Origin: Hoeflea phototrophica DFL-43
Lineage (GTDB): Bacteria > Pseudomonadota > Alphaproteobacteria > Rhizobiales > Rhizobiaceae
DNA: 64,000 nucleotides
Assembly (NCBI RefSeq): GCF_000154705.2
Contig: NZ_CM002917.1
Location: 3,793,853-3,857,852 of the forward strand
Direction of reading: 5' to 3'
Part shown: one piece after another, positions 1 through 64,000 of the stretch
How the letters are laid out: each line of letters opens with the position of its first letter
Numbering within the stretch: the first letter of the stretch is position 1
The notes under the pieces: generated by a model
What the model was told of the DNA's origin: nothing
Databases searched by the model: none
The model's input: the letters and a program-made list of their open reading frames with translations, nothing else
Made by a program: the position numbers and the translations under genes

Positions 1-719
1 TCTGAGACTTCAAAGTTGGCATAGACGTTCTGCACGTCATCATCATCATCCAGCGTGGCGATGAGCTTGAGCACAGACTGAGCCTTGTCCTCATCGACCG
101 GGGCAGAAGTCTGCGGTTTCCAGATCGCCTTGATCGACTGCGCCTCGCCAAGCGCTTCTTCGAGCGCGTTGGACACCTCACCGATGTCTTCGAAGGCACA
201 GATGATCACATGCTCGTCTTCGCTGCTGGTCACATCCTCGGCGCCGGCCATGATGGCGGCTTCCATGATGGCATCAGCGTCGCCGGCTTCTGGCGCGTAG
301 ATGATTTCGCCAACCCGGTCGAACATGAAACCGACCGATCCGGTCTCGCCCAATGCACCGCCGGACTTGGTGAAGGCTGCACGCACGGTTGAAGCGGTCC
401 GGTTGCGGTTGTCGGTCAGAGCCTCGACGATGACTGCGACGCCGCCGGGGCCGTAGCCCTCATAGCGCACTTCCTCATAGTTTTCGCTGTCACCGCCCGA
501 GGCCTTGTTGACCGCACGCTGAATGTTGTCCTTGGGCATGGATTGCGACTTGGCATTCTGGATCGCCAACCGCAGCCGCGGGTTCATCGCGGGGTCAGGC
601 GCTCCCATCTTGGCAGCAACGGTGATTTCGCGCGCCAGTTTTGAAAACATCTTTGAACGGACAGCGTCTTGCCGTCCCTTGCGGTGCATGATGTTCTTGA
701 ATTGTGAATGGCCGGCCAT
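1..719 (-). CDS. yebC: YebC/PmpR-family protein (3' end outside window)
   Basis: The minus-strand frame from the ATG at 719 begins [18 protein letters not shown], the family signature N-terminus, and runs open to base 1. About 239 codons are visible against a usual length near 248, so only the last few residues are missing. Middle motifs such as [14 protein letters not shown] and the acidic C-terminal stretch ([12 protein letters not shown]) are typical. Family knowledge: TACO1/YebC proteins are linked either to local transcription control or to relief of ribosome stalling at proline stretches; the sequence cannot separate these roles. In Rhizobiales the gene often lies near the folate cyclo-ligase/zapA locus, consistent with the order here. 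Identification is secure. Confidence 0.95.
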
Positions 720-824
720 GAAGCACCTGATCTTTGCTCTGGTTTTGGATTGGCCGCCTTATAAATATCTTACCCGGTTTCGTCCAGAAGGACATGACCA
801 TTAGCTGAAGTCCAATAGGGTGAC

Positions 825-1304
825 GTGGTGACCAGATATGCAATTCCCGCTTTGCCGCTGACCGGTGGATGTCAGTGTGGCAAGATCCGTTACCGGCTCA
901 AGGCCAAACCGCTGGTCTTCTATCTGTGCCATTGCAAGGAATGCCAGCGCCATACTTCGTCGGCCTTTGGTGAGAGCCTGCGCTTTGAACGCGCAGCACT
1001 GGATGTCGACGAGGGCCTGGCCGTGTTCAGCCGCACAAGTGATGCCGGTGCATTGCGTGAAGGCTGGTATTGTCCCGATTGTGGCGTCCGGATCTGGCAT
1101 GGGACCAGACAGTCGCCGGAAATCAACATCAAGGCAGGCACCCTTGATGATACGTCATGGCTTGTCCCCGCCGGCCACATCTGGACCCGATCCATGCAGC
1201 CCTTCTTCAGGCCGGGCGAAGAGGACCTGATCTACGAGGCGCAGCCCGACGACAATTACGATGCGCTGAGATCCCGCTGGAGAGACATGTTCGGCAGCAC
1301 ATAA
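825..1304 (+). CDS. GFA/CENP-V domain zinc-binding protein
   Basis: This 159-residue protein has the GFA zinc arrangement: Cys16-x-Cys18, then Cys35-x-Cys37-x2-Cys40 (LCHCKECQR), then Cys83-x2-Cys86 (WYCPDCG). The family is named for glutathione-dependent formaldehyde-activating enzyme, but most members have no proven reaction, so I assign only the fold and zinc binding. No ATG lies in frame near the start; two consecutive GTG codons at 825 and 828 follow an AGGG-like site, so the exact start could be either. The C-terminus (RPGEEDLIYEAQP) carries no extra domain. It is divergent from yebC and stands alone. Confidence 0.85.
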   Translation: MVTRYAIPALPLTGGCQCGKIRYRLKAKPLVFYLCHCKECQRHTSSAFGESLRFERAALDVDEGLAVFSRTSDAGALREGWYCPDCGVRIWHGTRQSPEINIKAGTLDDTSWLVPAGHIWTRSMQPFFRPGEEDLIYEAQPDDNYDALRSRWRDMFGST

Positions 1305-1513
1305 ACCTGCGGCGGCTCCGCCAGATGCAAGGTTTGCCAAGATCGAGATAATGGCAAGAGGCGCCAACCGCTCATGGCAAGCAAAGCGCAGTCGATGGTC
1401 CCAAAGGAAACCGAGAACAAATCCATACCGGATTACGCCCTTTCCCGGCCTTTACCTTGCTGCCGCGTGCACTACACTGGTAGTATTGTGAAAGCCAACT
1501 CGCGGAGCCGCCC

Positions 1514-2359
1514 ATGCCCCGGATACAAGCCTTTCTGCTCATGCTGGCCCTTGCCTGCGCTCCCGCTGCGATGCCTGAACCGGCGAAGGCCCAGGAAGCC
1601 CAACGCCCGTTCAGCCAATGCCTTGCGGTGGCCCAGTCACTTCCCGGCGCCACCTACGCCAATTTCATACCGGACGACATGGACACCGGCTTCAAGCTGG
1701 CGCAAGCAGGATCGGCCGAGGTCGAGATCATGTTTGCAGGCCACTCGACCTACGTCATCACGACACCGGCAGGCGTGACCATCGCCACCGATTTCAATGG
1801 CTGGTCCGGCCGGGTTGCGATCCCGCGGGTGGTGACCATGAACAAGGCGCACTCCTCGCACTACACGCTCTCACCCGACGAGCGCATTGACCATGTGCTG
1901 CGCGGCTGGAACTTCGACCAGACCCCGGCCGATCATGATGTGGTGGTCGAGGACGTCTATGTCCGCAACGTCACCACTGATATCCGTAATTTCAGCTCCA
2001 TGGAGCCGGACGGCAATTCAATCTTCATCTTCGAGGTGGCAGATCTGTGCATCGGCCATCTGGGACACCTGCATCACCCGCTTGAAGACAAGCATTTCGC
2101 CCAGATTGGCCGGCTCGACATTGTCATGGTCCCGGTCGATGGTGGATTGACGCTGAGCCACGAGGCCATGACCGGCATTGCAAGACGGCTGCAATCCTCG
2201 ATCCTTCTGCCCATGCACCGGCGCGGCGCACCGCTGTCGAGTTTCATCGAGATGATGGGCGACAATTTCGTCACCGACTATGTCAACTCCGACAGCTTCA
2301 CCATTTCCGCCCGGACGTTGCCGCGGCGGCCGACCATTATGGTCTTGAAGGGGGTCTGA
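1514..2359 (+). CDS. Exported MBL-fold protein with atypical metal motif
   Basis: The 281-residue protein has a cleavable-looking signal peptide (hydrophobic LLMLALACAPAAM, then AKAQ). The body resembles UlaG-like beta-lactamase-fold proteins: a GHSTYVI strand near residue 76, TIATDFNGW where the first loop is expected, and later His-rich segments (IGHLGHLHHPLED) and LLPMHRRG. The classical HxHxDH metal motif is not present; the corresponding place reads NKAHSSHYT. It may therefore bind metal differently or be inactive. The next gene, a TPR protein, starts 3 bases after this stop, so the two are probably co-transcribed and could act together in the periplasm. Substrate unknown. Confidence 0.75.
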   Translation: MPRIQAFLLMLALACAPAAMPEPAKAQEAQRPFSQCLAVAQSLPGATYANFIPDDMDTGFKLAQAGSAEVEIMFAGHSTYVITTPAGVTIATDFNGWSGRVAIPRVVTMNKAHSSHYTLSPDERIDHVLRGWNFDQTPADHDVVVEDVYVRNVTTDIRNFSSMEPDGNSIFIFEVADLCIGHLGHLHHPLEDKHFAQIGRLDIVMVPVDGGLTLSHEAMTGIARRLQSSILLPMHRRGAPLSSFIEMMGDNFVTDYVNSDSFTISARTLPRRPTIMVLKGV

Positions 2360-2362
2360 CCA

Positions 2363-2941
2363 TTGCGCAAACGAGACCTTCTCAAGCATCTGACTGGACT
2401 GATCTGCATTGCTGCAACTCCACGGATCGCGATTGCCAGCACCGAAGACGGACGCACCAAACTGTTTGCTGCCTTGAAGCAAGCCAAGACCGAACGGGAG
2501 GGGCGGCAGGCTGAACACGAGATCTGGCAGTGGTGGCTCTCTCAGGCACCAACGCCTGAACTCCGCGCCGCGGTGGAACACGGCATGAGCCGGCGCAGCA
2601 GCTATGATTTTGAGGCAGCTGAAACAACGCTCGATGAGGTGATCGAAGTCGCTCCCGCCTACGCCGAAGCCTGGAACCAGCGTGCTTTCGTCCGTTTCCT
2701 CCGCGAGAAGGACGCCGGCGCACTGTCCGATCTCGAAAGGACGATAGAGCTCGAACCGGATCACTTTGGCGCGCTTGCTGGCATGTATCATGTGCTGATG
2801 CGCATGGGCCGGTCCAAGGCGGCGGTCGCATCCTTGTCACGCGCGGTTGAGATCCATCCCTGGATTCAGGAGCGCGGATTGCTGCCGCCCGATCCGGAGG
2901 CAGAACGTCCGGCGATCAAGGGAAAACAGCAGGACCTCTAG
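2363..2941 (+). CDS. Small exported TPR protein
   Basis: The 192-residue protein starts with TTG three bases after the MBL-fold gene, indicating coupled translation. The N-terminus (RKRDLLKHLTGLICIAATPRIAIAS) looks like a signal peptide. Residues about 75-165 form two to three tetratricopeptide repeats with the usual spacing (AYAEAWNQRAFVRF; ALSDLERTIELEPDHFGAL). The C-terminus is short and charged. TPRs are protein-binding scaffolds, so a partner, perhaps the MBL-fold protein, is the likely role. It is clearly related over its whole mature length to the TPR protein at 37937-38548 (shared EIW..W, AEAWN.RA and LEP.HFGA.AGM blocks). No catalytic residues are apparent. Confidence 0.8.
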   Translation: MRKRDLLKHLTGLICIAATPRIAIASTEDGRTKLFAALKQAKTEREGRQAEHEIWQWWLSQAPTPELRAAVEHGMSRRSSYDFEAAETTLDEVIEVAPAYAEAWNQRAFVRFLREKDAGALSDLERTIELEPDHFGALAGMYHVLMRMGRSKAAVASLSRAVEIHPWIQERGLLPPDPEAERPAIKGKQQDL

Positions 2942-3100
2942 GGCCTTCCCTGGGCGGGAAAACCGCTCACGCAGCTTCGGCTCGCCGCACAAGGAGGCCG
3001 GATTCGTGACCTGATACACCCAACAGCCTAGCTCCTGAGCGATTGACCATCCTGAAACGGCCCGGTATCGCTTTAGCGCGATCATTTCAGGGAGGCAAAG

Positions 3101-3571
3101 ATGCTGCGTTGGATCATCCTTTCGGCAACCCATGGCATCATGCTGGTTGTTGGCTTTGCCTTAGGCATTTACCTTCTGCCGATCATCACGGCACCGCCTT
3201 CACCTGACCAGGCGATGCTTACCGAGAGCGCTCAAACAGCACTCTACAAGGCTGACTTCCAGCGCGACCTCAGGGGCAGCGACTTCCTGCATTGGGGTGA
3301 AGGCACTGTCAGCGTGTCGGCGACGCAGATCACCCATCAGGGAAGCCTCGCGCCCGGACCCGACTACAAGCTTTATCTGGTGCCCGAATTCGTTGAGGAT
3401 GAGGCTGAGTTCCTGGCCGTCCGCGACACGGCCCAGCGACTGGGTGACATCAAGACCTTTGACGGCTTTCTGGTCGATGTGCCCTCGACCGTCGACATAG
3501 AGGCCTATACGACCGTGCTGGTCTGGTGCGAGACATTCGGCGAATTCATCAGCGCTGCCAAATACCGCTGA
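3101..3571 (+). CDS. DM13-domain membrane-anchored protein
   Basis: The 156-residue protein has one N-terminal membrane segment (IILSATHGIMLVVGFALGIY) and a C-terminal DM13 domain at about residues 55-155 (FLHWGEGTVSV, GPDYKLYLVPEF, VLVWCETFGEFISAAKY). DM13 domains carry a near-invariant cysteine and have been proposed to take part in redox chemistry; the single Cys in the VWCETF block fits that. The start is the ATG after a strong GGGAGG site. A short 5-6-5 inverted repeat (ATCGC/GCGAT) lies just before the ribosome site. It converges with ymdB and has no obvious operon partner. Function is otherwise unknown. Confidence 0.8.
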   Translation: MLRWIILSATHGIMLVVGFALGIYLLPIITAPPSPDQAMLTESAQTALYKADFQRDLRGSDFLHWGEGTVSVSATQITHQGSLAPGPDYKLYLVPEFVEDEAEFLAVRDTAQRLGDIKTFDGFLVDVPSTVDIEAYTTVLVWCETFGEFISAAKYR

Positions 3572-3590
3572 CGCAACCGGCTTCCAGATT

Positions 3591-4415
3591 TCAGCTCCAG
3601 AAATCGGGAAAAGTCTCGCTCAAACGCGGACCGATCCTGAGCGGCGCAATCTTTTCCGCCAGCCCGGTCCGGTCAGAAATCTCGACGCCGACACCGCAGA
3701 TGGTTGCCGGGCCCGAGGCCACTTCAAAACGCCCTTTTGGAATACGCGACAGAAACCGGCTCAACGGCTCTTCCTTGTCCATGCCGATGGACGAATCATA
3801 ATCTCCGCACATTCCCGAATCCGACATGTAGGCTGTCCCGCCATTGAGAATCTGTGCATCGGCCGTGGGCACATGGGTATGGGTACCGACCACAAAGCTC
3901 GCCCGGCCATCGACAAAATGCGCAAAGCAGAGCTTCTCGCTGGTCGCCTCGGCGTGAAAATCAAACACCACGGCATCAGCGACGTCACCCAGCGGGCAGG
4001 CCTCCAGAATGGCTTCTCCGGCTGAGAACGGATCGTCGAGATCGGGATGCATGAACACCCGCCCCATCACATTCGCCACCATCACCCGGGCCCCATTTCG
4101 AGCGATGTAGAGATTGGATCCCCGCCCCGGCGTCCCGGCGGGATAATTCGCCGGACGAAGAAACTGCTCATGCCGGTCGGCAAAAACCAGCGCCTCTCGC
4201 TGGTCCCAGACATGATTGCCTGTGGTCACAACATCTGCGCCGGCATTCAGCGTTTGAAGAAAGATTTCTTCGGTAATGCCGAAACCGCCCGCCGCATTCT
4301 CGCCATTGACGATGACGAAATCGAGCTTGAAATCACGGATCAAGCCAGGAAGGCGGTCCCAGACCGCGGTGCGGCCGGTTCGTCCGACCATATCTCCAAG
4401 AAACAACAGGCGCAT
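3591..4415 (-). CDS. ymdB: YmdB-type metallophosphoesterase (TIGR00282)
   Basis: The 274-residue protein has the complete metal-ligand set of the family: FLGDMVGR at the N-terminus, VNGENAAGG, TGNHVWDQ, DFHAEATSEK and GTHTHVPTAD. Bacillus YmdB hydrolyses cyclic nucleotides in vitro and affects sporulation and biofilm; a role in alphaproteobacteria is not settled. No signal peptide is seen, so it should be cytosolic. It lies 16 bases downstream of the 5-formyltetrahydrofolate cyclo-ligase gene on the same strand, the usual Rhizobiales pairing and probably one transcript. Length and motifs are complete. Confidence 0.9.
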   Translation of the reverse strand: MRLLFLGDMVGRTGRTAVWDRLPGLIRDFKLDFVIVNGENAAGGFGITEEIFLQTLNAGADVVTTGNHVWDQREALVFADRHEQFLRPANYPAGTPGRGSNLYIARNGARVMVANVMGRVFMHPDLDDPFSAGEAILEACPLGDVADAVVFDFHAEATSEKLCFAHFVDGRASFVVGTHTHVPTADAQILNGGTAYMSDSGMCGDYDSSIGMDKEEPLSRFLSRIPKGRFEVASGPATICGVGVEISDRTGLAEKIAPLRIGPRLSETFPDFWS

Positions 4416-4431
4416 CGAACCTCTATAGACT

Positions 4432-4995
4432 TTAGCCGAAGGAGCGCAAGCCTTGCTCGGTGAGGATCATCTCAAGCGCAACATCATGTGGTTCGGCCGG
4501 GAGAGATTCGGTCTCCTGGCAGGCGAAGGCCGTGCCGATCAGCCGCAATCTCTTTCCACCGGCGCGCAATCGGGCAATCGCCCGGTCATAATGGCCCGCG
4601 CCATAGCCGAGCCTGTTGCCCTCACCATCAAAGGCCGAAAGCGGCATCAGCATCAGATCCGGATCGAGGAGTTCCGCATCCGGCCCAGGGCCCGTGGTGC
4701 CAAATCCTGTGTCCACCAATCCCGATTCGCGCTCAAAGGCCCGGAAGGCAATTGTTTGACGGGCCAGCACAACCGGCAGGCAAAGCCGGGCGCCACGCGC
4801 CCGAAAACGCGCCAGCAACGGCCGAAGGTCGGGTTCGGAACGAATCGGCAGATATCCCGCAATCACGCTGCCCGGATCGAATTCAATCGCCTCTGCAGCC
4901 TCGGCCATAGCCAGGCTCATCTCGATGCGGGCTCCGGTGGCAATCGCATCACGCACGGCCAGCATCCTTGATCTGATTTGTTGTTTGCTTTCCAT
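4432..4995 (-). CDS. fau: 5-formyltetrahydrofolate cyclo-ligase
   Basis: This 187-residue protein converts 5-formyl-THF to 5,10-methenyl-THF with ATP, salvaging folate. Diagnostic blocks are KQQIRSRMLAVRD at the N-terminus, AGYLPIRSEPDL, and the C-terminal loop RLGYGAGHYDRAIARL that binds the nucleotide. I take the start at the ATG at 4995 (MESKQQ) because homologues begin there; the frame is open 15 codons further upstream. In many proteobacteria this gene (ygfA/fau) lies directly downstream of 6S RNA and zapA. Here the 6S candidate and zapA lie 6 kb away, beyond an RND efflux cassette, which suggests an insertion. Confidence 0.93.
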   Translation of the reverse strand: MESKQQIRSRMLAVRDAIATGARIEMSLAMAEAAEAIEFDPGSVIAGYLPIRSEPDLRPLLARFRARGARLCLPVVLARQTIAFRAFERESGLVDTGFGTTGPGPDAELLDPDLMLMPLSAFDGEGNRLGYGAGHYDRAIARLRAGGKRLRLIGTAFACQETESLPAEPHDVALEMILTEQGLRSFG

Positions 4996-5314
4996 CACCC
5001 GATTCCGAACTCCACCAAACTCGCTCAGCTTCAATTGCAACCGCTACCCTCGCACCGTCAACCTCGGCGCGGTCAATTCGGCCGAAAGGTTTGAACGCCT
5101 TCACAAGCCGAAGATTGCAAGAGGAAGCGCCAAACAACTATGTCCTGCAAATCTCAGATCGGCACAGCAAAATGCACCCGGTTCCGTCCCAAAACGGGAT
5201 GGCAGATACGCTTCGTAAAGGAACCCTGAGAAATCGATTTGCCCTGGCAGCGCTGTTGCCAGATAGGTCGCTGACGCTTGAAAGTATTGATAATATTAGA
5301 AAAAAAGAATATTA
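4996..5314. other. Intergenic, no gene found
   Basis: This 319-base stretch lies between the divergent cyclo-ligase gene and the small LuxR-type gene. The frames crossing it lack a ribosome site and resemble no family I know. The right end is AT-rich (about 5279-5314) and probably holds the promoter of the next gene; I could not place a convincing -35/-10 pair. No tRNA, terminator or riboswitch is evident. In related genomes 6S RNA would be expected upstream of the cyclo-ligase gene, but I see no 6S-like sequence here. Confidence 0.5.
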
Positions 5315-5524
5315 ATGGCAGACAGTCGCAACAGCCTGACACATTTGGAACACGCTTGCCTGCAGTCGGTGGCGCAGGGACAATGTGTTGATTCCATCGC
5401 CCAGCAAAGCGACAAATCCGCGTCAGAAATCGAGGTGGTGCTGGCTTCGGCGCGTCTCAAACTGACCGCCAGCACAAATGTCGAAGCGATCGCCCGGGCG
5501 CTGAAGCTCGGTCTGATCGAGTAG
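5315..5524 (+). CDS. Small LuxR-type HTH protein
   Basis: The 69-residue protein is essentially a stand-alone LuxR/GerE-like helix-turn-helix: LEHACLQSVAQGQCVDSIA followed by the recognition-helix region SASEIEVVLASARLKL and a C-terminal helix (TNVEAIARALKLGLIE). There is no receiver or ligand domain. Such short HTH proteins occur widely in Rhizobiales, but I do not know a proven target. The start is an ATG in an AT-rich leader without a strong ribosome site. It converges with the TetR gene at 5568. It may have been part of the ancestral locus or have come with the efflux cassette. Confidence 0.75.
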   Translation: MADSRNSLTHLEHACLQSVAQGQCVDSIAQQSDKSASEIEVVLASARLKLTASTNVEAIARALKLGLIE

Positions 5525-5567
5525 CGAATCTGCCTTGTTTGGTCGGCCGCTTTTGGGAAGCATTTGA

Positions 5568-6215
5568 CTACTCCGGATCGCCGATACCGCCGAGAAACAC
5601 GCGAATGGCGAGTTCAAGCCTTCGGTTGTAGGCTTCAAGTCGTTGGCTGGGCGGCTGAGAAACCACAAGATGCTCAAGCAAGCCCTGGTGCGCCATATCC
5701 GACATCAAGCGGGCAGCAGCTTCTGTGTCTGCAATACGGATCTCGCCACGATCAACCGAACGGTCCAGTTCCACGCGTATTATTCCGTAGAGCGCATAGG
5801 GCCCTTCCTGCAAAAATTCATTTGCGAGTTCGGGCTGCCTTTCAGCCTCTGTAATGACAGCACGCAGGATCACCAGGGGCAGCAGATCGGTGAACCCCTT
5901 GCCCGACGGCGACAGCAAAAGCCGCAGTCGTTCAGCCAGCGGGCGGTCGATCTGGTCTTCAGTCAATGGCCGAGTGATCGTCTGGCGCATACGCCGGACA
6001 ATTGAGGCAAAGAGCTCGGCGCGGCATGTGAAAACCTCATAAAGCGTTCGCTTCGACATGCCCGCCTCTTGCGCGATCGCCTCCATGGAGGCGCCCGCAA
6101 GCCCCTTGGCCACGATGATCCTTTCAGCGGCGTCAATGATGATCGCTTCGCGCTCTGCCAGACCGAGCTGTCGAGGCCTGCCAGGCCCGCGGCCAGATTT
6201 AGGACAATTTTGCAA
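5568..6215 (-). CDS. TetR/AcrR-family repressor of the adjacent RND pump
   Basis: The N-terminal TetR helix-turn-helix is clear (IIDAAERIIVAKGLAGASME, then EAGMSKRTLYEVF); the C-terminal two thirds form the variable ligand domain. I place the start at a TTG at 6215 because a GGGAGG site lies 8 bases upstream; the frame remains open to a TTG at 6275, but that extension is Cys-rich and lacks a ribosome site. The resulting protein has 215 residues and begins with a basic arm (GRGPGRPRQ), a common trait. It is divergent from acrA-acrB across a 140-base gap with the palindrome AAACCACTTGGTTT, the likely operator. Repression of the pump is inferred from this layout. Confidence 0.88.
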   Translation of the reverse strand: MQNCPKSGRGPGRPRQLGLAEREAIIIDAAERIIVAKGLAGASMEAIAQEAGMSKRTLYEVFTCRAELFASIVRRMRQTITRPLTEDQIDRPLAERLRLLLSPSGKGFTDLLPLVILRAVITEAERQPELANEFLQEGPYALYGIIRVELDRSVDRGEIRIADTEAAARLMSDMAHQGLLEHLVVSQPPSQRLEAYNRRLELAIRVFLGGIGDPE

Positions 6216-6280
6216 ACAGCCAGACCTCCCTATCTCGCAGTTGCAGCATTGTACTTGCACAACGCCGTAAAACAATTATA

Positions 6281-6294
6281 AAACCACTTGGTTT
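6281..6294. promoter_or_regulatory. Palindromic operator candidate for the TetR regulator
   Basis: AAACCACTTGGTTT is a perfect inverted repeat (6-base arms, CT centre) midway between the divergent tetR start (6215) and acrA start (6356). The surrounding DNA is AT-rich and could hold both promoters. A second weaker symmetry, TTGT-N6-ACAA, lies at about 6250-6263. TetR-type repressors of RND pumps usually bind palindromes in exactly this position. Binding is inferred from position and symmetry only. Confidence 0.45.
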
Positions 6295-6355
6295 CCATTT
6301 TAGCCGCTGCGCAGATAAACGCCAAGCGGCAACTTCTGATTCAGCGGAGATACCC

Positions 6356-7483
6356 ATGCGGTTAGCGTCCTACGCCCTGATTACGTCCCTGGTCGTGGCC
6401 ATTGCGTCCGTCGCCTCGGCGCAGCAGCAGGAGCGCCCCCCCACCCCGGTCACTGTTGTGACCGTGAAAGCGCAAACCGTCACCGTGACCTCCACATTGC
6501 CGGGTCGTGTCGTCGCGTCCGGTGTGGCGGAGGTTCGCCCTCAGGTGAACGGCATTATCGTTGAACGCCGTTTCGAGGAAGGCTCGGCGGTGAAGGAGGG
6601 CGATGTCCTCTACCGGATTGATCCGGCGACCTACAACGCACAGGTCGTGACTGCCGAAGCAGCCATAAATCAAGCGCAGGTCAGTCTGGATTCGGCCAAT
6701 CGCGATCTCAAGCGTATGGAACGGCTGCGCGAGAGCAATTTTGCAAGCGAGCAGTCTCTAGATAATGCAATTACCGCACGGGATACCGCCAACGCCGCAC
6801 TGCAAGTTGCCAAAGCGCAACTGCTCGCTGCCAACATAGATCTGGAACGCACCACCATCCGCGCCCAGATATCCGGCGCGATCGGCTTGTCGTTGACCAC
6901 CCAGGGCGCGCTGGTCATCTCCGGGCAGACCAATCCACTGGCGGTGATCCGCAAGCTCGATCCTGTCTATGTCGACGTCGCTCAGTCGGCAGCCGATCTG
7001 ATACGCTGGAAGCGCAAGGGTCCCAAGGCCGCCGGAGCAAATGTCGACACCAAAGTTGAACTCAAGCTTGCCGACCGCACGGTTTACGACCACACCGGCG
7101 AGCTGACCGCAGCAGAACCCCATGTGGACGAAAACACAGGTGTCGTGACACTGCGCCTTCAGTTCCCCAACCCCGATGAAATGCTGCTGCCGGGAATGTA
7201 TGTCCAGGTCGAGATGCCCCAGGGGGTCATCGAAAATGCTGTTCTGGTTCCACAGGAAGGGGTCTCGCGCGACCGCCGCGGCAATCCCATCGCAATGGTT
7301 GTTGGCGCCAACAATCTGGTCGAGCAGCGCGCCCTGACAATCATCAGCGACCGCGGCTCGGACTGGATCGTGACGGACGGAATCAAGGCCGGCGATCAGG
7401 TGATCGTAGAGGGCCTGCAGAAGATAGGCGTCGGCGCACCTGTGGTCCCGCAAGAACGCGCCGAACAGCCGGTTCAGAACTGA
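6356..7483 (+). CDS. RND efflux periplasmic adaptor (AcrA/MexA type)
   Basis: The 375-residue membrane-fusion protein links the inner-membrane pump to an outer-membrane channel. It has a signal peptide ([17 protein letters not shown]), the lipoyl-like motif [19 protein letters not shown], an alpha-hairpin at about residues 98-170, and beta-barrel and membrane-proximal domains ([15 protein letters not shown]). No lipobox Cys follows the signal peptide, so it is probably not lipid-anchored, unlike E. coli AcrA. It starts at an ATG and is followed after 16 bases by the RND permease. No outer-membrane TolC partner is encoded nearby, so one must be supplied from elsewhere. Confidence 0.93.
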
Positions 7484-7499
7484 CCTCGCGGAGATTGAC

Positions 7500-10400
7500 A
7501 TGGCACGCTATTTTATCGACAGGCCGATCTTCGCATGGGTGATCGCGATCATCATCATGGGCGCCGGTGTCCTTTCCATCATGACCTTGCCCATCGCCCA
7601 GTATCCGCAGATCGCGCCACCGACGATCTCGATCTCGGCGACCTATCCGGGCGCTTCGGCTCAGACGATCGCCAACACGGTGACGCAGGTCATTGAACAA
7701 CGGCTGACAGGTCTTGATGGGTTGCGATATTTCTCATCAAGTTCCACCTCGTCCGGGACAGCCACCATCACACTGACCTTCGAGACCGGAATTGATCCCG
7801 ACATCGCCCAGGTCCAGGTCCAGAACAAGCTGTCACAAGCAACCGCGCTGTTGCCAGAAACGGTACAGCGCCAAGGCGTGACGGTGCAAAAATCCGCTGC
7901 CAGCTTCATGATGGTGATCGGTCTGATTTCGGAAGATGGCGCCCTCGACCAGACCGACCTGGCCGATTACCTCAACACCAATCTCGTCGATGATTTCAGC
8001 CGGCTGGAGGGGGTTGGCGAGGTCCAGGTGTTCGGCGCCAAATACGCCATGCGTATCTGGCTCGACCCGGTCAAGCTTTCTGCCTACGGCCTGGCACCAA
8101 GTGATGTGCTGAGCGCCGTTTCAACAGAAAACGCCCAGATTTCCGCTGGCGCATTTGGCAGTTTGCCGACAGTTGAGGGCCAGCAGCTGAACGCCACCAT
8201 CACCGCGCAGTCCCTTTTGACTACACCGGAGGATTTCGAAGCGATCGTGGTTCGCGCAGCCACCGATGGAGGGCTTGTGCTGCTCAAGGATGTGGCCCGC
8301 GTCGAAATTGGATCAGAAAACTACTCCACAAGGGCTCGCTACAACACCAACCCTGCCACAGGCATGGCCATCCGGCTGGCATCGGGTGCCAATGCTCTCG
8401 ATACGGCCGAACTGGTCAAGACCAAAATCGAGGAAGCCTCAGCCTTCTTCCCCGAAGGCGTGACCTATGTGATCCCCTACGACACCACACCATTTGTCGA
8501 AATCTCGATCGAGGAAGTCGTAAAGACACTTATGGAAGCCATCGTTCTCGTCTTCCTCGTAATGCTGGTCTTCCTGCAAAATTTCCGTGCCACACTGATC
8601 CCGACACTTGCCGTGCCGGTGGTGTTGCTGGGAACATTCGGTATTCTTGCGGCCTTCGGTTTCTCCATCAACACACTCACCATGCTTGCCATGGTGTTGG
8701 CCATCGGTCTTCTGGTCGATGACGCGATCGTCGTTGTTGAGAATGTCGAGCGCATCATGGAAGAAGAAGGGCTCCCCCCGCTTGAGGCGACCCGCAAATC
8801 CATGGGCCAGATCACCGGCGCCCTGATCGGCATCGCTTTGGTGCTCTCAGCAGTGTTCGTTCCGATGGCCTTTTTCGGCGGTTCCACCGGTGTGATCTAC
8901 CAGCAGTTCTCGATTACCATCGTTTCCGCAATGGGGCTTTCGGTCCTTGTTGCGCTGACGCTGACGCCGGCACTCTGCGCCACGCTCTTGAAACCGAAAT
9001 CAGACCATCACGCCAAAAAGGGGCCGGCCGGCTGGTTCAACCGAGTTTTCGATCGCATTGCCGGCGGCTATGGCGCCAGCATTGGATGGATCGTCCGCCG
9101 TCCTTTCCGGGTTGGTGTGATCTACCTCGGACTTGTTGGCCTGATGGGATGGAGCTTTGTCCAAACCCCGACCGCCTTTCTGCCCGACGAAGACCAGGGC
9201 ATTCTGTTTGCACTGATCCAGACGCCGACCGGCGCCACAGCAGAGCGCACCCAGAAGGTTGTTGAGCAAGTTGAGAACCATTTCCTGGTCAAAGAGAAAG
9301 ACAATGTCGAATCGGTGTTCGGCGTCGTCGGATTTTCCTTCTCGGGCCAGGGCCAGAACATGGGTCTTGCATTCGTCCGCCTTAAGGATTGGTCGGAACG
9401 CCCTTCCCCGGCGCAAAGCGCCCAGGCAATCGCCGGGCGCGCCTTTCCCGCGTTCATGGGCATCAAGGATGCCATGGTCTTCCCGATTGTGCCGCCCTCG
9501 GTTCCCGAACTCGGCATGATGAGCGGCTTTGATTTCTATCTGGAGGCCCGCAACGGGCAGTCTCACGAGGAATTGCTGGCCGCTCGGAACCAGTTGCTCG
9601 GCATGGCATCCCAAAGCCCGATCATCGGTTCCGTCCGCCCCTCGGGCCTAGAAGATGCCGCTCAGTACAATCTCGACATTGACTGGCGTGCGGCGGGCGC
9701 AATGGGAGTCTCTGCATCCGATGTAGCTCAATTGCTCCAACTCGCCTGGGCAGGGAATTATGTCAACGACTTCATTGACCGCGACCGCATCAAGCGGGTC
9801 TATATTCAGGGCGAAGCGGAATCCCGTGCCCTCCCATCCGACATCTCCAAATGGAAAGTCCGCAACAGCAGCGGCGGGCTGGTGCCCTTCGCAAACTTTG
9901 CCAAAGGCAGCTGGACTTACGGTCCGCAGGGCTTGATCCGCTACAACAGCGTCAACGCCATGCAGATCCAGGGATCTCCTGCCCCGGGCTCTACCACCGG
10001 CGAAGCCATGGCGGAAATCGAGCGGCTGGCATCACAATTGCCCGGCTTCGAAGTTTCCTGGACCGGACTTTCATTGGAAGAGCGCGAATCGGGCAATCAG
10101 GCGCCATTGCTCTATGCTTTGTCCCTGGCAGCCGTGTTCCTGTGTCTTGCAGCCCTTTATGAAAGCTGGTCAATTCCGTTCGCCGTGATGCTCGCCATGC
10201 CCGTCGGCATCCTTGGCGCACTGTTATGGACCCTGTTTGGGGGGTACCAGAACGGCGTGTTCTTCCAGGTGGGCCTGCTGACTGTTGTCGGCCTGACGGG
10301 CAAGAACGCCATCCTGATTGTGGAATTCGCCCGCGAACGCTACGAGGCGGGTGAAGCCCTGTTCGACGCCGTCCGCGAGGCGGCGCGCCAGCGCTTCCGT

Positions 10401-10622
10401 CCAATCATCATGACCTCGATGGCCTTCTCACTGGGCGTGTTGCCCCTGGTGATCAGCACCGGCGCCGGGTCCGGTGGCCGCAATGCCATCGGCACCAGCG
10501 TGCTCGGCGGTACGATCTCGGGCACCGTGCTCGGCATTCTCTTCGTGCCGCTGTTCTTCGTGCTGGTCACCCGCCGCCGCAAGACCACGCAAAATGAGGT
10601 CGAGGCGCCCGCTGAAGCCTGA
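7500..10622 (+). CDS. RND multidrug efflux permease (AcrB/MexB type)
   Basis: This 1040-residue HAE1-type proton-driven exporter has full family length. Features seen: N-terminal [14 protein letters not shown]; the TM4 proton-relay Asp pair in [13 protein letters not shown]; the TM10 Lys in [19 protein letters not shown]; and two large periplasmic loops. All relay residues are intact, so it should be functional. It forms an operon with the adaptor gene upstream (16-base gap) and is probably controlled by the divergent TetR. Substrates cannot be read from the sequence; the family exports drugs, dyes, bile salts and plant phenolics. The 106-bp repeat begins 10 bases after its stop codon. Confidence 0.95.
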
Positions 10623-10631
10623 AGCATCCGC

Positions 10632-10737
10632 TAGAGCGCCGTGCGTCCAATTGGACGCACAAAGGTCGCTCTAACATTTTGATTTGATGCATGTACGTTA
10701 TCACTCAATTGAATCCAATTGAGTGCGACATGCATTA
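10632..10737. repeat. 106-bp two-hairpin interspersed repeat, copy 1
   Basis: This element matches 55523-55628 in opposite orientation with only about six differences over 106 bases. It folds as two successive nested hairpins. The first has outer arms TAGAGCG/CGCTCTA (10632-10638, 10667-10673) around the perfect 20-base palindrome at 10641-10660. The second has outer arms ATGCATGT/ACATGCAT (10687-10694, 10728-10735) around CACTCAATTG/CAATTGAGTG (10702-10711, 10716-10725). It lies 10 bases after the acrB stop. Rhizobiales carry families of short extragenic palindromic repeats (RIME and similar); whether this is a named family I cannot confirm. Confidence 0.85.
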
Positions 10738-10763
10738 GACCACATTCGTGTTCCCTCCCGATG

Positions 10764-10793
10764 ACCATGACAAATCCTCGGATTTGTCATGGT
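10764..10793. repeat. 30-bp perfect palindrome
   Basis: The 14-base arms ACCATGACAAATCC and GGATTTGTCATGGT are exact reverse complements, separated by TC. It abuts the 3' closing stem of the 6S RNA candidate on the minus strand (10794 onward). No run of T follows on either strand, so it is not a classical intrinsic terminator, though it could stabilise a 3' end. It resembles short extragenic palindromes scattered in rhizobial genomes. Confidence 0.7.
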
Positions 10794-10945
10794 GGCCCGG
10801 ACGCCGGTCGAACCAGCGCATCGAAGCAAGGGAATTTGAGGAGATAAGTGCGACCCACGGCAGCCGATGGATTTTTTCGATCCCGGGAACCTACAACGTA
10901 GGTGGGCGCCATATGTCCGGGCCCACGGGCCCGGTCAGGGACAGC
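10790..10945 (-). ncRNA. ssrS: 6S RNA candidate
   Basis: Reading the minus strand, a segment of about 155 nt directly downstream of zapA has 6S features: a long closing stem formed by GGCCCGGAC (10924-10916 region) and GTCCGGGCC (10802-10794), the central GCCCACCTACGTTGTAGG hairpin followed by TTCCCGGGATC, and a large poorly paired interior. 6S RNA mimics an open promoter and sequesters housekeeping RNA polymerase. In alphaproteobacteria its gene typically sits between zapA and the folate cyclo-ligase gene. A possible -10 (TAATAG, minus strand, 10962-10957) fits a start near 10950. The ends are approximate. Confidence 0.65.
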
Positions 10946-11057
10946 TCCCTTAGGATCTATTAAGGCCCCGGGGATTGTGTATCCTGTCGAGAAGCGCAGA
11001 TCGCATCCTGTATATAGAGCCGACACGCCCCGAACGCCAGACGGTCGTCAATGATAA

Positions 11058-11417
11058 TCAGCGGCCGGAGAGTTTGCCGGCAATCTCCTCGATTCTACCG
11101 GTGACTTCCGTAAGCGCCGCCGCGAGGTCATGATCCGTTTTCTCAACCTTGGTGAGCGCATTGTCGCGGGTCTTCTTCAGGGTCTCGACCTCGGCTTCCA
11201 AGCCGCGCATGCGGCGCTGCAACTCATGCAGTTCGTCCATCACCATGATGCCCGCCATCACTGTGATCCTGAGATCACCAATCTCGCCGAACTGCCCCTT
11301 GAGATGCCCGACATAACGGTCGAAACGTGCGGCCAGATCGGTCAGATGCTCTTCCTGACCTTCTTCACAGGCCATTCGGTAAGTCTTGCTATCGATGCTT
11401 ACGGTGACTTGTGCCAT
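11058..11417 (-). CDS. zapA: Cell division protein ZapA
   Basis: This 119-residue FtsZ-associated protein promotes bundling of FtsZ filaments at the division site. The N-terminal ZapA domain is recognisable (VTVSIDSKTYRMACEEGQEE, then LTDLAARFDRYVGHLK and LRITVMAGIMVMDELHEL), followed by a long C-terminal coiled coil (about residues 65-115). It lies 43 bases downstream of the DUF4164 gene on the same strand, probably co-transcribed, and directly upstream of the 6S RNA candidate, the conserved alphaproteobacterial arrangement. Confidence 0.92.
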   Translation of the reverse strand: MAQVTVSIDSKTYRMACEEGQEEHLTDLAARFDRYVGHLKGQFGEIGDLRITVMAGIMVMDELHELQRRMRGLEAEVETLKKTRDNALTKVEKTDHDLAAALTEVTGRIEEIAGKLSGR

Positions 11418-11460
11418 TCAAACCGTCCTGTTTTCTGACATCGATGGTGCCCCGCACCGA

Positions 11461-11733
11461 CTAGCGGTCCAGCACCGCGCGGATGGTTTCCATCGCCGTG
11501 ACCAGCCTGCGCGAAACCTCACGGTTGGCTTCTTCCAGGCGGTTCGAGCGATCCTGTGCGGCATCGAGCTCCTGCGCGATCCGGCCCCGGTCCTCGATCA
11601 TGCGGCTGAGCTCGGCCTCCGCCTCAGTTGCACTGCGGCCCGCCTCAACCTGTCTATCCACCTCATTGTCGAGCTGATTCAAGGCCTTATTCAAGGCCTC
11701 AAGCGCAGCTTTGACTGTGATTTCAGCGGGCAT
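11461..11733 (-). CDS. DUF4164 coiled-coil protein
   Basis: I take the ATG at 11733 (MPAEITVKAALEALNKAL) as the start, giving 90 residues; the frame is open further upstream but homologues begin here. The whole protein is predicted alpha-helical with heptad character (LNQLDNEVDRQVEAG, then LSRMIEDRGRIAQELDAAQD). DUF4164 genes almost always precede zapA in Rhizobiales, so a role in division or as a ZapA partner (ZapB-like) is a reasonable inference, not proven. It is divergent from tkt. Confidence 0.82.
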   Translation of the reverse strand: MPAEITVKAALEALNKALNQLDNEVDRQVEAGRSATEAEAELSRMIEDRGRIAQELDAAQDRSNRLEEANREVSRRLVTAMETIRAVLDR

Positions 11734-11872
11734 GGGCGGTTTCCCCAGATCTGGACCACAAGCCGAATCGCTTGAATTCCGGATACTTGTAGCGAACAGC
11801 TTACCCATTAGCCGAACATGGCGTCAACAAAACCGGCACTGTGGTCCCCAATCCTTTCACGGCGAGCCTTTG

Positions 11873-11900
11873 TTGACTCCGGCGAAGCAACTGCTATGTG
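11873..11900 (+). promoter_or_regulatory. Possible tkt promoter
   Basis: TTGACT at 11873-11878 and TATGTG at 11895-11900, 16 bases apart, resemble sigma-70 -35/-10 elements. They lie 68-95 bases before the tkt start in the 234-base gap between divergent DUF4164 and tkt. No operator for a carbon-flux regulator was recognised. Confidence 0.35.
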
Positions 11901-11967
11901 TGCGCGGCCTTCGATCCGGACCACTGACTGGCCGGATCAGACCTGAACGCGACAAGGCGGGACCGTC

Positions 11968-13959
11968 ATGAATTCACGCGAAAAACACGACCGGATGGCA
12001 AATGCAATCCGGTTTCTATCCATGGATGCCGTGGAAAAAGCCAAATCCGGACATCCGGGATTGCCCATGGGAGCCGCAGACATCGCCACAGTGCTGTTTT
12101 CGCGCTATCTGACATTCGATCCAAAGCAGCCCGACTGGCCTGACCGCGACCGTTTTGTACTCTCGGCCGGTCACGGCTCGATGCTGATCTACTCCCTGCT
12201 CTATCTGCTCGGATATGACGACATCTCGCTCGAGGACATCAAGAATTTCCGTCAGCTCGGCTCTCCGACCGCAGGCCATCCTGAATATGGCCACGCTGCC
12301 GGCATCGAGACCACCACCGGCCCGCTCGGCCAGGGCCTCGCAAACGCCGTCGGCATGGCAATTGCCGAGCGCAAGCTTGCCGATGAGTATGGCGCTGATC
12401 TGGTTGATCACCACACTTATGTGCTTGCCGGCGACGGTTGCCTGATGGAGGGGATCAGCCAGGAAGCGATCTCGCTTGCCGGCCACCTCAAGCTCAACAA
12501 GCTGATTGTCTTCTGGGACAACAATTCGATTTCGATTGACGGCGCCATCTCGCTCACCGATTCGACCAACCAGCCTGCACGTTTCGCAGCTTCCGGCTGG
12601 AACACGCTGGAAATCGACGGTCATGATCCCGATGCTATCGCTCAGGCCATCGAATCGGCCAAGGCCTCCGACCGTCCGACACTGATCGCAGCCAAGACCG
12701 TGATCGGCTTTGGTGCGCCCAACAAGGCCGGCTCCAAGGATGCACACGGCGCACCGCTCGGCGCCAAGGAAATAGAAGGCGCCCGCGCCGCCCTTGGATG
12801 GGACGAGGAACCCTTTGTGGTGCCATCGGACATTCTTGACGCCTGGCGTCTGGCCGGATTGCGTTCGGTCAAGGACCGCAAGGCGTGGGAGGCCCGTCTG
12901 GCGGAAGCGGAAAACGATATCCGCATGACGTTCGAACGGCGCATGAACGGCGAGCTGCCAGGCGGATTCGCCCCGGCAATCACCGCCTACAAGGAAAAGC
13001 TGGCGCAGGATCTTCCGACCGTGGCCACCCGCAAGGCGTCTGAAATGGCGCTGGAAGTGATCAATGGCGCGGTGCCCGAGACGCTCGGCGGTTCTGCCGA
13101 CCTGACCGGCTCCAACAACACCCGCACCAGCCAGACCCTGGCGATCACGCCGGACGATTTCTCGGGCCGCTACATCCATTACGGCATCCGCGAACACGGC
13201 ATGGCCGCAATGATGAACGGGATCGCGCTGCATGGCGGACTGATCCCTTATTCCGGCGGCTTCCTGATTTTTTCCGATTACTGCCGGCCGTCGCTCCGCC
13301 TTGCGGCATTGATGGGCATCCGCGTCATCCATGTGCTGACACATGATTCCATCGGTCTGGGCGAAGACGGCCCGACCCACCAGCCGGTCGAGCACATGGC
13401 CGCCTTGCGCGCCATTCCGAACTTTTTGACGTTCCGCCCTGCTGACGTGGTTGAGACCGCCGAATGCTGGCAGATCGCGCTTGAACAGCAAAAGCGGCCA
13501 AGCGGCATCGCTCTGACCCGTCAGAACCTGCCGGTCGCACGCACCGATTACACCGAGGAAAATCTCTGTGCCTATGGCGCTTATGACCTGATCTCGGCCA
13601 GCGACGCGGATGTGACCATCTTCGCCTCCGGATCCGAAATCGAGATTGCGCTGGAAGCCCACAAGACGCTGGAAGCCAATGGCCACACCACCCGCGTGGT
13701 CTCCGTGCCTTGTTTTGAACTGTTCGAAGAGCAAAGTGCCGAGTATAAAAGCGCTGTGATCGGAGATTCGAAAGTCAAGATCGCGATCGAAGCCGGCATA
13801 CGGCAGGGCTGGGACCGCTTCATCGGCTCCGACGGCCTGTTCATCGGCATGACCGGCTTTGGCGCTTCTGCGCCTTACAAGGAGCTTTACGAGCATTTCG
13901 GCATCACTGCCGAAGCGGCCGTTGCTGCTGTCGAAGCCCGCCTACATGACAAGGCCTGA
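11968..13959 (+). CDS. tkt: Transketolase
   Basis: This 663-residue thiamine-diphosphate enzyme moves two-carbon units between sugar phosphates in the pentose-phosphate pathway. Family features: [10 protein letters not shown] near the N-terminus, the ThDP/Mg motif [14 protein letters not shown] with DNN downstream, the central pyrimidine-binding region ([17 protein letters not shown] equivalent), and [18 protein letters not shown]. Length is typical. It starts the run tkt-gap-(DUF1089)-pgk-aldolase, an arrangement kept in Rhizobiales. The gap to gap is 45 bases, so co-transcription is likely. Confidence 0.97.
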
Positions 13960-14004
13960 TTTGCCCCAAGACAGGTGCCTTTAGCCCCAGGACGGAGAAA
14001 GAAC

Positions 14005-15015
14005 ATGAAGACCAGGATTGCAATCAACGGATTTGGCCGCATCGGACGCAATGTTGTCCGTGCGATTTATGAATCCGGCCGCACCGACATCGACATCGTG
14101 GCGATCAACGATCTCGGCCCGGTGGAAACCAACGCCCATCTTATGCGTTACGATTCGGTCCATGGCCGGTTCCCACAACAGGTAACCGTGAATGGCGACA
14201 CCATCTCTGTCGGATCCGAAAGCTTCAAAGTGTTTGCCGAACGCGACCCGAAGAACCTGCCCTGGGGTGATCTCGGCGTCGACATCGTGATGGAATGCAC
14301 CGGAATTTTCACCGCACGCGACAAGGCAGCCTTCCACCTTGAGGCCGGCGCCAAGCGCGTTCTGGTGTCCGCCCCGGCCTCGGGCGCCGACAAGACCATC
14401 GTCTATGGCGTCAACCACGACGTCTTGACCAAGGACGATCTGGTCGTTTCCAATGCATCATGCACCACCAACTGCCTGGCGCCGGTCGCGAAGGTCCTCA
14501 ACGATGCCATCGGCATTGAAAAGGGCATGATGACGACCATCCATTCCTACACCGGTGATCAGCCGACGCTCGACACCATGCACAAGGATCTCTATCGCGG
14601 CCGCGCGGCCGCCATGTCGATGATCCCGACTTCGACGGGTGCTGCCAAGGCGGTCGGCCTTGTGCTGCCCGAACTCAACGGCAAGCTCGATGGCGCAGCG
14701 ATTCGCGTGCCGACCCCGAACGTGTCCGTTGTCGATCTGAAGTTCATCGCCAAGCGGGAAACCTCGGCAGACGAAATCAACGGCTTCATTCGCGCCGCTG
14801 CTTCGGAAGGCCCGCTCAAGGGCATTCTCGGTTACACCGACGAAAAGCTCGTCTCCATGGACTTCAACCATGATCCGCATTCCTCGGTCTTCCACACCGA
14901 CCAGACCAAGGTGATGGACGGAACCCTGGTGTCGATCCTGACCTGGTATGACAACGAATGGGGCTTCTCCAACCGCATGGGTGACACGGCGGTCGCAATG
15001 GCGAAGCTCATCTAG
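14005..15015 (+). CDS. gap: Glyceraldehyde-3-phosphate dehydrogenase
   Basis: This 336-residue enzyme oxidises glyceraldehyde-3-phosphate to 1,3-bisphosphoglycerate with NAD(P). The Rossmann motif GFGRIGR is at residues 9-15, the catalytic Cys is residue 153 in SNASCTTNC, and the C-terminus has [13 protein letters not shown] chose the ATG at 14005, preceded by GGAG, rather than the open frame beginning at 13975. It lies between tkt and pgk; a DUF1089-type gene starts 3 bases after its stop, so the genes appear to share one transcript. Confidence 0.97.
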
Positions 15016-15018
15016 ACC

Positions 15019-15585
15019 ATGTTTGAGCCCCTTTCCCTCAAAACGGTGCGCTGGCGTCCCGTCGAGGGAGAGGGGCTGGAACACCTCACTCTCCGCCAAA
15101 CGGCCAACTCCATCCGCGCGGAAAGCGTAGTAGTCGGCAGCGAGGCCGGTGAAACCTTCGGCATCCACTACCAGATAGATTGCGATGCAGGCTGGCATGT
15201 CCGGGCCTTTGCGATCCAATCGACCTCGGGCGATCGCCTTGAGATGCAATCCGATGGCGGGGGACGCTGGAAACTCGGGGATGGGACGCCGCAGCCGCAA
15301 TTCGATGGCTGCCTCGACATCGATTTTACCGGCACACCATTCTCAAACACACTGCCGATACGCCGAATCGATCCGGCACCGGCTGATGGCAACATCCGGC
15401 TTCGGGTTCTCTATGTTTCATTCGCATCATTGAGACCGCTTGCCGACACTCAGATCTACACCTGTATCGACCGGGGCCGCAAATACCGCTACCAAGCAGA
15501 AGACCGGCCATTCGTCGCTGAACTGCCGGTCGATAGCGATGGGTTTGTGACCGACTATCCAGATCTGTTCGAACGAATTTTATGA
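15019..15585 (+). CDS. Putative glycolipid-binding (DUF1089) protein
   Basis: The 188-residue protein matches the DUF1089/putative glycolipid-binding family: [16 protein letters not shown] at the N-terminus, SVVVG and [16 protein letters not shown], then a C-terminal [10 protein letters not shown].. segment and FERIL end. It is predicted all-beta, cytosolic, with no signal peptide or catalytic motif. The start lies 3 bases after gap and the end 14 bases before pgk, so it is embedded in the glycolytic operon, where related genomes usually have gap directly followed by pgk. Its function and any link to glycolysis are unknown. Confidence 0.75.
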
Positions 15586-15599
15586 CCGGAGAAGACATC

Positions 15600-16796
15600 A
15601 TGACCGCCTTCAAGACCCTCGACGACCTGACCGACCTGCCTGGCAAGCGCGTCCTCTTGCGTGTCGACCTCAATGTTCCGGTCAAGGATGGCAAGGTCAC
15701 AGATACGACCCGGATCGAGCGGGTCGCACCGACAATCATGGAACTCTCGACCAAGGGCGCTCGGGTCATTCTTCTCGCCCATTTCGGCCGCCCCAAGGGT
15801 GAAGCAGTGCCGTCGATGTCATTGGCGCCAATCGCCGGCGTTGTCGAAGATGTGCTCGATCACCGGGTTCACTTCGCTGCCGATTGCATTGGTGAGGTTT
15901 CTGCAAAGGCCGTGAACGCAATGGTCGACGGAGATGTTCTGCTGCTCGAGAACACCCGTTTTCACAGCGGTGAAGAAAAGAACGATCCGGGCTTCGTGAT
16001 CGAACTCGCAAAGAACGGCGACATCTTCGTCAATGATGCCTTTTCCGCCGCTCACCGCGCCCATGCATCAACCGAGGGCCTGGCGCACCACCTGCCGGCC
16101 TATGCCGGCCGCACCATGCAGGCCGAACTTCTGGCGCTTGAAAAAGGCCTCGGCAACCCTGCACGCCCGGTTGTCGCCATTGTCGGTGGCGCAAAGGTTT
16201 CAACCAAGATCGATCTGCTCAAGAACCTGGTCAACCAGGTCGACGCGCTGGTGATCGGCGGCGGCATGGCCAACACCTTCATCGCCGCCCGCGGAATCGA
16301 TGTCGGCAAGTCGCTGTGCGAGCATGACCTGGCCGCAACCGCCAAGGAAATCGAAGCCGCCGCAGCGGCATCCGGCTGCGCCATCGTGCTGCCGGTGGAC
16401 GGAGTCGTCGCGCGGGAATTCAAGGCAGAGGCCGACAATGAAACCGTTGCGATCGACGCCATACCCGCAGACGCCATGATGCTGGATGTGGGTCCGAAAT
16501 CGATCGACGCGGTCAATGCCTGGATCACCAAGGCCGACACTCTGGTCTGGAACGGCCCCCTCGGCGCCTTCGAAATTCCGCCCTTCGATGCAGCCACGGT
16601 CTCCGCAGCCAAGCATGCAGCCGCCCGCACCCGGGAAGGCCTGCTCGTCTCGGTCGCCGGTGGTGGCGACACGGTCTCCGCGCTCAACCACGCAGGCGTG
16701 ACAGACGAATTCACCTATGTCTCAACGGCCGGCGGCGCTTTTCTGGAATGGATGGAAGGCAAGCCGCTTCCCGGCGTCGATGTGCTCAAAGCCTGA
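15600..16796 (+). CDS. pgk: Phosphoglycerate kinase
   Basis: This 398-residue enzyme transfers phosphate from 1,3-bisphosphoglycerate to ADP. Visible motifs: [51 protein letters not shown], and the nucleotide-binding GGGDTVSAL near residue 354. The start is the ATG at 15600 with GGAGAAG upstream; the open frame reaches 15582 but lacks a ribosome site. It is the fourth gene of the tkt-gap cluster. A 162-base gap with an inverted repeat separates it from the aldolase gene. Confidence 0.97.
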
Positions 16797-16853
16797 AGCC
16801 GGCAGGACCCCTTCACGGGTTAACCTTCCAGGCATTTCTTCAAGCCTTTCAAA

Positions 16854-16874
16854 CGATTGAATATTTTTCAATCG
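16854..16874. promoter_or_regulatory. Inverted repeat before the aldolase gene
   Basis: CGATTGAA-TATTT-TTCAATCG is a perfect 8-5-8 inverted repeat about 85 bases before the aldolase start. The 9-mer GCGCTCAAG occurs twice downstream (about 16885 and 16926). The location and symmetry suggest a regulator site controlling the aldolase gene separately from tkt-gap-pgk; the identity of any regulator is unknown. Confidence 0.4.
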
Positions 16875-16958
16875 ATTCAAGAGCGCTCAAGCCTATTCTC
16901 ACCCCGTTGCAGCATCTGTTAAAGCAGCGCTCAAGATGTAACAGAATGGGAACCTGGC

Positions 16959-17852
16959 ATGATGAATGCGACCATGGCACAGCAGATGGCGAACAAGGAC
17001 GGCTTCATCGCCGCACTTGACCAGTCGGGCGGCTCAACGCCCAAAGCACTCAAACTCTATGGCGTGGCGGAAGACGCCTATTCCAACGACACCGAAATGT
17101 TCGCGCTGATCCACGCCATGCGCGCCCGTATCATCAAGTCTCCGGCCTTCACAGGCGAGAAAGTGATCGGCGCAATCCTGTTCGAACGCACCATGGACGG
17201 CGATATCGATGGCACCCCCACAGCGGATTACCTCTGGGACAAGCGCGGCATAGTCCCGTTCCTGAAGGTCGACCAGGGCCTTATGGAGGAACAAAGCGGC
17301 GTGCAACTGATGAAGCCGATGAACGGCCTCGATACGCTTTTGAAGCGAGCGGTCTCCAAGAACATCTTTGGCACCAAGATGCGCTCGGTCATCAATGCCG
17401 CTGACAAGGCCGGGATCGAAGCGATCGTTGCCCAGCAGTTCGAAGTCGGCAGCCAGATCCTCGGCCACGGCCTGATGCCCATTATCGAGCCGGAAGTGAA
17501 CATCAAGATTGATGACAAGGCCGAAGCGGAAGAACTGTTGTTGGCTGCAATTCAGCGGCATCTCGAAACTGTCGCGAACGGACAGCAGGTGATGCTCAAA
17601 TTGTCGCTGCCCACGAAGGCCAATCTCTACAAGCCGCTGGTCAATGACCCGCGTGTCATGCGCGTCGTCGCACTTTCGGGCGGCTATTCCCGCGACGAGG
17701 CCAATGAGCTGCTGAGCGCCAATCCCGGCGTGATCGCCTCCTTCTCGCGCGCCTTGACCGAAGGTCTGTCGCACGGCCAATCGGATGCGGACTTCGATGC
17801 AACGCTTGCCGCCACCATCGACAGCATCTTCGAGGCCTCCCGCGCCGCCTGA
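16959..17852 (+). CDS. fda: Fructose-bisphosphate aldolase, class I
   Basis: The 297-residue protein is a class I (Schiff-base, metal-independent) aldolase that cleaves fructose-1,6-bisphosphate, closely resembling the short bacterial type known from Staphylococcus. Marks are GFIAALDQSGGSTPKAL, GAILFERTMDG, PFLKVDQGL, IFGTKMRS, PIIEPEVNI, the active-site Lys in VMLKLSLPT, and LSGGYSRDEANELL. It ends the glycolytic cluster and is followed by a strong intrinsic terminator. The start could be the first or second ATG (16959 or 16962). Confidence 0.95.
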   Translation: MMNATMAQQMANKDGFIAALDQSGGSTPKALKLYGVAEDAYSNDTEMFALIHAMRARIIKSPAFTGEKVIGAILFERTMDGDIDGTPTADYLWDKRGIVPFLKVDQGLMEEQSGVQLMKPMNGLDTLLKRAVSKNIFGTKMRSVINAADKAGIEAIVAQQFEVGSQILGHGLMPIIEPEVNIKIDDKAEAEELLLAAIQRHLETVANGQQVMLKLSLPTKANLYKPLVNDPRVMRVVALSGGYSRDEANELLSANPGVIASFSRALTEGLSHGQSDADFDATLAATIDSIFEASRAA

Positions 17853-17881
17853 CCGGGCGCAGCTGGCCTTGGATTGTTTCG

Positions 17882-17907
17882 ACCCGCCGTGGAAACACGG
17901 CGGGTTT
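17882..17907 (+). terminator. Intrinsic terminator after the aldolase gene
   Basis: A 9-base-pair GC stem (CCCGCCGTG/CACGGCGGG) with a GAAA tetraloop, extended by an A-T pair and followed by TTT, lies 30 bases after the aldolase stop. It closes the glycolytic cluster. Confidence 0.75.
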
Positions 17908-17969
17908 CGTCCTATTGTGCCCTGCAGCAATAAGGATGACGAACAAGACAGCCGGAGGCTCTGGGAACC

Positions 17970-18719
17970 ATGAACACTTTTTCCGCCGGCATCGTCAGTT
18001 GGCTTCTGCTTCCGATCGCCATCCATCTTGGCCTTCGTGTGCGCAAGAAGGCACAGCGCCTTCCACCGCCATCGGGCAAGGCAAAGGGCCAGATCGGCAA
18101 AGGCGAGGCTGAGCTTCGCTTGCTCGTCATCGGAGATTCTTCAGCCGCAGGTGTCGGCGCCGATGAAATCGGCGACACACTTGGCCCCCTGCTCGCAACC
18201 CGCTTCAACGCCGCCACCGGCAAGACCGTGGCATGGCGCAATGCGGGTGCAAATTCCGCGGTCGCTTCCCAGCTGCGCGATTATGTGGTGCCGAACATCG
18301 AAGAGCGCGACTTTACCCATGTGCTGATCGCTGTCGGCACCAACGATGCCAAGAATTTTCTTACACGTTCGCAGTTCAAAAAGGGCTTCGGCGGCCTGTT
18401 ATATGCAGTTCACACGCGCTGGCCTGAGGCGCAGATTTTCTGGTCACCTGTGATCGACATGACAAGCGTTCCGGCATTGCCCCCGACTTTGGGGTTCATT
18501 CTCGGGCTCCGGGTCCGGATTATAAACGCCATGGGCACCCAGCTTTGCACAGAGCGCCACGCCGTCGCCACCGAGCCACTGCCGGTGGAAAATGCGGACG
18601 GTTTTGCCATTGACGGGTTTCATGCCAACAAGCTCGGCTATGAGCATTGGGCGGACCATGTTTCCAAATTCATGCTGGGCGAAGCACAAGCGCCATCATC
18701 ATCGCAAAAATCAGAATAA
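17970..18719 (+). CDS. SGNH/GDSL-family hydrolase
   Basis: This 249-residue protein has the catalytic blocks of SGNH esterases: VIGDSSAAGVG (Ser nucleophile) near residue 52, RNAGANSAV (Gly block), VAVGTNDAKN-like block with Asn, and DGFHANKLGYEHW carrying the Asp-x2-His pair near residue 211. An N-terminal hydrophobic segment (SAGIVSWLLLPIAIHLGL) may be a signal anchor. Substrate is unknown; relatives are lipases or acyl/acetyl esterases. Its 3' end overlaps a small convergent membrane-protein gene. Confidence 0.85.
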   Translation: MNTFSAGIVSWLLLPIAIHLGLRVRKKAQRLPPPSGKAKGQIGKGEAELRLLVIGDSSAAGVGADEIGDTLGPLLATRFNAATGKTVAWRNAGANSAVASQLRDYVVPNIEERDFTHVLIAVGTNDAKNFLTRSQFKKGFGGLLYAVHTRWPEAQIFWSPVIDMTSVPALPPTLGFILGLRVRIINAMGTQLCTERHAVATEPLPVENADGFAIDGFHANKLGYEHWADHVSKFMLGEAQAPSSSQKSE

Positions 18720-18831
18720 GTGCAATCTTCCAGACATCACCGCGCCGCCTGAGCCCCGGCAGCCCGAAGGGTTTGATCAGGTGCAAACCCATGGCCACCA
18801 GAACCAGAATCAAGAGAACTTTTGTCGTCAT
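18670..18831 (-). CDS. Small two-TM hypothetical protein
   Basis: From the ATG at 18831 (MTTKVLLILVLVAMGLHLIK) this 53-residue frame encodes two hydrophobic segments separated by a basic loop (GLPGLRRRGDVWK). It overlaps the 3' end of the SGNH gene by 50 bases on the opposite strand. Such short membrane proteins occur next to the aldolase in Rhizobiales, which supports it, but a weak ribosome site and the overlap keep confidence moderate. No function can be given. Confidence 0.5.
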   Translation of the reverse strand: MTTKVLLILVLVAMGLHLIKPFGLPGLRRRGDVWKIALILIFAMMMALVLRPA

Positions 18832-18957
18832 CAATCGCGCCTGTTTTGCAAACAAGCCATACACTTGTCATGATCTGGGTCAATGACCGCGACTCAATGC
18901 ACGCTGACCACGCATCCCAAGTCCCTTCCTATCCCTCGGTTTCCAATCGGAACAGCC

Positions 18958-20199
18958 ATGCACCGCAATCTTTTTCCTGTCCTGTCGCTTTTGCTCGGGA
19001 CGGCTTTTCTGCTGGCCGGGAACGGTCTTCATGGCCTGTTGCTGCCAATGCGCGGCACGGAGGAGGGATTCTCGCCCACCTCGCTGGGTCTGCTTGGCAC
19101 CGCCTGGGCCACCGGCTTTGTGCTTGGTTGCATTTTCTCCCAGCGCCTGGTCCGGCGCATCGGCCATGTCCGCGCCTTCTCCGCCTTTTCCGCGATGATC
19201 GCCATCATCGCCCTTCTCACCGGCCTGCTGGTGGATCCGGTAAGCTGGATCATTCTGCGCGTGGTGACCGGGTTCTCTCTGGCAGCCGCCTTCATGATCA
19301 TCGAAAGCTGGCTCAATGAGCGCGCCACCAACGAAACCCGCGGCCTGATCTTCTCACTCTACATGACGGTAACCTACGTCGCGATCGTCACCGGTCAGAT
19401 GAGCATTGCACTGGGCGATGTGAAGCAAACCACATTCTTCATGATCGCCGGAATTCTCTACTGTCTGGCGCTGTTGCCGACTGCAGTATCGACCGCCACG
19501 AGCCCGGCACCACTCAAGGAGGTCCGGATTGATCTCAAGCTGATCTACCGGAATTCGCCGGTCTCCTTTGTTGCCATGCTGATGATCGGTATCGCCAATG
19601 GTGCATTCGGCACCCTGGCCCCGGTGTTTGGCGCCAATGTCGGTCTGGAGACCATCACCATCGCGACCATGATGTCGGTGACAATTTTCTCAGGCGCGTT
19701 GATGCAAATCCCCGCAGGACGGATGTCGGACCGGATGGACCGGCGCTATATGCTTGCGGGTCTGGCCGCAATTGCCGGCGTATCCGGGTTGGCTATCGTC
19801 ATCATCAAGCCCGAAGACGTTGGAATCCTGTTCGGCCTGATCGCGCTGTATGGCGCAATGTCTTACACGCTCTATTCAATCATCGTGGCACATGCCAACG
19901 ACTTCGCGGAAAGCGACCAATTCGTGACTATCTCAAGCGGCTTGCTGCTGCTCTACGGCATTGGCACGATCATCGGCCCGCTGATCAGCGGCCTCACCAT
20001 GGCCTACAGCCCCTATCTGCTGTTTGCCGTCACCGCGGTTTCACATCTCGCCGTGACCGCCTATGCCGTATTCCGAAGCTTTGTCCGTGCAGCAGTCCCG
20101 GACGAAGAAAAGGAAACCTTTGCCTCGACCCCTTCCGCCCGTTCCGCAACGCCCGAATCGATCAATCTCGATCCGCGCGCAACCACATCCGAGGATTGA
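18958..20199 (+). CDS. MFS transporter (YcaD-like)
   Basis: The 413-residue protein has about 12 hydrophobic segments and the MFS loop motif between TM2 and TM3 (FSQRLVRRIGHVRAF region) with a second copy (GRMSDRMDRRYML) between TM8 and TM9. It resembles the small sugar/drug-type MFS group that includes YcaD. The start at 18958 (MHRNLFPVLSLLLG) is chosen because it immediately precedes TM1; the frame is open 25 codons upstream without membrane character. The C-terminal 35 residues are polar. It converges with the quinone oxidoreductase gene; substrate unknown. Confidence 0.85.
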   Translation: MHRNLFPVLSLLLGTAFLLAGNGLHGLLLPMRGTEEGFSPTSLGLLGTAWATGFVLGCIFSQRLVRRIGHVRAFSAFSAMIAIIALLTGLLVDPVSWIILRVVTGFSLAAAFMIIESWLNERATNETRGLIFSLYMTVTYVAIVTGQMSIALGDVKQTTFFMIAGILYCLALLPTAVSTATSPAPLKEVRIDLKLIYRNSPVSFVAMLMIGIANGAFGTLAPVFGANVGLETITIATMMSVTIFSGALMQIPAGRMSDRMDRRYMLAGLAAIAGVSGLAIVIIKPEDVGILFGLIALYGAMSYTLYSIIVAHANDFAESDQFVTISSGLLLLYGIGTIIGPLISGLTMAYSPYLLFAVTAVSHLAVTAYAVFRSFVRAAVPDEEKETFASTPSARSATPESINLDPRATTSED

Positions 20200-20217
20200 T
20201 CGGCGGCGGCCAACGCG

Positions 20218-21201
20218 TCACCCGGCGTCGAGCACGATCTTTCCGATGTGATCGCCATCTTCCATGCGCTGATGCGCGGCCGCGGCCTGCTCCAGCGGAT
20301 AGATCGAGTCCATCACCGGCAACACCTTGCGCTCATTGAGAAGCGGCCAGACATGCTGCCGCAATTCGCTGGCGATCTTTGCCTTGAAGGCAATGTCGCG
20401 CGCGCGCAGCGTTGACCCCGTATGGGTGAGGCGTTTCATCATCAGCAAGGAGAAATCGACCTCGGCCTTGCGGCCATTCAGAAACGCGATCTGCACGATC
20501 CGGCCTTCAACGGCGGCAGCCTGGTAGTTGCGGTTGATGTAGTCGCCACCGACCATATCGAGGATCAGGTCAACACCCTTGCCGCCCGTCTCCTCCTTGA
20601 GGACTTCGACAAAGTCGCTTTCCTTGTAGTTGATCGCCAGATCCGCACCCAGATCCAGCATGGCGGCGCATTTGGCCTCGGAGCCCGCGGTTGCGAAAAC
20701 CTTCGCCCCGAAAGCCTTGGCAAGCTGGATGGCTGTTGTGCCGATACCCGACGTCCCGCCATGAACCAGAAAGCTTTCGCCGGCTTTCAGACCGCCACGC
20801 TGGAAGACATTGTGCCAGACTGTGAAGAAGGTCTCGGGAATCGCTGCCGCCTCGATCATGGTGAGCCCGTTGGGTGCGGGCAACGCATTGGTCTCATCCA
20901 CCACACAGAACTCGGCATAGCCACCGCCCGGCACCAGCGCGCAGACCTTTTCGCCGGTTTTGAAGCGGCTCACGGCCTTGCCGGTCGCAACCACTTCGCC
21001 GGCGATCTCAAGACCCGGAATGTCGGAGGCACCAGGGGGCGGCGGATAGGCACCCTGCCGTTGCAGGCAATCGGGACGATTGACTCCGGCAGCCGCCACC
21101 TTGATCAGAAGCTGAGTGTCGCTTGCAGTCGGCGTCGGGCGGCTCGCCGGAACGAGCATTTCGGGCCCGCCTGGTTCTCGTATTTCGATTGCACGCATCA
21201 T
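20218..21201 (-). CDS. Zinc-type NAD(P)H:quinone oxidoreductase (PIG3/QOR family)
   Basis: This 327-residue medium-chain dehydrogenase resembles PIG3/TP53I3-like quinone reductases. Features are ALKVAAAGVNRPD-type substrate region, GLEIAGEVVATG, the NADP-binding stretch VHGGTSGIGTTAIQLAKAFG, and MVGGDYINRN. No structural zinc Cys cluster is seen, consistent with the quinone reductase branch. The ATG at 21201 follows a GGAG site (AAGGAGAATGAC); a second ATG follows directly. It is divergent from the DUF1192 gene. Confidence 0.9.
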   Translation of the reverse strand: MMRAIEIREPGGPEMLVPASRPTPTASDTQLLIKVAAAGVNRPDCLQRQGAYPPPPGASDIPGLEIAGEVVATGKAVSRFKTGEKVCALVPGGGYAEFCVVDETNALPAPNGLTMIEAAAIPETFFTVWHNVFQRGGLKAGESFLVHGGTSGIGTTAIQLAKAFGAKVFATAGSEAKCAAMLDLGADLAINYKESDFVEVLKEETGGKGVDLILDMVGGDYINRNYQAAAVEGRIVQIAFLNGRKAEVDFSLLMMKRLTHTGSTLRARDIAFKAKIASELRQHVWPLLNERKVLPVMDSIYPLEQAAAAHQRMEDGDHIGKIVLDAG

Positions 21202-21323
21202 GTCATTCTCCTTCACGCCGCTTTTCCGGAACATAGGCTTGGGCTAAACTGGGAACAAGGCGGCAATCAGGCTGTTTCCAAGCCTGACTGCCAGTACCGA
21301 CCAAATCCGGAAAGGCCGCGACC

Positions 21324-21509
21324 ATGTTTGCCGATGATGACATGCCCAAGCCCAAGAAACTCCATGAGATAGGCTGTGACCTGACCTTTCTGTCCGCCGG
21401 CGATCTGGATGAACGAATCACACTGCTCAAAAATGAAATTGCCCGCCTTGAAGCGGACAAGGCGGCCAAAACATCAAGCCGCAAGGCGGCCGAGAACTTT
21501 TTCCGATAG
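21324..21509 (+). CDS. DUF1192 protein
   Basis: The 61-residue protein matches the DUF1192 family of small alphaproteobacterial proteins: CDLTFLSAGDLDERITLLKN followed by EIARLEADKAAK, which is a short coiled coil. It is cytosolic and probably acts by binding another protein. It is divergent from the quinone oxidoreductase gene, an arrangement common in Rhizobiales. Role unknown. Confidence 0.8.
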   Translation: MFADDDMPKPKKLHEIGCDLTFLSAGDLDERITLLKNEIARLEADKAAKTSSRKAAENFFR

Positions 21510-21554
21510 AAATAAATTAGCAACACCAAACACTTAAATATAAAGCGATTTCTG

Positions 21555-21592
21555 TTAAGCTCCAGTTAAGCTTTACAAGTGTTTACTATACA
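21555..21592 (+). promoter_or_regulatory. CtrA-type promoter for a small RNA
   Basis: TTAAGCTCCAGTTAA (21555-21569) is a perfect TTAA-N7-TTAA CtrA box. Its second half sits where a -35 element belongs, 17 bases before the -10-like TATACA (21587-21592), the usual geometry of CtrA-activated promoters. No protein gene follows before the terminator at 21664-21691, so the transcript is likely noncoding. CtrA binding is inferred from the match. Confidence 0.6.
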
Positions 21593-21596
21593 CATC

Positions 21597-21691
21597 CAGA
21601 CATTCTGGATTTGACAGTTTGACGATTGGTCACACTGTTTGACGCCTCCCTGTTAAACTCTTGAGAGCCGCTTCTGCGGCTCTTTTTTTTT
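21597..21691 (+). ncRNA. Candidate CtrA-controlled small RNA
   Basis: Between the CtrA-type promoter and a strong terminator lies about 95 nt with clear RNA-like structure: a 7-base-pair hairpin ATCCAGA-CAT-TCTGGAT at 21594-21610 (at or near the start), an imperfect hairpin at 21615-21637 (CAGT/ACTG and TGAC/GTCA pairs), then an unpaired segment with CCTCCC (21645-21650), then the terminator stem. Unpaired CCUCC-like segments in rhizobial small RNAs pair with ribosome-binding sites. No reading frame of note is present. I cannot tell whether it matches a named RNA such as EcpR1 or GspR. Confidence 0.55.
21664..21691 (+). terminator. Intrinsic terminator (small RNA candidate)
   Basis: An 8-base-pair stem AGAGCCGC/GCGGCTCT with a TTCT loop is followed by nine T residues, one of the strongest intrinsic terminators in the window. 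The upstream protein gene (DUF1192) ends 155 bases earlier, beyond a separate promoter, so it more likely ends the small RNA. Confidence 0.85.
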
Positions 21692-21801
21692 GGAAAATTC
21701 CAAGAAACGACTTGTCCCACAGGGCCATTTTTCCTGCTTTGAAACAGAAAAAAGCCAGACCCGCCCGTGCCGCGGGCGGCGCGCTGGCGGCGGTTCTGAC
21801 G

Positions 21802-21817
21802 TTAACCCTTTCTTAAC
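21802..21817 (+). promoter_or_regulatory. CtrA box upstream of DUF1465
   Basis: TTAACCCTTTCTTAAC matches TTAA-N7-TTAAC exactly, 116 bases before the chosen DUF1465 start. The stretch between the small RNA terminator and the gene (21692-21932) holds no other gene, so this box probably controls DUF1465, positively or negatively. No convincing -10 could be placed. Confidence 0.55.
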
Positions 21818-21932
21818 AATGCTCTTGCCGCCCGTGCTGCAAATGGGCAGAGTAGTTTCACACACAAGCCGGACACAACGTCCAGCGACCTGCCGACAGG
21901 CAACGTATTTTGTAATGAGGATCTCGCGGCAC

Positions 21933-22451
21933 ATGACTGATACCAGCCTCAACACCGTCAATCTCGCGGACCGGATGGCCAATTCGGGACAGTTCAAGGC
22001 ACTCTACGCCGAGGGAATGGCGCTGGTCGAGGAAACCGCGAACTACCTCGATGGCCCGGGCCGCACCGCTTCCAAGGCTCTGCCACGCCTCGCCGCTGTT
22101 CTTTATGCAGCTGAATCAATGCGCCTTACCACCCGGCTTATGCAGATGGCGTCATGGCTGCTGTTGCAGCGCGCGGTGAACAATGGCGAGATGAACCGCG
22201 ATCAAGTTGTTGCGGAAAAGAACAAGGTCCGCCTCGACAGCTTCAATTGCGACCGCAACGCACCCGGCTGGGCAGAACTGCCCGAAGCCTTCCGTGACCT
22301 CGTCGAACATTCGTTGCGCATCCAGAACCGTGTCGCCATTCTTGATCGCGAGATCTATCGCTCGAATGAGACCCCGACACTTCGCCCGGACAATGAGAAC
22401 TCTGTTCAGGCGCAACAGAACCTTCTTCAGACAGCTTTTGCCAAGCGCTGA
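21933..22451 (+). CDS. DUF1465 family protein
   Basis: From the ATG at 21933 (MTDTSLNTVNLADRMANSGQ) this 172-residue protein matches DUF1465, an alphaproteobacterial helical family. Features include FKALYAEGMALVEETANYLD, ESMRLTTRLMQMASWLLLQRA and DREIYR. An AGGA site lies about 10 bases upstream; an in-frame ATG at 21915 lacks one. The CtrA box at 21802 suggests cell-cycle control. A strong terminator follows 60 bases after the stop. Biochemical role unknown. Confidence 0.88.
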   Translation: MTDTSLNTVNLADRMANSGQFKALYAEGMALVEETANYLDGPGRTASKALPRLAAVLYAAESMRLTTRLMQMASWLLLQRAVNNGEMNRDQVVAEKNKVRLDSFNCDRNAPGWAELPEAFRDLVEHSLRIQNRVAILDREIYRSNETPTLRPDNENSVQAQQNLLQTAFAKR

Positions 22452-22511
22452 GAGAACAGAGAGCCGCACACCGGCTCTGCAGAGATCTCGGTCCTGAGAG
22501 ACCAGACAAAG

Positions 22512-22540
22512 AAGCCCGCGATCATCTCGCGGGCTTTTTT
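22512..22540 (+). terminator. Intrinsic terminator after DUF1465
   Basis: A perfect 10-base-pair stem (AAGCCCGCGA/TCGCGGGCTT) with a 5-base loop and a run of six T residues lies 60 bases after the DUF1465 stop. Confidence 0.85.
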
Positions 22541-22630
22541 CTTGTGAGATGTCCATGGCGTCCCGGTGTCGATGAGCGCCCCCGCCTCTCGCCAGCCCCC
22601 CAAGCCTCAATGCAACGATTAACCCGCAAC

Positions 22631-22662
22631 AAAAAAGCCCGCCGGGAGAACCGGCGGGCTTT
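22631..22662 (-). terminator. Intrinsic terminator after rpmE
   Basis: A 12-base-pair stem (AAAGCCCGCCGG/CCGGCGGGCTTT) lies just beyond the rpmE stop. On the minus strand it ends in TTTTTT, so it terminates rpmE; it may also work in the other direction. Confidence 0.85.
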
Positions 22663-22687
22663 GAACAGTCCGGCACAACCGGAAATC

Positions 22688-22909
22688 TTACATGCTGAGG
22701 CCTTCGAAGCGCTTCTTGAACTTCGACAGGCGACCACCACGGTCCATCAGCTGCTGGTTGCCGCCGGTCCAGGCCGGGTGCGAGCGGGGATCGATCTCGA
22801 GGTTCATGGTGTCACCTTCCGAGCCCCAGGTCGACTTGGTCATGTACTCGGTACCGTCGGTCATGACCACTTTGATCATGTGGTAGTCAGGATGGATGTC
22901 AGCCTTCAT
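22688..22909 (-). CDS. rpmE: 50S ribosomal protein L31
   Basis: This 73-residue ribosomal protein begins [20 protein letters not shown] and contains [27 protein letters not shown] core, ending in KRFEGL. It lacks the zinc CxxC motif of the C+ form, placing it in the C-minus (zinc-independent) type as usual in Rhizobiales. The start at 22909 follows an AGGACAAG site. It is divergent from the ABC exporter gene, with about 200 bases between them for both promoters. Confidence 0.95.
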
Positions 22910-23111
22910 TTTCTTGTCCTGCCGTTTGAGGGCCCTGCACAGCAAATCATGCGGCATATTGGCCAAACACATAAATGAAGCCGAAGTCCTTTCGGTCAAC
23001 GGCTTTCCAATTCGATGGCGAGCCTATACATGAAGGCACAGTCGATAACAAGGGCTGCATCCGATTTTGCGGCCCGACAGTGGACCGCATGCGCAGTATC
23101 CAGGAGCAGCC

Positions 23112-24947
23112 GTGGCTGATCAAAGCAAGACACCCCAGACCGCCCGCAAATCCATCCGCCCTCTGGCGCGGCTTTTTCCTTATATAAAGCGCTACCCACG
23201 CCTGGTCTTCGGCGCCCTAGCGTTCCTTCTCATTGCTGCGGTCACCACACTGAGCCTGCCAACGGCCGTGCGCAGAATGATTGACCATGGCTTCTCCGCG
23301 CAGGATGCCGGCTTCATCAACACCTATTTCTCGATGCTGGCCGGGATCGCCGCCCTTCTCGCCCTCGCTTCGGCATGCCGCTATTATTTCGTCATCACGC
23401 TGGGTGAACGCGTGGTGTCCGACATCCGCCGCGATGTCTTCGATCATGTCACACGGCTGTCCGCCTCCTTCTATGACGCCAACCGCTCGGGCGAAATCGT
23501 CTCGCGGCTGACCGCAGACACCACGCAGATCAAATCCGCCGTCGGAGCGACCGCCTCGCTCGCCCTGCGCAACACCATCTTGTGCGTTGGCGCTGCCGCG
23601 ATGATGTTCGTGACCTCACCCAAACTCTCCAGCCTGGTTCTGGGTGCGATACCGCTGATCGTATTTCCTCTGGTGGGGTTTGGCCGCAAGGTGCGCAAGC
23701 GCTCGCGCGAAGCGCAGGATACGCTCGCGGAGGCTATGACCTTTGCCGGTGAGGCAATCGGTGCCACTCGCACCGTTCAGGCGTTCAACACGGAGGCCGC
23801 AGCCCAGGCCAGTTTCAGCGGCGCGGTGGAGACCGCCTTTGGCGCAGCGCGGCGCTCTATTCTGGCCCGCTCGATCCTCACCGGCTTCGCCATCGCCATG
23901 GCCTTCGGTTCAGTGGTGGCCGTGCTCTGGTATGGTGCGCAATCGGTGCTGGCTGGCGAACTTTCTCCCGGCACGCTTGGCCAGTTCCTGCTCTATTCGG
24001 TCTTTGCCGCCGGCAGCCTCGGCGCATTGTCCGAGGTCTGGGGCGAACTCTCCCAGGCCGCAGGCGCTGCCGAGCGTTTGAGCGAACTCCTTGATGAAGT
24101 GCCCGAGATCCGTGCTCCTGAAAACCCGGCTCCGCTGCCGCAGCCACCGGTGGGCGACATTCTTTTCGACAATGTCGGATTTGCCTATCCAGCCCGCCCC
24201 GAGTCTTCGGCGCTGGAGGGGACAAGCTTTCATGTCCGGCCCGGCGAAACCGTCGCAGTCGTCGGCGCGTCCGGCGCGGGCAAATCGACGCTGTTCTCGC
24301 TGATCCTGCGGTTTTACGACGCCAGCAGTGGCCGGGTGCTTGTCGACAGCGTCGATGTCCGTGACGCCGATCCGGCAGAAGTCCGCGCCCGTATCGCTGT
24401 CGTACCGCAGGATGTGACGATTTTCGCAGGCAGCGTCGGGGACAATATCGCCTTTGGCAAACCCGGTGCCAGCCAGGCCGACATCGAGGCCGCCGCCCGT
24501 GCAGCCCAGGCCCATGATTTTATCATGGCGCTCGACCAGGGCTATGCGACCGCTGTGGGCGAACGCGGCATCACGCTCTCCGGCGGCCAACGCCAGCGTG
24601 TCGCCATTGCGCGCGCCATCCTGCGGGATGCACCGATCCTGCTGCTGGACGAAGCCACATCAGCGCTTGATGCGGAGAGCGAGACACTGGTGCAGAAGGC
24701 GCTTGAAGGGCTGATGCAGAACCGCACCACGATCGTCATCGCGCACCGCCTCGCAACGGTGCTTCGGGCCGACCGTATTCTTGTCCTTGATCAGGGCCGT
24801 ATCGTCGAGGAGGGCACCCATGGCGAATTGGTGGCGCGCGGCGGTCTCTACGCCCGTTTGGCACGCCTGCAGTTCGAACACGGCGCCGAAGCCCTGTCCC
24901 TCGCCACACCACAGGGCAATGCCTCGCTCTCTGAGAAAGCCGGCTAA
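23112..24947 (+). CDS. ABC-type exporter, fused permease and ATPase (subfamily B)
   Basis: The 611-residue half-transporter has an N-terminal six-helix membrane domain (about residues 20-310) and a C-terminal ATPase with Walker A VVGASGAGKSTL, Q-loop VVPQD, signature LSGGQRQRVAIARAI, Walker B ILLLDEATSALD and switch His in VIAHRLATV. It should act as a homodimer, like MsbA or BmrA; lipid or drug export is likely but the substrate is not readable. GTG at 23112 is the start because AGGAG lies 5 bases upstream. It is divergent from rpmE. Confidence 0.93.
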   Translation: MADQSKTPQTARKSIRPLARLFPYIKRYPRLVFGALAFLLIAAVTTLSLPTAVRRMIDHGFSAQDAGFINTYFSMLAGIAALLALASACRYYFVITLGERVVSDIRRDVFDHVTRLSASFYDANRSGEIVSRLTADTTQIKSAVGATASLALRNTILCVGAAAMMFVTSPKLSSLVLGAIPLIVFPLVGFGRKVRKRSREAQDTLAEAMTFAGEAIGATRTVQAFNTEAAAQASFSGAVETAFGAARRSILARSILTGFAIAMAFGSVVAVLWYGAQSVLAGELSPGTLGQFLLYSVFAAGSLGALSEVWGELSQAAGAAERLSELLDEVPEIRAPENPAPLPQPPVGDILFDNVGFAYPARPESSALEGTSFHVRPGETVAVVGASGAGKSTLFSLILRFYDASSGRVLVDSVDVRDADPAEVRARIAVVPQDVTIFAGSVGDNIAFGKPGASQADIEAAARAAQAHDFIMALDQGYATAVGERGITLSGGQRQRVAIARAILRDAPILLLDEATSALDAESETLVQKALEGLMQNRTTIVIAHRLATVLRADRILVLDQGRIVEEGTHGELVARGGLYARLARLQFEHGAEALSLATPQGNASLSEKAG

Positions 24948-25076
24948 GTTTTACCTGCGATGATCTTGTGAGCACCCCCAAACTGGGCTAAAAACAGAGC
25001 GTTCGTCTGGAAGCCACGCGCGGGACATAATCTCATTCGCGGGCTATAACAGGAACATTCAGAAGGTGTATCCACA

Positions 25077-25988
25077 ATGCGGAATGACGCGGAGTGGCGA
25101 ACCCTGCTCGTTGCAGGCGTTTGCTATGCTGTGTGGTTTTTGCTGGCGTTTGGGTGGGCTGAGCTGCCTGACACATTGCGTGTCCTTTTCCTGATACCCA
25201 CCATCTCGCTGCATTCCTCGCTCCAACACGAGTTTTTGCATGGTCATCCATTTCGGAACCAGAAACTGAACGATCTGCTGATCGCCCCGCCAATAGGAGT
25301 GCTGGTGCCTTACCTGCGCTTCAAATCCTGCCATCTCAACCATCACATCAACGAAAACATCACCGATCCCTATGACGATCCGGAGAGCTATTACCTCGAC
25401 CGGGAGGTCTGGAGCACAATCCCGGCCTGGCTCCAGCGACTGCTGACCTTCAACAACACGCTTGCCGGACGAACCACAGTTGGGCCTGCATTGGCGGCAA
25501 TCGGTTTCGCGATCAGCGAGTTCCGGCGTGCCATGGCCGGCGAGCCGGCTGTAGTCCGGGTCTGGCTGCGCCATATCCTGGCTGTGACAGCCCTGTTCTG
25601 GTTGATCACACGTTTCGGCAGTCTGCATCCGGCAGCCTATTTCCTCGCCGCCTATCTGGGCATGGGACTGTTGATGGTGCGCTCCTTCATCGAGCACCAG
25701 GCCACAGAAAAGGCCAATCAACGCTCGGTGATCATCGAAACCAGGGGACCGCTGAGCCTGTTGTTCCTCAACAACAACTTTCACTCGGTGCATCATGCCT
25801 ATCCCTCACTCGCCTGGTACCGGATTCCAGCCTTCTTTCGCGAGAACCGGTCGAGGTTTCTGCGCATGAACGGTGGTTACCGGTACGAAAGCTACTGGGA
25901 GGTCTTCCGGCGCCACGGCTTCAGGGCAAAAGAGCCGGTGGCATACCCGATGGACGTAAGACGCAACAAGCACGGCGACCAAAGCTGA
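25077..25988 (+). CDS. Membrane fatty-acid desaturase family protein
   Basis: The 303-residue membrane protein holds the three histidine boxes of di-iron desaturases: HEFLHGH (51-57), HLNHH (86-90) and FHSVHHAYP late in the sequence, each next to hydrophobic segments. Members introduce double bonds or hydroxyls into acyl chains or carotenoids; the exact substrate cannot be read. The stop codon overlaps the next gene's start (TGATG), so the two genes are translationally coupled. It starts at an ATG (25077); no strong ribosome site is seen. Confidence 0.88.
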   Translation: MRNDAEWRTLLVAGVCYAVWFLLAFGWAELPDTLRVLFLIPTISLHSSLQHEFLHGHPFRNQKLNDLLIAPPIGVLVPYLRFKSCHLNHHINENITDPYDDPESYYLDREVWSTIPAWLQRLLTFNNTLAGRTTVGPALAAIGFAISEFRRAMAGEPAVVRVWLRHILAVTALFWLITRFGSLHPAAYFLAAYLGMGLLMVRSFIEHQATEKANQRSVIIETRGPLSLLFLNNNFHSVHHAYPSLAWYRIPAFFRENRSRFLRMNGGYRYESYWEVFRRHGFRAKEPVAYPMDVRRNKHGDQS

Positions 25989-26812
25989 TGCCTGCTTCAG
26001 CAACTTCCAAGAGCGACGCCCGGCCGGGCGTCGCCGCCTTGCCGATGTATGATTGGCCCGAAGTCCGCGATGCCACTGACGCGTTGTGGTCCGCCATCCG
26101 CGCTGCGCTGATCCAGGAAGGAATTGACGCGCCGGCAGGACTTTCGCGGGACGGCGAAGCCGAGGCCCTCTGGACCCATCCGGATCTGGTGCTCTCCCAG
26201 ACCTGCGGCTTTCCCTATGCCAACGGCCTGAGCGGAAAAGTGGCCCTGATCGCAACCCCTTCCTACAGGCTCGAAGGCGTCAAACCCGGGCACTATTTCA
26301 GCGTTCTCGTTGCCCGCAGGTCCAGTCTGCCGGAAAGCCTGGCCGGGCTGCAGCACAGGCGCCTCGCATTCAACATGGCGCACTCCCAGTCAGGCTTTGC
26401 CGCGCCGGTCCGGCTGCTTGCCGGCAATGGCTGCACATCGATGCCGGAGCCACTCGAGACAGGGGCGCACCGCGCTTCCCTAAAGGCAGTGGCCGCAGGC
26501 GAAGCCGATTGGGTGGCAATCGACGCCATTGCCTGGGAGCTCGCCAAGCGGCATGAACCAGCAGCTGCCGAACTCGTGGTCTTTGCCACCACGCCGGAAA
26601 CGCCCGCTTTGCCGTTGATTGCAAGTCTGCGCCTTGCCCGGCAGGCTCCACGGATCGCAGGCGCCATCGACACAGCCCTGAAACGGCTCGATCCCGCGAT
26701 CAAAGGATCACTGTGTCTGTCGGGCCTGATCCCGTCAAACCAGCAGGATTACGCTCCGCTTGCAGCAGCTTTGCCGGTTCGGGATGCCCTGCCGGGGTTC
26801 GACCGCAAATGA
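25988..26812 (+). CDS. PhnD-like periplasmic-binding-fold protein without signal peptide
   Basis: The 274-residue protein matches the phosphate/phosphonate-binding PhnD fold (SLPMYDWPEVRDA-type start, LSQTCGFPY, GHYFSVLVARR, AFNMAHSQSGF, WVAIDAIAWEL). It has no signal peptide, unlike ABC binding proteins, and no permease or ATPase genes are nearby. It is joined by a 1-base stop-start overlap to the desaturase gene, suggesting a shared task, perhaps ligand sensing in the cytosol. Annotation as an ABC transport component would overstate the evidence. Confidence 0.75.
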   Translation: MPASATSKSDARPGVAALPMYDWPEVRDATDALWSAIRAALIQEGIDAPAGLSRDGEAEALWTHPDLVLSQTCGFPYANGLSGKVALIATPSYRLEGVKPGHYFSVLVARRSSLPESLAGLQHRRLAFNMAHSQSGFAAPVRLLAGNGCTSMPEPLETGAHRASLKAVAAGEADWVAIDAIAWELAKRHEPAAAELVVFATTPETPALPLIASLRLARQAPRIAGAIDTALKRLDPAIKGSLCLSGLIPSNQQDYAPLAAALPVRDALPGFDRK

Positions 26813-26830
26813 GCCAGCGCCCTGTCGCGC

Positions 26831-27862
26831 TCAGCGCTCGGTAAGCTTGAGCTCGATGCGCCGGTTGGTGGCCCGGGCTTCGTCGCTGTCGCCATCGGCG
26901 ATCGGTTGAAACTCTCCAAAGCCGGCGGCCACCAGACGGTTGGCCGGCACACCATTCTCGATCAGATATTTGACGACCGAGGTGGCACGCGCCGTCGACA
27001 GCTCCCAATTGTCCGCATAGCGGCCGGTCCCCGACAACGGCACATTGTCGGTGTGGCCATCCACACGAAGCACCCAATTGATCTCCTCGGGGATCTCGCG
27101 CGAAAGCTCATTGATCGCCTCGGCAAGCTTCGCCATCTGCTCCTGGCCGGCCGGATTGAGCTCATTGCCCCCCGACGGAAACAGGACTTCCGACTGGAAC
27201 ACGAAGCGGTCGCCGACAACGCGCACATCTTCGCGGCTTGAGAGAATCTCACGCAACCGTCCGAAGAAATCCGACCGGTAGCGGTTGAGCTCCTGCACCC
27301 GCTGCGCCAGCGCCACATTGAGCCTGCGACCGAGATCGGCAATCTTGGCCTGGGTCTCCTGATCCTTGGTTTCCGAGACCTCGAGCGCATCCTCGAGTGC
27401 CGCCAGCTGTGAGCGGAGCGCCGAGATCTGCTGATTGAGCAGCTCCACCTGGTTGAGCGCTCGCTGCGAGACCTTCTTCTCCGCATCCAGCGTCTCGCTA
27501 AGCGCCCCGATCTGCGCTTCCGCCGCAGCTGTGGCACCCGAACCGCTGTCCAGCAATTGCTGGAGCCGCGACCGGTCCGTCTCCGATTCCGACAATGACG
27601 CCTGCAGATTGGCAAGCGTATCCTCAAGGTCCTGCTTGCCTGAACGCTCAAGCGCCAGCAGCTGCGTCAGCTCATTGATCTGGCTGTTGAGGCGGTTGAG
27701 AACCTGATCACGTCCGGAGATTTCGCGGGACAGAAAAAACTGCGCCAGCACAAACACCGTGAGCAAGAACATGATCGCCAGCAGCAGCGTCGACAACGCA
27801 TCGACAAAACCGGGCCAATAATCGACCCCTCGCTCCCGCCGCCGGTTTCGCGCCAGAGACAT
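26831..27862 (-). CDS. MotB-like OmpA-domain protein with long coiled coil
   Basis: The 343-residue protein has one N-terminal membrane segment (FVDALSTLLLAIMFLLTVFVL) whose first residues include an Asp, as in proton-driven stator subunits. Residues about 50-200 form an extended coiled coil. The C-terminal OmpA/MotB peptidoglycan-binding domain (VLFPSGGNELNPAGQ, RVDGHTDNVPL, LSTARATSVVKYL) is complete. The MotA-like partner lies 3 bases upstream on the same strand. No flagellar genes occur here, so it is probably a non-flagellar stator-type pair, as in TolQR/ExbBD. Function unknown. Confidence 0.82.
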   Translation of the reverse strand: MSLARNRRRERGVDYWPGFVDALSTLLLAIMFLLTVFVLAQFFLSREISGRDQVLNRLNSQINELTQLLALERSGKQDLEDTLANLQASLSESETDRSRLQQLLDSGSGATAAAEAQIGALSETLDAEKKVSQRALNQVELLNQQISALRSQLAALEDALEVSETKDQETQAKIADLGRRLNVALAQRVQELNRYRSDFFGRLREILSSREDVRVVGDRFVFQSEVLFPSGGNELNPAGQEQMAKLAEAINELSREIPEEINWVLRVDGHTDNVPLSGTGRYADNWELSTARATSVVKYLIENGVPANRLVAAGFGEFQPIADGDSDEARATNRRIELKLTER

Positions 27863-27865
27863 GGC

Positions 27866-28888
27866 TTACTTGTCTCCGATCTTTTCGGAGAGCTTGTCGA
27901 GCGTTTCGCGCATTCGCCGCGATTCCGATTGCTGCGCCTCGATCCAGTCCCGCAGCATCTGCTGCTCACTGCGCATGTTCTTCACCAGACCCTGGATACC
28001 CTCGGCGAGGCTCGCCATGGCTGCAGTCGTGCGTGGCGTCATGCCGGAATCCTGAGACAGTTTCTGCATGCGTTCGGACAGCATCCGGATTTCTTCCGTG
28101 GTTCCAGCGCCCTCCACGGGCACAGAGACGTCCGAATCAAGGTCCGTCATGGTGGACAGCCAGTTTTCCAGCTCCGTGTAGAAGCGGTTCTGGGCACGCC
28201 CGGCCTGCAAGTCGAGAAAGCCCAGTATGAGCGAACCGGCAAGACCGAACAGGGAAGAGGAAAATGCCGTGCCCATCCCTTCGAGCGGCGCCGACAATCC
28301 GGTCTTGAGTGTCGAGAGCACATCTTCCGTGCCACCGCTGCCGGGATTGAGCGACTGGATCACCTGATTGATCGAACCGATGGTTCCGAGCAGCCCCCAG
28401 AACGTTCCCAGAAGCCCAAGGAAAACCAGAAGTCCGATGAGATAGCGGGAGGTGTCGCGAGACTCGTCGAGACGGGTTGCGATCGAATCGAGAATCGACC
28501 GCAGCGATGAGGTCGACAGCGCCATTTCCTGGCGACGTCCGATCAGCGCCCGCATCGGAGCCAGCAGCACCGGGTCCCGGCCTACCTTTTCAGCATCGCC
28601 CGTGGCACGCAGGGAGTTCACCCAGCGAACCTCCGGCCTGAGCCTCAGCACATGGGTAAAAACCAGAAGCACGCCAACGGCGAGAACACCGACGATCAGA
28701 CCATTCAGGCCTGGATTTGCGAGAAAGGCATCCTGGATCTGACGGTAGAGGATCGCTGCCACGAATCCGGAGAGGATGAGAAAGATCATCATGCTCCAGA
28801 AGAACACTAGCGGGCTGGACAATTTGTGCGGGTCCGCGCCGCTGCCGTCTTCAGAGATACCCCATCCAGACAATGTCAGTTTCGCCAT
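27866..28888 (-). CDS. MotA/ExbB-like membrane protein, non-flagellar
   Basis: The 340-residue protein begins at the ATG at 28888 (MAKLTLSGWGISEDG). It has several membrane segments, including the MotA/ExbB-like core LLGTFWGLLGTIGSINQVIQ and MGTAFSSSLFGLAGSLILGF with the small-residue pattern of this superfamily. A C-terminal cytosolic tail (about residues 270-340) is coiled coil. It pairs with the OmpA-domain gene 3 bases downstream, and both probably form a proton- or sodium-driven envelope machine. Rhizobial annotators often call it a flagellar motor protein, but no flagellar context is present. Confidence 0.8.
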   Translation of the reverse strand: MAKLTLSGWGISEDGSGADPHKLSSPLVFFWSMMIFLILSGFVAAILYRQIQDAFLANPGLNGLIVGVLAVGVLLVFTHVLRLRPEVRWVNSLRATGDAEKVGRDPVLLAPMRALIGRRQEMALSTSSLRSILDSIATRLDESRDTSRYLIGLLVFLGLLGTFWGLLGTIGSINQVIQSLNPGSGGTEDVLSTLKTGLSAPLEGMGTAFSSSLFGLAGSLILGFLDLQAGRAQNRFYTELENWLSTMTDLDSDVSVPVEGAGTTEEIRMLSERMQKLSQDSGMTPRTTAAMASLAEGIQGLVKNMRSEQQMLRDWIEAQQSESRRMRETLDKLSEKIGDK

Positions 28889-28995
28889 GCGCTGTCCGTC
28901 CCGGCCCGTGTCCCAAATCATTCTCCGGGCAGACACTAGCCGATATTGCGGCGAAATTGAAAGCGGGAGCGCAAAACAGATTTGAAGGGGGCGGC

Positions 28996-29796
28996 TCAGG
29001 CCGCAGGAACGGGCCTTTGCACCAGTTCCAGAACGTTTTTGAGCATGTATTCATTGCCTGCCGCAATGGATCGGGTGCCGAACATGTCCGTGCCACCAGA
29101 GGTATCGGCCACAAAGCCACCCGCTTCGCGGATCAGAATGATTCCGGCGGCCATATCCCAGGCTTCAAGCGGCTTTTCCCAAAAGCCGTCGAGCCTGCCT
29201 GCGGCCACATAAGCGAGATCAAGAGCTGCAGCGCCCATGCGGCGAATGCCTGCGCACTCTCCCATCACATGGCGAAGCTCGACCAGAAACTGGCCATGAT
29301 GCCCGCGGCCAAGATGGGGAACCCCCGTCCCGATGACGGCGTCGGAGATCGACTTCCGTCCCGCCACCCGCAAGCGGCGGTCGTTGAGAAACGCACCGCC
29401 GCCGCGTTCCGCAGTATAGAGCTCGTCGGTGCCTGGATTGTAGATCACCCCGGCGACAATCTCGTTGTTGCGCTCCAGCGCAATCGACACGGCAAAATGC
29501 GGAATGCCGTGCAGAAAGTTCGTCGTGCCATCAAGCGGATCAACGATCCAGCGATGCGCACCATCGGTGCCCGGTGTCTCGATGCTCTCCTCGCCCATGA
29601 AACCGTAGGTCGGCCGGGCGCGAAGCAATTCGGTCTTGATGATGGTCTCGGCCTTGTGGTCGGCCTGGCTGACATAATCACCGGGCCCCTTGAGCGAAAC
29701 CTGCAGGTTCTGAACCTCGCCAAAATCGCGCGCCAGCGAGCGACCGGCCTTGAGTGCCGATTGCACCATCACATTGAGAAGGGCTGAACGCGCCAT
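28996..29796 (-). CDS. suhB: Inositol-1-monophosphatase family protein
   Basis: The 266-residue protein has the IMPase metal sites: MGEESIE, VDPLDGTTNFLHGIPHF, and the late AWDMAAGIILIREAGG motif. These bind the Mg ions for phosphate ester hydrolysis. E. coli SuhB also serves in rRNA antitermination; whether this one does is unknown. Length and motifs are complete. It lies downstream of efp on the same strand with a 79-base gap. Confidence 0.92.
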   Translation of the reverse strand: MARSALLNVMVQSALKAGRSLARDFGEVQNLQVSLKGPGDYVSQADHKAETIIKTELLRARPTYGFMGEESIETPGTDGAHRWIVDPLDGTTNFLHGIPHFAVSIALERNNEIVAGVIYNPGTDELYTAERGGGAFLNDRRLRVAGRKSISDAVIGTGVPHLGRGHHGQFLVELRHVMGECAGIRRMGAAALDLAYVAAGRLDGFWEKPLEAWDMAAGIILIREAGGFVADTSGGTDMFGTRSIAAGNEYMLKNVLELVQRPVPAA

Positions 29797-29875
29797 CTGG
29801 ATCTTTCCCTGGTTTCAGCTCTGGCACCCCGCCACGCACCCCAATAAGGAGCGCAGCGCACTGGCACAGAGAGAC

Positions 29876-30439
29876 TTAGTCGGCGCGGCGAAGATAGGTC
29901 AGCTCGTTGGTGTCGACCACCACACGCTCACCGGAGGAAATGAAAGGCGGCACCATGATGCGCACGCCGTTCTCCAGGATCGCGGGCTTGTAGGACGACG
30001 CAGCCGTCTGGCCCTTGACCACAGGATCGGCTTCCGCGATCGCCAACGTGACATGATCTGGAAGCGCGATGCCGATCGGCCGCTCGTCATAGAGCTCAAC
30101 CGTCACCATCATGCCGTCCTGAAGGAACGCACGGCGGTCGCCGACAAAGTCCTTTTGCAGCTCAAGCTGTTCGTAGCTTTCGAGATCCATGAAGACCAGA
30201 GCTTCACCCTGCTCATAGAGGAACTGGAAATCCTTCTGTTCGAGCCGGATGCGCTCGACAGTTTCGGAAGCCCGGAAGCGCTCATTGAGCTTGGTGCCAT
30301 CGATCAGGTTCTTCATCTCGACCTGGTTGAAAGCGCCGCCCTTTCCAGGCTTGACCGCATTGGTTTTCACAACCGCCCAAAGGCCACCATTGTGCTCAAG
30401 CACGTTGCCGGGACGAATTTCATTGCCATTGATTTTCAT
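29876..30439 (-). CDS. efp: Elongation factor P
   Basis: The 187-residue factor helps ribosomes through polyproline stretches. It starts [21 protein letters not shown]; the tip-loop Lys lies in KPGKGGAF, near residue 32, and can be modified in many bacteria, although the modifying EpmA/EpmB genes are not in this window. The start at 30439 fits homologues; the frame is open 22 codons upstream without support. Three OB-type domains fill the length. It is a stand-alone gene with suhB downstream. Confidence 0.96.
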
Positions 30440-30560
30440 GGGAGCATTCCGCGTAAATCTTTGCCCGGGCCGACATTCGGCGCGGTTTGGCGGCTTCAAG
30501 ACCACAATTGGCGTCAGTTTTCAAGTCCGGCCTGTCGCGGCAGCGCCGACCGGCACCTTG

Positions 30561-31619
30561 TCAGCGCTTGCCAAACGCGTTGGCCGCCTCGATCGCCTGT
30601 TTCTGCTCTTCGTCGGTCAAGCCCTGATAGAAGTCATCGAGCGAGCGATCATCGAATCCGGCGCGGCGGGAAAGGATGTACCATTTTCCCGCCTGAACCG
30701 GATCACCAAGGGTTCCGATGCCGTTGATATGGAGCACCGCCATCCGGTTTTGCGCAACCACATTGCCACGGCTGGCTGCCACTTCCATCCACCGGAACCC
30801 GTTCTCGTAATCCTTGTCGCCGCCGATGCCGTCAATCAGCCAGATCGCGTAATCAAGTTGCGCCGTATCGAAGCCGGCCCGTGCGGCCTTTTCCATATAT
30901 TCGCGCGCCCGGGCTCGTTTTTGTTCGGGAATGCCGGCTGTGTTGTTGTAAATCTGGGCAAGCGCGTACTGGGCGTCCGGCACGCCACGCTCCGCGGCCT
31001 GCTCGAAATAGGGCAGCGCCTCGAGAATGCCCGTAGGGCCCGGCTTGGCGGACACCAGAGTCTGCGCGTGATTGAACTGGGCGAAGGCATTGCCGGCATC
31101 AGCGGCCTTTTTCATCAGCACCTCGGACTTTTTACGGTCCGGTTCCACATGCCGCCCCTCAAGCAGCATGACGGCATATTTGAACTGAGCGGCCGCATCA
31201 CCGCCTTCTGCTGCCTGCCCGTACCAGAACGCAGCGTCATTCATACTGCGAGGAACCCCCAGACCGGATGCGAACAGTTCGGCCAGCAGGGTCTGCGCCG
31301 CAGGATCCCCAAGCTGCGCGCGCGGCAGTGCCAATTCCATGGCGGTCAGATAGTAGCCACGCTGAAACGCCCCAAAGGCCTTTGCCATCGCATCAACAGC
31401 ATCTTCCTTGATATCGGCTGCGTCACTCTGCACAGGAACTGCCGGTTCAGCGGCGGCTTCGGTTGCCGCCTCCGCCGTCGGCTCGGCATCCTGGGCGAGT
31501 GCCGGCGCCGCGGCAAGCGCAAGCCCCGCAGACACAAGAACCACGGGCAAAAGCTCAAGGCCCGAAAGCCTGCGCTCCGGCGGTTTCAAAAGAGAACGAG
31601 AAGTGGATGCATCTGACAT
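30561..31619 (-). CDS. Exported Sel1-repeat protein
   Basis: From MSDASTSRSLLK at 31619 the protein has 352 residues: an N-terminal hydrophobic segment ending in ALAAAPALAQ (signal peptide), an Ala-rich linker, then several Sel1-like (SLR) repeats of about 36 residues (for example DPAAQTLLAELFASGLGVPR and DAAAQFKYAVMLLEGRH). SLR proteins act as scaffolds in envelope or signalling complexes. The frame also opens at 31628, overlapping the thiE stop, so translation may be coupled. The partner is unknown. Confidence 0.82.
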   Translation of the reverse strand: MSDASTSRSLLKPPERRLSGLELLPVVLVSAGLALAAAPALAQDAEPTAEAATEAAAEPAVPVQSDAADIKEDAVDAMAKAFGAFQRGYYLTAMELALPRAQLGDPAAQTLLAELFASGLGVPRSMNDAAFWYGQAAEGGDAAAQFKYAVMLLEGRHVEPDRKKSEVLMKKAADAGNAFAQFNHAQTLVSAKPGPTGILEALPYFEQAAERGVPDAQYALAQIYNNTAGIPEQKRARAREYMEKAARAGFDTAQLDYAIWLIDGIGGDKDYENGFRWMEVAASRGNVVAQNRMAVLHINGIGTLGDPVQAGKWYILSRRAGFDDRSLDDFYQGLTDEEQKQAIEAANAFGKR

Positions 31620-31627
31620 GCGAAGCA

Positions 31628-32281
31628 TTATGCCCCAAACCGTGGCGCTTTTTCGTCAAGCACGGCATTGATCTCGGCAACCAGCCGCGGTGCGTCAGCG
31701 GGTTGCGAAAACACCGCCTGGCCGAAAGCAATGAACTCGGCGTCCGTCGCAGCCATTTCTTCCACAAAGGCGGTGCTGGTGCCGCCCATCAGGACACAGG
31801 GAATTTCGATCATGTCAGCCCACCATTCCGCAAGCGCCAGGTTCTTGGGGTGCGGTTCCGGTTTGATGTCGCCCGCGATCGACCCGAAGATCAGGTAGTC
31901 TGGCTGCGCCTCTCCGATGGACAACGCCGCATGGCGTTCCTTCGCATTTCCGCCACCGACAATCAGGCCCGGTGCATGCCGTTCGACCGCTTCCGCCATT
32001 GCGGTCGGCCCGGCCTCAATGTGCAGACCATCTGCGCGAACCCGGCCCGCAACCCGTGTGTCGCCTGCGACAAGTGCCGCGGCGCCAGCGGCCTGGATCA
32101 CCGGAATCAACGCTTCACAGCGCTGCTGGAAGCTTTTCTCATCGATCCCGTGTTGCGGAATGATGACCGAGGCCACGTCGCCGCCACGCAGCGCATTTGC
32201 CATAATCTCGGCGAGTTCACCTGCATCGGCAATGTCAGGCGTTACCAGTACGAGGCGGCAGCGGTTGGCGGGGCTGGTCAT
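31628..32281 (-). CDS. thiE: Thiamine-phosphate synthase family protein
   Basis: The 217-residue TIM-barrel protein matches ThiE: RLVLVTPDIAD, ALRGGDVASVIIP, GADGLHIEA-type segment (VRADGLHIEAG), DYLIFGSI and the late VLMGGTSTAFVEEM phosphate site. ThiE joins HMP-pyrophosphate and thiazole phosphate. Some residues in the pyrimidine pocket differ from well studied ThiE proteins, so it may be a ThiE-like paralogue; no other thi gene is nearby and no TPP riboswitch was found upstream. I chose MTSPANRCRL (32281) as the start. Confidence 0.8.
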   Translation of the reverse strand: MTSPANRCRLVLVTPDIADAGELAEIMANALRGGDVASVIIPQHGIDEKSFQQRCEALIPVIQAAGAAALVAGDTRVAGRVRADGLHIEAGPTAMAEAVERHAPGLIVGGGNAKERHAALSIGEAQPDYLIFGSIAGDIKPEPHPKNLALAEWWADMIEIPCVLMGGTSTAFVEEMAATDAEFIAFGQAVFSQPADAPRLVAEINAVLDEKAPRFGA

Positions 32282-32381
32282 GAGATATCCTGTCGGGAAC
32301 AATCTGATGGTCATAATGGCCGATATGGCCAAACATCTGCAAACGGGATAGACCGGCGCGACACAAGGATCAACTGCGCCG

Positions 32382-33161
32382 ATGATGACAGACCCCATCT
32401 TCTATGCCGTCGCCATTCCGGCGGTCTTTCTGGTGGGCCTCTCCAAAGGCGGCTTTGGCGGCGCGATGGCGCTGCTCGGCGTGCCACTGATGGCCCTGGC
32501 GATACCCCCTGTGCAGGCGGCTGCGATCCTGCTTCCGATCCTGATCGTGATGGACGCCGTGACCCTGTGGAGCTGGCGCAAGCACTGGGACCCCGCAACC
32601 CTTTTGATCATGGTGCCGGGTGCGGTCATCGGCATCACCATTGGATGGGCAACCGCCGCCTGGATCACCGATCCGATCATCCGGTTGATCGTCGGCTGCG
32701 TGGCGCTTTGGTTTTTCGCTCGCTATGTGACCCTGGCACTTGCTGCAAGGCGCAACGCCAGTCCGGCACCAGCGGATGAGCACCGGCCCGTCAGGGGCGG
32801 ACTCTGGGGAGCGTTGGCGGGATTTACCAGTTTCGTCTCCCATGCCGGAGGCCCGCCCTACCAGATCTACACCTTGCCGCTCAGGCAGGATCCGAAGGTG
32901 TACACAGGAACCAGCGTCCGGTTTTTCGCGATCATCAACGCGATCAAGCTTGTGCCCTACTTCGCCCTGGGTCAGTTCGACATTGCCAACCTGTCGACGT
33001 CTCTCGTACTGGCGCCGATCGCGCCGGTGGCAACGCTGGCGGGCGCCTACATCGTCAAGCGCATGAAGCCAGAGATCTTCTATCCCTTCATGTATGCAAT
33101 GGTGTTTCTGACCGCGCTCAAGCTGATCTGGGACGGGGTTGTCCACCTATTGGCAGGATGA
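32382..33161 (+). CDS. TauE/SafE-family membrane permease
   Basis: The 259-residue protein has about eight hydrophobic segments and the TauE/SafE signature LVGLSKGGFGGAMALLGVP near the N-terminus, with the second copy GFTSFVSHAGGPPYQIYTLP midway, as expected for the duplicated fold. The family exports or imports sulfonates, sulfite or other organic anions. No sulfur genes are adjacent, so the substrate is open. It is divergent from thiE. Confidence 0.88.
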   Translation: MMTDPIFYAVAIPAVFLVGLSKGGFGGAMALLGVPLMALAIPPVQAAAILLPILIVMDAVTLWSWRKHWDPATLLIMVPGAVIGITIGWATAAWITDPIIRLIVGCVALWFFARYVTLALAARRNASPAPADEHRPVRGGLWGALAGFTSFVSHAGGPPYQIYTLPLRQDPKVYTGTSVRFFAIINAIKLVPYFALGQFDIANLSTSLVLAPIAPVATLAGAYIVKRMKPEIFYPFMYAMVFLTALKLIWDGVVHLLAG

Positions 33162-33189
33162 CAGAGCGGCGCGCAGGTGATTTGATGGT

Positions 33190-34878
33190 GTGGATCCAAC
33201 AAGCAGCATGAACGGGACCACAAGCGTGACCGCCAATCCTTATGAAACCGACCTCAACCGCCACGCCGCCAACTACCAGCCTTTGACGCCATTGGTGCAT
33301 CTCGAGCGGGCGGCGCTCATCCACCCTGATCACATCGCGATCATACATGGCTCCCAGCGGACGAGCTATGCGATGTTTCTCGAGCGCTCGAAGCGGCTCG
33401 CCAACGCACTGGGCAGCGTTGGCATCGGCAAGGGCGACACCGTTTCGGTGATGCTGTCGAACACGCCCGCAATGCTCGAGGCTCACCATGGTGTTCCGAT
33501 GACCGGCGCGGTTCTCCACTCCATCAACACCCGGCTTGACGCACAGGCCATCGCTTTCCAGCTCGATCACGCAGAAACCAAGGTGCTGATTGTCGATCGC
33601 GAATTCTCGGCCGTCATGGCTGAGGCATTGGCGCTGGCTGCCGCAAAACCGCTGGTGATCGATTATGACGACACCGAATATCCCGACGATGCGCCCTTCG
33701 CCAAGGGCGAGCGCATCGGAACCCATGACTATGACACCTTTGTCAGCGCCGGAGCCCCGGATTTCATTCGATCAGCCCCTGACGACGAATGGGATTCAGT
33801 GTCATTGAACTACACCTCCGGCACCACCGGCAATCCGAAAGGCGTGGTCTACCATCACCGGGGCGCTGCACTTATGGGATACTCCAATGTCATCGCATCA
33901 GGCATGGGCAGGCATCCTGTGTATCTTTGGACATTGCCGATGTTCCATTGCAATGGCTGGTGTTTCCCCTGGACGCTCGGCGTCGTCGCAGGCACCCATG
34001 TGTGCCTCCGCTGGGTTCGCGCCAAGGCAATGTATGATGCGATCGCCGATCATGGCGTTACCCACCTGTGTGGCGCGCCGATCGTCATGTCGACCCTGCT
34101 CAATGCCCCGGAAACGGAAAAACGCGACTTCTCCCAGACCGTAAGCTTCAACACCGCCGCGGCTCCCCCGCCCGAAGCAGTGCTTGCCGGCATGGCTGAT
34201 GCCGGTTTCGAGGTGGTCCATCTTTACGGACTGACCGAGACCTATGGTCCCGCCGTCGTCAATGAATGGAAGTCGGAATGGTCAAAACTCGACCGTTCCG
34301 AGCGCACAGCCAGGAAAGCCAGACAGGGTGTGCGTTATCCCGCACTGGAAGATCTGGCGGTGTTGGATCCCGAAACCATGGAAAACACACCCGCCGACGG
34401 CGAAACCATCGGCGAGGTCATGTTTCGCGGCAATATTGTCATGAAGGGCTACCTCAAGAACCCGGAAGCCAGTGCCGAAGCGTTCCGTGGCGGATGGTTT
34501 CACTCCGGCGATCTTGGTGTCATGCACCCCGACGGCTACCTGCAGCTCAAGGACCGCTCCAAGGACATCATCATATCCGGCGGCGAGAACATCTCGTCGA
34601 TTGAGGTCGAGGATGCGCTGTACAAACATCCCGCAATCATGGCTGCAGCGGTCGTCGCCCGGCCCGATGACAAATGGGGCGAAACGCCATGCGCCTTTGT
34701 TGAACTGCGCCCCGGTCAGACGCTGAGCGAAGCCGAAGTCATCGAGCATTGCCGCGGTTTGCTGGCGCGCTTCAAATGCCCCCGTTCGGTTGTTTTCCGC
34801 GAAGTCCCGAAGACTTCGACCGGAAAGATCCAGAAATTCCTGCTGCGCGAAGAAGCCCGGTCTCTGGGCAATCCTTGA
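33190..34878 (+). CDS. Acyl-CoA synthetase (AMP-forming)
   Basis: This 562-residue adenylating enzyme of the medium-/long-chain type has the P-loop YTSGTTGNPKGV at about residue 208, FHCNGWCFPW, YGLTETYGP, and the hinge-Lys motif TSTGKIQKFLLR near the C-terminus. It activates a carboxylic acid to its CoA thioester. The start is uncertain: GTG at 33190 with AGGTGA upstream, or ATG at 33208. Neighbours (TauE permease, ArsR) do not name the substrate. Confidence 0.9.
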   Translation: MDPTSSMNGTTSVTANPYETDLNRHAANYQPLTPLVHLERAALIHPDHIAIIHGSQRTSYAMFLERSKRLANALGSVGIGKGDTVSVMLSNTPAMLEAHHGVPMTGAVLHSINTRLDAQAIAFQLDHAETKVLIVDREFSAVMAEALALAAAKPLVIDYDDTEYPDDAPFAKGERIGTHDYDTFVSAGAPDFIRSAPDDEWDSVSLNYTSGTTGNPKGVVYHHRGAALMGYSNVIASGMGRHPVYLWTLPMFHCNGWCFPWTLGVVAGTHVCLRWVRAKAMYDAIADHGVTHLCGAPIVMSTLLNAPETEKRDFSQTVSFNTAAAPPPEAVLAGMADAGFEVVHLYGLTETYGPAVVNEWKSEWSKLDRSERTARKARQGVRYPALEDLAVLDPETMENTPADGETIGEVMFRGNIVMKGYLKNPEASAEAFRGGWFHSGDLGVMHPDGYLQLKDRSKDIIISGGENISSIEVEDALYKHPAIMAAAVVARPDDKWGETPCAFVELRPGQTLSEAEVIEHCRGLLARFKCPRSVVFREVPKTSTGKIQKFLLREEARSLGNP

Positions 34879-35039
34879 AAGCCTGCCTCGCCGGCAGGTC
34901 TCCGGGGTCACCTTGTCCTCCGCTGATCACAGTGTTGGGAAAGGTCTTGGCGAAGGACGCGGCGCTGTAGCGCCAAAGTACTTTTCTGCCAATGTATCGA
35001 ACACTTGCCGGTGGGAAAGGTTTGTCTTAGCTTCACTCC

Positions 35040-35297
35040 ATGACCAAGGATGTTTTCCATGCCATCGCCGATCCGAACCGGCGCCATCTTCTGGAGGAGC
35101 TGCGGCGGCAACCGCAAACGGTCAATGAGCTTGCCGATGGATTGCCGATCAGCCGGCCCGCGGTTTCCCAGCACCTGAAAGCCCTGCTCGACAGCGGCCT
35201 GGTCACGGTGGAGAGCAAGGGCACAAGCCGCATCTATGCCGTCAGGATGGATGGCTTCATGCATGTCAATCTGTGGGTCGACCAGTTCTGGTCCTGA
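35040..35297 (+). CDS. Short ArsR-type HTH regulator
   Basis: The 85-residue protein is a complete winged HTH (VFHAIADPNRRHLLEELRRQ, NELADGLPISRPAVSQHLKA, GLVTVESKGTSRIY) with a very short C-terminus and no metal Cys motif, so it is more like the PadR/SdpR-type ArsR group than a metal sensor. It follows the acyl-CoA synthetase gene by 160 bases. Target unknown; there is no clear ribosome site before the ATG. Confidence 0.82.
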   Translation: MTKDVFHAIADPNRRHLLEELRRQPQTVNELADGLPISRPAVSQHLKALLDSGLVTVESKGTSRIYAVRMDGFMHVNLWVDQFWS

Positions 35298-35340
35298 CGC
35301 TTTATCCAGCTTCGCCTATCGGCCAAAACTCACACTTCAA

Positions 35341-35374
35341 AACAAAAGGTGCGAGAGACGATCCCCCGCACCTT
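35341..35374 (-). terminator. Intrinsic terminator after DUF465 (minus)
   Basis: Arms AAGGTGCG/CGCACCTT flank a 13-base loop and are followed on the minus strand by TTGTTTTG. It lies 27 bases beyond the stop of the minus-strand DUF465 gene. Confidence 0.6.
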
Positions 35375-35400
35375 GTCATGGACGTGTCATACAAATCTGT

Positions 35401-35577
35401 TCAATGTTCGGTATGAGGCCTGAGACGGTTGATCTCGTCCTTGAGACGCAACTTACGACGCTTGATATCGACAATCGTTTCGGTATGGGAAGAAGGCTGT
35501 GAAAGTACGACCCGAAGCTCGGCTTCAAGTTCACCATGTTTCTTCTCAAGCGATGCGAGATGAGCGTCAATCGACAT
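35401..35577 (-). CDS. DUF465 (YdcH-type) small protein
   Basis: From MSIDAHLASLEKKHGELEAE at 35577 the protein has 58 residues, mostly one coiled-coil hairpin, the YdcH/DUF465 pattern (KKHGELEAEL, then RRKLRLKDEINRL). A clear AGGAG site precedes the ATG. It is divergent from a second DUF465 gene at 35787. The function of the family is unknown; the shape suggests a protein-binding adaptor. Confidence 0.85.
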   Translation of the reverse strand: MSIDAHLASLEKKHGELEAELRVVLSQPSSHTETIVDIKRRKLRLKDEINRLRPHTEH

Positions 35578-35786
35578 AGGCGACTCCTTTTTTGGGAAGC
35601 CCGACGCCGAAACGCCGGGGCGTTGGTTTCTTGACACTGCAAAGTGTGCCACGGCTTTTTCAGTTTGTCGAAGACGATTCTTGAATGGGGATAACTTCCC
35701 GTTACCACTGATTCTGTGATAGTAGCCCCGGCATGTTAAACAGTCGGTCCTAGGCACCGGCGGGTTCGGTGAGACGGGGTAGTTGC

Positions 35787-35990
35787 ATGTCCGACCAGGA
35801 ACAGGCGGAGATTCGCATGTTGGTGGCGCGATTGCGCCATGAGCATGAAGACTTTGACGTTGCCATTAACGCCATGATTCAGACGGGATGCGATCAGTTG
35901 CGCATCCAGCGAATGAAGAAGAAAAAGCTGGCGATCAAGGACAAGATCACCGAGATCGAAGACCAGATCATTCCAGATATTATAGCCTGA
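35787..35990 (+). CDS. DUF465 (YdcH-type) small protein, second copy
   Basis: This 67-residue protein ([20 protein letters not shown]) has the same helical hairpin pattern as its divergent neighbour, including the [17 protein letters not shown] segment. The two share layout but not close identity, so they are old paralogues. It lies 16 bases before purE and may share a transcript with purEK. Role unknown. Confidence 0.82.
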
Positions 35991-36006
35991 GCATGGGGAG
36001 CGGAAC

Positions 36007-36507
36007 ATGACTCTCACCCGGACCTGCAAGGTGGTCGTAATCATGGGCAGCCAATCGGATTGGCCCACGATGAAACACGCGGCCAACACTCTGGAAGAGC
36101 TGGGAATCGGCTGTGAGGCGCGAATCGTTTCTGCGCACCGCACGCCCGACCGGCTGGTCTCATTCGCCAAGGGCGCCCGTGATGAGGGCTTTCAGGTTAT
36201 CATCGCAGGCGCCGGTGGGGCTGCGCATCTTCCAGGCATGACTGCGGCATTCACCCCCTTGCCGGTGTTCGGCGTTCCGGTCGAATCCAAAGCGCTGTCC
36301 GGCCAGGACAGCCTGCTGTCGATCGTCCAGATGCCGGCCGGCATTCCGGTGGGAACGCTCGCCATCGGCAAGGCCGGTGCAATCAATGCAGCATTGCTCG
36401 CAGCCAGTGTTCTGGCTCTCTCGGACCCGGATCTGGCTCAACGCCTCGATGCCTGGCGTCAGGCGCGTACCGATGCGGTCGCAGACCAGCCATCTGACCA
36501 GCCATGA
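36007..36507 (+). CDS. purE: N5-carboxyaminoimidazole ribonucleotide mutase
   Basis: This 166-residue class I PurE converts N5-CAIR to CAIR in purine synthesis. Motifs: [59 protein letters not shown]. It overlaps purK by 4 bases (ATGA), the usual operon pairing. The start is an ATG after GGAGCGGAAC. The short C-terminal extension is unusual only in length. Confidence 0.96.
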
Positions 36508-37595
36508 GCGTCGCACCACTCAAGCCGGGCTCGGCAATCGGAATCATCGGTGGCGGCCAGCTTGGCCGGATGCTGGCCATGGCTGCGGCCAGACTCGGAT
36601 ACAAGACCGTGATTCTCGACCCGGCCCCCGAAGCGCCGGCAGCCCAGGTCGCCAACAGGCAGATCGTTGCGGCCTATGACGATCCGGCAGCGCTGACGCA
36701 AATGGCCAACCTGTGCGACGTGGTTACCTACGAATTCGAAAATGTTCCGGTTGCAGCCGTCGAGTGGCTCGAGGCGCGGCTTCCCGTTCGTCCCGGTTCG
36801 AAAGCCCTCAAGGTGGCCCAAGACCGGCTGCTGGAAAAAGCCATGGCGCGCGATCTGGGCGCGCAGACCGCCCTTTTTGCGCCAGTGGCAACCCGCTCCG
36901 ATCTTGATGCCGCGATGGCTGTCACCGGCCTGCCTGCCGTGCTCAAGACCACAAGGCTGGGCTATGACGGCAAGGGACAGGCGAGGATTGTGCGCCCGGA
37001 GGATGCCGATGCGGCCCTTCAGGCCATGGCTGGACAGATGGCGGTTCTGGAAGCCTTCGTGCATTTCGAGTGCGAAGTTTCGGTGATCGCTGCACGCGGC
37101 CTGTCAGGGGAGGTGTGCGCTTTCGATGTCGCTGAGAACATTCACCGCGATCATATCCTTCACACATCCAAGGTGCCCTCAGCGCTCGGGCCTGAAGCTC
37201 AGACACAGGCACTCGGGATCGCCGAGGCGATCGCCAGCCATCTCGACTATGTCGGGGTCTTTGCTGTTGAGTTCTTTGCCGTGCGTGACGGCGAACAGCA
37301 TCGCCTACTGGTCAATGAAATGGCGCCGCGTGTGCACAATTCCGGCCACTGGACGGAAGCTGCCTGTGCCGTGTCGCAGTTCGAGCAGCACATTCGCGCC
37401 ATCACCGGACTGCCACTGGGCAACACAGGGCGCCATTCAGACTGCGTGATGGAAAACCTGATCGGCGATGAGATTGACACCATTGGCGAAATCGCCACCG
37501 AAAAAGGCGCGGTCATCCATCACTACGGCAAAGCCGAGGCGCGCCCCGGACGAAAGATGGGTCATGTCACAAGGATCACTCAAAAGACTGCATAA
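36504..37595 (+). CDS. purK: 5-(carboxyamino)imidazole ribonucleotide synthase
   Basis: This 363-residue ATP-grasp enzyme makes N5-CAIR from AIR, bicarbonate and ATP, supplying PurE. Visible: [53 protein letters not shown] and [14 protein letters not shown]. Start overlaps the purE stop. It completes a two-gene purine operon; no other pur gene is in the window. Confidence 0.96.
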
Positions 37596-37631
37596 CTGCG
37601 CGGATCTCGCCGGGAAAGCGGCCTGTCGCGG

Positions 37632-37660
37632 TTGACAACAAATTCGCAAGCCGGTAAATG
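37632..37660 (+). promoter_or_regulatory. Probable rpmJ promoter
   Basis: TTGACA (37632-37637) and TAAATG (37655-37660) with a 17-base spacer form a good sigma-70-type promoter about 80 bases before rpmJ. It lies after the purK stop and before a GC-rich stem-loop with TTTT. Confidence 0.6.
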
Positions 37661-37673
37661 CCTGCCAACCGAT

Positions 37674-37697
37674 GCGCGCCCCTGGCTGGCGCGCTTT
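37674..37697 (+). terminator. Stem-loop with T run in the purK-rpmJ gap
   Basis: GCGCGCC/GGCGCGC arms with a 7-base loop are followed by TTTT. It could end purEK transcription. Because the predicted rpmJ promoter lies upstream of it, it could also be a leader attenuator for rpmJ; the sequence alone does not decide. Confidence 0.55.
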
Positions 37698-37739
37698 TGA
37701 TTGAATGGGCTTTGCCCACATAACTCGCGGATCAGAACA

Positions 37740-37865
37740 ATGAAGATCAAGAATTCGCTCAAGGCGCTCAAGGCTCGTCACCGTGACAACCGTCTGGTTC
37801 GCCGCAAGGGCCGGGTCTACATCATCAACAAGCAGAACCCCCGTTTCAAGGCTCGTCAGGGCTGA
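37740..37865 (+). CDS. rpmJ: 50S ribosomal protein L36 (YkgO type)
   Basis: This 41-residue frame reads [20 protein letters not shown] and ends in RFKARQG. It is the longer, Cys-free (C-minus, YkgO-like) form of L36 that does not need zinc, as in most alphaproteobacteria. The ATG at 37740 fits the conserved N-terminus. It has its own promoter candidate and stands alone. Both ribosomal proteins in this window, L31 and L36, are of the zinc-free type. Confidence 0.95.
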
Positions 37866-37936
37866 AACAGGCGGCCGCTTGGCCCATCACTGAAATTTGC
37901 ATTTGATCTTTGGCGCAGACGGACTAACTTTCCGTC

Positions 37937-38548
37937 ATGCGCCATTTTCAGTTTACGATTCTGCCTGTGACCGTAGCCGCGAGCTTTGCCCTTTTGCTGG
38001 CATCGCCTCTCACTGCACTGGCACAGACCGAAGCGGCCAAACCGGCTGCAAGCTCCCTCACCGAGGCAGCCGATCAGCTCGACAGCCTGTTTTCGGAACT
38101 CAAGCGGGAACGCGACACCAACCAGGCCAAACGCATCAGCGAACGCATCTGGGCGCGCTGGCGCGATTCAGGCAGCGCCACCACAAACTTGCTGCTGCAA
38201 TGGGCCGACAAGGCCATGGCGGACAAGAAAAACAGCCTCGCGCTCGATCTGCTCGACCAGGTGGTGGTGCTGATGCCGGACTTTGCGGAGGGCTGGAACC
38301 GCCGTGCCACCTTGCACTACGCAATGGGCAACCATTCCAAATCGATGGCCGACATCAACCGCGTGCTGTCGCTGGAACCAAGGCATTTCGGAGCCATGGC
38401 CGGAATGGCCGCCATTCTGGACGCATCGGGCAATGATGCACTGGCGCTGAGGGCCTGGGAGCAGATGTTGGAAGTCTACCCTGCCAACAAGCAGGCACAG
38501 ACAAAGGTCGGCGAGTTGGCCGACAAGCTTGCGGGCAGCAAAACCTGA
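37937..38548 (+). CDS. Small exported TPR protein
   Basis: The 203-residue protein has a signal peptide (FALLLASPLTALAQ) and two to three tetratricopeptide repeats (residues about 90-185; FAEGWNRRATLHYAMGNHSK, LEPRHFGAMAGMAAIL). It is related along its length to the TPR protein at 2363-2941, which is coupled to an MBL-fold gene. It is probably periplasmic and a protein-binding scaffold. It lies 71 bases after rpmJ; its partner is unknown. Confidence 0.82.
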   Translation: MRHFQFTILPVTVAASFALLLASPLTALAQTEAAKPAASSLTEAADQLDSLFSELKRERDTNQAKRISERIWARWRDSGSATTNLLLQWADKAMADKKNSLALDLLDQVVVLMPDFAEGWNRRATLHYAMGNHSKSMADINRVLSLEPRHFGAMAGMAAILDASGNDALALRAWEQMLEVYPANKQAQTKVGELADKLAGSKT

Positions 38549-38629
38549 CCCCCGCAAAACCAGTCCCGTGCCGCACCGCCAAGCCGGGGGCCATTTCAGA
38601 CAAGGGCCACAGCTACGGCGATCCGTCCC

Positions 38630-39688
38630 ATGCCTCTATCTAGAATTCGAGTGACCATGTTGAGTCTTCTGGCCACCATCGTCGTCCTGATTGCGGGTCT
38701 GGCGATCTGGAGCAACGTCAAGGCAAGAGAAATCGAAACACGATTTCCGGCCATCGGAGAGATGATCGATGTCGGCGGCTATTCAATGCACGCCGTCCAT
38801 CTGCCACGGCTTGACAGTGCCGATCTGCCACCGCTTGTGTTCATTCATGGGGCCAGCGGCAATCTGCGCGATCAGATGACGCCGTTCAGGCCCATGCTCG
38901 AGGGTCGCGCGGAGATGCTGTTCATCGACCGGCCAGGACATGGCTGGTCCGAACGCGGCGGCCCGGAAAACCAGACACCCGACGGCCAGGCTGCGGCGAT
39001 AGCCCGCGCAATGCAGGCCAAGGGGATCTCAAAGGCGATCATCATTGGTCACTCCTTTGGCGGAGCCATCGCAGCGAGCTTCGCGCTCGATCACCCGGAC
39101 ATGACTTCGGGACTGGTGTTCCTGGCGCCGGCGACCCATCCCTGGCCGGGCGGCGTAAGCTGGTACTACGACCTCACATCCATTCCCGTGATCGGGTCAT
39201 TGTTTGCTCATACACTGGCATTGCCTGCAGGGCTGACACGGCTTGAAAGCGGCTCGTCCTGCGTGTTCGCACCGAACCCCAAGCCTGAGGACTATGTCAG
39301 CGGCACCGGGCCGGCCCTGGTGCTCAGACCAAGCGCCTTCCGCCACAATGCGGTCGATGTCGCCAACCTCAAACCCTATGTGACGCGGGTGTCACCACGC
39401 TACACCGAGATCATGGCGCCAACAGTGGTCATCACCGGCGACAGCGATTCGGTCGTGCTTGCGCATATCCATTCCGAAGGACTGGCCCGTGACATCAAAG
39501 GAGCAGAGCTCCTGTGGATCCGCAATCTCGGACACAAGCCCGACCATGTAACAACGGAGTTGGCAGTGCGCGCCATCGAACGTGTCGCCGGGCTTGATGT
39601 CGATCTGCAGGAAGCCGGAAGGCGCGCGGAAGCTGAACTCTCTGCCGACAACTCAATTTGCCCCGGAGAGGCATCTCCGGGGACATGA
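38630..39688 (+). CDS. Membrane-anchored alpha/beta hydrolase
   Basis: The 352-residue protein has one N-terminal membrane segment (MLSLLATIVVLIAGLAIW) and an alpha/beta-hydrolase domain: oxyanion region FIHGASGN, nucleophile elbow GHSFGGAI near residue 141, acid in ITGDSDSVV and the catalytic His in NLGHKPDH. The substrate is unknown. A 9-base-pair stem-loop lies inside its last codons (39661-39682). It converges with pyk. Confidence 0.85.
   Translation: MPLSRIRVTMLSLLATIVVLIAGLAIWSNVKAREIETRFPAIGEMIDVGGYSMHAVHLPRLDSADLPPLVFIHGASGNLRDQMTPFRPMLEGRAEMLFIDRPGHGWSERGGPENQTPDGQAAAIARAMQAKGISKAIIIGHSFGGAIAASFALDHPDMTSGLVFLAPATHPWPGGVSWYYDLTSIPVIGSLFAHTLALPAGLTRLESGSSCVFAPNPKPEDYVSGTGPALVLRPSAFRHNAVDVANLKPYVTRVSPRYTEIMAPTVVITGDSDSVVLAHIHSEGLARDIKGAELLWIRNLGHKPDHVTTELAVRAIERVAGLDVDLQEAGRRAEAELSADNSICPGEASPGT
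39661..39682. repeat. Stem-loop inside the end of the hydrolase gene
   Basis: CCCCGGAGA/TCTCCGGGG arms (9 base pairs, GGCA loop) occupy the last coding codons, ending 3 bases before the stop codon. No T run follows on either strand, so this is a possible rho-independent-like or mRNA 3'-end stabilising structure only. Confidence 0.45.
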
Positions 39689-39724
39689 GCTTACTTGAAA
39701 TGGCAACTGGCGTGAAAACGAGAC

Positions 39725-41164
39725 CTAGATTCCAGTCATGCCGTCAGAGCCGATATATGCGATCCGCAGCATATTGGTCGATCCCGGAGTGCCAAGCGGC
39801 ACACCCGCAGAAATGATCAAACGGTCCCCAGGCTTGCCGAATTCCTCTGCAAAGGCGATGCGGCAGGCGCGATTGACCATGTCATCCAGATCGCTCGCAT
39901 CATCCGTCACCACACAATGCAGTCCCCAGACGACCGAAAGCCGGCGAGCCGTCTGGATCACCGGCGACAGCGCAATGATCGGCACTTGCGGCCGTTCGCG
40001 TGCTGCCCGAAGGCCGGTGCTGCCCGAAGACGTGTAGCAGACAATTGCCGACAGATGGAGCGTTTCAGCGATCTGCCGCGCGGCAAGCGAAATCGCATCG
40101 GCGCCGGTGGCATCAGGCTGCGGGCGCTGCGAATAGATGATGCTTGGATAGTTCGGATCCCGCTCGACCTTGCGGGCGATCGCCGCCATGGTGGTAACGG
40201 CTTCGACAGGATAGTCACCGGCGGCAGATTCAGCCGACAGCATCACCGCATCCGCACCTTCAAAAACAGCCGTTGCCACGTCGGACACTTCAGCGCGGGT
40301 CGGAACCGGCGCGGAAATCATGGATTCAAGCATCTGCGTCGCGACCACGACCGGCTTGCCTGCGCGGCGGCAGGCGCGCGTCAGTTGCTTCTGAATGCCA
40401 GGCACCGATTCGATCGGCATCTCGACACCAAGGTCACCACGCGCAACCATCAGCGCATCTGACAGCTCGATGATTTCGTCGATCCGCTCCAGCGCCTGCG
40501 GCTTCTCGATCTTTGACATCAGGCCAACCCGGCCACGGGCAATCTTGCGCACTTCCGCCAGATCCTCGGGACGCTGGATGAAGGACAGCGCCACCCAGTC
40601 CACGTCGTCCACCGCCAGAACGGCATCAAGATCGGCACGATCCTTTTCCGTCAGCGCGCCGACGCCCAGCGTCGTGTCGGGAAGGCTCACGCCCTTGCGA
40701 TCGGAAATCTTGGTTCCGCTGACCACCTTGCAGGTGATCGACGTCTTGTCCGATTCGACAGCAAGCAACTGCAGCCGCCCGTCATCGATCAGCAAGCGAT
40801 GGCCCGGCTGAACAGCCTCGAGGATTTCCGGATGCGGCAGGAACACACGTTTCGCGTCACCCGGCTCATCGCGATTATCGAGCGTGAATGTCTGCCCTGC
40901 CTCGAGCGTGACAGCTCCATCAGCGAATTTGCCGACCCGGAGCTTTGGCCCCTGAAGATCGGCAAGAATGCCAATCGGCCGGCCGCAGCTCGCCTCCACC
41001 GCTCTGATACGCCCCACCAGCGTGCGCATGAGCTCATGACTCGAATGGCTCATGTTGATCCGGAACAGGTCCGCGCCCGCTTCATGGAGTTTTTTGATCA
41101 TTGCCTCATCGGACGACGCGGGTCCGAGTGTTGCCAGGATTTTCACCTTGCGATGCCGCTTCAT
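39725..41164 (-). CDS. pyk: Pyruvate kinase
   Basis: The 479-residue enzyme makes pyruvate and ATP from PEP and ADP. Motifs: KILATLGPASSDEA, FRINMSHSS, ILADLQGPKLRVG, SFIQRPED, MVARGDLGVEMP with the Lys-containing KIEKPQAL, and ATQMLESMI. The C-terminal allosteric domain is complete. Its start overlaps the DUF1036 stop (TAATG), a pairing typical of Rhizobiales, so both are co-transcribed. Confidence 0.96.
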   Translation of the reverse strand: MKRHRKVKILATLGPASSDEAMIKKLHEAGADLFRINMSHSSHELMRTLVGRIRAVEASCGRPIGILADLQGPKLRVGKFADGAVTLEAGQTFTLDNRDEPGDAKRVFLPHPEILEAVQPGHRLLIDDGRLQLLAVESDKTSITCKVVSGTKISDRKGVSLPDTTLGVGALTEKDRADLDAVLAVDDVDWVALSFIQRPEDLAEVRKIARGRVGLMSKIEKPQALERIDEIIELSDALMVARGDLGVEMPIESVPGIQKQLTRACRRAGKPVVVATQMLESMISAPVPTRAEVSDVATAVFEGADAVMLSAESAAGDYPVEAVTTMAAIARKVERDPNYPSIIYSQRPQPDATGADAISLAARQIAETLHLSAIVCYTSSGSTGLRAARERPQVPIIALSPVIQTARRLSVVWGLHCVVTDDASDLDDMVNRACRIAFAEEFGKPGDRLIISAGVPLGTPGSTNMLRIAYIGSDGMTGI

Positions 41165-41637
41165 TAATTATTGCTTTCTTGCGCTTCCGGAGCGTCTGAA
41201 AGCTGGACCATCCAGCTGCCTTGTCGCCCGGTGTCATATTCCTTGAATCCCACGCGCTGAAAGCCGCGGGCGAAACAATCCTCGACGCCGACAATTCGGA
41301 ATTCATTGTCAGCCACACACATATTGATACCACCGGCCCAGCGTCCACCACCACCCGCGTCTTCCGCGTAGAGATAGTAGTAGCGCGACTGCAGCTGCCC
41401 TTCGATGAGAGTCGCGCAGGAATTGGCAGGAATCTGCCACCAGCCTTCGGTCACCCAGCCCTCTGCGGTCCTGTATCCTATCGCCCCGCCGACCAGCGAC
41501 TGAGTACCGTTGCAGACACGGAAATCCGCCTTTGCGTCTTCAACAGATGCCAACATCAGAATGCCGGCCACCATCGGTATCAGCACCGCAAACCTGGACA
41601 TGAAGGAAAAGGCGTTTGGCAACTTTCGAAACATCAA
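41164..41637 (-). CDS. DUF1036 exported protein
   Basis: The 157-residue protein has a signal peptide (FAVLIPMVAGILMLASV, cut near AKA) and a DUF1036 domain: FRVCNGTQSLVGGAIGY, GWVTEGWWQIPANSC, YYYLYAEDAGG, and two further Cys (NMCVADNEF; EDCFARGF), which could form disulfides. The family is periplasmic and of unknown function. Its stop overlaps the pyk start by one base. The first ATG could be 41637 or 41634. Confidence 0.88.
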   Translation of the reverse strand: MMFRKLPNAFSFMSRFAVLIPMVAGILMLASVEDAKADFRVCNGTQSLVGGAIGYRTAEGWVTEGWWQIPANSCATLIEGQLQSRYYYLYAEDAGGGGRWAGGINMCVADNEFRIVGVEDCFARGFQRVGFKEYDTGRQGSWMVQLSDAPEAQESNN

Positions 41638-41870
41638 TTTCGGTCAGTCTCCGCTCATAGCATGTGGGTTGTTTTTTGCGACGCGGGCCGGTGAAAGTCA
41701 ACGAAAGACACGAGACTATAGTCAAACATCCCAACCTATGATCCGACATGGCACCGAAATTGGCCGTTGCCGCGCCCGACAAGCAGCTGCAGGCGCTTGC
41801 TCACGGACCGCGGCTGTGCAATTGATCCGTCCAATCTCAGTCCACCCTTTACCATGTGTTCAAACCTGCC

Positions 41871-42653
41871 ATGTCCGGCTTTGCGCCATTCGAAATCATT
41901 CCAGGCGACCCACATCCCGCACTGGTGATCCTGGCTGATCATGCCATGAACCGGCTGCCGCCGGAATACGGTGATCTCGGCCTGCCCGCAGAAGCGTTTT
42001 CGCGCCACATCGCCTATGACATTGGAGTTGAAGCCGTGACCCGCGGGCTGTGCGCCCGCCTTGGCGTTCCGGGCGTCCTGGGTTGCTTCTCCAGGCTGTT
42101 GATCGACCCGAACCGCGGAGAGGACGATCCGACGCTGATCATGAAGCTGTCTGATGGAATGGTGATTCCCGCCAACCATCCGCTTGCGCCTGAAGAGCGT
42201 GAGCGGCGCCTTGATGGTTTTCATCGCCCCTATCATGATGCCGTCGCGACCGTCATCGCGGAAACCCAACGTAAGTCCGGCAAAGCGCCGCTGGTGATTT
42301 CGGTTCACTCCTTCACCCATGCATGGAAAGGTGTTCCCCGGCCTTGGCATGCGGGAGTCTTGTGGGACACGGATCCGCGCGCCGCGCAGACTCTGATCGA
42401 ACGCTTACGCGCAGACCCGGCCTTGATCGTTGGAGACAACGAGCCCTATGACGGTGCATTGCGCGGTGACACCATGCACCGTCACTGCTCGACCACCGGC
42501 CTTGCTCATGGATTGCTGGAAATCCGACAGGATCTGATTTCCCACCCCGCAGGGATCGATTCCTGGATCGACCGGCTCACCCCCATCCTCTCCGAGATGA
42601 CCGCACTGCCTCAAATGCACGAGATCGAGCTGCATGGCTCGCGAGTGATCTGA
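41871..42653 (+). CDS. N-formylglutamate amidohydrolase family protein
   Basis: The 260-residue protein matches the FGase family: LVILADHAMNRLP near the N-terminus, IDPNRGEDDP, RPYHDAVATVI, VISVHSFTHAW and HRHCSTTGL with metal-binding His residues. Family members hydrolyse N-formylglutamate in histidine breakdown, but no hut genes are here, so a related amide may be the substrate. I use the ATG at 41871; a GTG at 41856 is in frame and neither has a clear ribosome site. Confidence 0.87.
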   Translation: MSGFAPFEIIPGDPHPALVILADHAMNRLPPEYGDLGLPAEAFSRHIAYDIGVEAVTRGLCARLGVPGVLGCFSRLLIDPNRGEDDPTLIMKLSDGMVIPANHPLAPEERERRLDGFHRPYHDAVATVIAETQRKSGKAPLVISVHSFTHAWKGVPRPWHAGVLWDTDPRAAQTLIERLRADPALIVGDNEPYDGALRGDTMHRHCSTTGLAHGLLEIRQDLISHPAGIDSWIDRLTPILSEMTALPQMHEIELHGSRVI

Positions 42654-42777
42654 GCAGGGCCAACACAAACCGGGATAATCGGCTGGAAAGCTCTAAACAC
42701 CCTTGACCCCGCCGCGGGCTTTGGGCACTTGGAGCGATCACACAAACAAGCTCACCCATCCGTCCAGGAGTGTCCCC

Positions 42778-43044
42778 ATGTCTGATGCCGGCGCCGTCGC
42801 CCGCGACCAGCTTCGTTCCTTCGTAGAACGCATCGAGCGGCTGGAAGAAGAAAAGAAAACCATCGCTGACGACATCAAGGATGTCTATGGCGAGGCCAAG
42901 GCCATGGGGTTCGACGCCAAGGTGCTGCGAAAGGTTGTCGCGATCCGCAAGCAGGACGAGAACGACCGGCTTGAGCAGGAAGCAATTCTCGACACCTATC
43001 TGCATGCGCTCGGCATGGCTCCGGAGCCTGAAGGCGCAAGCTGA
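42778..43044 (+). CDS. gapR: GapR-type nucleoid protein (DUF2312)
   Basis: From the ATG at 42778 (AGGAG upstream) the 88-residue protein matches DUF2312/Gap[37 protein letters not shown] and [17 protein letters not shown]. In Caulobacter GapR forms a clamp on overtwisted DNA ahead of replication and transcription and is essential for normal growth. The same role is likely. It converges with the DUF882 gene; an imperfect stem (GAAAACC/GGTTTTC, 43103-43130) lies between them. Confidence 0.93.
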
Positions 43045-43163
43045 TCAGGCCTGCATTTTCGGCCCGAAAACGGCCACCGCTCACTTGCAAATACATCGAC
43101 TTGAAAACCCATCAGTTTTGATCGGTTTTCATCGGACAATCAAAGTGTGAGTGAGCGCCGGCA

Positions 43164-45065
43164 TCAATTGCCGAAGCGGGCAACCGAAATGAAGTTCACC
43201 GCGGATCCGGTGAACTGGTTGTGTGGCAGTTCACCGCCATTCGGAGCGAAGCCGTTGGCATAAACCACCTTCGGGGCGGCCCTGAGCTGCGAGACCACGA
43301 AGCGCTGCACACTCGCCGGTGGCGTCGGCATTGTCTTGACTCGTTCCCGCGTCAACGCCCAGTTCGATATGATGGTTTCTGTGAGCTTCGGCTCGGTACG
43401 GGTCGCCGCACGTTGCAGCTGGCCCGCGGCGGATGCCGCGTTTGGCCGGTTGCCCTTGCTCGAGACCACCGTTGCAGCAACGGGTCGGCTTCCGCGTTCG
43501 ACAGGAACCAGCGCCGCCACTTCAACCTGTACAGGACGATCTGCCACCAGATCCACCGGCCGATTTCCTGGACGGCGAATGGGCAGTGGGACAAAATCCT
43601 CACCTGAAGGCAATTTTGCAAGAACTGGTTCGGTTACGATCGCATCACCGGATACCAGTGTTCTGCTGGCGACCTCCGCTGGTTCCGCTGTCTGAACAGC
43701 AACAACGGGCTCTGCACCGGAAAGCATTCGCGCCCTGATCTGATCGGGCTCGGGAAGCGCAGCCACTTCAACAGCAACTGGTGGCGCAACCGCAGGCGCG
43801 GCTCGCTCGGCCAGCAGTTGCGGAACCGGCGCGCGGATCAATGAAAGATCGACCACCTCATTGGCCGGAGATGCCACCTCGGCACTTGCCGCTGCGGCAA
43901 AGGCATCGATTTCTGCCTGCGCCGGCAGGACCGGAGCAGGCGGCACAAGAGCCGCAACCACGGTAGGCTGCTCGATTGCAGGCCGCGCCACCGGCACCGG
44001 GGCGTTGAGCGGGAGCTCGGGAAGGCTCTCAACAGCAGCAGGCTCAGGTGCAGCGGCCGCCACCGGCAAGGCGGCAATTTCCGTGCGTGGAGGCGCCGGC
44101 ACCGGTTTCGGCGCGGCTGCAATCGCATCGGGCTCTTCATCTTCATCCCCGCCGCCGAACAAAGCCGCGAGCAACCCTCCACCCGAACGACCGGAATTGC
44201 TGTTGCCGCCACCTGAAGACGCAATCGCTCCGCCTCGCGCCTTGTATTCGGCGAGGGCCACATTGTAGCCAGGCAATTTCTTACCATCGGGAGGAAGATG
44301 AAGCGTTTTGCCGTCAGGGAACAACCGGGTCAATTCCTGACGGCTCATCCGCGGCCAGGCACGCACGCCCGCTACATCCAGATGCACGAACGGAGAGCCT
44401 GACTTGGGGTAATATCCGACGCCGCCGCCCTGCAGTTTCATTCCGATTTCACGCAGCTTGGAGACTTTGACGCCGGGAATGTAGAAATCAATGGCCTTAC
44501 CAAGCATATGCTGGCTTTTCGTGGCTTGCCCACCACGGGTCCGTCGCAACATGGCATTGGTCGCGGGAGACCGGTAGGCAGAGACCACATGAATATAGTC
44601 CCGGGCATTGGCTTGCCTGTAGACTTCCCAGACCAGATCAAACAGCCGCGGGTCCATCTTGGTCGGCTCATTGCGCCGCCAATCCCTCAGAAACCGGTTG
44701 AGCTTGTTGAGGCCGGCCTGATCATAGCGCCCGTTGCGCTTGAAGACGATCTCCGCACGTTCCTTGGTGTGAATGTAATAGAGCTTCAGCGAACGGGTTT
44801 CGGCAGATGCGCTTGAAGTCGCCGTAAGCCCGGCCGAGACAACGATCAACCCGAGCAGCACCAGGCGAACTAGGCGCGAAAAGGCGCTGGCGCAGATGCC
44901 ACGCCTGCTATTTGCCAAAGACGCTGTTGCGACCGACACCTGATCTGATTCTGCTGTCACTGTCGCCAATGCTGTCCCCAGAAGCCGGAAAAGCCGTGAT
45001 CCATACCCTTTGAAGGGCAATTGCGGTGACACAATGGCATTTCTGCCACCGGTCGATGCAAGCAC
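43164..45065 (-). CDS. DUF882 (YcbK-like) exported M15-fold protein with long Ala/Pro/Val-rich tail
   Basis: The 633-residue frame has a membrane segment near residues 66-88 (LVRLVLLGLIVVSAGL, then SASAE), so the true start may lie downstream of 45065 or the signal may be a late anchor. Residues about 90-245 form the DUF882/M15 domain with HVVSAYRSPATNAML, GKAIDFYIPG and FVHLDVAGVRAW, metal-ligand His/Asp residues present. The last 360 residues are low-complexity, rich in Ala, Pro and Val. M15 members cut peptidoglycan peptides; activity here is inferred. Confidence 0.8.
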   Translation of the reverse strand: MLASTGGRNAIVSPQLPFKGYGSRLFRLLGTALATVTAESDQVSVATASLANSRRGICASAFSRLVRLVLLGLIVVSAGLTATSSASAETRSLKLYYIHTKERAEIVFKRNGRYDQAGLNKLNRFLRDWRRNEPTKMDPRLFDLVWEVYRQANARDYIHVVSAYRSPATNAMLRRTRGGQATKSQHMLGKAIDFYIPGVKVSKLREIGMKLQGGGVGYYPKSGSPFVHLDVAGVRAWPRMSRQELTRLFPDGKTLHLPPDGKKLPGYNVALAEYKARGGAIASSGGGNSNSGRSGGGLLAALFGGGDEDEEPDAIAAAPKPVPAPPRTEIAALPVAAAAPEPAAVESLPELPLNAPVPVARPAIEQPTVVAALVPPAPVLPAQAEIDAFAAAASAEVASPANEVVDLSLIRAPVPQLLAERAAPAVAPPVAVEVAALPEPDQIRARMLSGAEPVVAVQTAEPAEVASRTLVSGDAIVTEPVLAKLPSGEDFVPLPIRRPGNRPVDLVADRPVQVEVAALVPVERGSRPVAATVVSSKGNRPNAASAAGQLQRAATRTEPKLTETIISNWALTRERVKTMPTPPASVQRFVVSQLRAAPKVVYANGFAPNGGELPHNQFTGSAVNFISVARFGN

Positions 45066-45168
45066 CCTTATAGTGAATGATCACTTAACAAGGAATGAAG
45101 CAGATCAATTCGGCAACAAGACTTTTCAGCACCGATCAGGACTGGTCGCAGGCAAACCCGCGCTGGCG

Positions 45169-46698
45169 CTAGGCTGCCTGCTGCCCTGGGTCGTCAGGGT
45201 CGATGGCATAATCCTTGAGCTTGCGGTAGAGCGTCGACCGGCCGATTCCGAGCCGCCGCGCAACCTCGCTCATCTGGCCGTGGTAAAATGACAGCGCAAA
45301 GCGGATGAGTTCTTCCTCGATCTCGGCGATCGGACGGACTTCCCCATCCACCGATACCGCATCAACCGCCGGGCGGGCAGGCTCGATGTACTGCCGCTCA
45401 GGCGTGGTCGGCGCGGAATCATGGAGAGCCGCCATTGTTTGGTGGCCACCAGAAGGTCCGGATTCCGCCGCGCTTTGATCATCCGTCTCAAATCCAGACA
45501 TCTCCGAAGAGGCGAGCTTGTAACCCGGCATCTGCGCTTCGATCTGAGGGAACAAGTCGCGGGTCAACAACCCGCCATCGCAAAGCACGATCGCACGGTG
45601 AATGGCGTTCTCAAGCTCGCGAATGTTTCCTGGCCAATCATGCCCTGTGACAAGCGCCATGGCATCAGGCACGATGCCTGTGATATTCTGGCTAAGGGTT
45701 TCAGACGAGAAGCGGGCAATGAAATGCCGCACCAGTTGCGGAATGTCTTCCTTGCGCTTGCGCAGCGCCGGCACATGAATCGGAAACACATTCAGACGAT
45801 AGTAGAGATCCTCGCGGAATCGCCCGGCCTTGACCTCCTCGATGAGGTCCTTGTTGGTGGCTGAAATCAACCGGACATCCACTTTCTGGGTCTGACGCGC
45901 GCCAACGGTCTCGATCTCGCCCATCTGAACTGCCCGGAGCAGCTTTACCTGCACTTCGACAGGCAGCTCACCGATTTCGTCAAGGAACAACGTGCCCCCA
46001 TCGGCCTCGGAGAATTTGCCGACATGGCGTTCGGAAGCCCCGGTAAACGCGCCCTTTTCATGGCCAAAGAGGATACTCTCGACCAGATTTTCGGGAATGG
46101 CGCCGCAATTCACGGTAACAAACGGTTTGCTCCGGCGCGCGCTTTCCGCCTGGATTGCACGCGCAATCATTTCCTTGCCAACACCGGATTCGCCTTCCAG
46201 GACGACCGGGATCCCCGAACCAGCGGCTCGGCGGGCGAGCGAGATCACGCGGTCCATGGACGGGCTCGCCGCAACAATTCCGCCAAAGCCTGCTGCACGG
46301 CTGCGCGCTCTCGGTGCGACCGGGGTGCGGGTGGCTTTGAGCGCATTGGCGATTGAGAGAGCCAGACGCTCCGGTGAAACTGGTTTGACAACAAAATCGA
46401 ATGCACCGGCGCGCATCGCCTTGACCACCATCTCGATCCCGCCATGGCTGGTCTGGACAATCACGGGGATCCTGGACTTTGCTGCCGTGAGGCGTTCAAG
46501 CACCTCAAGCCCACCCATCTCGGGCATCATCAGGTCAAGCACAAGCGCATCAATGGCCGGGCCATCGGACATCAAGCGTTCCAATGCCGCTCGGCCATTG
46601 TCAAACATTTCGCAGGTATGCCCGGCAGCTTCACCCGCCGCCTTGAGCAGCCGGCGCTGCACCGGATCATCATCAACAATCACAATTCGACTGGACAC
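45169..46698 (-). CDS. Sigma-54-dependent response regulator (NtrC family)
   Basis: The 509-residue protein has a receiver domain (phosphoacceptor Asp in LVLDLMMPEMGG near residue 55), an AAA+ core with Walker A GESGVGKEM, the sigma-54 loop GAFTGA, Walker B GTLFLDEIGELP and RYRLNVFPIHVP-type region, and a Fis-type HTH at the C-terminus (EVARRLGIGRSTLYRKLKDY). It activates sigma-54 promoters when phosphorylated. No histidine kinase is adjacent, so its partner and target are unknown. It lies 103 bases upstream of the DUF882 gene. Confidence 0.92.
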   Translation of the reverse strand: MSSRIVIVDDDPVQRRLLKAAGEAAGHTCEMFDNGRAALERLMSDGPAIDALVLDLMMPEMGGLEVLERLTAAKSRIPVIVQTSHGGIEMVVKAMRAGAFDFVVKPVSPERLALSIANALKATRTPVAPRARSRAAGFGGIVAASPSMDRVISLARRAAGSGIPVVLEGESGVGKEMIARAIQAESARRSKPFVTVNCGAIPENLVESILFGHEKGAFTGASERHVGKFSEADGGTLFLDEIGELPVEVQVKLLRAVQMGEIETVGARQTQKVDVRLISATNKDLIEEVKAGRFREDLYYRLNVFPIHVPALRKRKEDIPQLVRHFIARFSSETLSQNITGIVPDAMALVTGHDWPGNIRELENAIHRAIVLCDGGLLTRDLFPQIEAQMPGYKLASSEMSGFETDDQSAAESGPSGGHQTMAALHDSAPTTPERQYIEPARPAVDAVSVDGEVRPIAEIEEELIRFALSFYHGQMSEVARRLGIGRSTLYRKLKDYAIDPDDPGQQAA

Positions 46699-46870
46699 GG
46701 ATTTTGCTTCCTTGTTCTTGCGATAAGGCTGGATGGATATCGCCTGAAAGCCACACTGCCTGCGAAACCTGAAAATCGCATTTCGGGAAAAGATTGCATT
46801 TTAACAGCCGCTGCCCGTAAAACCGGGGCGTCTCATTGCCGTCCCCCCGCTTTGAAAGTGAGAGCTCCGA

Positions 46871-48718
46871 ATGCCAATGATTTTTAAGCACGTTGCGCCC
46901 GTGCACGCAGCCATGACTGCGCGAAGTGCCGATTCCGAATTGGGGGACTTGCCCGGTTGGAACCTCGACGATCTTTACCCTGGCCCTCAATCCGCCGAAT
47001 TCACTTCCGACCTTTCAAAGGCACGCACCCAAGCAGCAGACTTCGAGGCTCGCTGGAAAGGCGGTCTCAAAGCTGCGGTGAACGCAACCGCGGATGACGG
47101 TCTGGGCGCTGCAATTGAAGCCTATGAACGGCTCGAGGAACTGATGGGCAGGATCATTTCCTATGCCGGGCTGACCTATTTCACCGACAGCGTGGATCCG
47201 GCCAAGGCAAAGTTCTACGGAGATGTCCAAAGCGCCATCACCGACATCAGTGCGCACATTCTGTTCTTCGCACTCGAGCTCAACCGGATCGACGACGCTG
47301 TTATCGATGCCTGCATCGATAACGACAGCCGCGCAGCCAGATATGCACCATGGATCCGTGATCTTAGGCTCGACAAACCATACCAGCTCGAAGACCGGGT
47401 GGAGCAATTGTTTCACGAAAAATCGGTGACCGGCCGGGCGGCATGGAACCGTTTGTTCGATGAAACCATGACCAGTCTTGAGTTCGACATCGATGGAGAG
47501 CACTTGCCGCTTGAAGCCACGCTTTCAATGCTGCAGGACGCTGACGGCGAAAGGCGAAAGAAGGCCGGGCTGGCGCTGGCGGCCACATTCAAACAGAATT
47601 TGCGCACATTCACGCTGATCACCAACACGCTCGCCAAGGACAAGGAGATCTCCGATCGCTGGCGCGGTTTTGAGGATATCGCCGACAGCCGCCATCTTGC
47701 CAACCGGGTCGAACGCCCGGTTGTCGATGCGCTCGCCCAGGCTGTTCGCGAAGCATGCCCTCGGCTATCCCACCGTTATTATGCCATGAAAGCCCGCTGG
47801 CTCGGACTTGAGAAGCTTGAGTTCTGGGACCGCAATGCGCCGTTGCCCGAAACGCCCAAGGCGACCATTCCATGGGATGAGGCCAAGAACACCGTCCTGT
47901 CAGCCTATCATGGCTTTGCGCCCGAGATGGCGGACATTGCGCGCCGGTTCTTCGACCGGCAATGGATCGACGCACCGAGCCGGCCGGGCAAGACCTCTGG
48001 CGCTTTCGCCCATCCCACCGTGCCATCGGTGCATCCTTATGTGCTGGTCAACTACCTCGGCAAACCACGCGATGTGATGACACTGGCGCATGAGCTCGGC
48101 CACGGCGTGCATCAGGTTCTGGCAGGCGCCCAGGGCGCACTGATGGCGTCAACACCGCTGACACTTGCCGAGACAGCATCCGTGTTTGGCGAGATGCTGA
48201 CCTTCCGCGCGCTTCTCGAGCGCACCGAAGACCGGCGCGAGCGCAAGGCAATGCTGGCGCAAAAGGTCGAGGACATGATCAACACGGTGGTCCGCCAGAT
48301 CGCCTTCTATGAGTTCGAACGCCGGGTCCACACAGCGCGCCGGGAAGGCGAACTGACATCAGAGCAGTTGGGAAAACTCTGGCTCGATGTTCAGTCCGAG
48401 AGCCTCGGGCCGGCGGTAGAGCTATCCGAAGGCTATGAGACATTTTGGGCTTACATTCCGCACTTCATTCACTCGCCGTTCTATGTCTATGCCTATGCGT
48501 TCGGCGATTGCCTGGTGAACTCGCTTTATGCCGTATACGAGAAGACCCCGGACGGGTTCCGCGAACGCTACTTCGACATGCTCAAGGCCGGCGGCACAAA
48601 GCACCATTCGGAACTGCTCAAGCCCTTCGGTCTTGATGCCTCCGATCCCGGCTTCTGGAACCAGGGATTGTCCATGATCGAGGGCTTGATTGACGAGTTG
48701 GAGGCAATGGAGGGCTGA
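46871..48718 (+). CDS. pepF: M3-family oligoendopeptidase (PepF type)
   Basis: The 615-residue zinc peptidase has HELGHG at residues 407-412 with the downstream Glu in LAETASVFGEML, the M3 metal set, and the PepF N-terminal region (GWNLDDLYPGPQSAEF). It is cytosolic and degrades oligopeptides of about 5-20 residues. The ATG at 46871 is used, but a later ATG near 46910 could also be the start. It is divergent from the sigma-54 regulator. Confidence 0.9.
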   Translation: MPMIFKHVAPVHAAMTARSADSELGDLPGWNLDDLYPGPQSAEFTSDLSKARTQAADFEARWKGGLKAAVNATADDGLGAAIEAYERLEELMGRIISYAGLTYFTDSVDPAKAKFYGDVQSAITDISAHILFFALELNRIDDAVIDACIDNDSRAARYAPWIRDLRLDKPYQLEDRVEQLFHEKSVTGRAAWNRLFDETMTSLEFDIDGEHLPLEATLSMLQDADGERRKKAGLALAATFKQNLRTFTLITNTLAKDKEISDRWRGFEDIADSRHLANRVERPVVDALAQAVREACPRLSHRYYAMKARWLGLEKLEFWDRNAPLPETPKATIPWDEAKNTVLSAYHGFAPEMADIARRFFDRQWIDAPSRPGKTSGAFAHPTVPSVHPYVLVNYLGKPRDVMTLAHELGHGVHQVLAGAQGALMASTPLTLAETASVFGEMLTFRALLERTEDRRERKAMLAQKVEDMINTVVRQIAFYEFERRVHTARREGELTSEQLGKLWLDVQSESLGPAVELSEGYETFWAYIPHFIHSPFYVYAYAFGDCLVNSLYAVYEKTPDGFRERYFDMLKAGGTKHHSELLKPFGLDASDPGFWNQGLSMIEGLIDELEAMEG

Positions 48719-48823
48719 GCACGCCGATTTCGCTTTATTGTATCAGGGAAGTATGATTTAGGCCGCTCTTACCACGCGAGTGGCCGCATGTGTGGCTGCG
48801 CGAGAAGCGAACGGAGCAACGAC

Positions 48824-50269
48824 ATGGCCAATCAGGATTATCCGGTATACGGCGAAATCACCGGACCGATCGTCATGATCGGATTTGGCTCGATCGGCCG
48901 GGGCACGTTGCCGCTGATCGAACGCCACTTCAAATTCGACAAAAGCCGCATGGTGGTCATCGATCCCCGCGATACCGATCGTGAGCTCCTCGACAAGCAC
49001 GGCGTCCGCTTCATCCAGGAAGCCGTCACCATCGAAAACTACCGTGATTTGTTGACGCCCCTGCTGACCGAAGGCGAAGGTCAGGGCTTCTGCGTCAATC
49101 TTTCGGTCGACACTGGCTCTCTGGATTTGATCCGGATGTGCCGGGAAATCGATGTTCCCTATATCGATACCGTGGTTGAGCCCTGGCTCGGGTTCTATTT
49201 CGACACCGAAGCATCAAATGCCTCGCGCACCAACTATGCGCTGCGCGAAACCGTGCGCAAGGAAAAGCGCAAGAACCCCGGCGGGACCACTGCTGTCTCC
49301 TGCTGCGGCGCCAATCCCGGAATGGTGTCCTGGTTTGTCAAACAGGCGCTGGTCAATCTGGCCAAAGACACCGGTTTATCCTTTGAAGAGCCCTCGCAAG
49401 AAGATCAGAAAGGCTGGGCAAAGCTGATGGAAAAGCTTGGTGTCAAGGGCGTTCATATCGCCGAACGCGACACCCAGCGGTCGAAATCTCCCAAGCCGAT
49501 GGATGTGTTCTGGAACACCTGGTCGGTGGAAGGCTTCATTTCCGAAGGCCTGCAACCCTCGGAACTGGGCTGGGGCACCCATGAGACCTGGAAGCCGAAA
49601 AACGCGAAAAAGCACAAGCAGGGCTGCAAGGCGGCGATATATCTCGAGCAACCGGGCGCCAATACCAGGGTTCGCACCTGGTGCCCGACACCAGGGCCCC
49701 AATACGGCTTCCTGGTCACCCACAATGAATCCATCTCGATCGCCGATTTCTTCACCGTCTCGAGCAAGAAGGGCAAGGTAAAGTACCGCCCCACCTGCCA
49801 TTACGCCTACCATCCCGCCAATGACGCAGTGCTGTCGTTGCACGAGATGTTCGGCAATGGCGGCAAGGCGCAGTCGCAACTGCATGTGCTCGACGAGAAT
49901 GAACTGGTCGACGGCGTGGATGAGCTCGGCGTGCTGCTCTATGGCCATGAGAAGAATGCCTACTGGTTCGGCTCCCGTCTTTCTCTTGAGGAAACCCGTC
50001 GCATTGCGCCCTATCAGAACGCCACCGGCCTTCAGGTCACTTCGGCAGTGCTGGCAGGAATGGTTTGGGCTCTGGAAAATCCCAACGCCGGTATCGTCGA
50101 GGCGGACGAGATGGACTACAAACGCTGCCTTGAAGTGCAGATGCCCTATCTCGGCCCGGTGGAAGGACACTATACCGACTGGACCCCACTGGACGGCCGC
50201 CCCGGCCTGTTCCCCGAGGACATCGATGAAAGTGACCCATGGCAGTTCCGCAATATCCTTGTGCACTGA
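48824..50269 (+). CDS. hss: Homospermidine synthase
   Basis: The 481-residue NAD-dependent enzyme makes homospermidine from putrescine, the main polyamine of many Rhizobiales. Features: Rossmann motif IGFGSIGRGTLPLIERH, AVSCCGANPGMVSWFVKQAL, and the acidic active-site region (ANDAVLSLHEMFGNGGKAQ). I use the ATG at 48824 with GGAG upstream. A 10-base-pair stem-loop follows the stop. No ornithine decarboxylase is in the window. Confidence 0.92.
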   Translation: MANQDYPVYGEITGPIVMIGFGSIGRGTLPLIERHFKFDKSRMVVIDPRDTDRELLDKHGVRFIQEAVTIENYRDLLTPLLTEGEGQGFCVNLSVDTGSLDLIRMCREIDVPYIDTVVEPWLGFYFDTEASNASRTNYALRETVRKEKRKNPGGTTAVSCCGANPGMVSWFVKQALVNLAKDTGLSFEEPSQEDQKGWAKLMEKLGVKGVHIAERDTQRSKSPKPMDVFWNTWSVEGFISEGLQPSELGWGTHETWKPKNAKKHKQGCKAAIYLEQPGANTRVRTWCPTPGPQYGFLVTHNESISIADFFTVSSKKGKVKYRPTCHYAYHPANDAVLSLHEMFGNGGKAQSQLHVLDENELVDGVDELGVLLYGHEKNAYWFGSRLSLEETRRIAPYQNATGLQVTSAVLAGMVWALENPNAGIVEADEMDYKRCLEVQMPYLGPVEGHYTDWTPLDGRPGLFPEDIDESDPWQFRNILVH

Positions 50270-50281
50270 GCTGTTTGCACA

Positions 50282-50310
50282 GCCCTTCCGGCTAGCCTGA
50301 CCGGAAGGGC
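50282..50310 (+). terminator. Stem-loop after hss
   Basis: GCCCTTCCGG/CCGGAAGGGC form a perfect 10-base-pair stem with a 9-base loop, 13 bases after the hss stop. The T run is missing, so termination is only probable. Confidence 0.45.
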
Positions 50311-50403
50311 ACACATTGTGAAACTGCCTTGCTTTCGCCGCGTCTGCGCGGCATTCTTGCGAGCACCAATCCAGTTGACGTCGGATCGAGGGGATACCGC
50401 GCC

Positions 50404-50823
50404 ATGAATACACTCCGCATCTTCGTAATCGGCATCCTCGCCGCCATTCTCGCAGCCTGCCAATCGGCAACCTACAGCCCGCGTCCGATGGCAATCCAGC
50501 CACAGGGCGTTGAAGGGGAATGGGTCGACCAGAATTCGAGAGTATCCGGAGTTGATACTGCCGGGCAGAGATCCGGCTCGGAATTGGTCGTATCGACAAT
50601 TCGCGGCGGCCGTTTTGAGTCGCGTTCGTCAGCCAGTGGTCTACTGGTCGCGCAGGGAACCTACACCGAGCTCTCAGCAAATCTTATCGAGATCAACGTG
50701 ACTCCGCTATCCGCCGGCCGGGCACCATCAGTGGTCCGTTGCGCGCTCGCCAGCCAGTCGCAGCTCAATTGCACCTCTTCCACAGGAGCTCAGTTTACGC
50801 TGGTTCGCCAATCCGTCGGCTGA
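50404..50823 (+). CDS. Omp10-like lipoprotein
   Basis: The 139-residue protein has a lipoprotein signal (ILAAILAAC, lipobox LAAC) and a C-terminal domain closely resembling Brucella Omp10: GVEGEWVDQN, FESRSSASGLLVAQGTYTEL, LIEINVTPL, RCALASQSQLNCTSSTGAQF. This is the AprI/Inh-type small beta domain. In Brucella it is an outer-membrane lipoprotein; the exact role is not known. It lies between hss and the PaaK-like gene. Confidence 0.88.
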   Translation: MNTLRIFVIGILAAILAACQSATYSPRPMAIQPQGVEGEWVDQNSRVSGVDTAGQRSGSELVVSTIRGGRFESRSSASGLLVAQGTYTELSANLIEINVTPLSAGRAPSVVRCALASQSQLNCTSSTGAQFTLVRQSVG

Positions 50824-50862
50824 CACAGCAGAAATTGCAGTTTCGGGAGGAGACAACAGCAC

Positions 50863-52116
50863 ATGACAACGCATTTTGATGAATTGGAGACCCGCGCACC
50901 GGAAGTCCGCGAGGGCCAGACACTTTTGGCGCTTCGCAATCTGCTGGCCCAAGGCCTGACACGCCTGCCAGCGCTTGCCGCCTGGCTTGGCAATCCTGAC
51001 CCCGGCAGCCTCACCGACCGCCAAGCACTGGCGAAACTGCCGGTCTTGCGCAAGCCGGATCTGATGGAAATGCAAGCCGCCAATCCACCCTTTGGCGGCC
51101 TCGCCGATGCTGATGCTCTGAAGGGCAACCGGGTGTTCATGTCACCCGGCCCGGTCTGGGAGCCGCAGGGCCTTGGCATAGACCCATGGCAATCCGCACG
51201 CGCGCTGTTTGCCGCGGGCTTTCGCGCAGGTGACATCGTTCACAACAGTCTCGCCTACCACATGACGCCGGGCGGCTTCATTCTGGACGAAGGTGCGCGC
51301 GCTTTGGGCTGCCTCGTCTTCCCTGCCGGCATCGGCAACACTGAAGCCCAGGTTGATGCCGCCAAATGGCTCAATCCGACCGGTTTCACCGGGACACCGG
51401 ACTACCTCAAGGTCATTCTCGAGAAAGCCGACGAGATGGGTGTTGATCTCTCCTCGATAAAACGCGCCATGGTCTCGGGCGGGGCACTGTTTCCGTCTCT
51501 GCGACAATATTACACCGACCGCGGTGTGAGCGTGCTCCAGGCCTACGCCACCGCTGATCTCGGCGTCATCGCCTATGAAAGTGCCGATTCCGATGGCGCG
51601 CCGCACCCCGGCATGATTGTCAGCGAAAACATGATCGTCGAGATTGTCAGGCCCGGCACCGACGATCCGGTTGTCGATGGTGAAGTCGGAGAATTGGTGG
51701 TGACGACGCTCAATCCCGGCTACCCGTTGATCCGATTTGGCACCGGCGATCTTTCGGCGGTTTTGCCCGGCGCGTCTCCCTGTGGCCGCACCGGACTTCG
51801 GATCAAGGGCTGGATGGGCCGCGCAGATCAGCGCACCAAGGTCAAGGGCATGTTTGTCGATCCCAAGCAGATCGCCCAGGTGCTCGCCAAACATCCCGAA
51901 ATCGCCCGCGCACGGCTCGTCGTCAGCCGTTCGGGCGATGCTGACACGATGGTTCTGAAGGTGGAACCGGCGGCCAATGCAAGCCCGGAAACTGCAGCCG
52001 TGGAGGCGACCTTGGGATCGATCGCCAAGCTGCGCGGCGGCGTCGAGATTGTGGCTCCCGGCAGCCTGCCCAACGATGGCAAGGTGATCGCCGACGAACG
52101 CGACTATTCCGCCTGA
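50863..52116 (+). CDS. PaaK-like AMP-binding family protein
   Basis: The 417-residue protein belongs to the phenylacetate-CoA ligase-like group: VFMSPGPVWEP in the P-loop position, NSLAYHMTPGGFILDE, VSGGALFPSL, YATADLGVIAYES and a small C-terminal domain (IKGWMGRADQRTKVKGMFVDPKQ broken here into IKGWMGRADQRTKVKG and the FVDPKQ turn). The true substrate acid is not known and the usual Ser/Thr-Gly rich loop is shortened. It follows the Omp10-like gene by 39 bases and may be co-transcribed. Confidence 0.83.
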   Translation: MTTHFDELETRAPEVREGQTLLALRNLLAQGLTRLPALAAWLGNPDPGSLTDRQALAKLPVLRKPDLMEMQAANPPFGGLADADALKGNRVFMSPGPVWEPQGLGIDPWQSARALFAAGFRAGDIVHNSLAYHMTPGGFILDEGARALGCLVFPAGIGNTEAQVDAAKWLNPTGFTGTPDYLKVILEKADEMGVDLSSIKRAMVSGGALFPSLRQYYTDRGVSVLQAYATADLGVIAYESADSDGAPHPGMIVSENMIVEIVRPGTDDPVVDGEVGELVVTTLNPGYPLIRFGTGDLSAVLPGASPCGRTGLRIKGWMGRADQRTKVKGMFVDPKQIAQVLAKHPEIARARLVVSRSGDADTMVLKVEPAANASPETAAVEATLGSIAKLRGGVEIVAPGSLPNDGKVIADERDYSA

Positions 52117-52257
52117 TCAGTGCCGATTTTCATTCCGCGTTGCACACCGGCTCTTGAAGTTCGTCGCCGATAGTGAAACCATCGCCAACGGTCTGCTGAG
52201 ACACCTCCACAAAAGGGGTGCCGGCATTTAGCAAGCAGCGAAACAGGGAGCTGTTCC

Positions 52258-54141
52258 ATGAACACATTCATCAAGCGCGCACTTTTGTCCGCGTCTGCGC
52301 TGGGCTTGAGCTCAGGCGTGGCACTGGCGGATTTCACGCTCGACATCTTGCACATCAACGATCTGCACTCGCGCATCGAATCGATCAACCGGTTCGACTC
52401 CACCTGTTCCGGTGAGGACGAGATCGAAGGAAAGTGTTTTGGTGGCGTCGCCCGCGTGAAAACGAAGATTGATGAGCGCCGTTCTGCACTCACCGATGCC
52501 GGCGCCAATGTGCTGGTGCTTGACGCCGGAGACCAGTTCCAGGGATCGCTTTTTTACTCCACCTACAAGGGCAAGGCAGCGGCCGAATTCATGAACGGCA
52601 TCGGCTTCGACGCCATGGCCGTCGGCAATCACGAATTTGATGATGGCCCTGAAGCCCTGCGTGATTTCATCGACATTGTTGATTTCCCGGTGATCTCGGG
52701 AAACACCATCAGCGGCGCCAATTCGGTGCTCGGTGACAGTGTTAAACCCTACCTGATCAAGGAAATCGGCGGTGAAAAGGTCGCTATCATTTCGGTTCTC
52801 GCGGCCGATACCGTCGAAACCTCATCACCTGGCCCTTCGGTCCTGATCCTGGATGAAATCGACTATCTCAAGGGAGCGGTCGCTGAACTTGAAGGCGAAG
52901 GCATCAACAAGATCATTCTGCTTTCGCATGTCGGCTTGCCGATGGACGAAAAGATTGCTGCAGAAGTCGATGGTATCGATGTGATCGTCGGTGGGCACAG
53001 CCACACGCTGCTTTCCAACACTCAGGAAGGCGCAGCAGGTCCATACCCGACAATGGTAACCAGCCCTTCGGGTGTCGATGTGCCGATCGTCCAGGCCTAT
53101 GCCTATTCGAAATATGTCGGCGAAGTGAAAGTGACCTTCGATGATGCCGGCAAGGTCATCAGTGCAGAAGGTGAGCCTCACCTGCTCGATGCATCTGTCA
53201 CCCCTGATGAGGATTTCCTCGCCCGGGTTACAGAGCTTGGCGCACCGATCGAGGAGCTTAAGAACAAGATCGTTGCCGATGCAACCGATACGATTGAAGG
53301 CTCCCGCGATGTCTGCCGCGCCATGGAATGCGCCATGGGCAACCTCGTGGCCGATGCGATGCTTGACCGCGTTTCAAGCCAGGGCGTGTCGCTCGTTATC
53401 CAGAATGGTGGCGGCTTGCGTGCTTCGATTGACGCCGGCGAGATCACCATGGGTGAAGTGCTCACGGTGCTGCCGTTCCAGAACACCCTCGCCACTTTTG
53501 ACCTCAAGGGCTCCGACGTGGTCGCAGCGCTCGAGAACGGATTGAGCAAGATCGAAGAAGGTGCAGGCAGGTTCCCGCAGGTTGCCGGCATGCGCTACAG
53601 CTTCGACAAGGATGCTGAGGCCGGGTCGCGGGTCGTCTCTGTCGAGGTCGCGGATGGTGACGGATTCACGCCAATCGATCCCGAGGCCGTCTATTCGGTT
53701 GCGACCAACAACTACATGCGTGGCGGCGGTGATGGCTATTCGATCTTCCGCACGGACGGGATGAACGCCTATGACTACGGTCCGGGCCTCGAGCAGGTGG
53801 TGGCTGACTATCTTGCTGCCAATTCTCCTTACACGCCCTACACCGATGGCCGCATCATGGCAGCAGCCGCTGTAGCCGAGACTCCGGTTCAACTGCCCGA
53901 GCCGCCAGCTGAGGCGCTTGAACTGACCACGTCAGCACCCGCAATTACTGCAGAGGCTCCTGCGGCTGAACCTGCGATGGCCGGCAAGGAGCACGTTATC
54001 GCTTCCGGAGACACGCTGTGGGATCTCGCCAACACCTATTATGGCGACGGCACAATGTGGTCGAAGATTGCCGAAGCGAACCCTTCGGTTGACGCGGCCG
54101 ATCTGATCATCGGCGCCACACTGATCATTCCGGCAATATGA
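52258..54141 (+). CDS. 5'-nucleotidase/UshA-type phosphatase fused to LysM
   Basis: The 627-residue protein has a signal peptide (LSASALGLSSGVALA), a metallophosphatase domain (ILHINDLHSRIE; LDAGDQFQGSLFY; AVGNHEFDDGP; VIVGGHSHTLL), a 5'-nucleotidase C-terminal domain (QNGGGLRASIDAGEI; TNNYMRGGGDGYSIF), a Pro/Ala-rich linker, and a C-terminal LysM (ASGDTLWDLANTYYGDGTMW) that binds peptidoglycan. It should hydrolyse nucleotides in the periplasm while held to the wall. A strong terminator follows 21 bases after the stop. Confidence 0.92.
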   Translation: MNTFIKRALLSASALGLSSGVALADFTLDILHINDLHSRIESINRFDSTCSGEDEIEGKCFGGVARVKTKIDERRSALTDAGANVLVLDAGDQFQGSLFYSTYKGKAAAEFMNGIGFDAMAVGNHEFDDGPEALRDFIDIVDFPVISGNTISGANSVLGDSVKPYLIKEIGGEKVAIISVLAADTVETSSPGPSVLILDEIDYLKGAVAELEGEGINKIILLSHVGLPMDEKIAAEVDGIDVIVGGHSHTLLSNTQEGAAGPYPTMVTSPSGVDVPIVQAYAYSKYVGEVKVTFDDAGKVISAEGEPHLLDASVTPDEDFLARVTELGAPIEELKNKIVADATDTIEGSRDVCRAMECAMGNLVADAMLDRVSSQGVSLVIQNGGGLRASIDAGEITMGEVLTVLPFQNTLATFDLKGSDVVAALENGLSKIEEGAGRFPQVAGMRYSFDKDAEAGSRVVSVEVADGDGFTPIDPEAVYSVATNNYMRGGGDGYSIFRTDGMNAYDYGPGLEQVVADYLAANSPYTPYTDGRIMAAAAVAETPVQLPEPPAEALELTTSAPAITAEAPAAEPAMAGKEHVIASGDTLWDLANTYYGDGTMWSKIAEANPSVDAADLIIGATLIIPAI

Positions 54142-54162
54142 TTTTGCGCTGGTAGCGAACAG

Positions 54163-54192
54163 AGGACCCGGCTTGCCGGGTCCTTTCTTTTT
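54163..54192 (+). terminator. Intrinsic terminator after the LysM nucleotidase
   Basis: AGGACCCGG/CCGGGTCCT form a 9-base-pair stem with a CTTG loop followed by TTCTTTTTC, 21 bases after the stop. Confidence 0.85.
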
Positions 54193-54448
54193 CTATGTAG
54201 GCGAAAAGCCGCAGGCACAGCCAATTGATCTGCGCCACGATGGGACTATGCTTGTCATGAGGACGAGGCTGCGACGCTAACACTGTCACGAGCCTCATTT
54301 GCAGAAAGTTTCATCCACCCGGTCCAAATCTGCGTAGGGATCAGGGAAACGCGGTCATCATTTTCATGCGATGGCCCCACGTGATATCCGAGTATCATTT
54401 GCGCCATGAGCACGTTAGACCGACGCGCGGGGCTGTAGAGACAATGAA
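54193..54448. other. hemH upstream region, no further gene found
   Basis: Together with the terminator this makes a 307-base gap. A distant inverted pair GAGGCT/AGCCTC (about 54266-54297) is the only structure noticed. The minus-strand frame at 54255-54530 overlaps the hemH start and resembles no family. I looked for an Irr or RirA-type iron box before hemH and did not find a convincing one. Confidence 0.4.
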
Positions 54449-55525
54449 ATGGACGCGACATTGAACACCCATGTAATGCTATCCGATGACACGAGCCGGG
54501 TTGTGGGCGAACTTCCGCCGGAACACCCACCGGTAAAAATCCAGAAGGTCGGCGTCCTGCTGGTCAACCTCGGCACCCCCGATGGCACCGACTACCGTTC
54601 GATGCGCCGCTATCTAAAGGAATTCCTGACCGACAAGCGGGTTATCGAATGGCCCCGCGCGCTTTGGTACCCGATCCTGTTCGGCATAGTTCTCAACACC
54701 AGACCCAAGCGCGTCGGTAAGGCCTATGAGGAGATCTGGAACAAGGATCTCGACGAGAGCTATCTGCGCACCTACACCCGCAACCAGTCCGACATGCTGG
54801 GTCAGGCGCTTGCAGGCCACCCTTCGATCATGGTGGAATGGGCGATGCGCTACGGCCAACCCTCGATCCCGGACAAGCTGCAGGCGCTCAAGGATGCCGG
54901 CTGTGATCGTATCGTGCTGTTCCCGCTCTATCCGCAATATGCTGCAGCCACCACCGCCACCGTCAATGACAAGGCGTTCCAGGCCATGATGGACATGCGC
55001 TGGCAGCCAGCTTTGCGCACCGTCCCGCCCTACCATGACGATCCGGCCTATATCGAGGCCATTGCTCAGTCGATCGAGACCCACCTTGCAAGCCTGGATT
55101 GGGAGCCCGAAATCGTGCTCACCTCGTTCCATGGCATTCCACAGTCCTACTTCCTCAAGGGCGATCCCTATCATTGCCAGTGCCTCAAGACGGCGCGGCT
55201 GGTTCGCGAACGTCTTGGCTGGTCCAAGGAAAAGCTTATGCCAACCTTCCAGTCCCGCTTCGGGCCTGAGGAATGGCTGCAGCCCTACACCGACAAGACC
55301 GTAGAGAAACTGGCTCAGGACGGGGTCAAGCGGATTGCTGTGATCAATCCCGGATTTGTCTCCGACTGCCTCGAGACGCTTGAGGAGATCGCCGGTGAAG
55401 CAGGCGAACTGTTCCATGAGAACGGCGGCGAGCACTTCACCCACATTCCCTGCCTCAATGACAGCCCAGCGGGAATGCAGGTGATCGAGACCATCGTGCG
55501 GCGCGAGTTGCAGGGCTGGATCTAA
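54449..55525 (+). CDS. hemH: Ferrochelatase
   Basis: The 358-residue enzyme inserts Fe(II) into protoporphyrin IX at the last step of haem synthesis. Motifs: VGVLLVNLGTPDGTDY, LFPLYPQYAAATTATV, TSFHGIPQSYFLKGDPY with the active-site His near residue 228, and FQSRFGPEEWLQPYT. The TAA stop codon belongs to the 106-bp repeat copy 2, so the repeat supplies the gene end. The N-terminal 30 residues before KVGVLL are polar and variable, and the start could be later. Confidence 0.95.
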   Translation: MDATLNTHVMLSDDTSRVVGELPPEHPPVKIQKVGVLLVNLGTPDGTDYRSMRRYLKEFLTDKRVIEWPRALWYPILFGIVLNTRPKRVGKAYEEIWNKDLDESYLRTYTRNQSDMLGQALAGHPSIMVEWAMRYGQPSIPDKLQALKDAGCDRIVLFPLYPQYAAATTATVNDKAFQAMMDMRWQPALRTVPPYHDDPAYIEAIAQSIETHLASLDWEPEIVLTSFHGIPQSYFLKGDPYHCQCLKTARLVRERLGWSKEKLMPTFQSRFGPEEWLQPYTDKTVEKLAQDGVKRIAVINPGFVSDCLETLEEIAGEAGELFHENGGEHFTHIPCLNDSPAGMQVIETIVRRELQGWI

Positions 55526-55628
55526 TGCATGTCGCACTCAAATGGATTCAATTGAGTGATAACGTACATGCATTAAATCAAAGTGTTAGAGCGACCTTTG
55601 TGCGTCCGATTGGACTCACGGCGCTCTA
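55523..55628. repeat. 106-bp two-hairpin interspersed repeat, copy 2
   Basis: This is copy 1 (10632-10737) in reverse orientation with about six substitutions. Its first three bases (TAA) are the hemH stop codon, so insertion or formation of the repeat set the end of hemH. The 20-base palindrome of copy 1 is slightly degraded here (GTGCGTCCGATTGGACTCAC at 55600-55619), while the second hairpin arms TAATGCATGT/ACATGCATTA are intact. Confidence 0.88.
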
Positions 55629-55686
55629 AGCGTCCGCAGCTTGCGGAACTCCGTCAAGTTCAATGATAGAGAAATCTGAAACGGAC

Positions 55687-55715
55687 TGGCCGCCCCACCG
55701 GGGCGGCCATTTCTT
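55687..55715 (+). terminator. Intrinsic terminator downstream of hemH and the repeat
   Basis: TGGCCGCCCC/GGGGCGGCCA form a perfect 10-base-pair stem with an ACC loop followed by TTTCTT. It lies 160 bases after hemH; the repeat copy is between them. Bases 55716-55848 hold the GTG ribosome site of the next gene and nothing else noticed. Confidence 0.75.
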
Positions 55716-55848
55716 GTTGAAGTGCATGAAAGCCGATTTTACGAGATAATCGGCACTGGTGATTGCAAGCTTGTGCGGAAATACTTACCTCTTGAACAGG
55801 GGCGGCGGATCGCGTCGACCCGATACCGGATCTTGGGAGGTCGTGCCC

Positions 55849-56877
55849 GTGTTGGGACTTGATATCACCGTCATCATCATTGTGGTCATTGCGCTCCTGG
55901 TTCTGGTCTCCAGCATCAAGACCGTTCCCCAGGGTTTTGCCTACACCGTTGAGCGCTTTGGGCGCTACACCAAGACACTGACGCCCGGCCTCAATCTTAT
56001 CGTGCCTTTTGTTGATCGAATCGGCCGCAAGATAAACATCATGGAACAGGTGCTCGACATTCCGACACAGGAAGTGATCACCAAGGACAATGCGTCCGTT
56101 TCCGCTGATGCCGTGTCCTTCTATCAGGTCCTCAATGCAGCAGAGGCCGCCTATCAGGTATCCGATCTTGAACAGGCACTGCTCAATCTGACCATGACGA
56201 ACATCCGCTCGGTGATGGGATCGATGGATCTCGATGAATTGCTGTCCAACCGCGATGCCATCAATGATCGCCTGCTGCGCGTGGTCGATCAGGCCGCAGC
56301 GCCATGGGGCATCAAGATCACCCGTGTTGAAATCAAGGACATCGCCCCACCGCGTGATCTGGTCGAGGCCATGGGCCGCCAGATGAAGGCTGAGCGCGAA
56401 AAGCGCGCCGAGGTGCTCGAAGCCGAAGGTGCACGGAATTCCCAGATCCTGCGTGCCGAGGGCGCCAAGCAGTCTGCCATTCTGGAGGCCGAAGGCCGTC
56501 GCGACGCCGCATTCCGTGACGCCGAGGCTCGGGAACGTCTGGCCGAAGCTGAAGCCAAGGCCACCGAGCTTGTTTCTGACGCGATTGCCGGTGGCGACGC
56601 CGCTGCAATCAACTACTTCGTCGCCCAGAAATACACCGAGGCACTCGGCAAGATCGCATCGGCAAACAATCAGAAAGTCATTTTGATGCCGCTTGAAGCC
56701 TCCGCGCTGATCGGTTCACTCGGCGGCATTGGCGCCATTGCCAAGGAGGTCTTCGGCTCTGACGGTGAGCCGGCGCCTGCCCGCCGCACCAGCGTTCCGC
56801 CCCGGCCACGCTCAACCGTTACGGACAGACCTGCAGGTGGCTCCCCGTTCGGCGGTGATTCAGAGCCAAACTCATGA
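55849..56877 (+). CDS. qmcA: SPFH-domain membrane protein (QmcA/stomatin type)
   Basis: The 342-residue protein has an N-terminal membrane segment ([20 protein letters not shown]), an SPFH domain ([50 protein letters not shown]) and a coiled-coil region with EAEGA/RAEGA-type repeats. It forms large rings in the membrane and is thought to support protein quality control. The start is GTG at 55849 because GGGAGG lies 8 bases upstream. It overlaps the NfeD gene by 4 bases; the two are a classic pair. Confidence 0.92.
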
Positions 56878-57329
56878 TCAGCGCCTTGGCAAGCGAACTC
56901 GGCCCATGGAGCTGGTGGATCATCGGGCTCGTCTTTCTGGGCCTCGAGATTCTTATCCCTGGCGTCTTTCTGCTCTGGATCGGGCTTGCGGCACTGGTGG
57001 TTGGCGCTCTGTCCTTCATGTTCTGGGACATGGCGGCATGGAGCTGGCAGCTGCAGTTTTTGATCTTCGCCGTGCTGTCTCTTGTCTTTGCCATGGTCGG
57101 CCGTCGGGTGTCTCGCGCCGGCGGCGACAGCGATCAGCCGATGCTCAACCGCCGGGTTGAGGGCCTTGTCGGCCGGACAGCGACCCTAGAAGAGCCAATT
57201 GCGGAAGGTCAGGGCCGGATCAGGCTTGATGACACCACATGGATTGTCCATGGACCTGAGCTGCCCGCGGGTGCGCGCGTGCGCATCGTAGCGGCGCAGT
57301 CCGGAAGTCTGACAGTGGAAGCGGTCTGA
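56874..57329 (+). CDS. nfeD: NfeD-family membrane protein
   Basis: The 151-residue protein has several hydrophobic segments ([34 protein letters not shown]) and a C-terminal OB-fold ([32 protein letters not shown] type, here [17 protein letters not shown]). It is the short NfeD form without a protease domain, which pairs with SPFH proteins; the stop of the SPFH gene overlaps its start. The pair probably acts as one membrane complex. Confidence 0.92.
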
Positions 57330-57347
57330 GTGGCTCGTAGAAAATAA

Positions 57348-58343
57348 TCAGGCCACGCCGATCCTCAGCAGATCGTGGAAATGCACGATGCCAAGCGGCA
57401 TCTGGTTCTCATCGGTCACGATCAGCGCGCCAATCGCATTCTTGTTCAAAATCGCCATTGCCGTGCTCGCCAGCGCGGTTGGAGCAATGGTTTTCGGGTT
57501 CCGGGTCATGATCGCGTCAATCGGTTGATCAACCAGGTTCTTGCCGAGGTTGCGGGCCACATCGCCATCGGTGACAATTCCGATCAGGCAGCCCGACGCA
57601 TCGGTGACACCGACACAGCCGAACTTTCTCTCTGACAATGTCATGACTGCATCCGGGGCCAGAGTTCCCGAGGGGACCAGAGGCACGGCACCGCCAGTGT
57701 GCATGACATCAGCGACATGGGCGAGGTTCGCACCAAGCTGGCCTCCGGGATGGAAGGTGTGGAAATCACCTGCGGTGAAACCCTTGGATTCCAGAAGCGC
57801 CACGGCCAGCGCATCTCCAAGGGCCAATTGCATCAGGGTCGAAGTCGTTGGCGCTAGGCCATGAGGGCATGCCTCCTGTTCGCGCGGCAGCCCCAGAACG
57901 ATGTCGGCCTCACGCGCAAGCGTCGAACTGCTTCCCGAAGTAAAGGCAATCAGCGGGATCTGAAAACGCCGGGAATAGGCAAGAATGCCCTTTAGTTCTG
58001 CCGTTTCTCCAGACCATGACAGCACTATTATCGCATCATCGCGGGTGATCATGCCGAGATCACCGTGATTGGCCTCTGCCGGATGTACAAATTGTGATGG
58101 AGTGCCGGTGGAGGCCAGCGTAGCTGCAATCTTTGCGCCGACATGGCCGCTTTTGCCCACGCCGGTAACAATAACCCGTCCTGAGATCGAGCCGAGTGCT
58201 TCAACTGCACGTACAAACGGTTCGGAAAGCCCGTTTTCCAGTGCCGCGGCCAGCGCATCAAGACCGGTTCTCTCGGTCTGTATGGTGCGTCCCGCCGACC
58301 CCAGAATCTCTTCGGCAGGAAAGTTTGAAAGTATCTTCTTCAT
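57348..58343 (-). CDS. kdsD: D-arabinose-5-phosphate isomerase (KpsF/KdsD type)
   Basis: The 331-residue protein has an SIS domain (VIVTGVGKSGHVGAKIAATL; LSWSGETAELK) and two CBS domains at the C-terminus (ADVMHTGGAVPLV; IDAIMTRNPKTI). It converts ribulose-5-phosphate to arabinose-5-phosphate, the first step to Kdo for lipopolysaccharide or capsule. The ATG at 58343 (MKKILSNFPAEEIL) is used; the frame runs further upstream without a ribosome site. It lies divergent from the barrel gene. Confidence 0.92.
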   Translation of the reverse strand: MKKILSNFPAEEILGSAGRTIQTERTGLDALAAALENGLSEPFVRAVEALGSISGRVIVTGVGKSGHVGAKIAATLASTGTPSQFVHPAEANHGDLGMITRDDAIIVLSWSGETAELKGILAYSRRFQIPLIAFTSGSSSTLAREADIVLGLPREQEACPHGLAPTTSTLMQLALGDALAVALLESKGFTAGDFHTFHPGGQLGANLAHVADVMHTGGAVPLVPSGTLAPDAVMTLSERKFGCVGVTDASGCLIGIVTDGDVARNLGKNLVDQPIDAIMTRNPKTIAPTALASTAMAILNKNAIGALIVTDENQMPLGIVHFHDLLRIGVA

Positions 58344-58479
58344 GTCGTCGCAATATCGCTTTGCACGCGCGCTGTCCATCATGCACATAACGGCGATCGC
58401 GTAACCCGAACGAAACCTTGCGTTAACCACAAGTGTTTACGGTTTGAAAAGATTTGGAGCACTCCGGACCCGAACACGC

Positions 58480-60051
58480 ATGCGCGATTGTAAAACAAGA
58501 TTTCAGACGTCACTGGCGGCCCGCACCATCCGCCATGGCCTTGGCGTGTCGACCGCCTGCCTGTTCGTCGGCATGGTCACCGCGCACGCACAAACAGCAT
58601 CCAGCGGAAGCACACTGATCGAGCGGTCTCCTCTGCGCGGAACCACAGCGTCCACACCGCAATCAACCGGCCCCTACCGTGCTTCGACACTCTATGGTGC
58701 CCTGCCCGGAAACCGGGACACCACGGACGATGGACCGGAAGACGAAGCGGTGTTCGACAGCACGGGGACAGCCAGTTCCGTGCAACTCCCGCAAGCCACC
58801 GGTTCAATATCCACTGTTGCGGAGGTGGACCAGGCGGATTTGGATTATGCCGCAAGTCTGGCGCGCCAGAACCCCCGCATTGAAAGCGTTGACGGATTGC
58901 CCGTTGCACCTGTCGCGGACCCTGATGGTGTTCCGGGCTTCATGATCGGCAGCTTGACGCTGCGGCCAACCCTCAGTCAGCGCATTGTCCACGAATCGGT
59001 CCGTTTCAGTGATAGCAAAACCAGCCGCGTCTACAGCGAGACCACGCTTTCAGGCACGGTTTTTTCTGACTGGGCGCGCCATGAGCTCTCCCTGACCGGA
59101 TCGGGAACCTGGCAGGAGAACCTGTCGGGAACCGGCACGGAATCGCCAAATGCCAACCTTGACGCGCTGCTGCGCCTTGACCTGATCAACGACATCACCG
59201 CGACGGTCGGTGCTGGCTACAGCTACTATGAGGAAAGCCAAACCGACCCCAACGCCATTGCGGGCGCCACCACACAGTCCGGCATCCATGAGGCCCGGGC
59301 CAGCTTCGGCCTGCAAAAGGAATTCGGATTGCTGCGGGGAACGTCAACCGTTGAACTTACCCGCACAATGTATGGCAATGCGACACTTGCGGATGGCAGC
59401 AGTGTGAACGTCGATGACCGTGACACACTCGACGTCGAGTTCACCAAACGCATCGGCTACGCCATTTCCCCTGCGCTGATTCCATTCATCGAGGCTTCGG
59501 TGGGCCGGGAGAAATACGACCAGAAAATAGATTCAACCGGCGCAGAACGCTCGTCCAACACCTATGCCATCAGAGCTGGTGCGGAAATCGATCTGGGCGA
59601 AAAGCTTTCCGGCGAATTCGCGGCCGGCTATCTGCGCCGCTCTCTGGACGATGCCCAACTCGACGACATTTCGGGATTGACGCTTGATGGCGATCTGGTC
59701 TGGTCGCCACAGCGTGGCACAGAGCTCAATCTCGGACTTGCCACGACAGTGGAGGCCGCGACGACCGCCGGCGAAGCCGGCGCAGTCGTCTATGAGTTCG
59801 ACAGCGGCCTGTCGCATGAGCTCAACAGCGCGCTCGTCGCCCGGCTCGGTGCGACTTATGAGTACCGGGACTATGACAGCGGTTCAAACCGCAGCAATCA
59901 AACGGGCTATGGCGCGTCCGCCGGCCTGACCTGGAACATCAACCGCTACCTCGATATGGATGCGGATGCCAGCTACGAGAAAATCGACGAACCCGGCCGC
60001 ACCGATGAGGAAACCGTCCGGGTCGGCCTTGGACTTCGGCTGCGGCGTTGA
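58480..60051 (+). CDS. Outer-membrane beta-barrel protein (BBP2 type)
   Basis: The 523-residue protein has a signal peptide (GLGVSTACLFVGMVTAHAQ), a low-complexity Ser/Thr-rich segment to about residue 130, and then a beta-barrel with alternating strands (LSLTGSGTWQENLS; ATVGAGYSYYEES; SAGLTWNINRYLDMDA; ending in GLGLRLRR with an aromatic-poor terminus). This resembles BBP2-type barrels found beside exopolysaccharide genes, which fits the galU and kdsD neighbours. The start is ATG 58480; a TTG at 58444 is possible. Confidence 0.78.
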   Translation: MRDCKTRFQTSLAARTIRHGLGVSTACLFVGMVTAHAQTASSGSTLIERSPLRGTTASTPQSTGPYRASTLYGALPGNRDTTDDGPEDEAVFDSTGTASSVQLPQATGSISTVAEVDQADLDYAASLARQNPRIESVDGLPVAPVADPDGVPGFMIGSLTLRPTLSQRIVHESVRFSDSKTSRVYSETTLSGTVFSDWARHELSLTGSGTWQENLSGTGTESPNANLDALLRLDLINDITATVGAGYSYYEESQTDPNAIAGATTQSGIHEARASFGLQKEFGLLRGTSTVELTRTMYGNATLADGSSVNVDDRDTLDVEFTKRIGYAISPALIPFIEASVGREKYDQKIDSTGAERSSNTYAIRAGAEIDLGEKLSGEFAAGYLRRSLDDAQLDDISGLTLDGDLVWSPQRGTELNLGLATTVEAATTAGEAGAVVYEFDSGLSHELNSALVARLGATYEYRDYDSGSNRSNQTGYGASAGLTWNINRYLDMDADASYEKIDEPGRTDEETVRVGLGLRLRR

Positions 60052-60106
60052 TGGCAAGGCAGCGACTGCCGCACCGGCTCGGGCTCCGGGCCAAGGCTTG
60101 CTGGCT

Positions 60107-60991
60107 TCAGGATGCTGCGATCAATCGCTTGAGGCCTTCCGCAACCATCGGCTTGATATCAGGCCGGGCTAATGCATAGGCCACATTGGCCAGGATAAAC
60201 CCATCCTTGGATCCGCAATCATAGGTGTCACCGCCGAACCGGTAGGCCGAAAAAGGCTGACTCTCGGCAAGTTTCAACATGGCGTCCGTGAGCTGGATTT
60301 CGTTGCCTGCACCGCGTTCCTGATGTGCCAGGATGTCAAAAATCTCCGGTTCAAGAATGTAGCGACCATTGATGAAGTAGTTTGACGGAGCGGTCCCCTT
60401 GGCCGGTTTCTCCACCATCTCGGTAATACGGAAACCGCCTTTCAGTTCCTCGCCCTTGCCAACGATGCCGTATTTGTGGGTCAGTTCAGGATCACATTCG
60501 CCAACAGCGACGATGTTCCCGCCAACGGCGGCATAGAGTTCGACCATTCCGGTCATACATCCAACCTCGGCGCGCATGACCATGTCCGGCAACAGCAGGG
60601 CAAAGGGTTCGCTTCCAACAATATCGCGTGCGCACCAGACTGCATGTCCAAGACCGTGCGGCGCCTGCTGCCGGGTGAAGCTGGTTGCCCCTGCCGAGGG
60701 CAACATGTCCTCGAGCGATTTCAGTTCAACCGTCTTGCCACGCTCGCGCAAGGTTGCTTCGAGCTCGGTCTGAATGTCGAAATGATCTTCGATGACACCC
60801 TTGTTGCGGCCGGTCACAAAAACAAAATGCTCGATCCCGGCGTCCATTGCCTCTTCCACCACATACTGCACCACCGGCTTGTCCACCACGGTCAGCATTT
60901 CCTTGGGCACGGCTTTTGTGGCAGGCAGAAAACGTGTCCCCAATCCGGCAACCGGCAGAACCGCTTTTTTGATCTTACGCGTTGTCGTCAT
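60107..60991 (-). CDS. galU: UTP-glucose-1-phosphate uridylyltransferase
   Basis: The 294-residue enzyme makes UDP-glucose for exopolysaccharide, lipopolysaccharide and glucans. Motifs: [51 protein letters not shown] and [13 protein letters not shown]. It begins at ATG 60991 with AGGAAAAG upstream. In S. meliloti the same enzyme (ExoN) serves succinoglycan synthesis. It converges with the barrel gene. Confidence 0.96.
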
Positions 60992-61187
60992 TTCTTTTCC
61001 TCATTCTTCATGAATGTATGATGCCGTCAGATGATCTCGGCGACCCAATTTGAACGTAGCGGGAAAGTCTTAGGAACTGGCGAAGGCTTCACGCCCCAAC
61101 GGAACATGGTAAACGATTTATTGACGCCTTTAGGCTACGCTTTCGTATCACTTACCTTCAAGACCCTAACAACAGGATGTTTGGAAC

Positions 61188-62408
61188 ATGCTCCGATCAC
61201 CCCTAAGTCTGATCCGCGCCACAGCCGTGAGCCTTGCGATCGGCATTGCCGCTCCGCTTCCTGCAAAAGCAGATGCCGGATTCCGGCAATGGGTTGCGAG
61301 CTTCTACAGCACTGCAGCCAAGTCCGGCATTACGCAGGCAACCTACAATGCGGCGTTCAACGGCGTGACCGCGCCCGACCCGCGGGTGCTGGAAAAAGCA
61401 CGCTTCCAGCCTGAGTTCACCACCAAGGTGTGGGACTACCTCGATTCACGCGTCAACCCTTATACCATCGCCAAAGGCCGGGAAATGCAGGCCCGCCACG
61501 CCAGAACCCTGGCTGCCATCGAGCGAAAGTTCGGAATTGACGCCTCGGTGCTGCTCGCGATTTGGTCCATGGAATCCAATTTCGGCGAGATTCTGACAAA
61601 AACAGACCGGCTTCATTACGTTCCGCAGGCCCTCGCAACACTCGCCTATGGCGATCGCAAGCGCGCCAAATTTGCCCGTCAGCAACTCGTTGCAGCCCTC
61701 AAGATTCTGCAATCCGGTGACATTGCGGCACGCGAGATGACTGGCTCCTGGGCCGGAGCTATGGGCCACACCCAGTTCATCCCCACCAGCTATCTCGCCT
61801 TCGCAGTCGATGCAGATGGCAATGGCCATCGTGACATCTGGAATTCCATTCCCGATGCATTGGCAACCGCTGCAAACCTGCTCAAGAAGAACGGCTGGCG
61901 GACAGGCGAGACCTGGGGTTACGAATCGATCGCTCCGCGCGGAGGATCGAAATACGAGGGTCAGACCAAGACGCTCTCGCAATGGGCAGCTCTGGGCTTC
62001 ACCCGTCCGGGCGGCAAAGGGTTTCCCGTCGGCAACCGGCGCGCGGAACTCAAAATGCCCGGAGGGGCAAACGGCCCGGCGTTCCTGATGACCAAGAACT
62101 TTTTTGTCCTCAAGCGCTACAACAACTCCGACAGCTACGCACTGGCAGTTGGCGTCCTGGCTGATGAAATCGCAGGTTTCGGCGGCGTCGATCAGCGCTG
62201 GCCCCGCCCACCGGGCACTCTTGACGTGAAGGAAAAGTTCGAACTCCAAACACGATTGAAGCAACTCGGCTTCTATGACGGTGAGATCGACGGCAACATC
62301 GGCTCGGGTTCACGCGCTGCAATTGCTTCCTTCCAAAGCCGCGCAGGCTTGACCGGAGAAGCGCTTCCGTCGCAAAAGGTACTCGAAGCGATCCGCCGCT
62401 ACCAATAG
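61188..62408 (+). CDS. Lytic murein transglycosylase (MltB type)
   Basis: The 406-residue protein has a signal peptide (SLAIGIAAPLPAKA), an SLT_2/MltB catalytic domain with the active Glu in SMESNFGEIL near residue 130 and GAMGHTQFIPTSYL, and a C-terminal PG_binding_1 domain (LKQLGFYDGEIDGNIGSGS). It cuts peptidoglycan glycan strands to make anhydromuropeptides. It is periplasmic; no lipobox is seen, unlike E. coli MltB. It is divergent from galU. Confidence 0.92.
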   Translation: MLRSPLSLIRATAVSLAIGIAAPLPAKADAGFRQWVASFYSTAAKSGITQATYNAAFNGVTAPDPRVLEKARFQPEFTTKVWDYLDSRVNPYTIAKGREMQARHARTLAAIERKFGIDASVLLAIWSMESNFGEILTKTDRLHYVPQALATLAYGDRKRAKFARQQLVAALKILQSGDIAAREMTGSWAGAMGHTQFIPTSYLAFAVDADGNGHRDIWNSIPDALATAANLLKKNGWRTGETWGYESIAPRGGSKYEGQTKTLSQWAALGFTRPGGKGFPVGNRRAELKMPGGANGPAFLMTKNFFVLKRYNNSDSYALAVGVLADEIAGFGGVDQRWPRPPGTLDVKEKFELQTRLKQLGFYDGEIDGNIGSGSRAAIASFQSRAGLTGEALPSQKVLEAIRRYQ

Positions 62409-62474
62409 CCCGACGTGGCGGATCCCTCAGGTCCAGGCAATTGGCCGCAGCGACCGCAACGGAGTTCGCAACTC

Positions 62475-63629
62475 GTGCATATGCGCCGCACAGCAGTATT
62501 GATGTTGACCGTGATGCTCTTAGGCATGGCGCCAGCCCTGCTCGCCACGCAGACCGCTACGCCCGCCTCGGCGCAAGAGCGGGTCGAGCGCAAGTCAATC
62601 CTGCAACTTCTTTTTGGGAGAAAAAATACGGTCCGGCAGGAAACCCGGCGGACCAGCCGGGTCAAGAGAACCCAACGCAGAGCAGAACCGGCCGCCGTTC
62701 CAGCACCAGCACAAGACATCGAGAAACTTGAAAATGCACGAAAGATACTTGTCTTGGGGGATTTCATTGCCGGTGGCGCCGCTGACGGATTGCGCGAGGC
62801 CTTTGCCGAAGCACCCGGTGTCGTGGTCGTTGACAGAAGCAACGGATCCTCGGGGCTTGTTCGGGACGATTACTACGATTGGTTGGGAGAAGCTCCGGCA
62901 ATTCTTGCAGAAATCCAGCCATCCATCATTGTGGTCCAGCTCGGATCCAATGATCGGCAACAGCTTGTGGTCGATGGAGAGAGCGAAGCCGTACGCTCTC
63001 CAAAATGGCTGATCGAATACGAACGCCGCACACGGGAATTCATAACGCGCCTGCGGGCCGCAAACGCGCCCTTGCTGTGGGTTGGTCTTCCCGCATTTCA
63101 GTCGGCTGCCATGACCAGCGATATTGTCGCACTCAACGGGATATTCCGAAAACAGGTCGCGCTCGCCGGCGGCGAATTCATCGATATCTGGGACGGGTTT
63201 GTGGATGAGAGCGGCAAGTTCATTTTCACCGGGTCCGATATCAATGGCCAGCAGGTGCGATTGCGGGGATCAGACGGGATCAACGTCACTCGCGCTGGGC
63301 GGCGCAAGATTGCATTCTACATCGAAAAACCCGCGCGCCGCCTTCTTGGCGATGCGGCTTCGGTGAACGTCACAACATTGGGCACTCAAAACCTGCCTGA
63401 GATTTTCATGCCGCCCGCACCGGGCGATACGCCCGCCGCGATCATGCGCACACGACCTGTCGCGATGACCGACCCGGATCTCGACGGCGGTTCCGCACTT
63501 CTGGGCGAAATGCCGGCGACCGCCAGTCTGGTCAGGTCTCCGCGTGACCAGCTGGTGATTGACGGGATGTTGTCTGACGCGCCTGAAGGCCGCGCCGACA
63601 ACTTTGCCTGGCCACGATCGGAACCGTAA
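62475..63629 (+). CDS. DUF459 SGNH-like exported protein
   Basis: The 384-residue protein has a signal peptide (LMLTVMLLGMAPALLA), a charged linker, and a DUF459 domain: ILVLGDFIAGGAADGL in block I, VDRSNGSSGLVRDDYYDW, VVQLGSNDRQ in block III and GSDGINVTRAG near the C-terminus. The SGNH serine of block I is replaced by Phe (GDF), so ester hydrolysis by the usual mechanism is doubtful. The start is GTG 62475 with GGAG 10 bases upstream; ATG 62481 is an alternative. It lies 66 bases after the transglycosylase gene and may be co-transcribed. Confidence 0.85.
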   Translation: MHMRRTAVLMLTVMLLGMAPALLATQTATPASAQERVERKSILQLLFGRKNTVRQETRRTSRVKRTQRRAEPAAVPAPAQDIEKLENARKILVLGDFIAGGAADGLREAFAEAPGVVVVDRSNGSSGLVRDDYYDWLGEAPAILAEIQPSIIVVQLGSNDRQQLVVDGESEAVRSPKWLIEYERRTREFITRLRAANAPLLWVGLPAFQSAAMTSDIVALNGIFRKQVALAGGEFIDIWDGFVDESGKFIFTGSDINGQQVRLRGSDGINVTRAGRRKIAFYIEKPARRLLGDAASVNVTTLGTQNLPEIFMPPAPGDTPAAIMRTRPVAMTDPDLDGGSALLGEMPATASLVRSPRDQLVIDGMLSDAPEGRADNFAWPRSEP

Positions 63630-63686
63630 GGTCCGGCCCTCGAGACCTGCACGACCGCTGCCCTGACCAAAACAGACCCGTGACGA

Positions 63687-64000
63687 TCAGCTTGGAAGAT
63701 CAGTCGCACCCATCAGGCTCATATCGATTGCACGCGCAGCCTGACGCCCCTCACGAATCGCCCAGACCACCAGGCTCTGGCCACGGCGCACATCCCCTGC
63801 AGCCCATAGCTTGTCCACCGACGTCTTGTAGTCGGTGTCACTGGCAGCAACATTGGTCGAGCCGCGGCGGTCCTGACTGATCGATAGTCTGTCGCCAAGT
63901 TCGCTGATGACGCCATCATCATAGGCGCCACGGAAACCGATCGCGACGAACACCAGATCCGCCTTGATCAGGAATTCGCTGCCGGCAATCGGCTTGCGCT
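63687..64000 (-). CDS. gltD: Glutamate synthase small subunit (5' end outside window)
   Basis: The last 104 codons are present. They read RKPIAGSEFLIKADLVFVAI, then the C-terminal GltD pattern VAASDTDYKTSVDKLWAAGD and RRGQSLVVWAIREGRQAARA, the NADPH/FAD-binding end of the small subunit. With GltB it makes glutamate from glutamine and 2-oxoglutarate. gltB would be expected beyond the right edge. It converges with the DUF459 gene. Confidence 0.93.
   Translation of the reverse strand, partial: RKPIAGSEFLIKADLVFVAIGFRGAYDDGVISELGDRLSISQDRRGSTNVAASDTDYKTSVDKLWAAGDVRRGQSLVVWAIREGRQAARAIDMSLMGATDLPS

Follow-up and report, generated by a model that had tools for sequence, protein, structure and literature searches.

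The DUF1192–rcdA intergenic region

The window, by which we mean the whole 64-kb stretch of Hoeflea phototrophica DFL-43 DNA that was analysed, contains a small RNA gene (21592..21690, plus strand) lying between two protein genes of the same orientation. The upstream neighbour encodes a DUF1192 protein of 61 aa (21324..21509; Pfam PF06698, 75.7 bits). The downstream neighbour (21933..22451) had been listed in an earlier note on this DNA as a DUF1465 gene, which is correct, but its identity had been missed. The protein matches PF07323 with 194.1 bits and the RcdA structure 3ctw of the PDB with an E value of 1.6e-29; some of its relatives carry names such as 'protease adaptor protein RcdA' or 'regulator of CtrA degradation', and the closest ones among the matches listed are from Hoeflea (92%; 85% in a second search). 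Judged by these matches, the DUF1465 protein is RcdA, the adaptor involved in the degradation of CtrA. The rcdA gene is followed by a gene for an L31 protein. On the other side, a 6S RNA gene (RF00013, 83.4 bits) is found on the minus strand at 10848-11005, and the small RNA gene lies 10.6 kb beyond it on the plus strand.

Two perfect copies of the CtrA box TTAA-N7-TTAA are present in the 64 kb where 0.04 would be expected; none of 100 shuffled sequences had as many as two, and both are located in this single intergenic region. The copy at 21555..21569 had been described exactly, while the second one at 21802..21816, upstream of rcdA, went unmentioned. Counted from the start of the RNA model, the first box extends from −37 to −23 and overlaps the −35 region, as had been proposed, and this placement is conserved in relatives. 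It is the geometry of a CtrA-activated promoter: in known CtrA promoters, this is the activating position. The −10 element had to be reassigned. The hexamer TATACA first put forward does occur 17 nt past the box (21587-21592) but is not conserved; relatives show ATTACT-like letters at −10 to −5 instead (54–85% per column in 79 loci fetched with RcdA, weak in 108 order-level loci; both sets are described below), and the corresponding letters in the window are TTTACT at 21582..21587.

The start of the RNA is estimated to within a few nucleotides. A 7-bp hairpin (21594..21610) is followed by an imperfect second one (21613..21639), both supported by the predicted fold and by covariation in the family, and the RNA ends with an intrinsic terminator (21663..21691) consisting of a 9-bp stem (21663-21684) and a run of nine T residues (21683-21691). 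These three elements are present as originally described, and a scan of the plus strand from 21400 to 22000 found the sRNA terminator as the sole one. The anti-Shine–Dalgarno-like motif CCTCCC (21645..21650) is also there; it had been thought unpaired but is predicted to form a 6-nt loop closed by a weak 5-bp stem (21640-21655). In two core Rhizobiaceae RNAs that we folded (L187 and L154), the corresponding stretch is single-stranded. The RNA region is far more stable than its shuffled versions: two foldings gave z scores of −6.05 and −6.72, and in neither did any of 200 shuffles equal its stability. As the earlier note had stated, no reading frame separates box and terminator, at least on the plus strand and for frames of 60 aa or more. 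Its proposal of an RNA of roughly 95 nt with a CtrA-type promoter holds: this is a conserved small RNA gene of about 95–100 nt, the RNA of the window measuring ~98 nt.

Membership in RF02356 and conserved RNA structure

The RNA had been left without a name. A cmscan search matches it to the Rfam family RF02356 (BjrC1505) with 58.7 bits, above the curated gathering score of 50, from 21548 to 21689 and over positions 1-140 of the 140 in the model. Passing the gathering score along the full model, and with no clear difference from BjrC1505, the RNA is by this match a member of the family. However, the Rfam model also spans some 44 promoter-like positions. These first positions (21548-21591 in the window) lie before the likely RNA start, hold the CtrA box with the consensus UUuA-N7-UUaa and involve many predicted pairs that are non-standard in the window sequence, from which we infer that they are CtrA-type promoter DNA and not RNA. 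The start of a promoter-free model of 95 positions, called R1, served to anchor the box positions; R1 matches the window at 21592-21689 with 85.9 bits (E 2.1e-15), the window itself being one of its rows.

Three other assignments were rejected, all below their thresholds: SorY (27.1 bits against a gathering score of 111), mmgR/suhB (20.9 bits against 41) and a CRISPR repeat. The 3′ part of the RNA (21612-21697), with CUCCCUGUU and the terminator, aligns weakly with SorY and mmgR/suhB, and in the alignment CUCCCUGUU followed by a terminator is common to SorY and the window RNA. Perhaps this represents a 3′ module that several alphaproteobacterial sRNAs have in common.

BjrC1505 reportedly received its name from Madhugiri in 2012, and its RNA is said to be more abundant under stress in B. 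japonicum. In the literature searched, mostly open-access, BjrC1505 appears in one paper, as a table entry; we found there no function for RF02356, no link of the family to CtrA and, searching by phrase, no reports of CtrA-controlled sRNAs.

The search for relatives with a covariance model, which the earlier note had recommended, found the RNA throughout the order. RF02356 matches 166 of the 199 genomes that were sampled from the order, and in 139 the score exceeds the cut-off; 162 of the 166 have one match and 4 have two. Within the family it matches 120 of 151 genomes (85 over the cut-off), and at the level of the class 30 of 289 (14 over the cut-off), these 30 including three of the order's own genomes (G000, G082 and G117). 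The 14 control genomes, Caulobacter vibrioides among them, gave no RF02356 match, and no relative turned up in the plasmid and viral collections. Second, weaker matches in two genomes (L061 and L093) are situated away from rcdA, L093 being without a CtrA box.

Conservation of the structure was evaluated in an alignment of 89 rows, the window plus 88 sequences hand-picked for spread from 136 listed references, with both CTCCCTGTT and the box required for entry. Of its 1688 cells 95.0% are paired, and 19 of the 20 pairs have double-sided changes; not one of 500 shuffles reached any of five measures, and structures slid along the alignment paired in only 33–52%. In hairpin 1 all six pairs counted have double-sided changes and 98.2% of cells are paired; the corresponding values are 6 of 6 and 88.2% for hairpin 2 and 7 of 8 and 97.7% for the terminator helix. 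Applied alone to the whole alignment, RNAalifold returned a structure of 11 pairs that was limited to hairpin 1 and the terminator and had a small covariation term; hairpin 2 was entered into the consensus structure by hand from the sequences. Twelve core Rhizobiaceae rows possess a different hairpin 2, in which each of the outer five pairs forms in 12 of 12 and the sixth in none; in the same rows TCTCCCTGTTTTACC replaces GCCTCCCTGTTA. On this comparison of sequences, the hairpins and the terminator are kept by covariation among relatives.

The invariance of CTCCCTGTT within the alignment is a product of selection since the motif was required for entry; the count to go by is 195 of 220 loci, a total that includes the window's own locus (L001) and one repeat (L134, identical to L033). 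Thirty-two of the 220 loci failed the combined filter for CTCCCTGTT and the box, and R1 matched 25 of 25 and 6 of 7 of them. The distance from the box to CTCCC is 84–98 nt in 181 of 188 loci.

The CtrA box and rcdA among relatives

The order-level loci number 110 and represent 108 of the 166 genomes with a match; one locus (L022) was left out because it duplicates L043. At least seven of the eight box letters precede the RNA in 101 of 108 loci, 48 of them perfect, and in 87 of these 101 the box starts at −38 to −36 of the R1 start. It is absent in 7 of the 108, and one further locus was cut. Because the order-level loci had been found with the Rfam model that holds the box, a second set was built from RcdA alone. 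It comprises 80 stretches, the best of 585 related ones, of which most are from Rhizobium-type genera and four from Stappia or Oricola. With R1 the RNA is detected in 79 of these best 80, at scores of 52 bits or more, the other locus (L209) being cut 123 nt upstream of rcdA. A box of at least 7/8 letters is present in 75 of the 79 (53 perfect) at −38 to −35, compared with 6 of 9325 control windows, and is absent in four (L185, L211, L212 and L216). Sixteen of the 79 are rows of the R1 alignment that had been chosen with the box, so that R1 matches there by construction. Box, hairpins and terminator, on whose preservation in relatives the earlier note had staked its proposal, are thus conserved across the order.

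The distribution of the second, rcdA-proximal box is different. Among the RcdA-fetched loci (from the best 80 of 585) 76 of 79 have a perfect box 80–200 nt before rcdA. In 100 order-level loci, the interval between the RNA and RcdA contains a perfect box in 5 and one of at least 7/8 letters in 21, the latter figure being 28 of 1708 for control regions of equal length; in their sRNA promoter segment, these 100 loci show 44 perfect boxes and 93 of at least 7/8 letters. By the counts in both sets, the sRNA box is order-wide and a separate rcdA box occurs mainly in Rhizobiaceae-type loci.

RcdA is encoded downstream of the RNA, on the same strand and within 1.5 kb, in 100 of the 110 order-level loci. 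DUF1192 is found upstream on the same strand in at least 75 of 110, a lower bound because the profile was grown from one protein. RcdA was not detected at ten loci (L040, L041, L052, L053, L054, L061, L079, L082, L083 and L093), two of them, L061 and L093, being the second match in a genome and L079 sitting close to the end of its contig. Four of the ten, from genomes in which the check described next found no DUF1465, were read and all carry the box, which is perfect in L053 and L054 and 7/8 in L082 and L083.

DUF1465 was then looked for in 14 genomes, which are not a random sample since they were chosen either because no RcdA had been seen next to a copy of the RNA or as members of the same genera, the own genome serving as a positive. 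Seven of the 14 are without DUF1465, all with an RF02356 match: four belong to one genus (G121, G198, G150 and G050), two to another (G017 and G131), and the last is G120. The absence is least certain for G120, where 524 nt of contig remain beyond the RNA; the RF02356 match of G050 is weak (E 3.3e-6), and G121, G198, G150 and G050 show 4–9% contamination. In G198 the RNA is carried by a 5.4-Mb contig, and a nearby ORF resembles the L31 protein by eye. DUF1465 is present in the other seven genomes: next to a copy of the RNA in G000, G024, G097 and G087, and on a different contig from the RNA in G007, G009 and G016.

The literature on rcdA transcription bears on this arrangement. ChIP-seq in S. 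meliloti detected CtrA binding at the rcdA promoter, yet according to the same report depleting CtrA had no effect on rcdA (PMC4433202), as would be expected if the site serves another transcript too; the rcdA-proximal box could, on the other hand, explain this peak alone. For rcdA of agrobacteria (atu3742), PMC10469942 gives several start sites in each of the three lineages and, upstream, possible sites for CtrA. CtrA control of rcdA is described in PMC2877005 as conserved in one genome cluster, and going by the box counts above this prediction may, outside the Rhizobiaceae, rest on the sRNA box.

Known small RNAs and the possible role of the window RNA

In S. meliloti, 6S RNA (SmelC667) is mapped to 2972090-2972252 on the minus strand (PMC7143759), and SmelC671/sm84 (SMc06875), a transcript of 100 nt for which no predicted promoter motif is given in these listings, to 2986421-2986520 on the plus strand (PMC7143759, PMC2873474). 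SmelC671 thus lies 14.2 kb beyond an opposite-strand 6S gene where the window has 10.6 kb, and four Ensifer/Sinorhizobium records have 6S and the sRNA in the same order and on the same strands as the window, 12–17 kb apart on one contig. Given this common order and strandedness in S. meliloti, the four records and the window, SmelC671/sm84 is probably the S. meliloti counterpart of the window RNA, an identification based on position and length. SmelC671 has been reported as broadly spread in the Rhizobiales, and its relative in R. etli is listed as ReC71 (PMC3927594).

The earlier note had suggested a comparison with EcpR1 and GspR, which a 2020 review presents as the two cell-cycle-related trans-sRNAs of S. 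meliloti (PMC7143759). EcpR1 (SmelC291), likewise a rhizobial small RNA, with cell-cycle targets, is excluded by its locus: according to that review it is ppGpp-induced and its gene, at 1.41 Mb, is flanked by divK-pleD and rpmG, whereas the neighbours in the window are DUF1192 and rcdA. GspR (SmelC775), a rhizobial sRNA acting on ctrA, comes from the SMc03844-SMc03845 locus, is reported only in Sinorhizobium/Ensifer, measures ~143 nt and has no known promoter signature. It maps to 3.51 Mb as against 2.99 Mb for the positional counterpart SmelC671, and from the locus it is very unlikely that the window RNA, with its neighbours DUF1192 and rcdA, is GspR. In mechanism, the window RNA may resemble CcnA of Caulobacter crescentus, for which a predicted CtrA site, a C-rich CCCC loop and pairing near the ctrA and gcrA start codons are described (PMC8959179). 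CcnA differs in being encoded at the replication origin, and Caulobacter vibrioides lacks an RF02356 match; likened by mechanism, CcnA would be a working precedent for the mode of action of the window RNA.

Target prediction with the CCUCCC segment, also recommended at the outset, led to no conserved target. In the own genome CAGGGAGG before an ATG gives 26 rows at 25 sites, against 2 for the pattern read backwards. Reading by eye the first 70 residues after these sites, we recognised no cell-cycle gene, and duplex energies did not discriminate between the candidates. Three near-identical integrase-like frames of the own genome (L234, L240 and L248) match CAGGGAGG-ATG, the match lying, by eye, probably inside a longer coding frame. 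In 34 of 61 genomes ACAGGGAGGC is found before an ATG; 30 such loci were fetched, of which 27 were readable and 14 had frames of at least 60 aa, no two of them alike at E 1e-4. The complement of the C-rich motif was seen by eye in none of the 10 readable gcrA leaders (of 16 loci).

The position of the RNA invites the question of whether it acts in cis, as a leader or attenuator whose transcription would start at the CtrA box and whose terminator would set the read-through into rcdA. In 100 of 110 loci the RNA does directly precede rcdA in the same orientation, and where no box of at least 7/8 letters separates it from RcdA, as in 79 of 100 order-level loci, CtrA may act through the sRNA promoter alone. 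However, constant linkage to rcdA would be expected of an rcdA leader, and the seven of 14 picked genomes with an RF02356 match and no DUF1465 weaken the notion that the RNA is merely that: its retention in the absence of rcdA argues for a function beyond that of an rcdA leader. The conserved terminator helix, for which no alternative anti-terminator was noticed, the separate boxed rcdA promoter in 76 of the 79 RcdA-fetched loci (best 80 of 585) and the listing of the probable S. meliloti counterpart as a 100-nt transcript (PMC2873474) point in the same direction, and we consider regulation of rcdA in cis unlikely. The box might instead not be activating, either because CtrA or another factor represses from it or because it serves rcdA remotely, the RNA being a stress sRNA. 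The downstream position of rcdA is compatible with this, and so is the reported increase of BjrC1505 under stress in B. japonicum, not an obvious consequence of CtrA activity. Such a role is harder to reconcile with a box that in both locus sets lies some 37 to 23 nt before the start of the RNA and is kept at the rcdA-less loci L053 and L054, and it appears to us even less probable than regulation in cis. That box and hairpins arose by chance and are without function is refuted by the order-wide conservation and the covariation, leaving this explanation a negligible probability.

We favour a CtrA-activated, self-terminated RF02356 sRNA acting in trans via its C-rich loop, with a probability of about 0.72. 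As far as can be judged from sequence comparison, control of the sRNA by CtrA is strongly supported and base-pairing through the C-rich loop is plausible, although the C-rich motif may serve some other role. The RNA would be transcribed from a promoter with the CtrA box as its −35 region and end at its own terminator. Phosphorylated CtrA (CtrA~P), binding over the −35 region, would most likely activate it, so that the sRNA should rise late in the cycle while CtrA is active and fall once RcdA/CpdR/ClpXP have removed CtrA. The conserved C-rich loop (CCUCCCUGU) would pair in trans with the ribosome-binding sites of target mRNAs and lower their translation, and the sRNA would in this way give CtrA a post-transcriptional arm.

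While the RF02356 family was already known, its order-wide linkage with CtrA and rcdA is new as far as the literature searched is concerned. The usual presence of RF02356 at a CtrA box and before rcdA across the order suggests, from comparative sequence data, an overlooked cell-cycle RNA. We see an even chance that CtrA has an ancestral, order-wide RNA output, i.e. a CtrA-activated sRNA inherited beside rcdA, kept after loss of rcdA and silencing mRNAs in the CtrA-high phase, and that the binding of CtrA which has been ascribed to the 'rcdA promoter' of rhizobia serves in part to drive this RNA. The sRNA promoter would provide a simple explanation for the CtrA binding at the rcdA promoter of S. 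meliloti that was reported to be without effect on rcdA (PMC4433202). The fixed CtrA box places RF02356 in one of the bacterial cell-cycle circuits studied best, beside the very gene that ends the life of CtrA.
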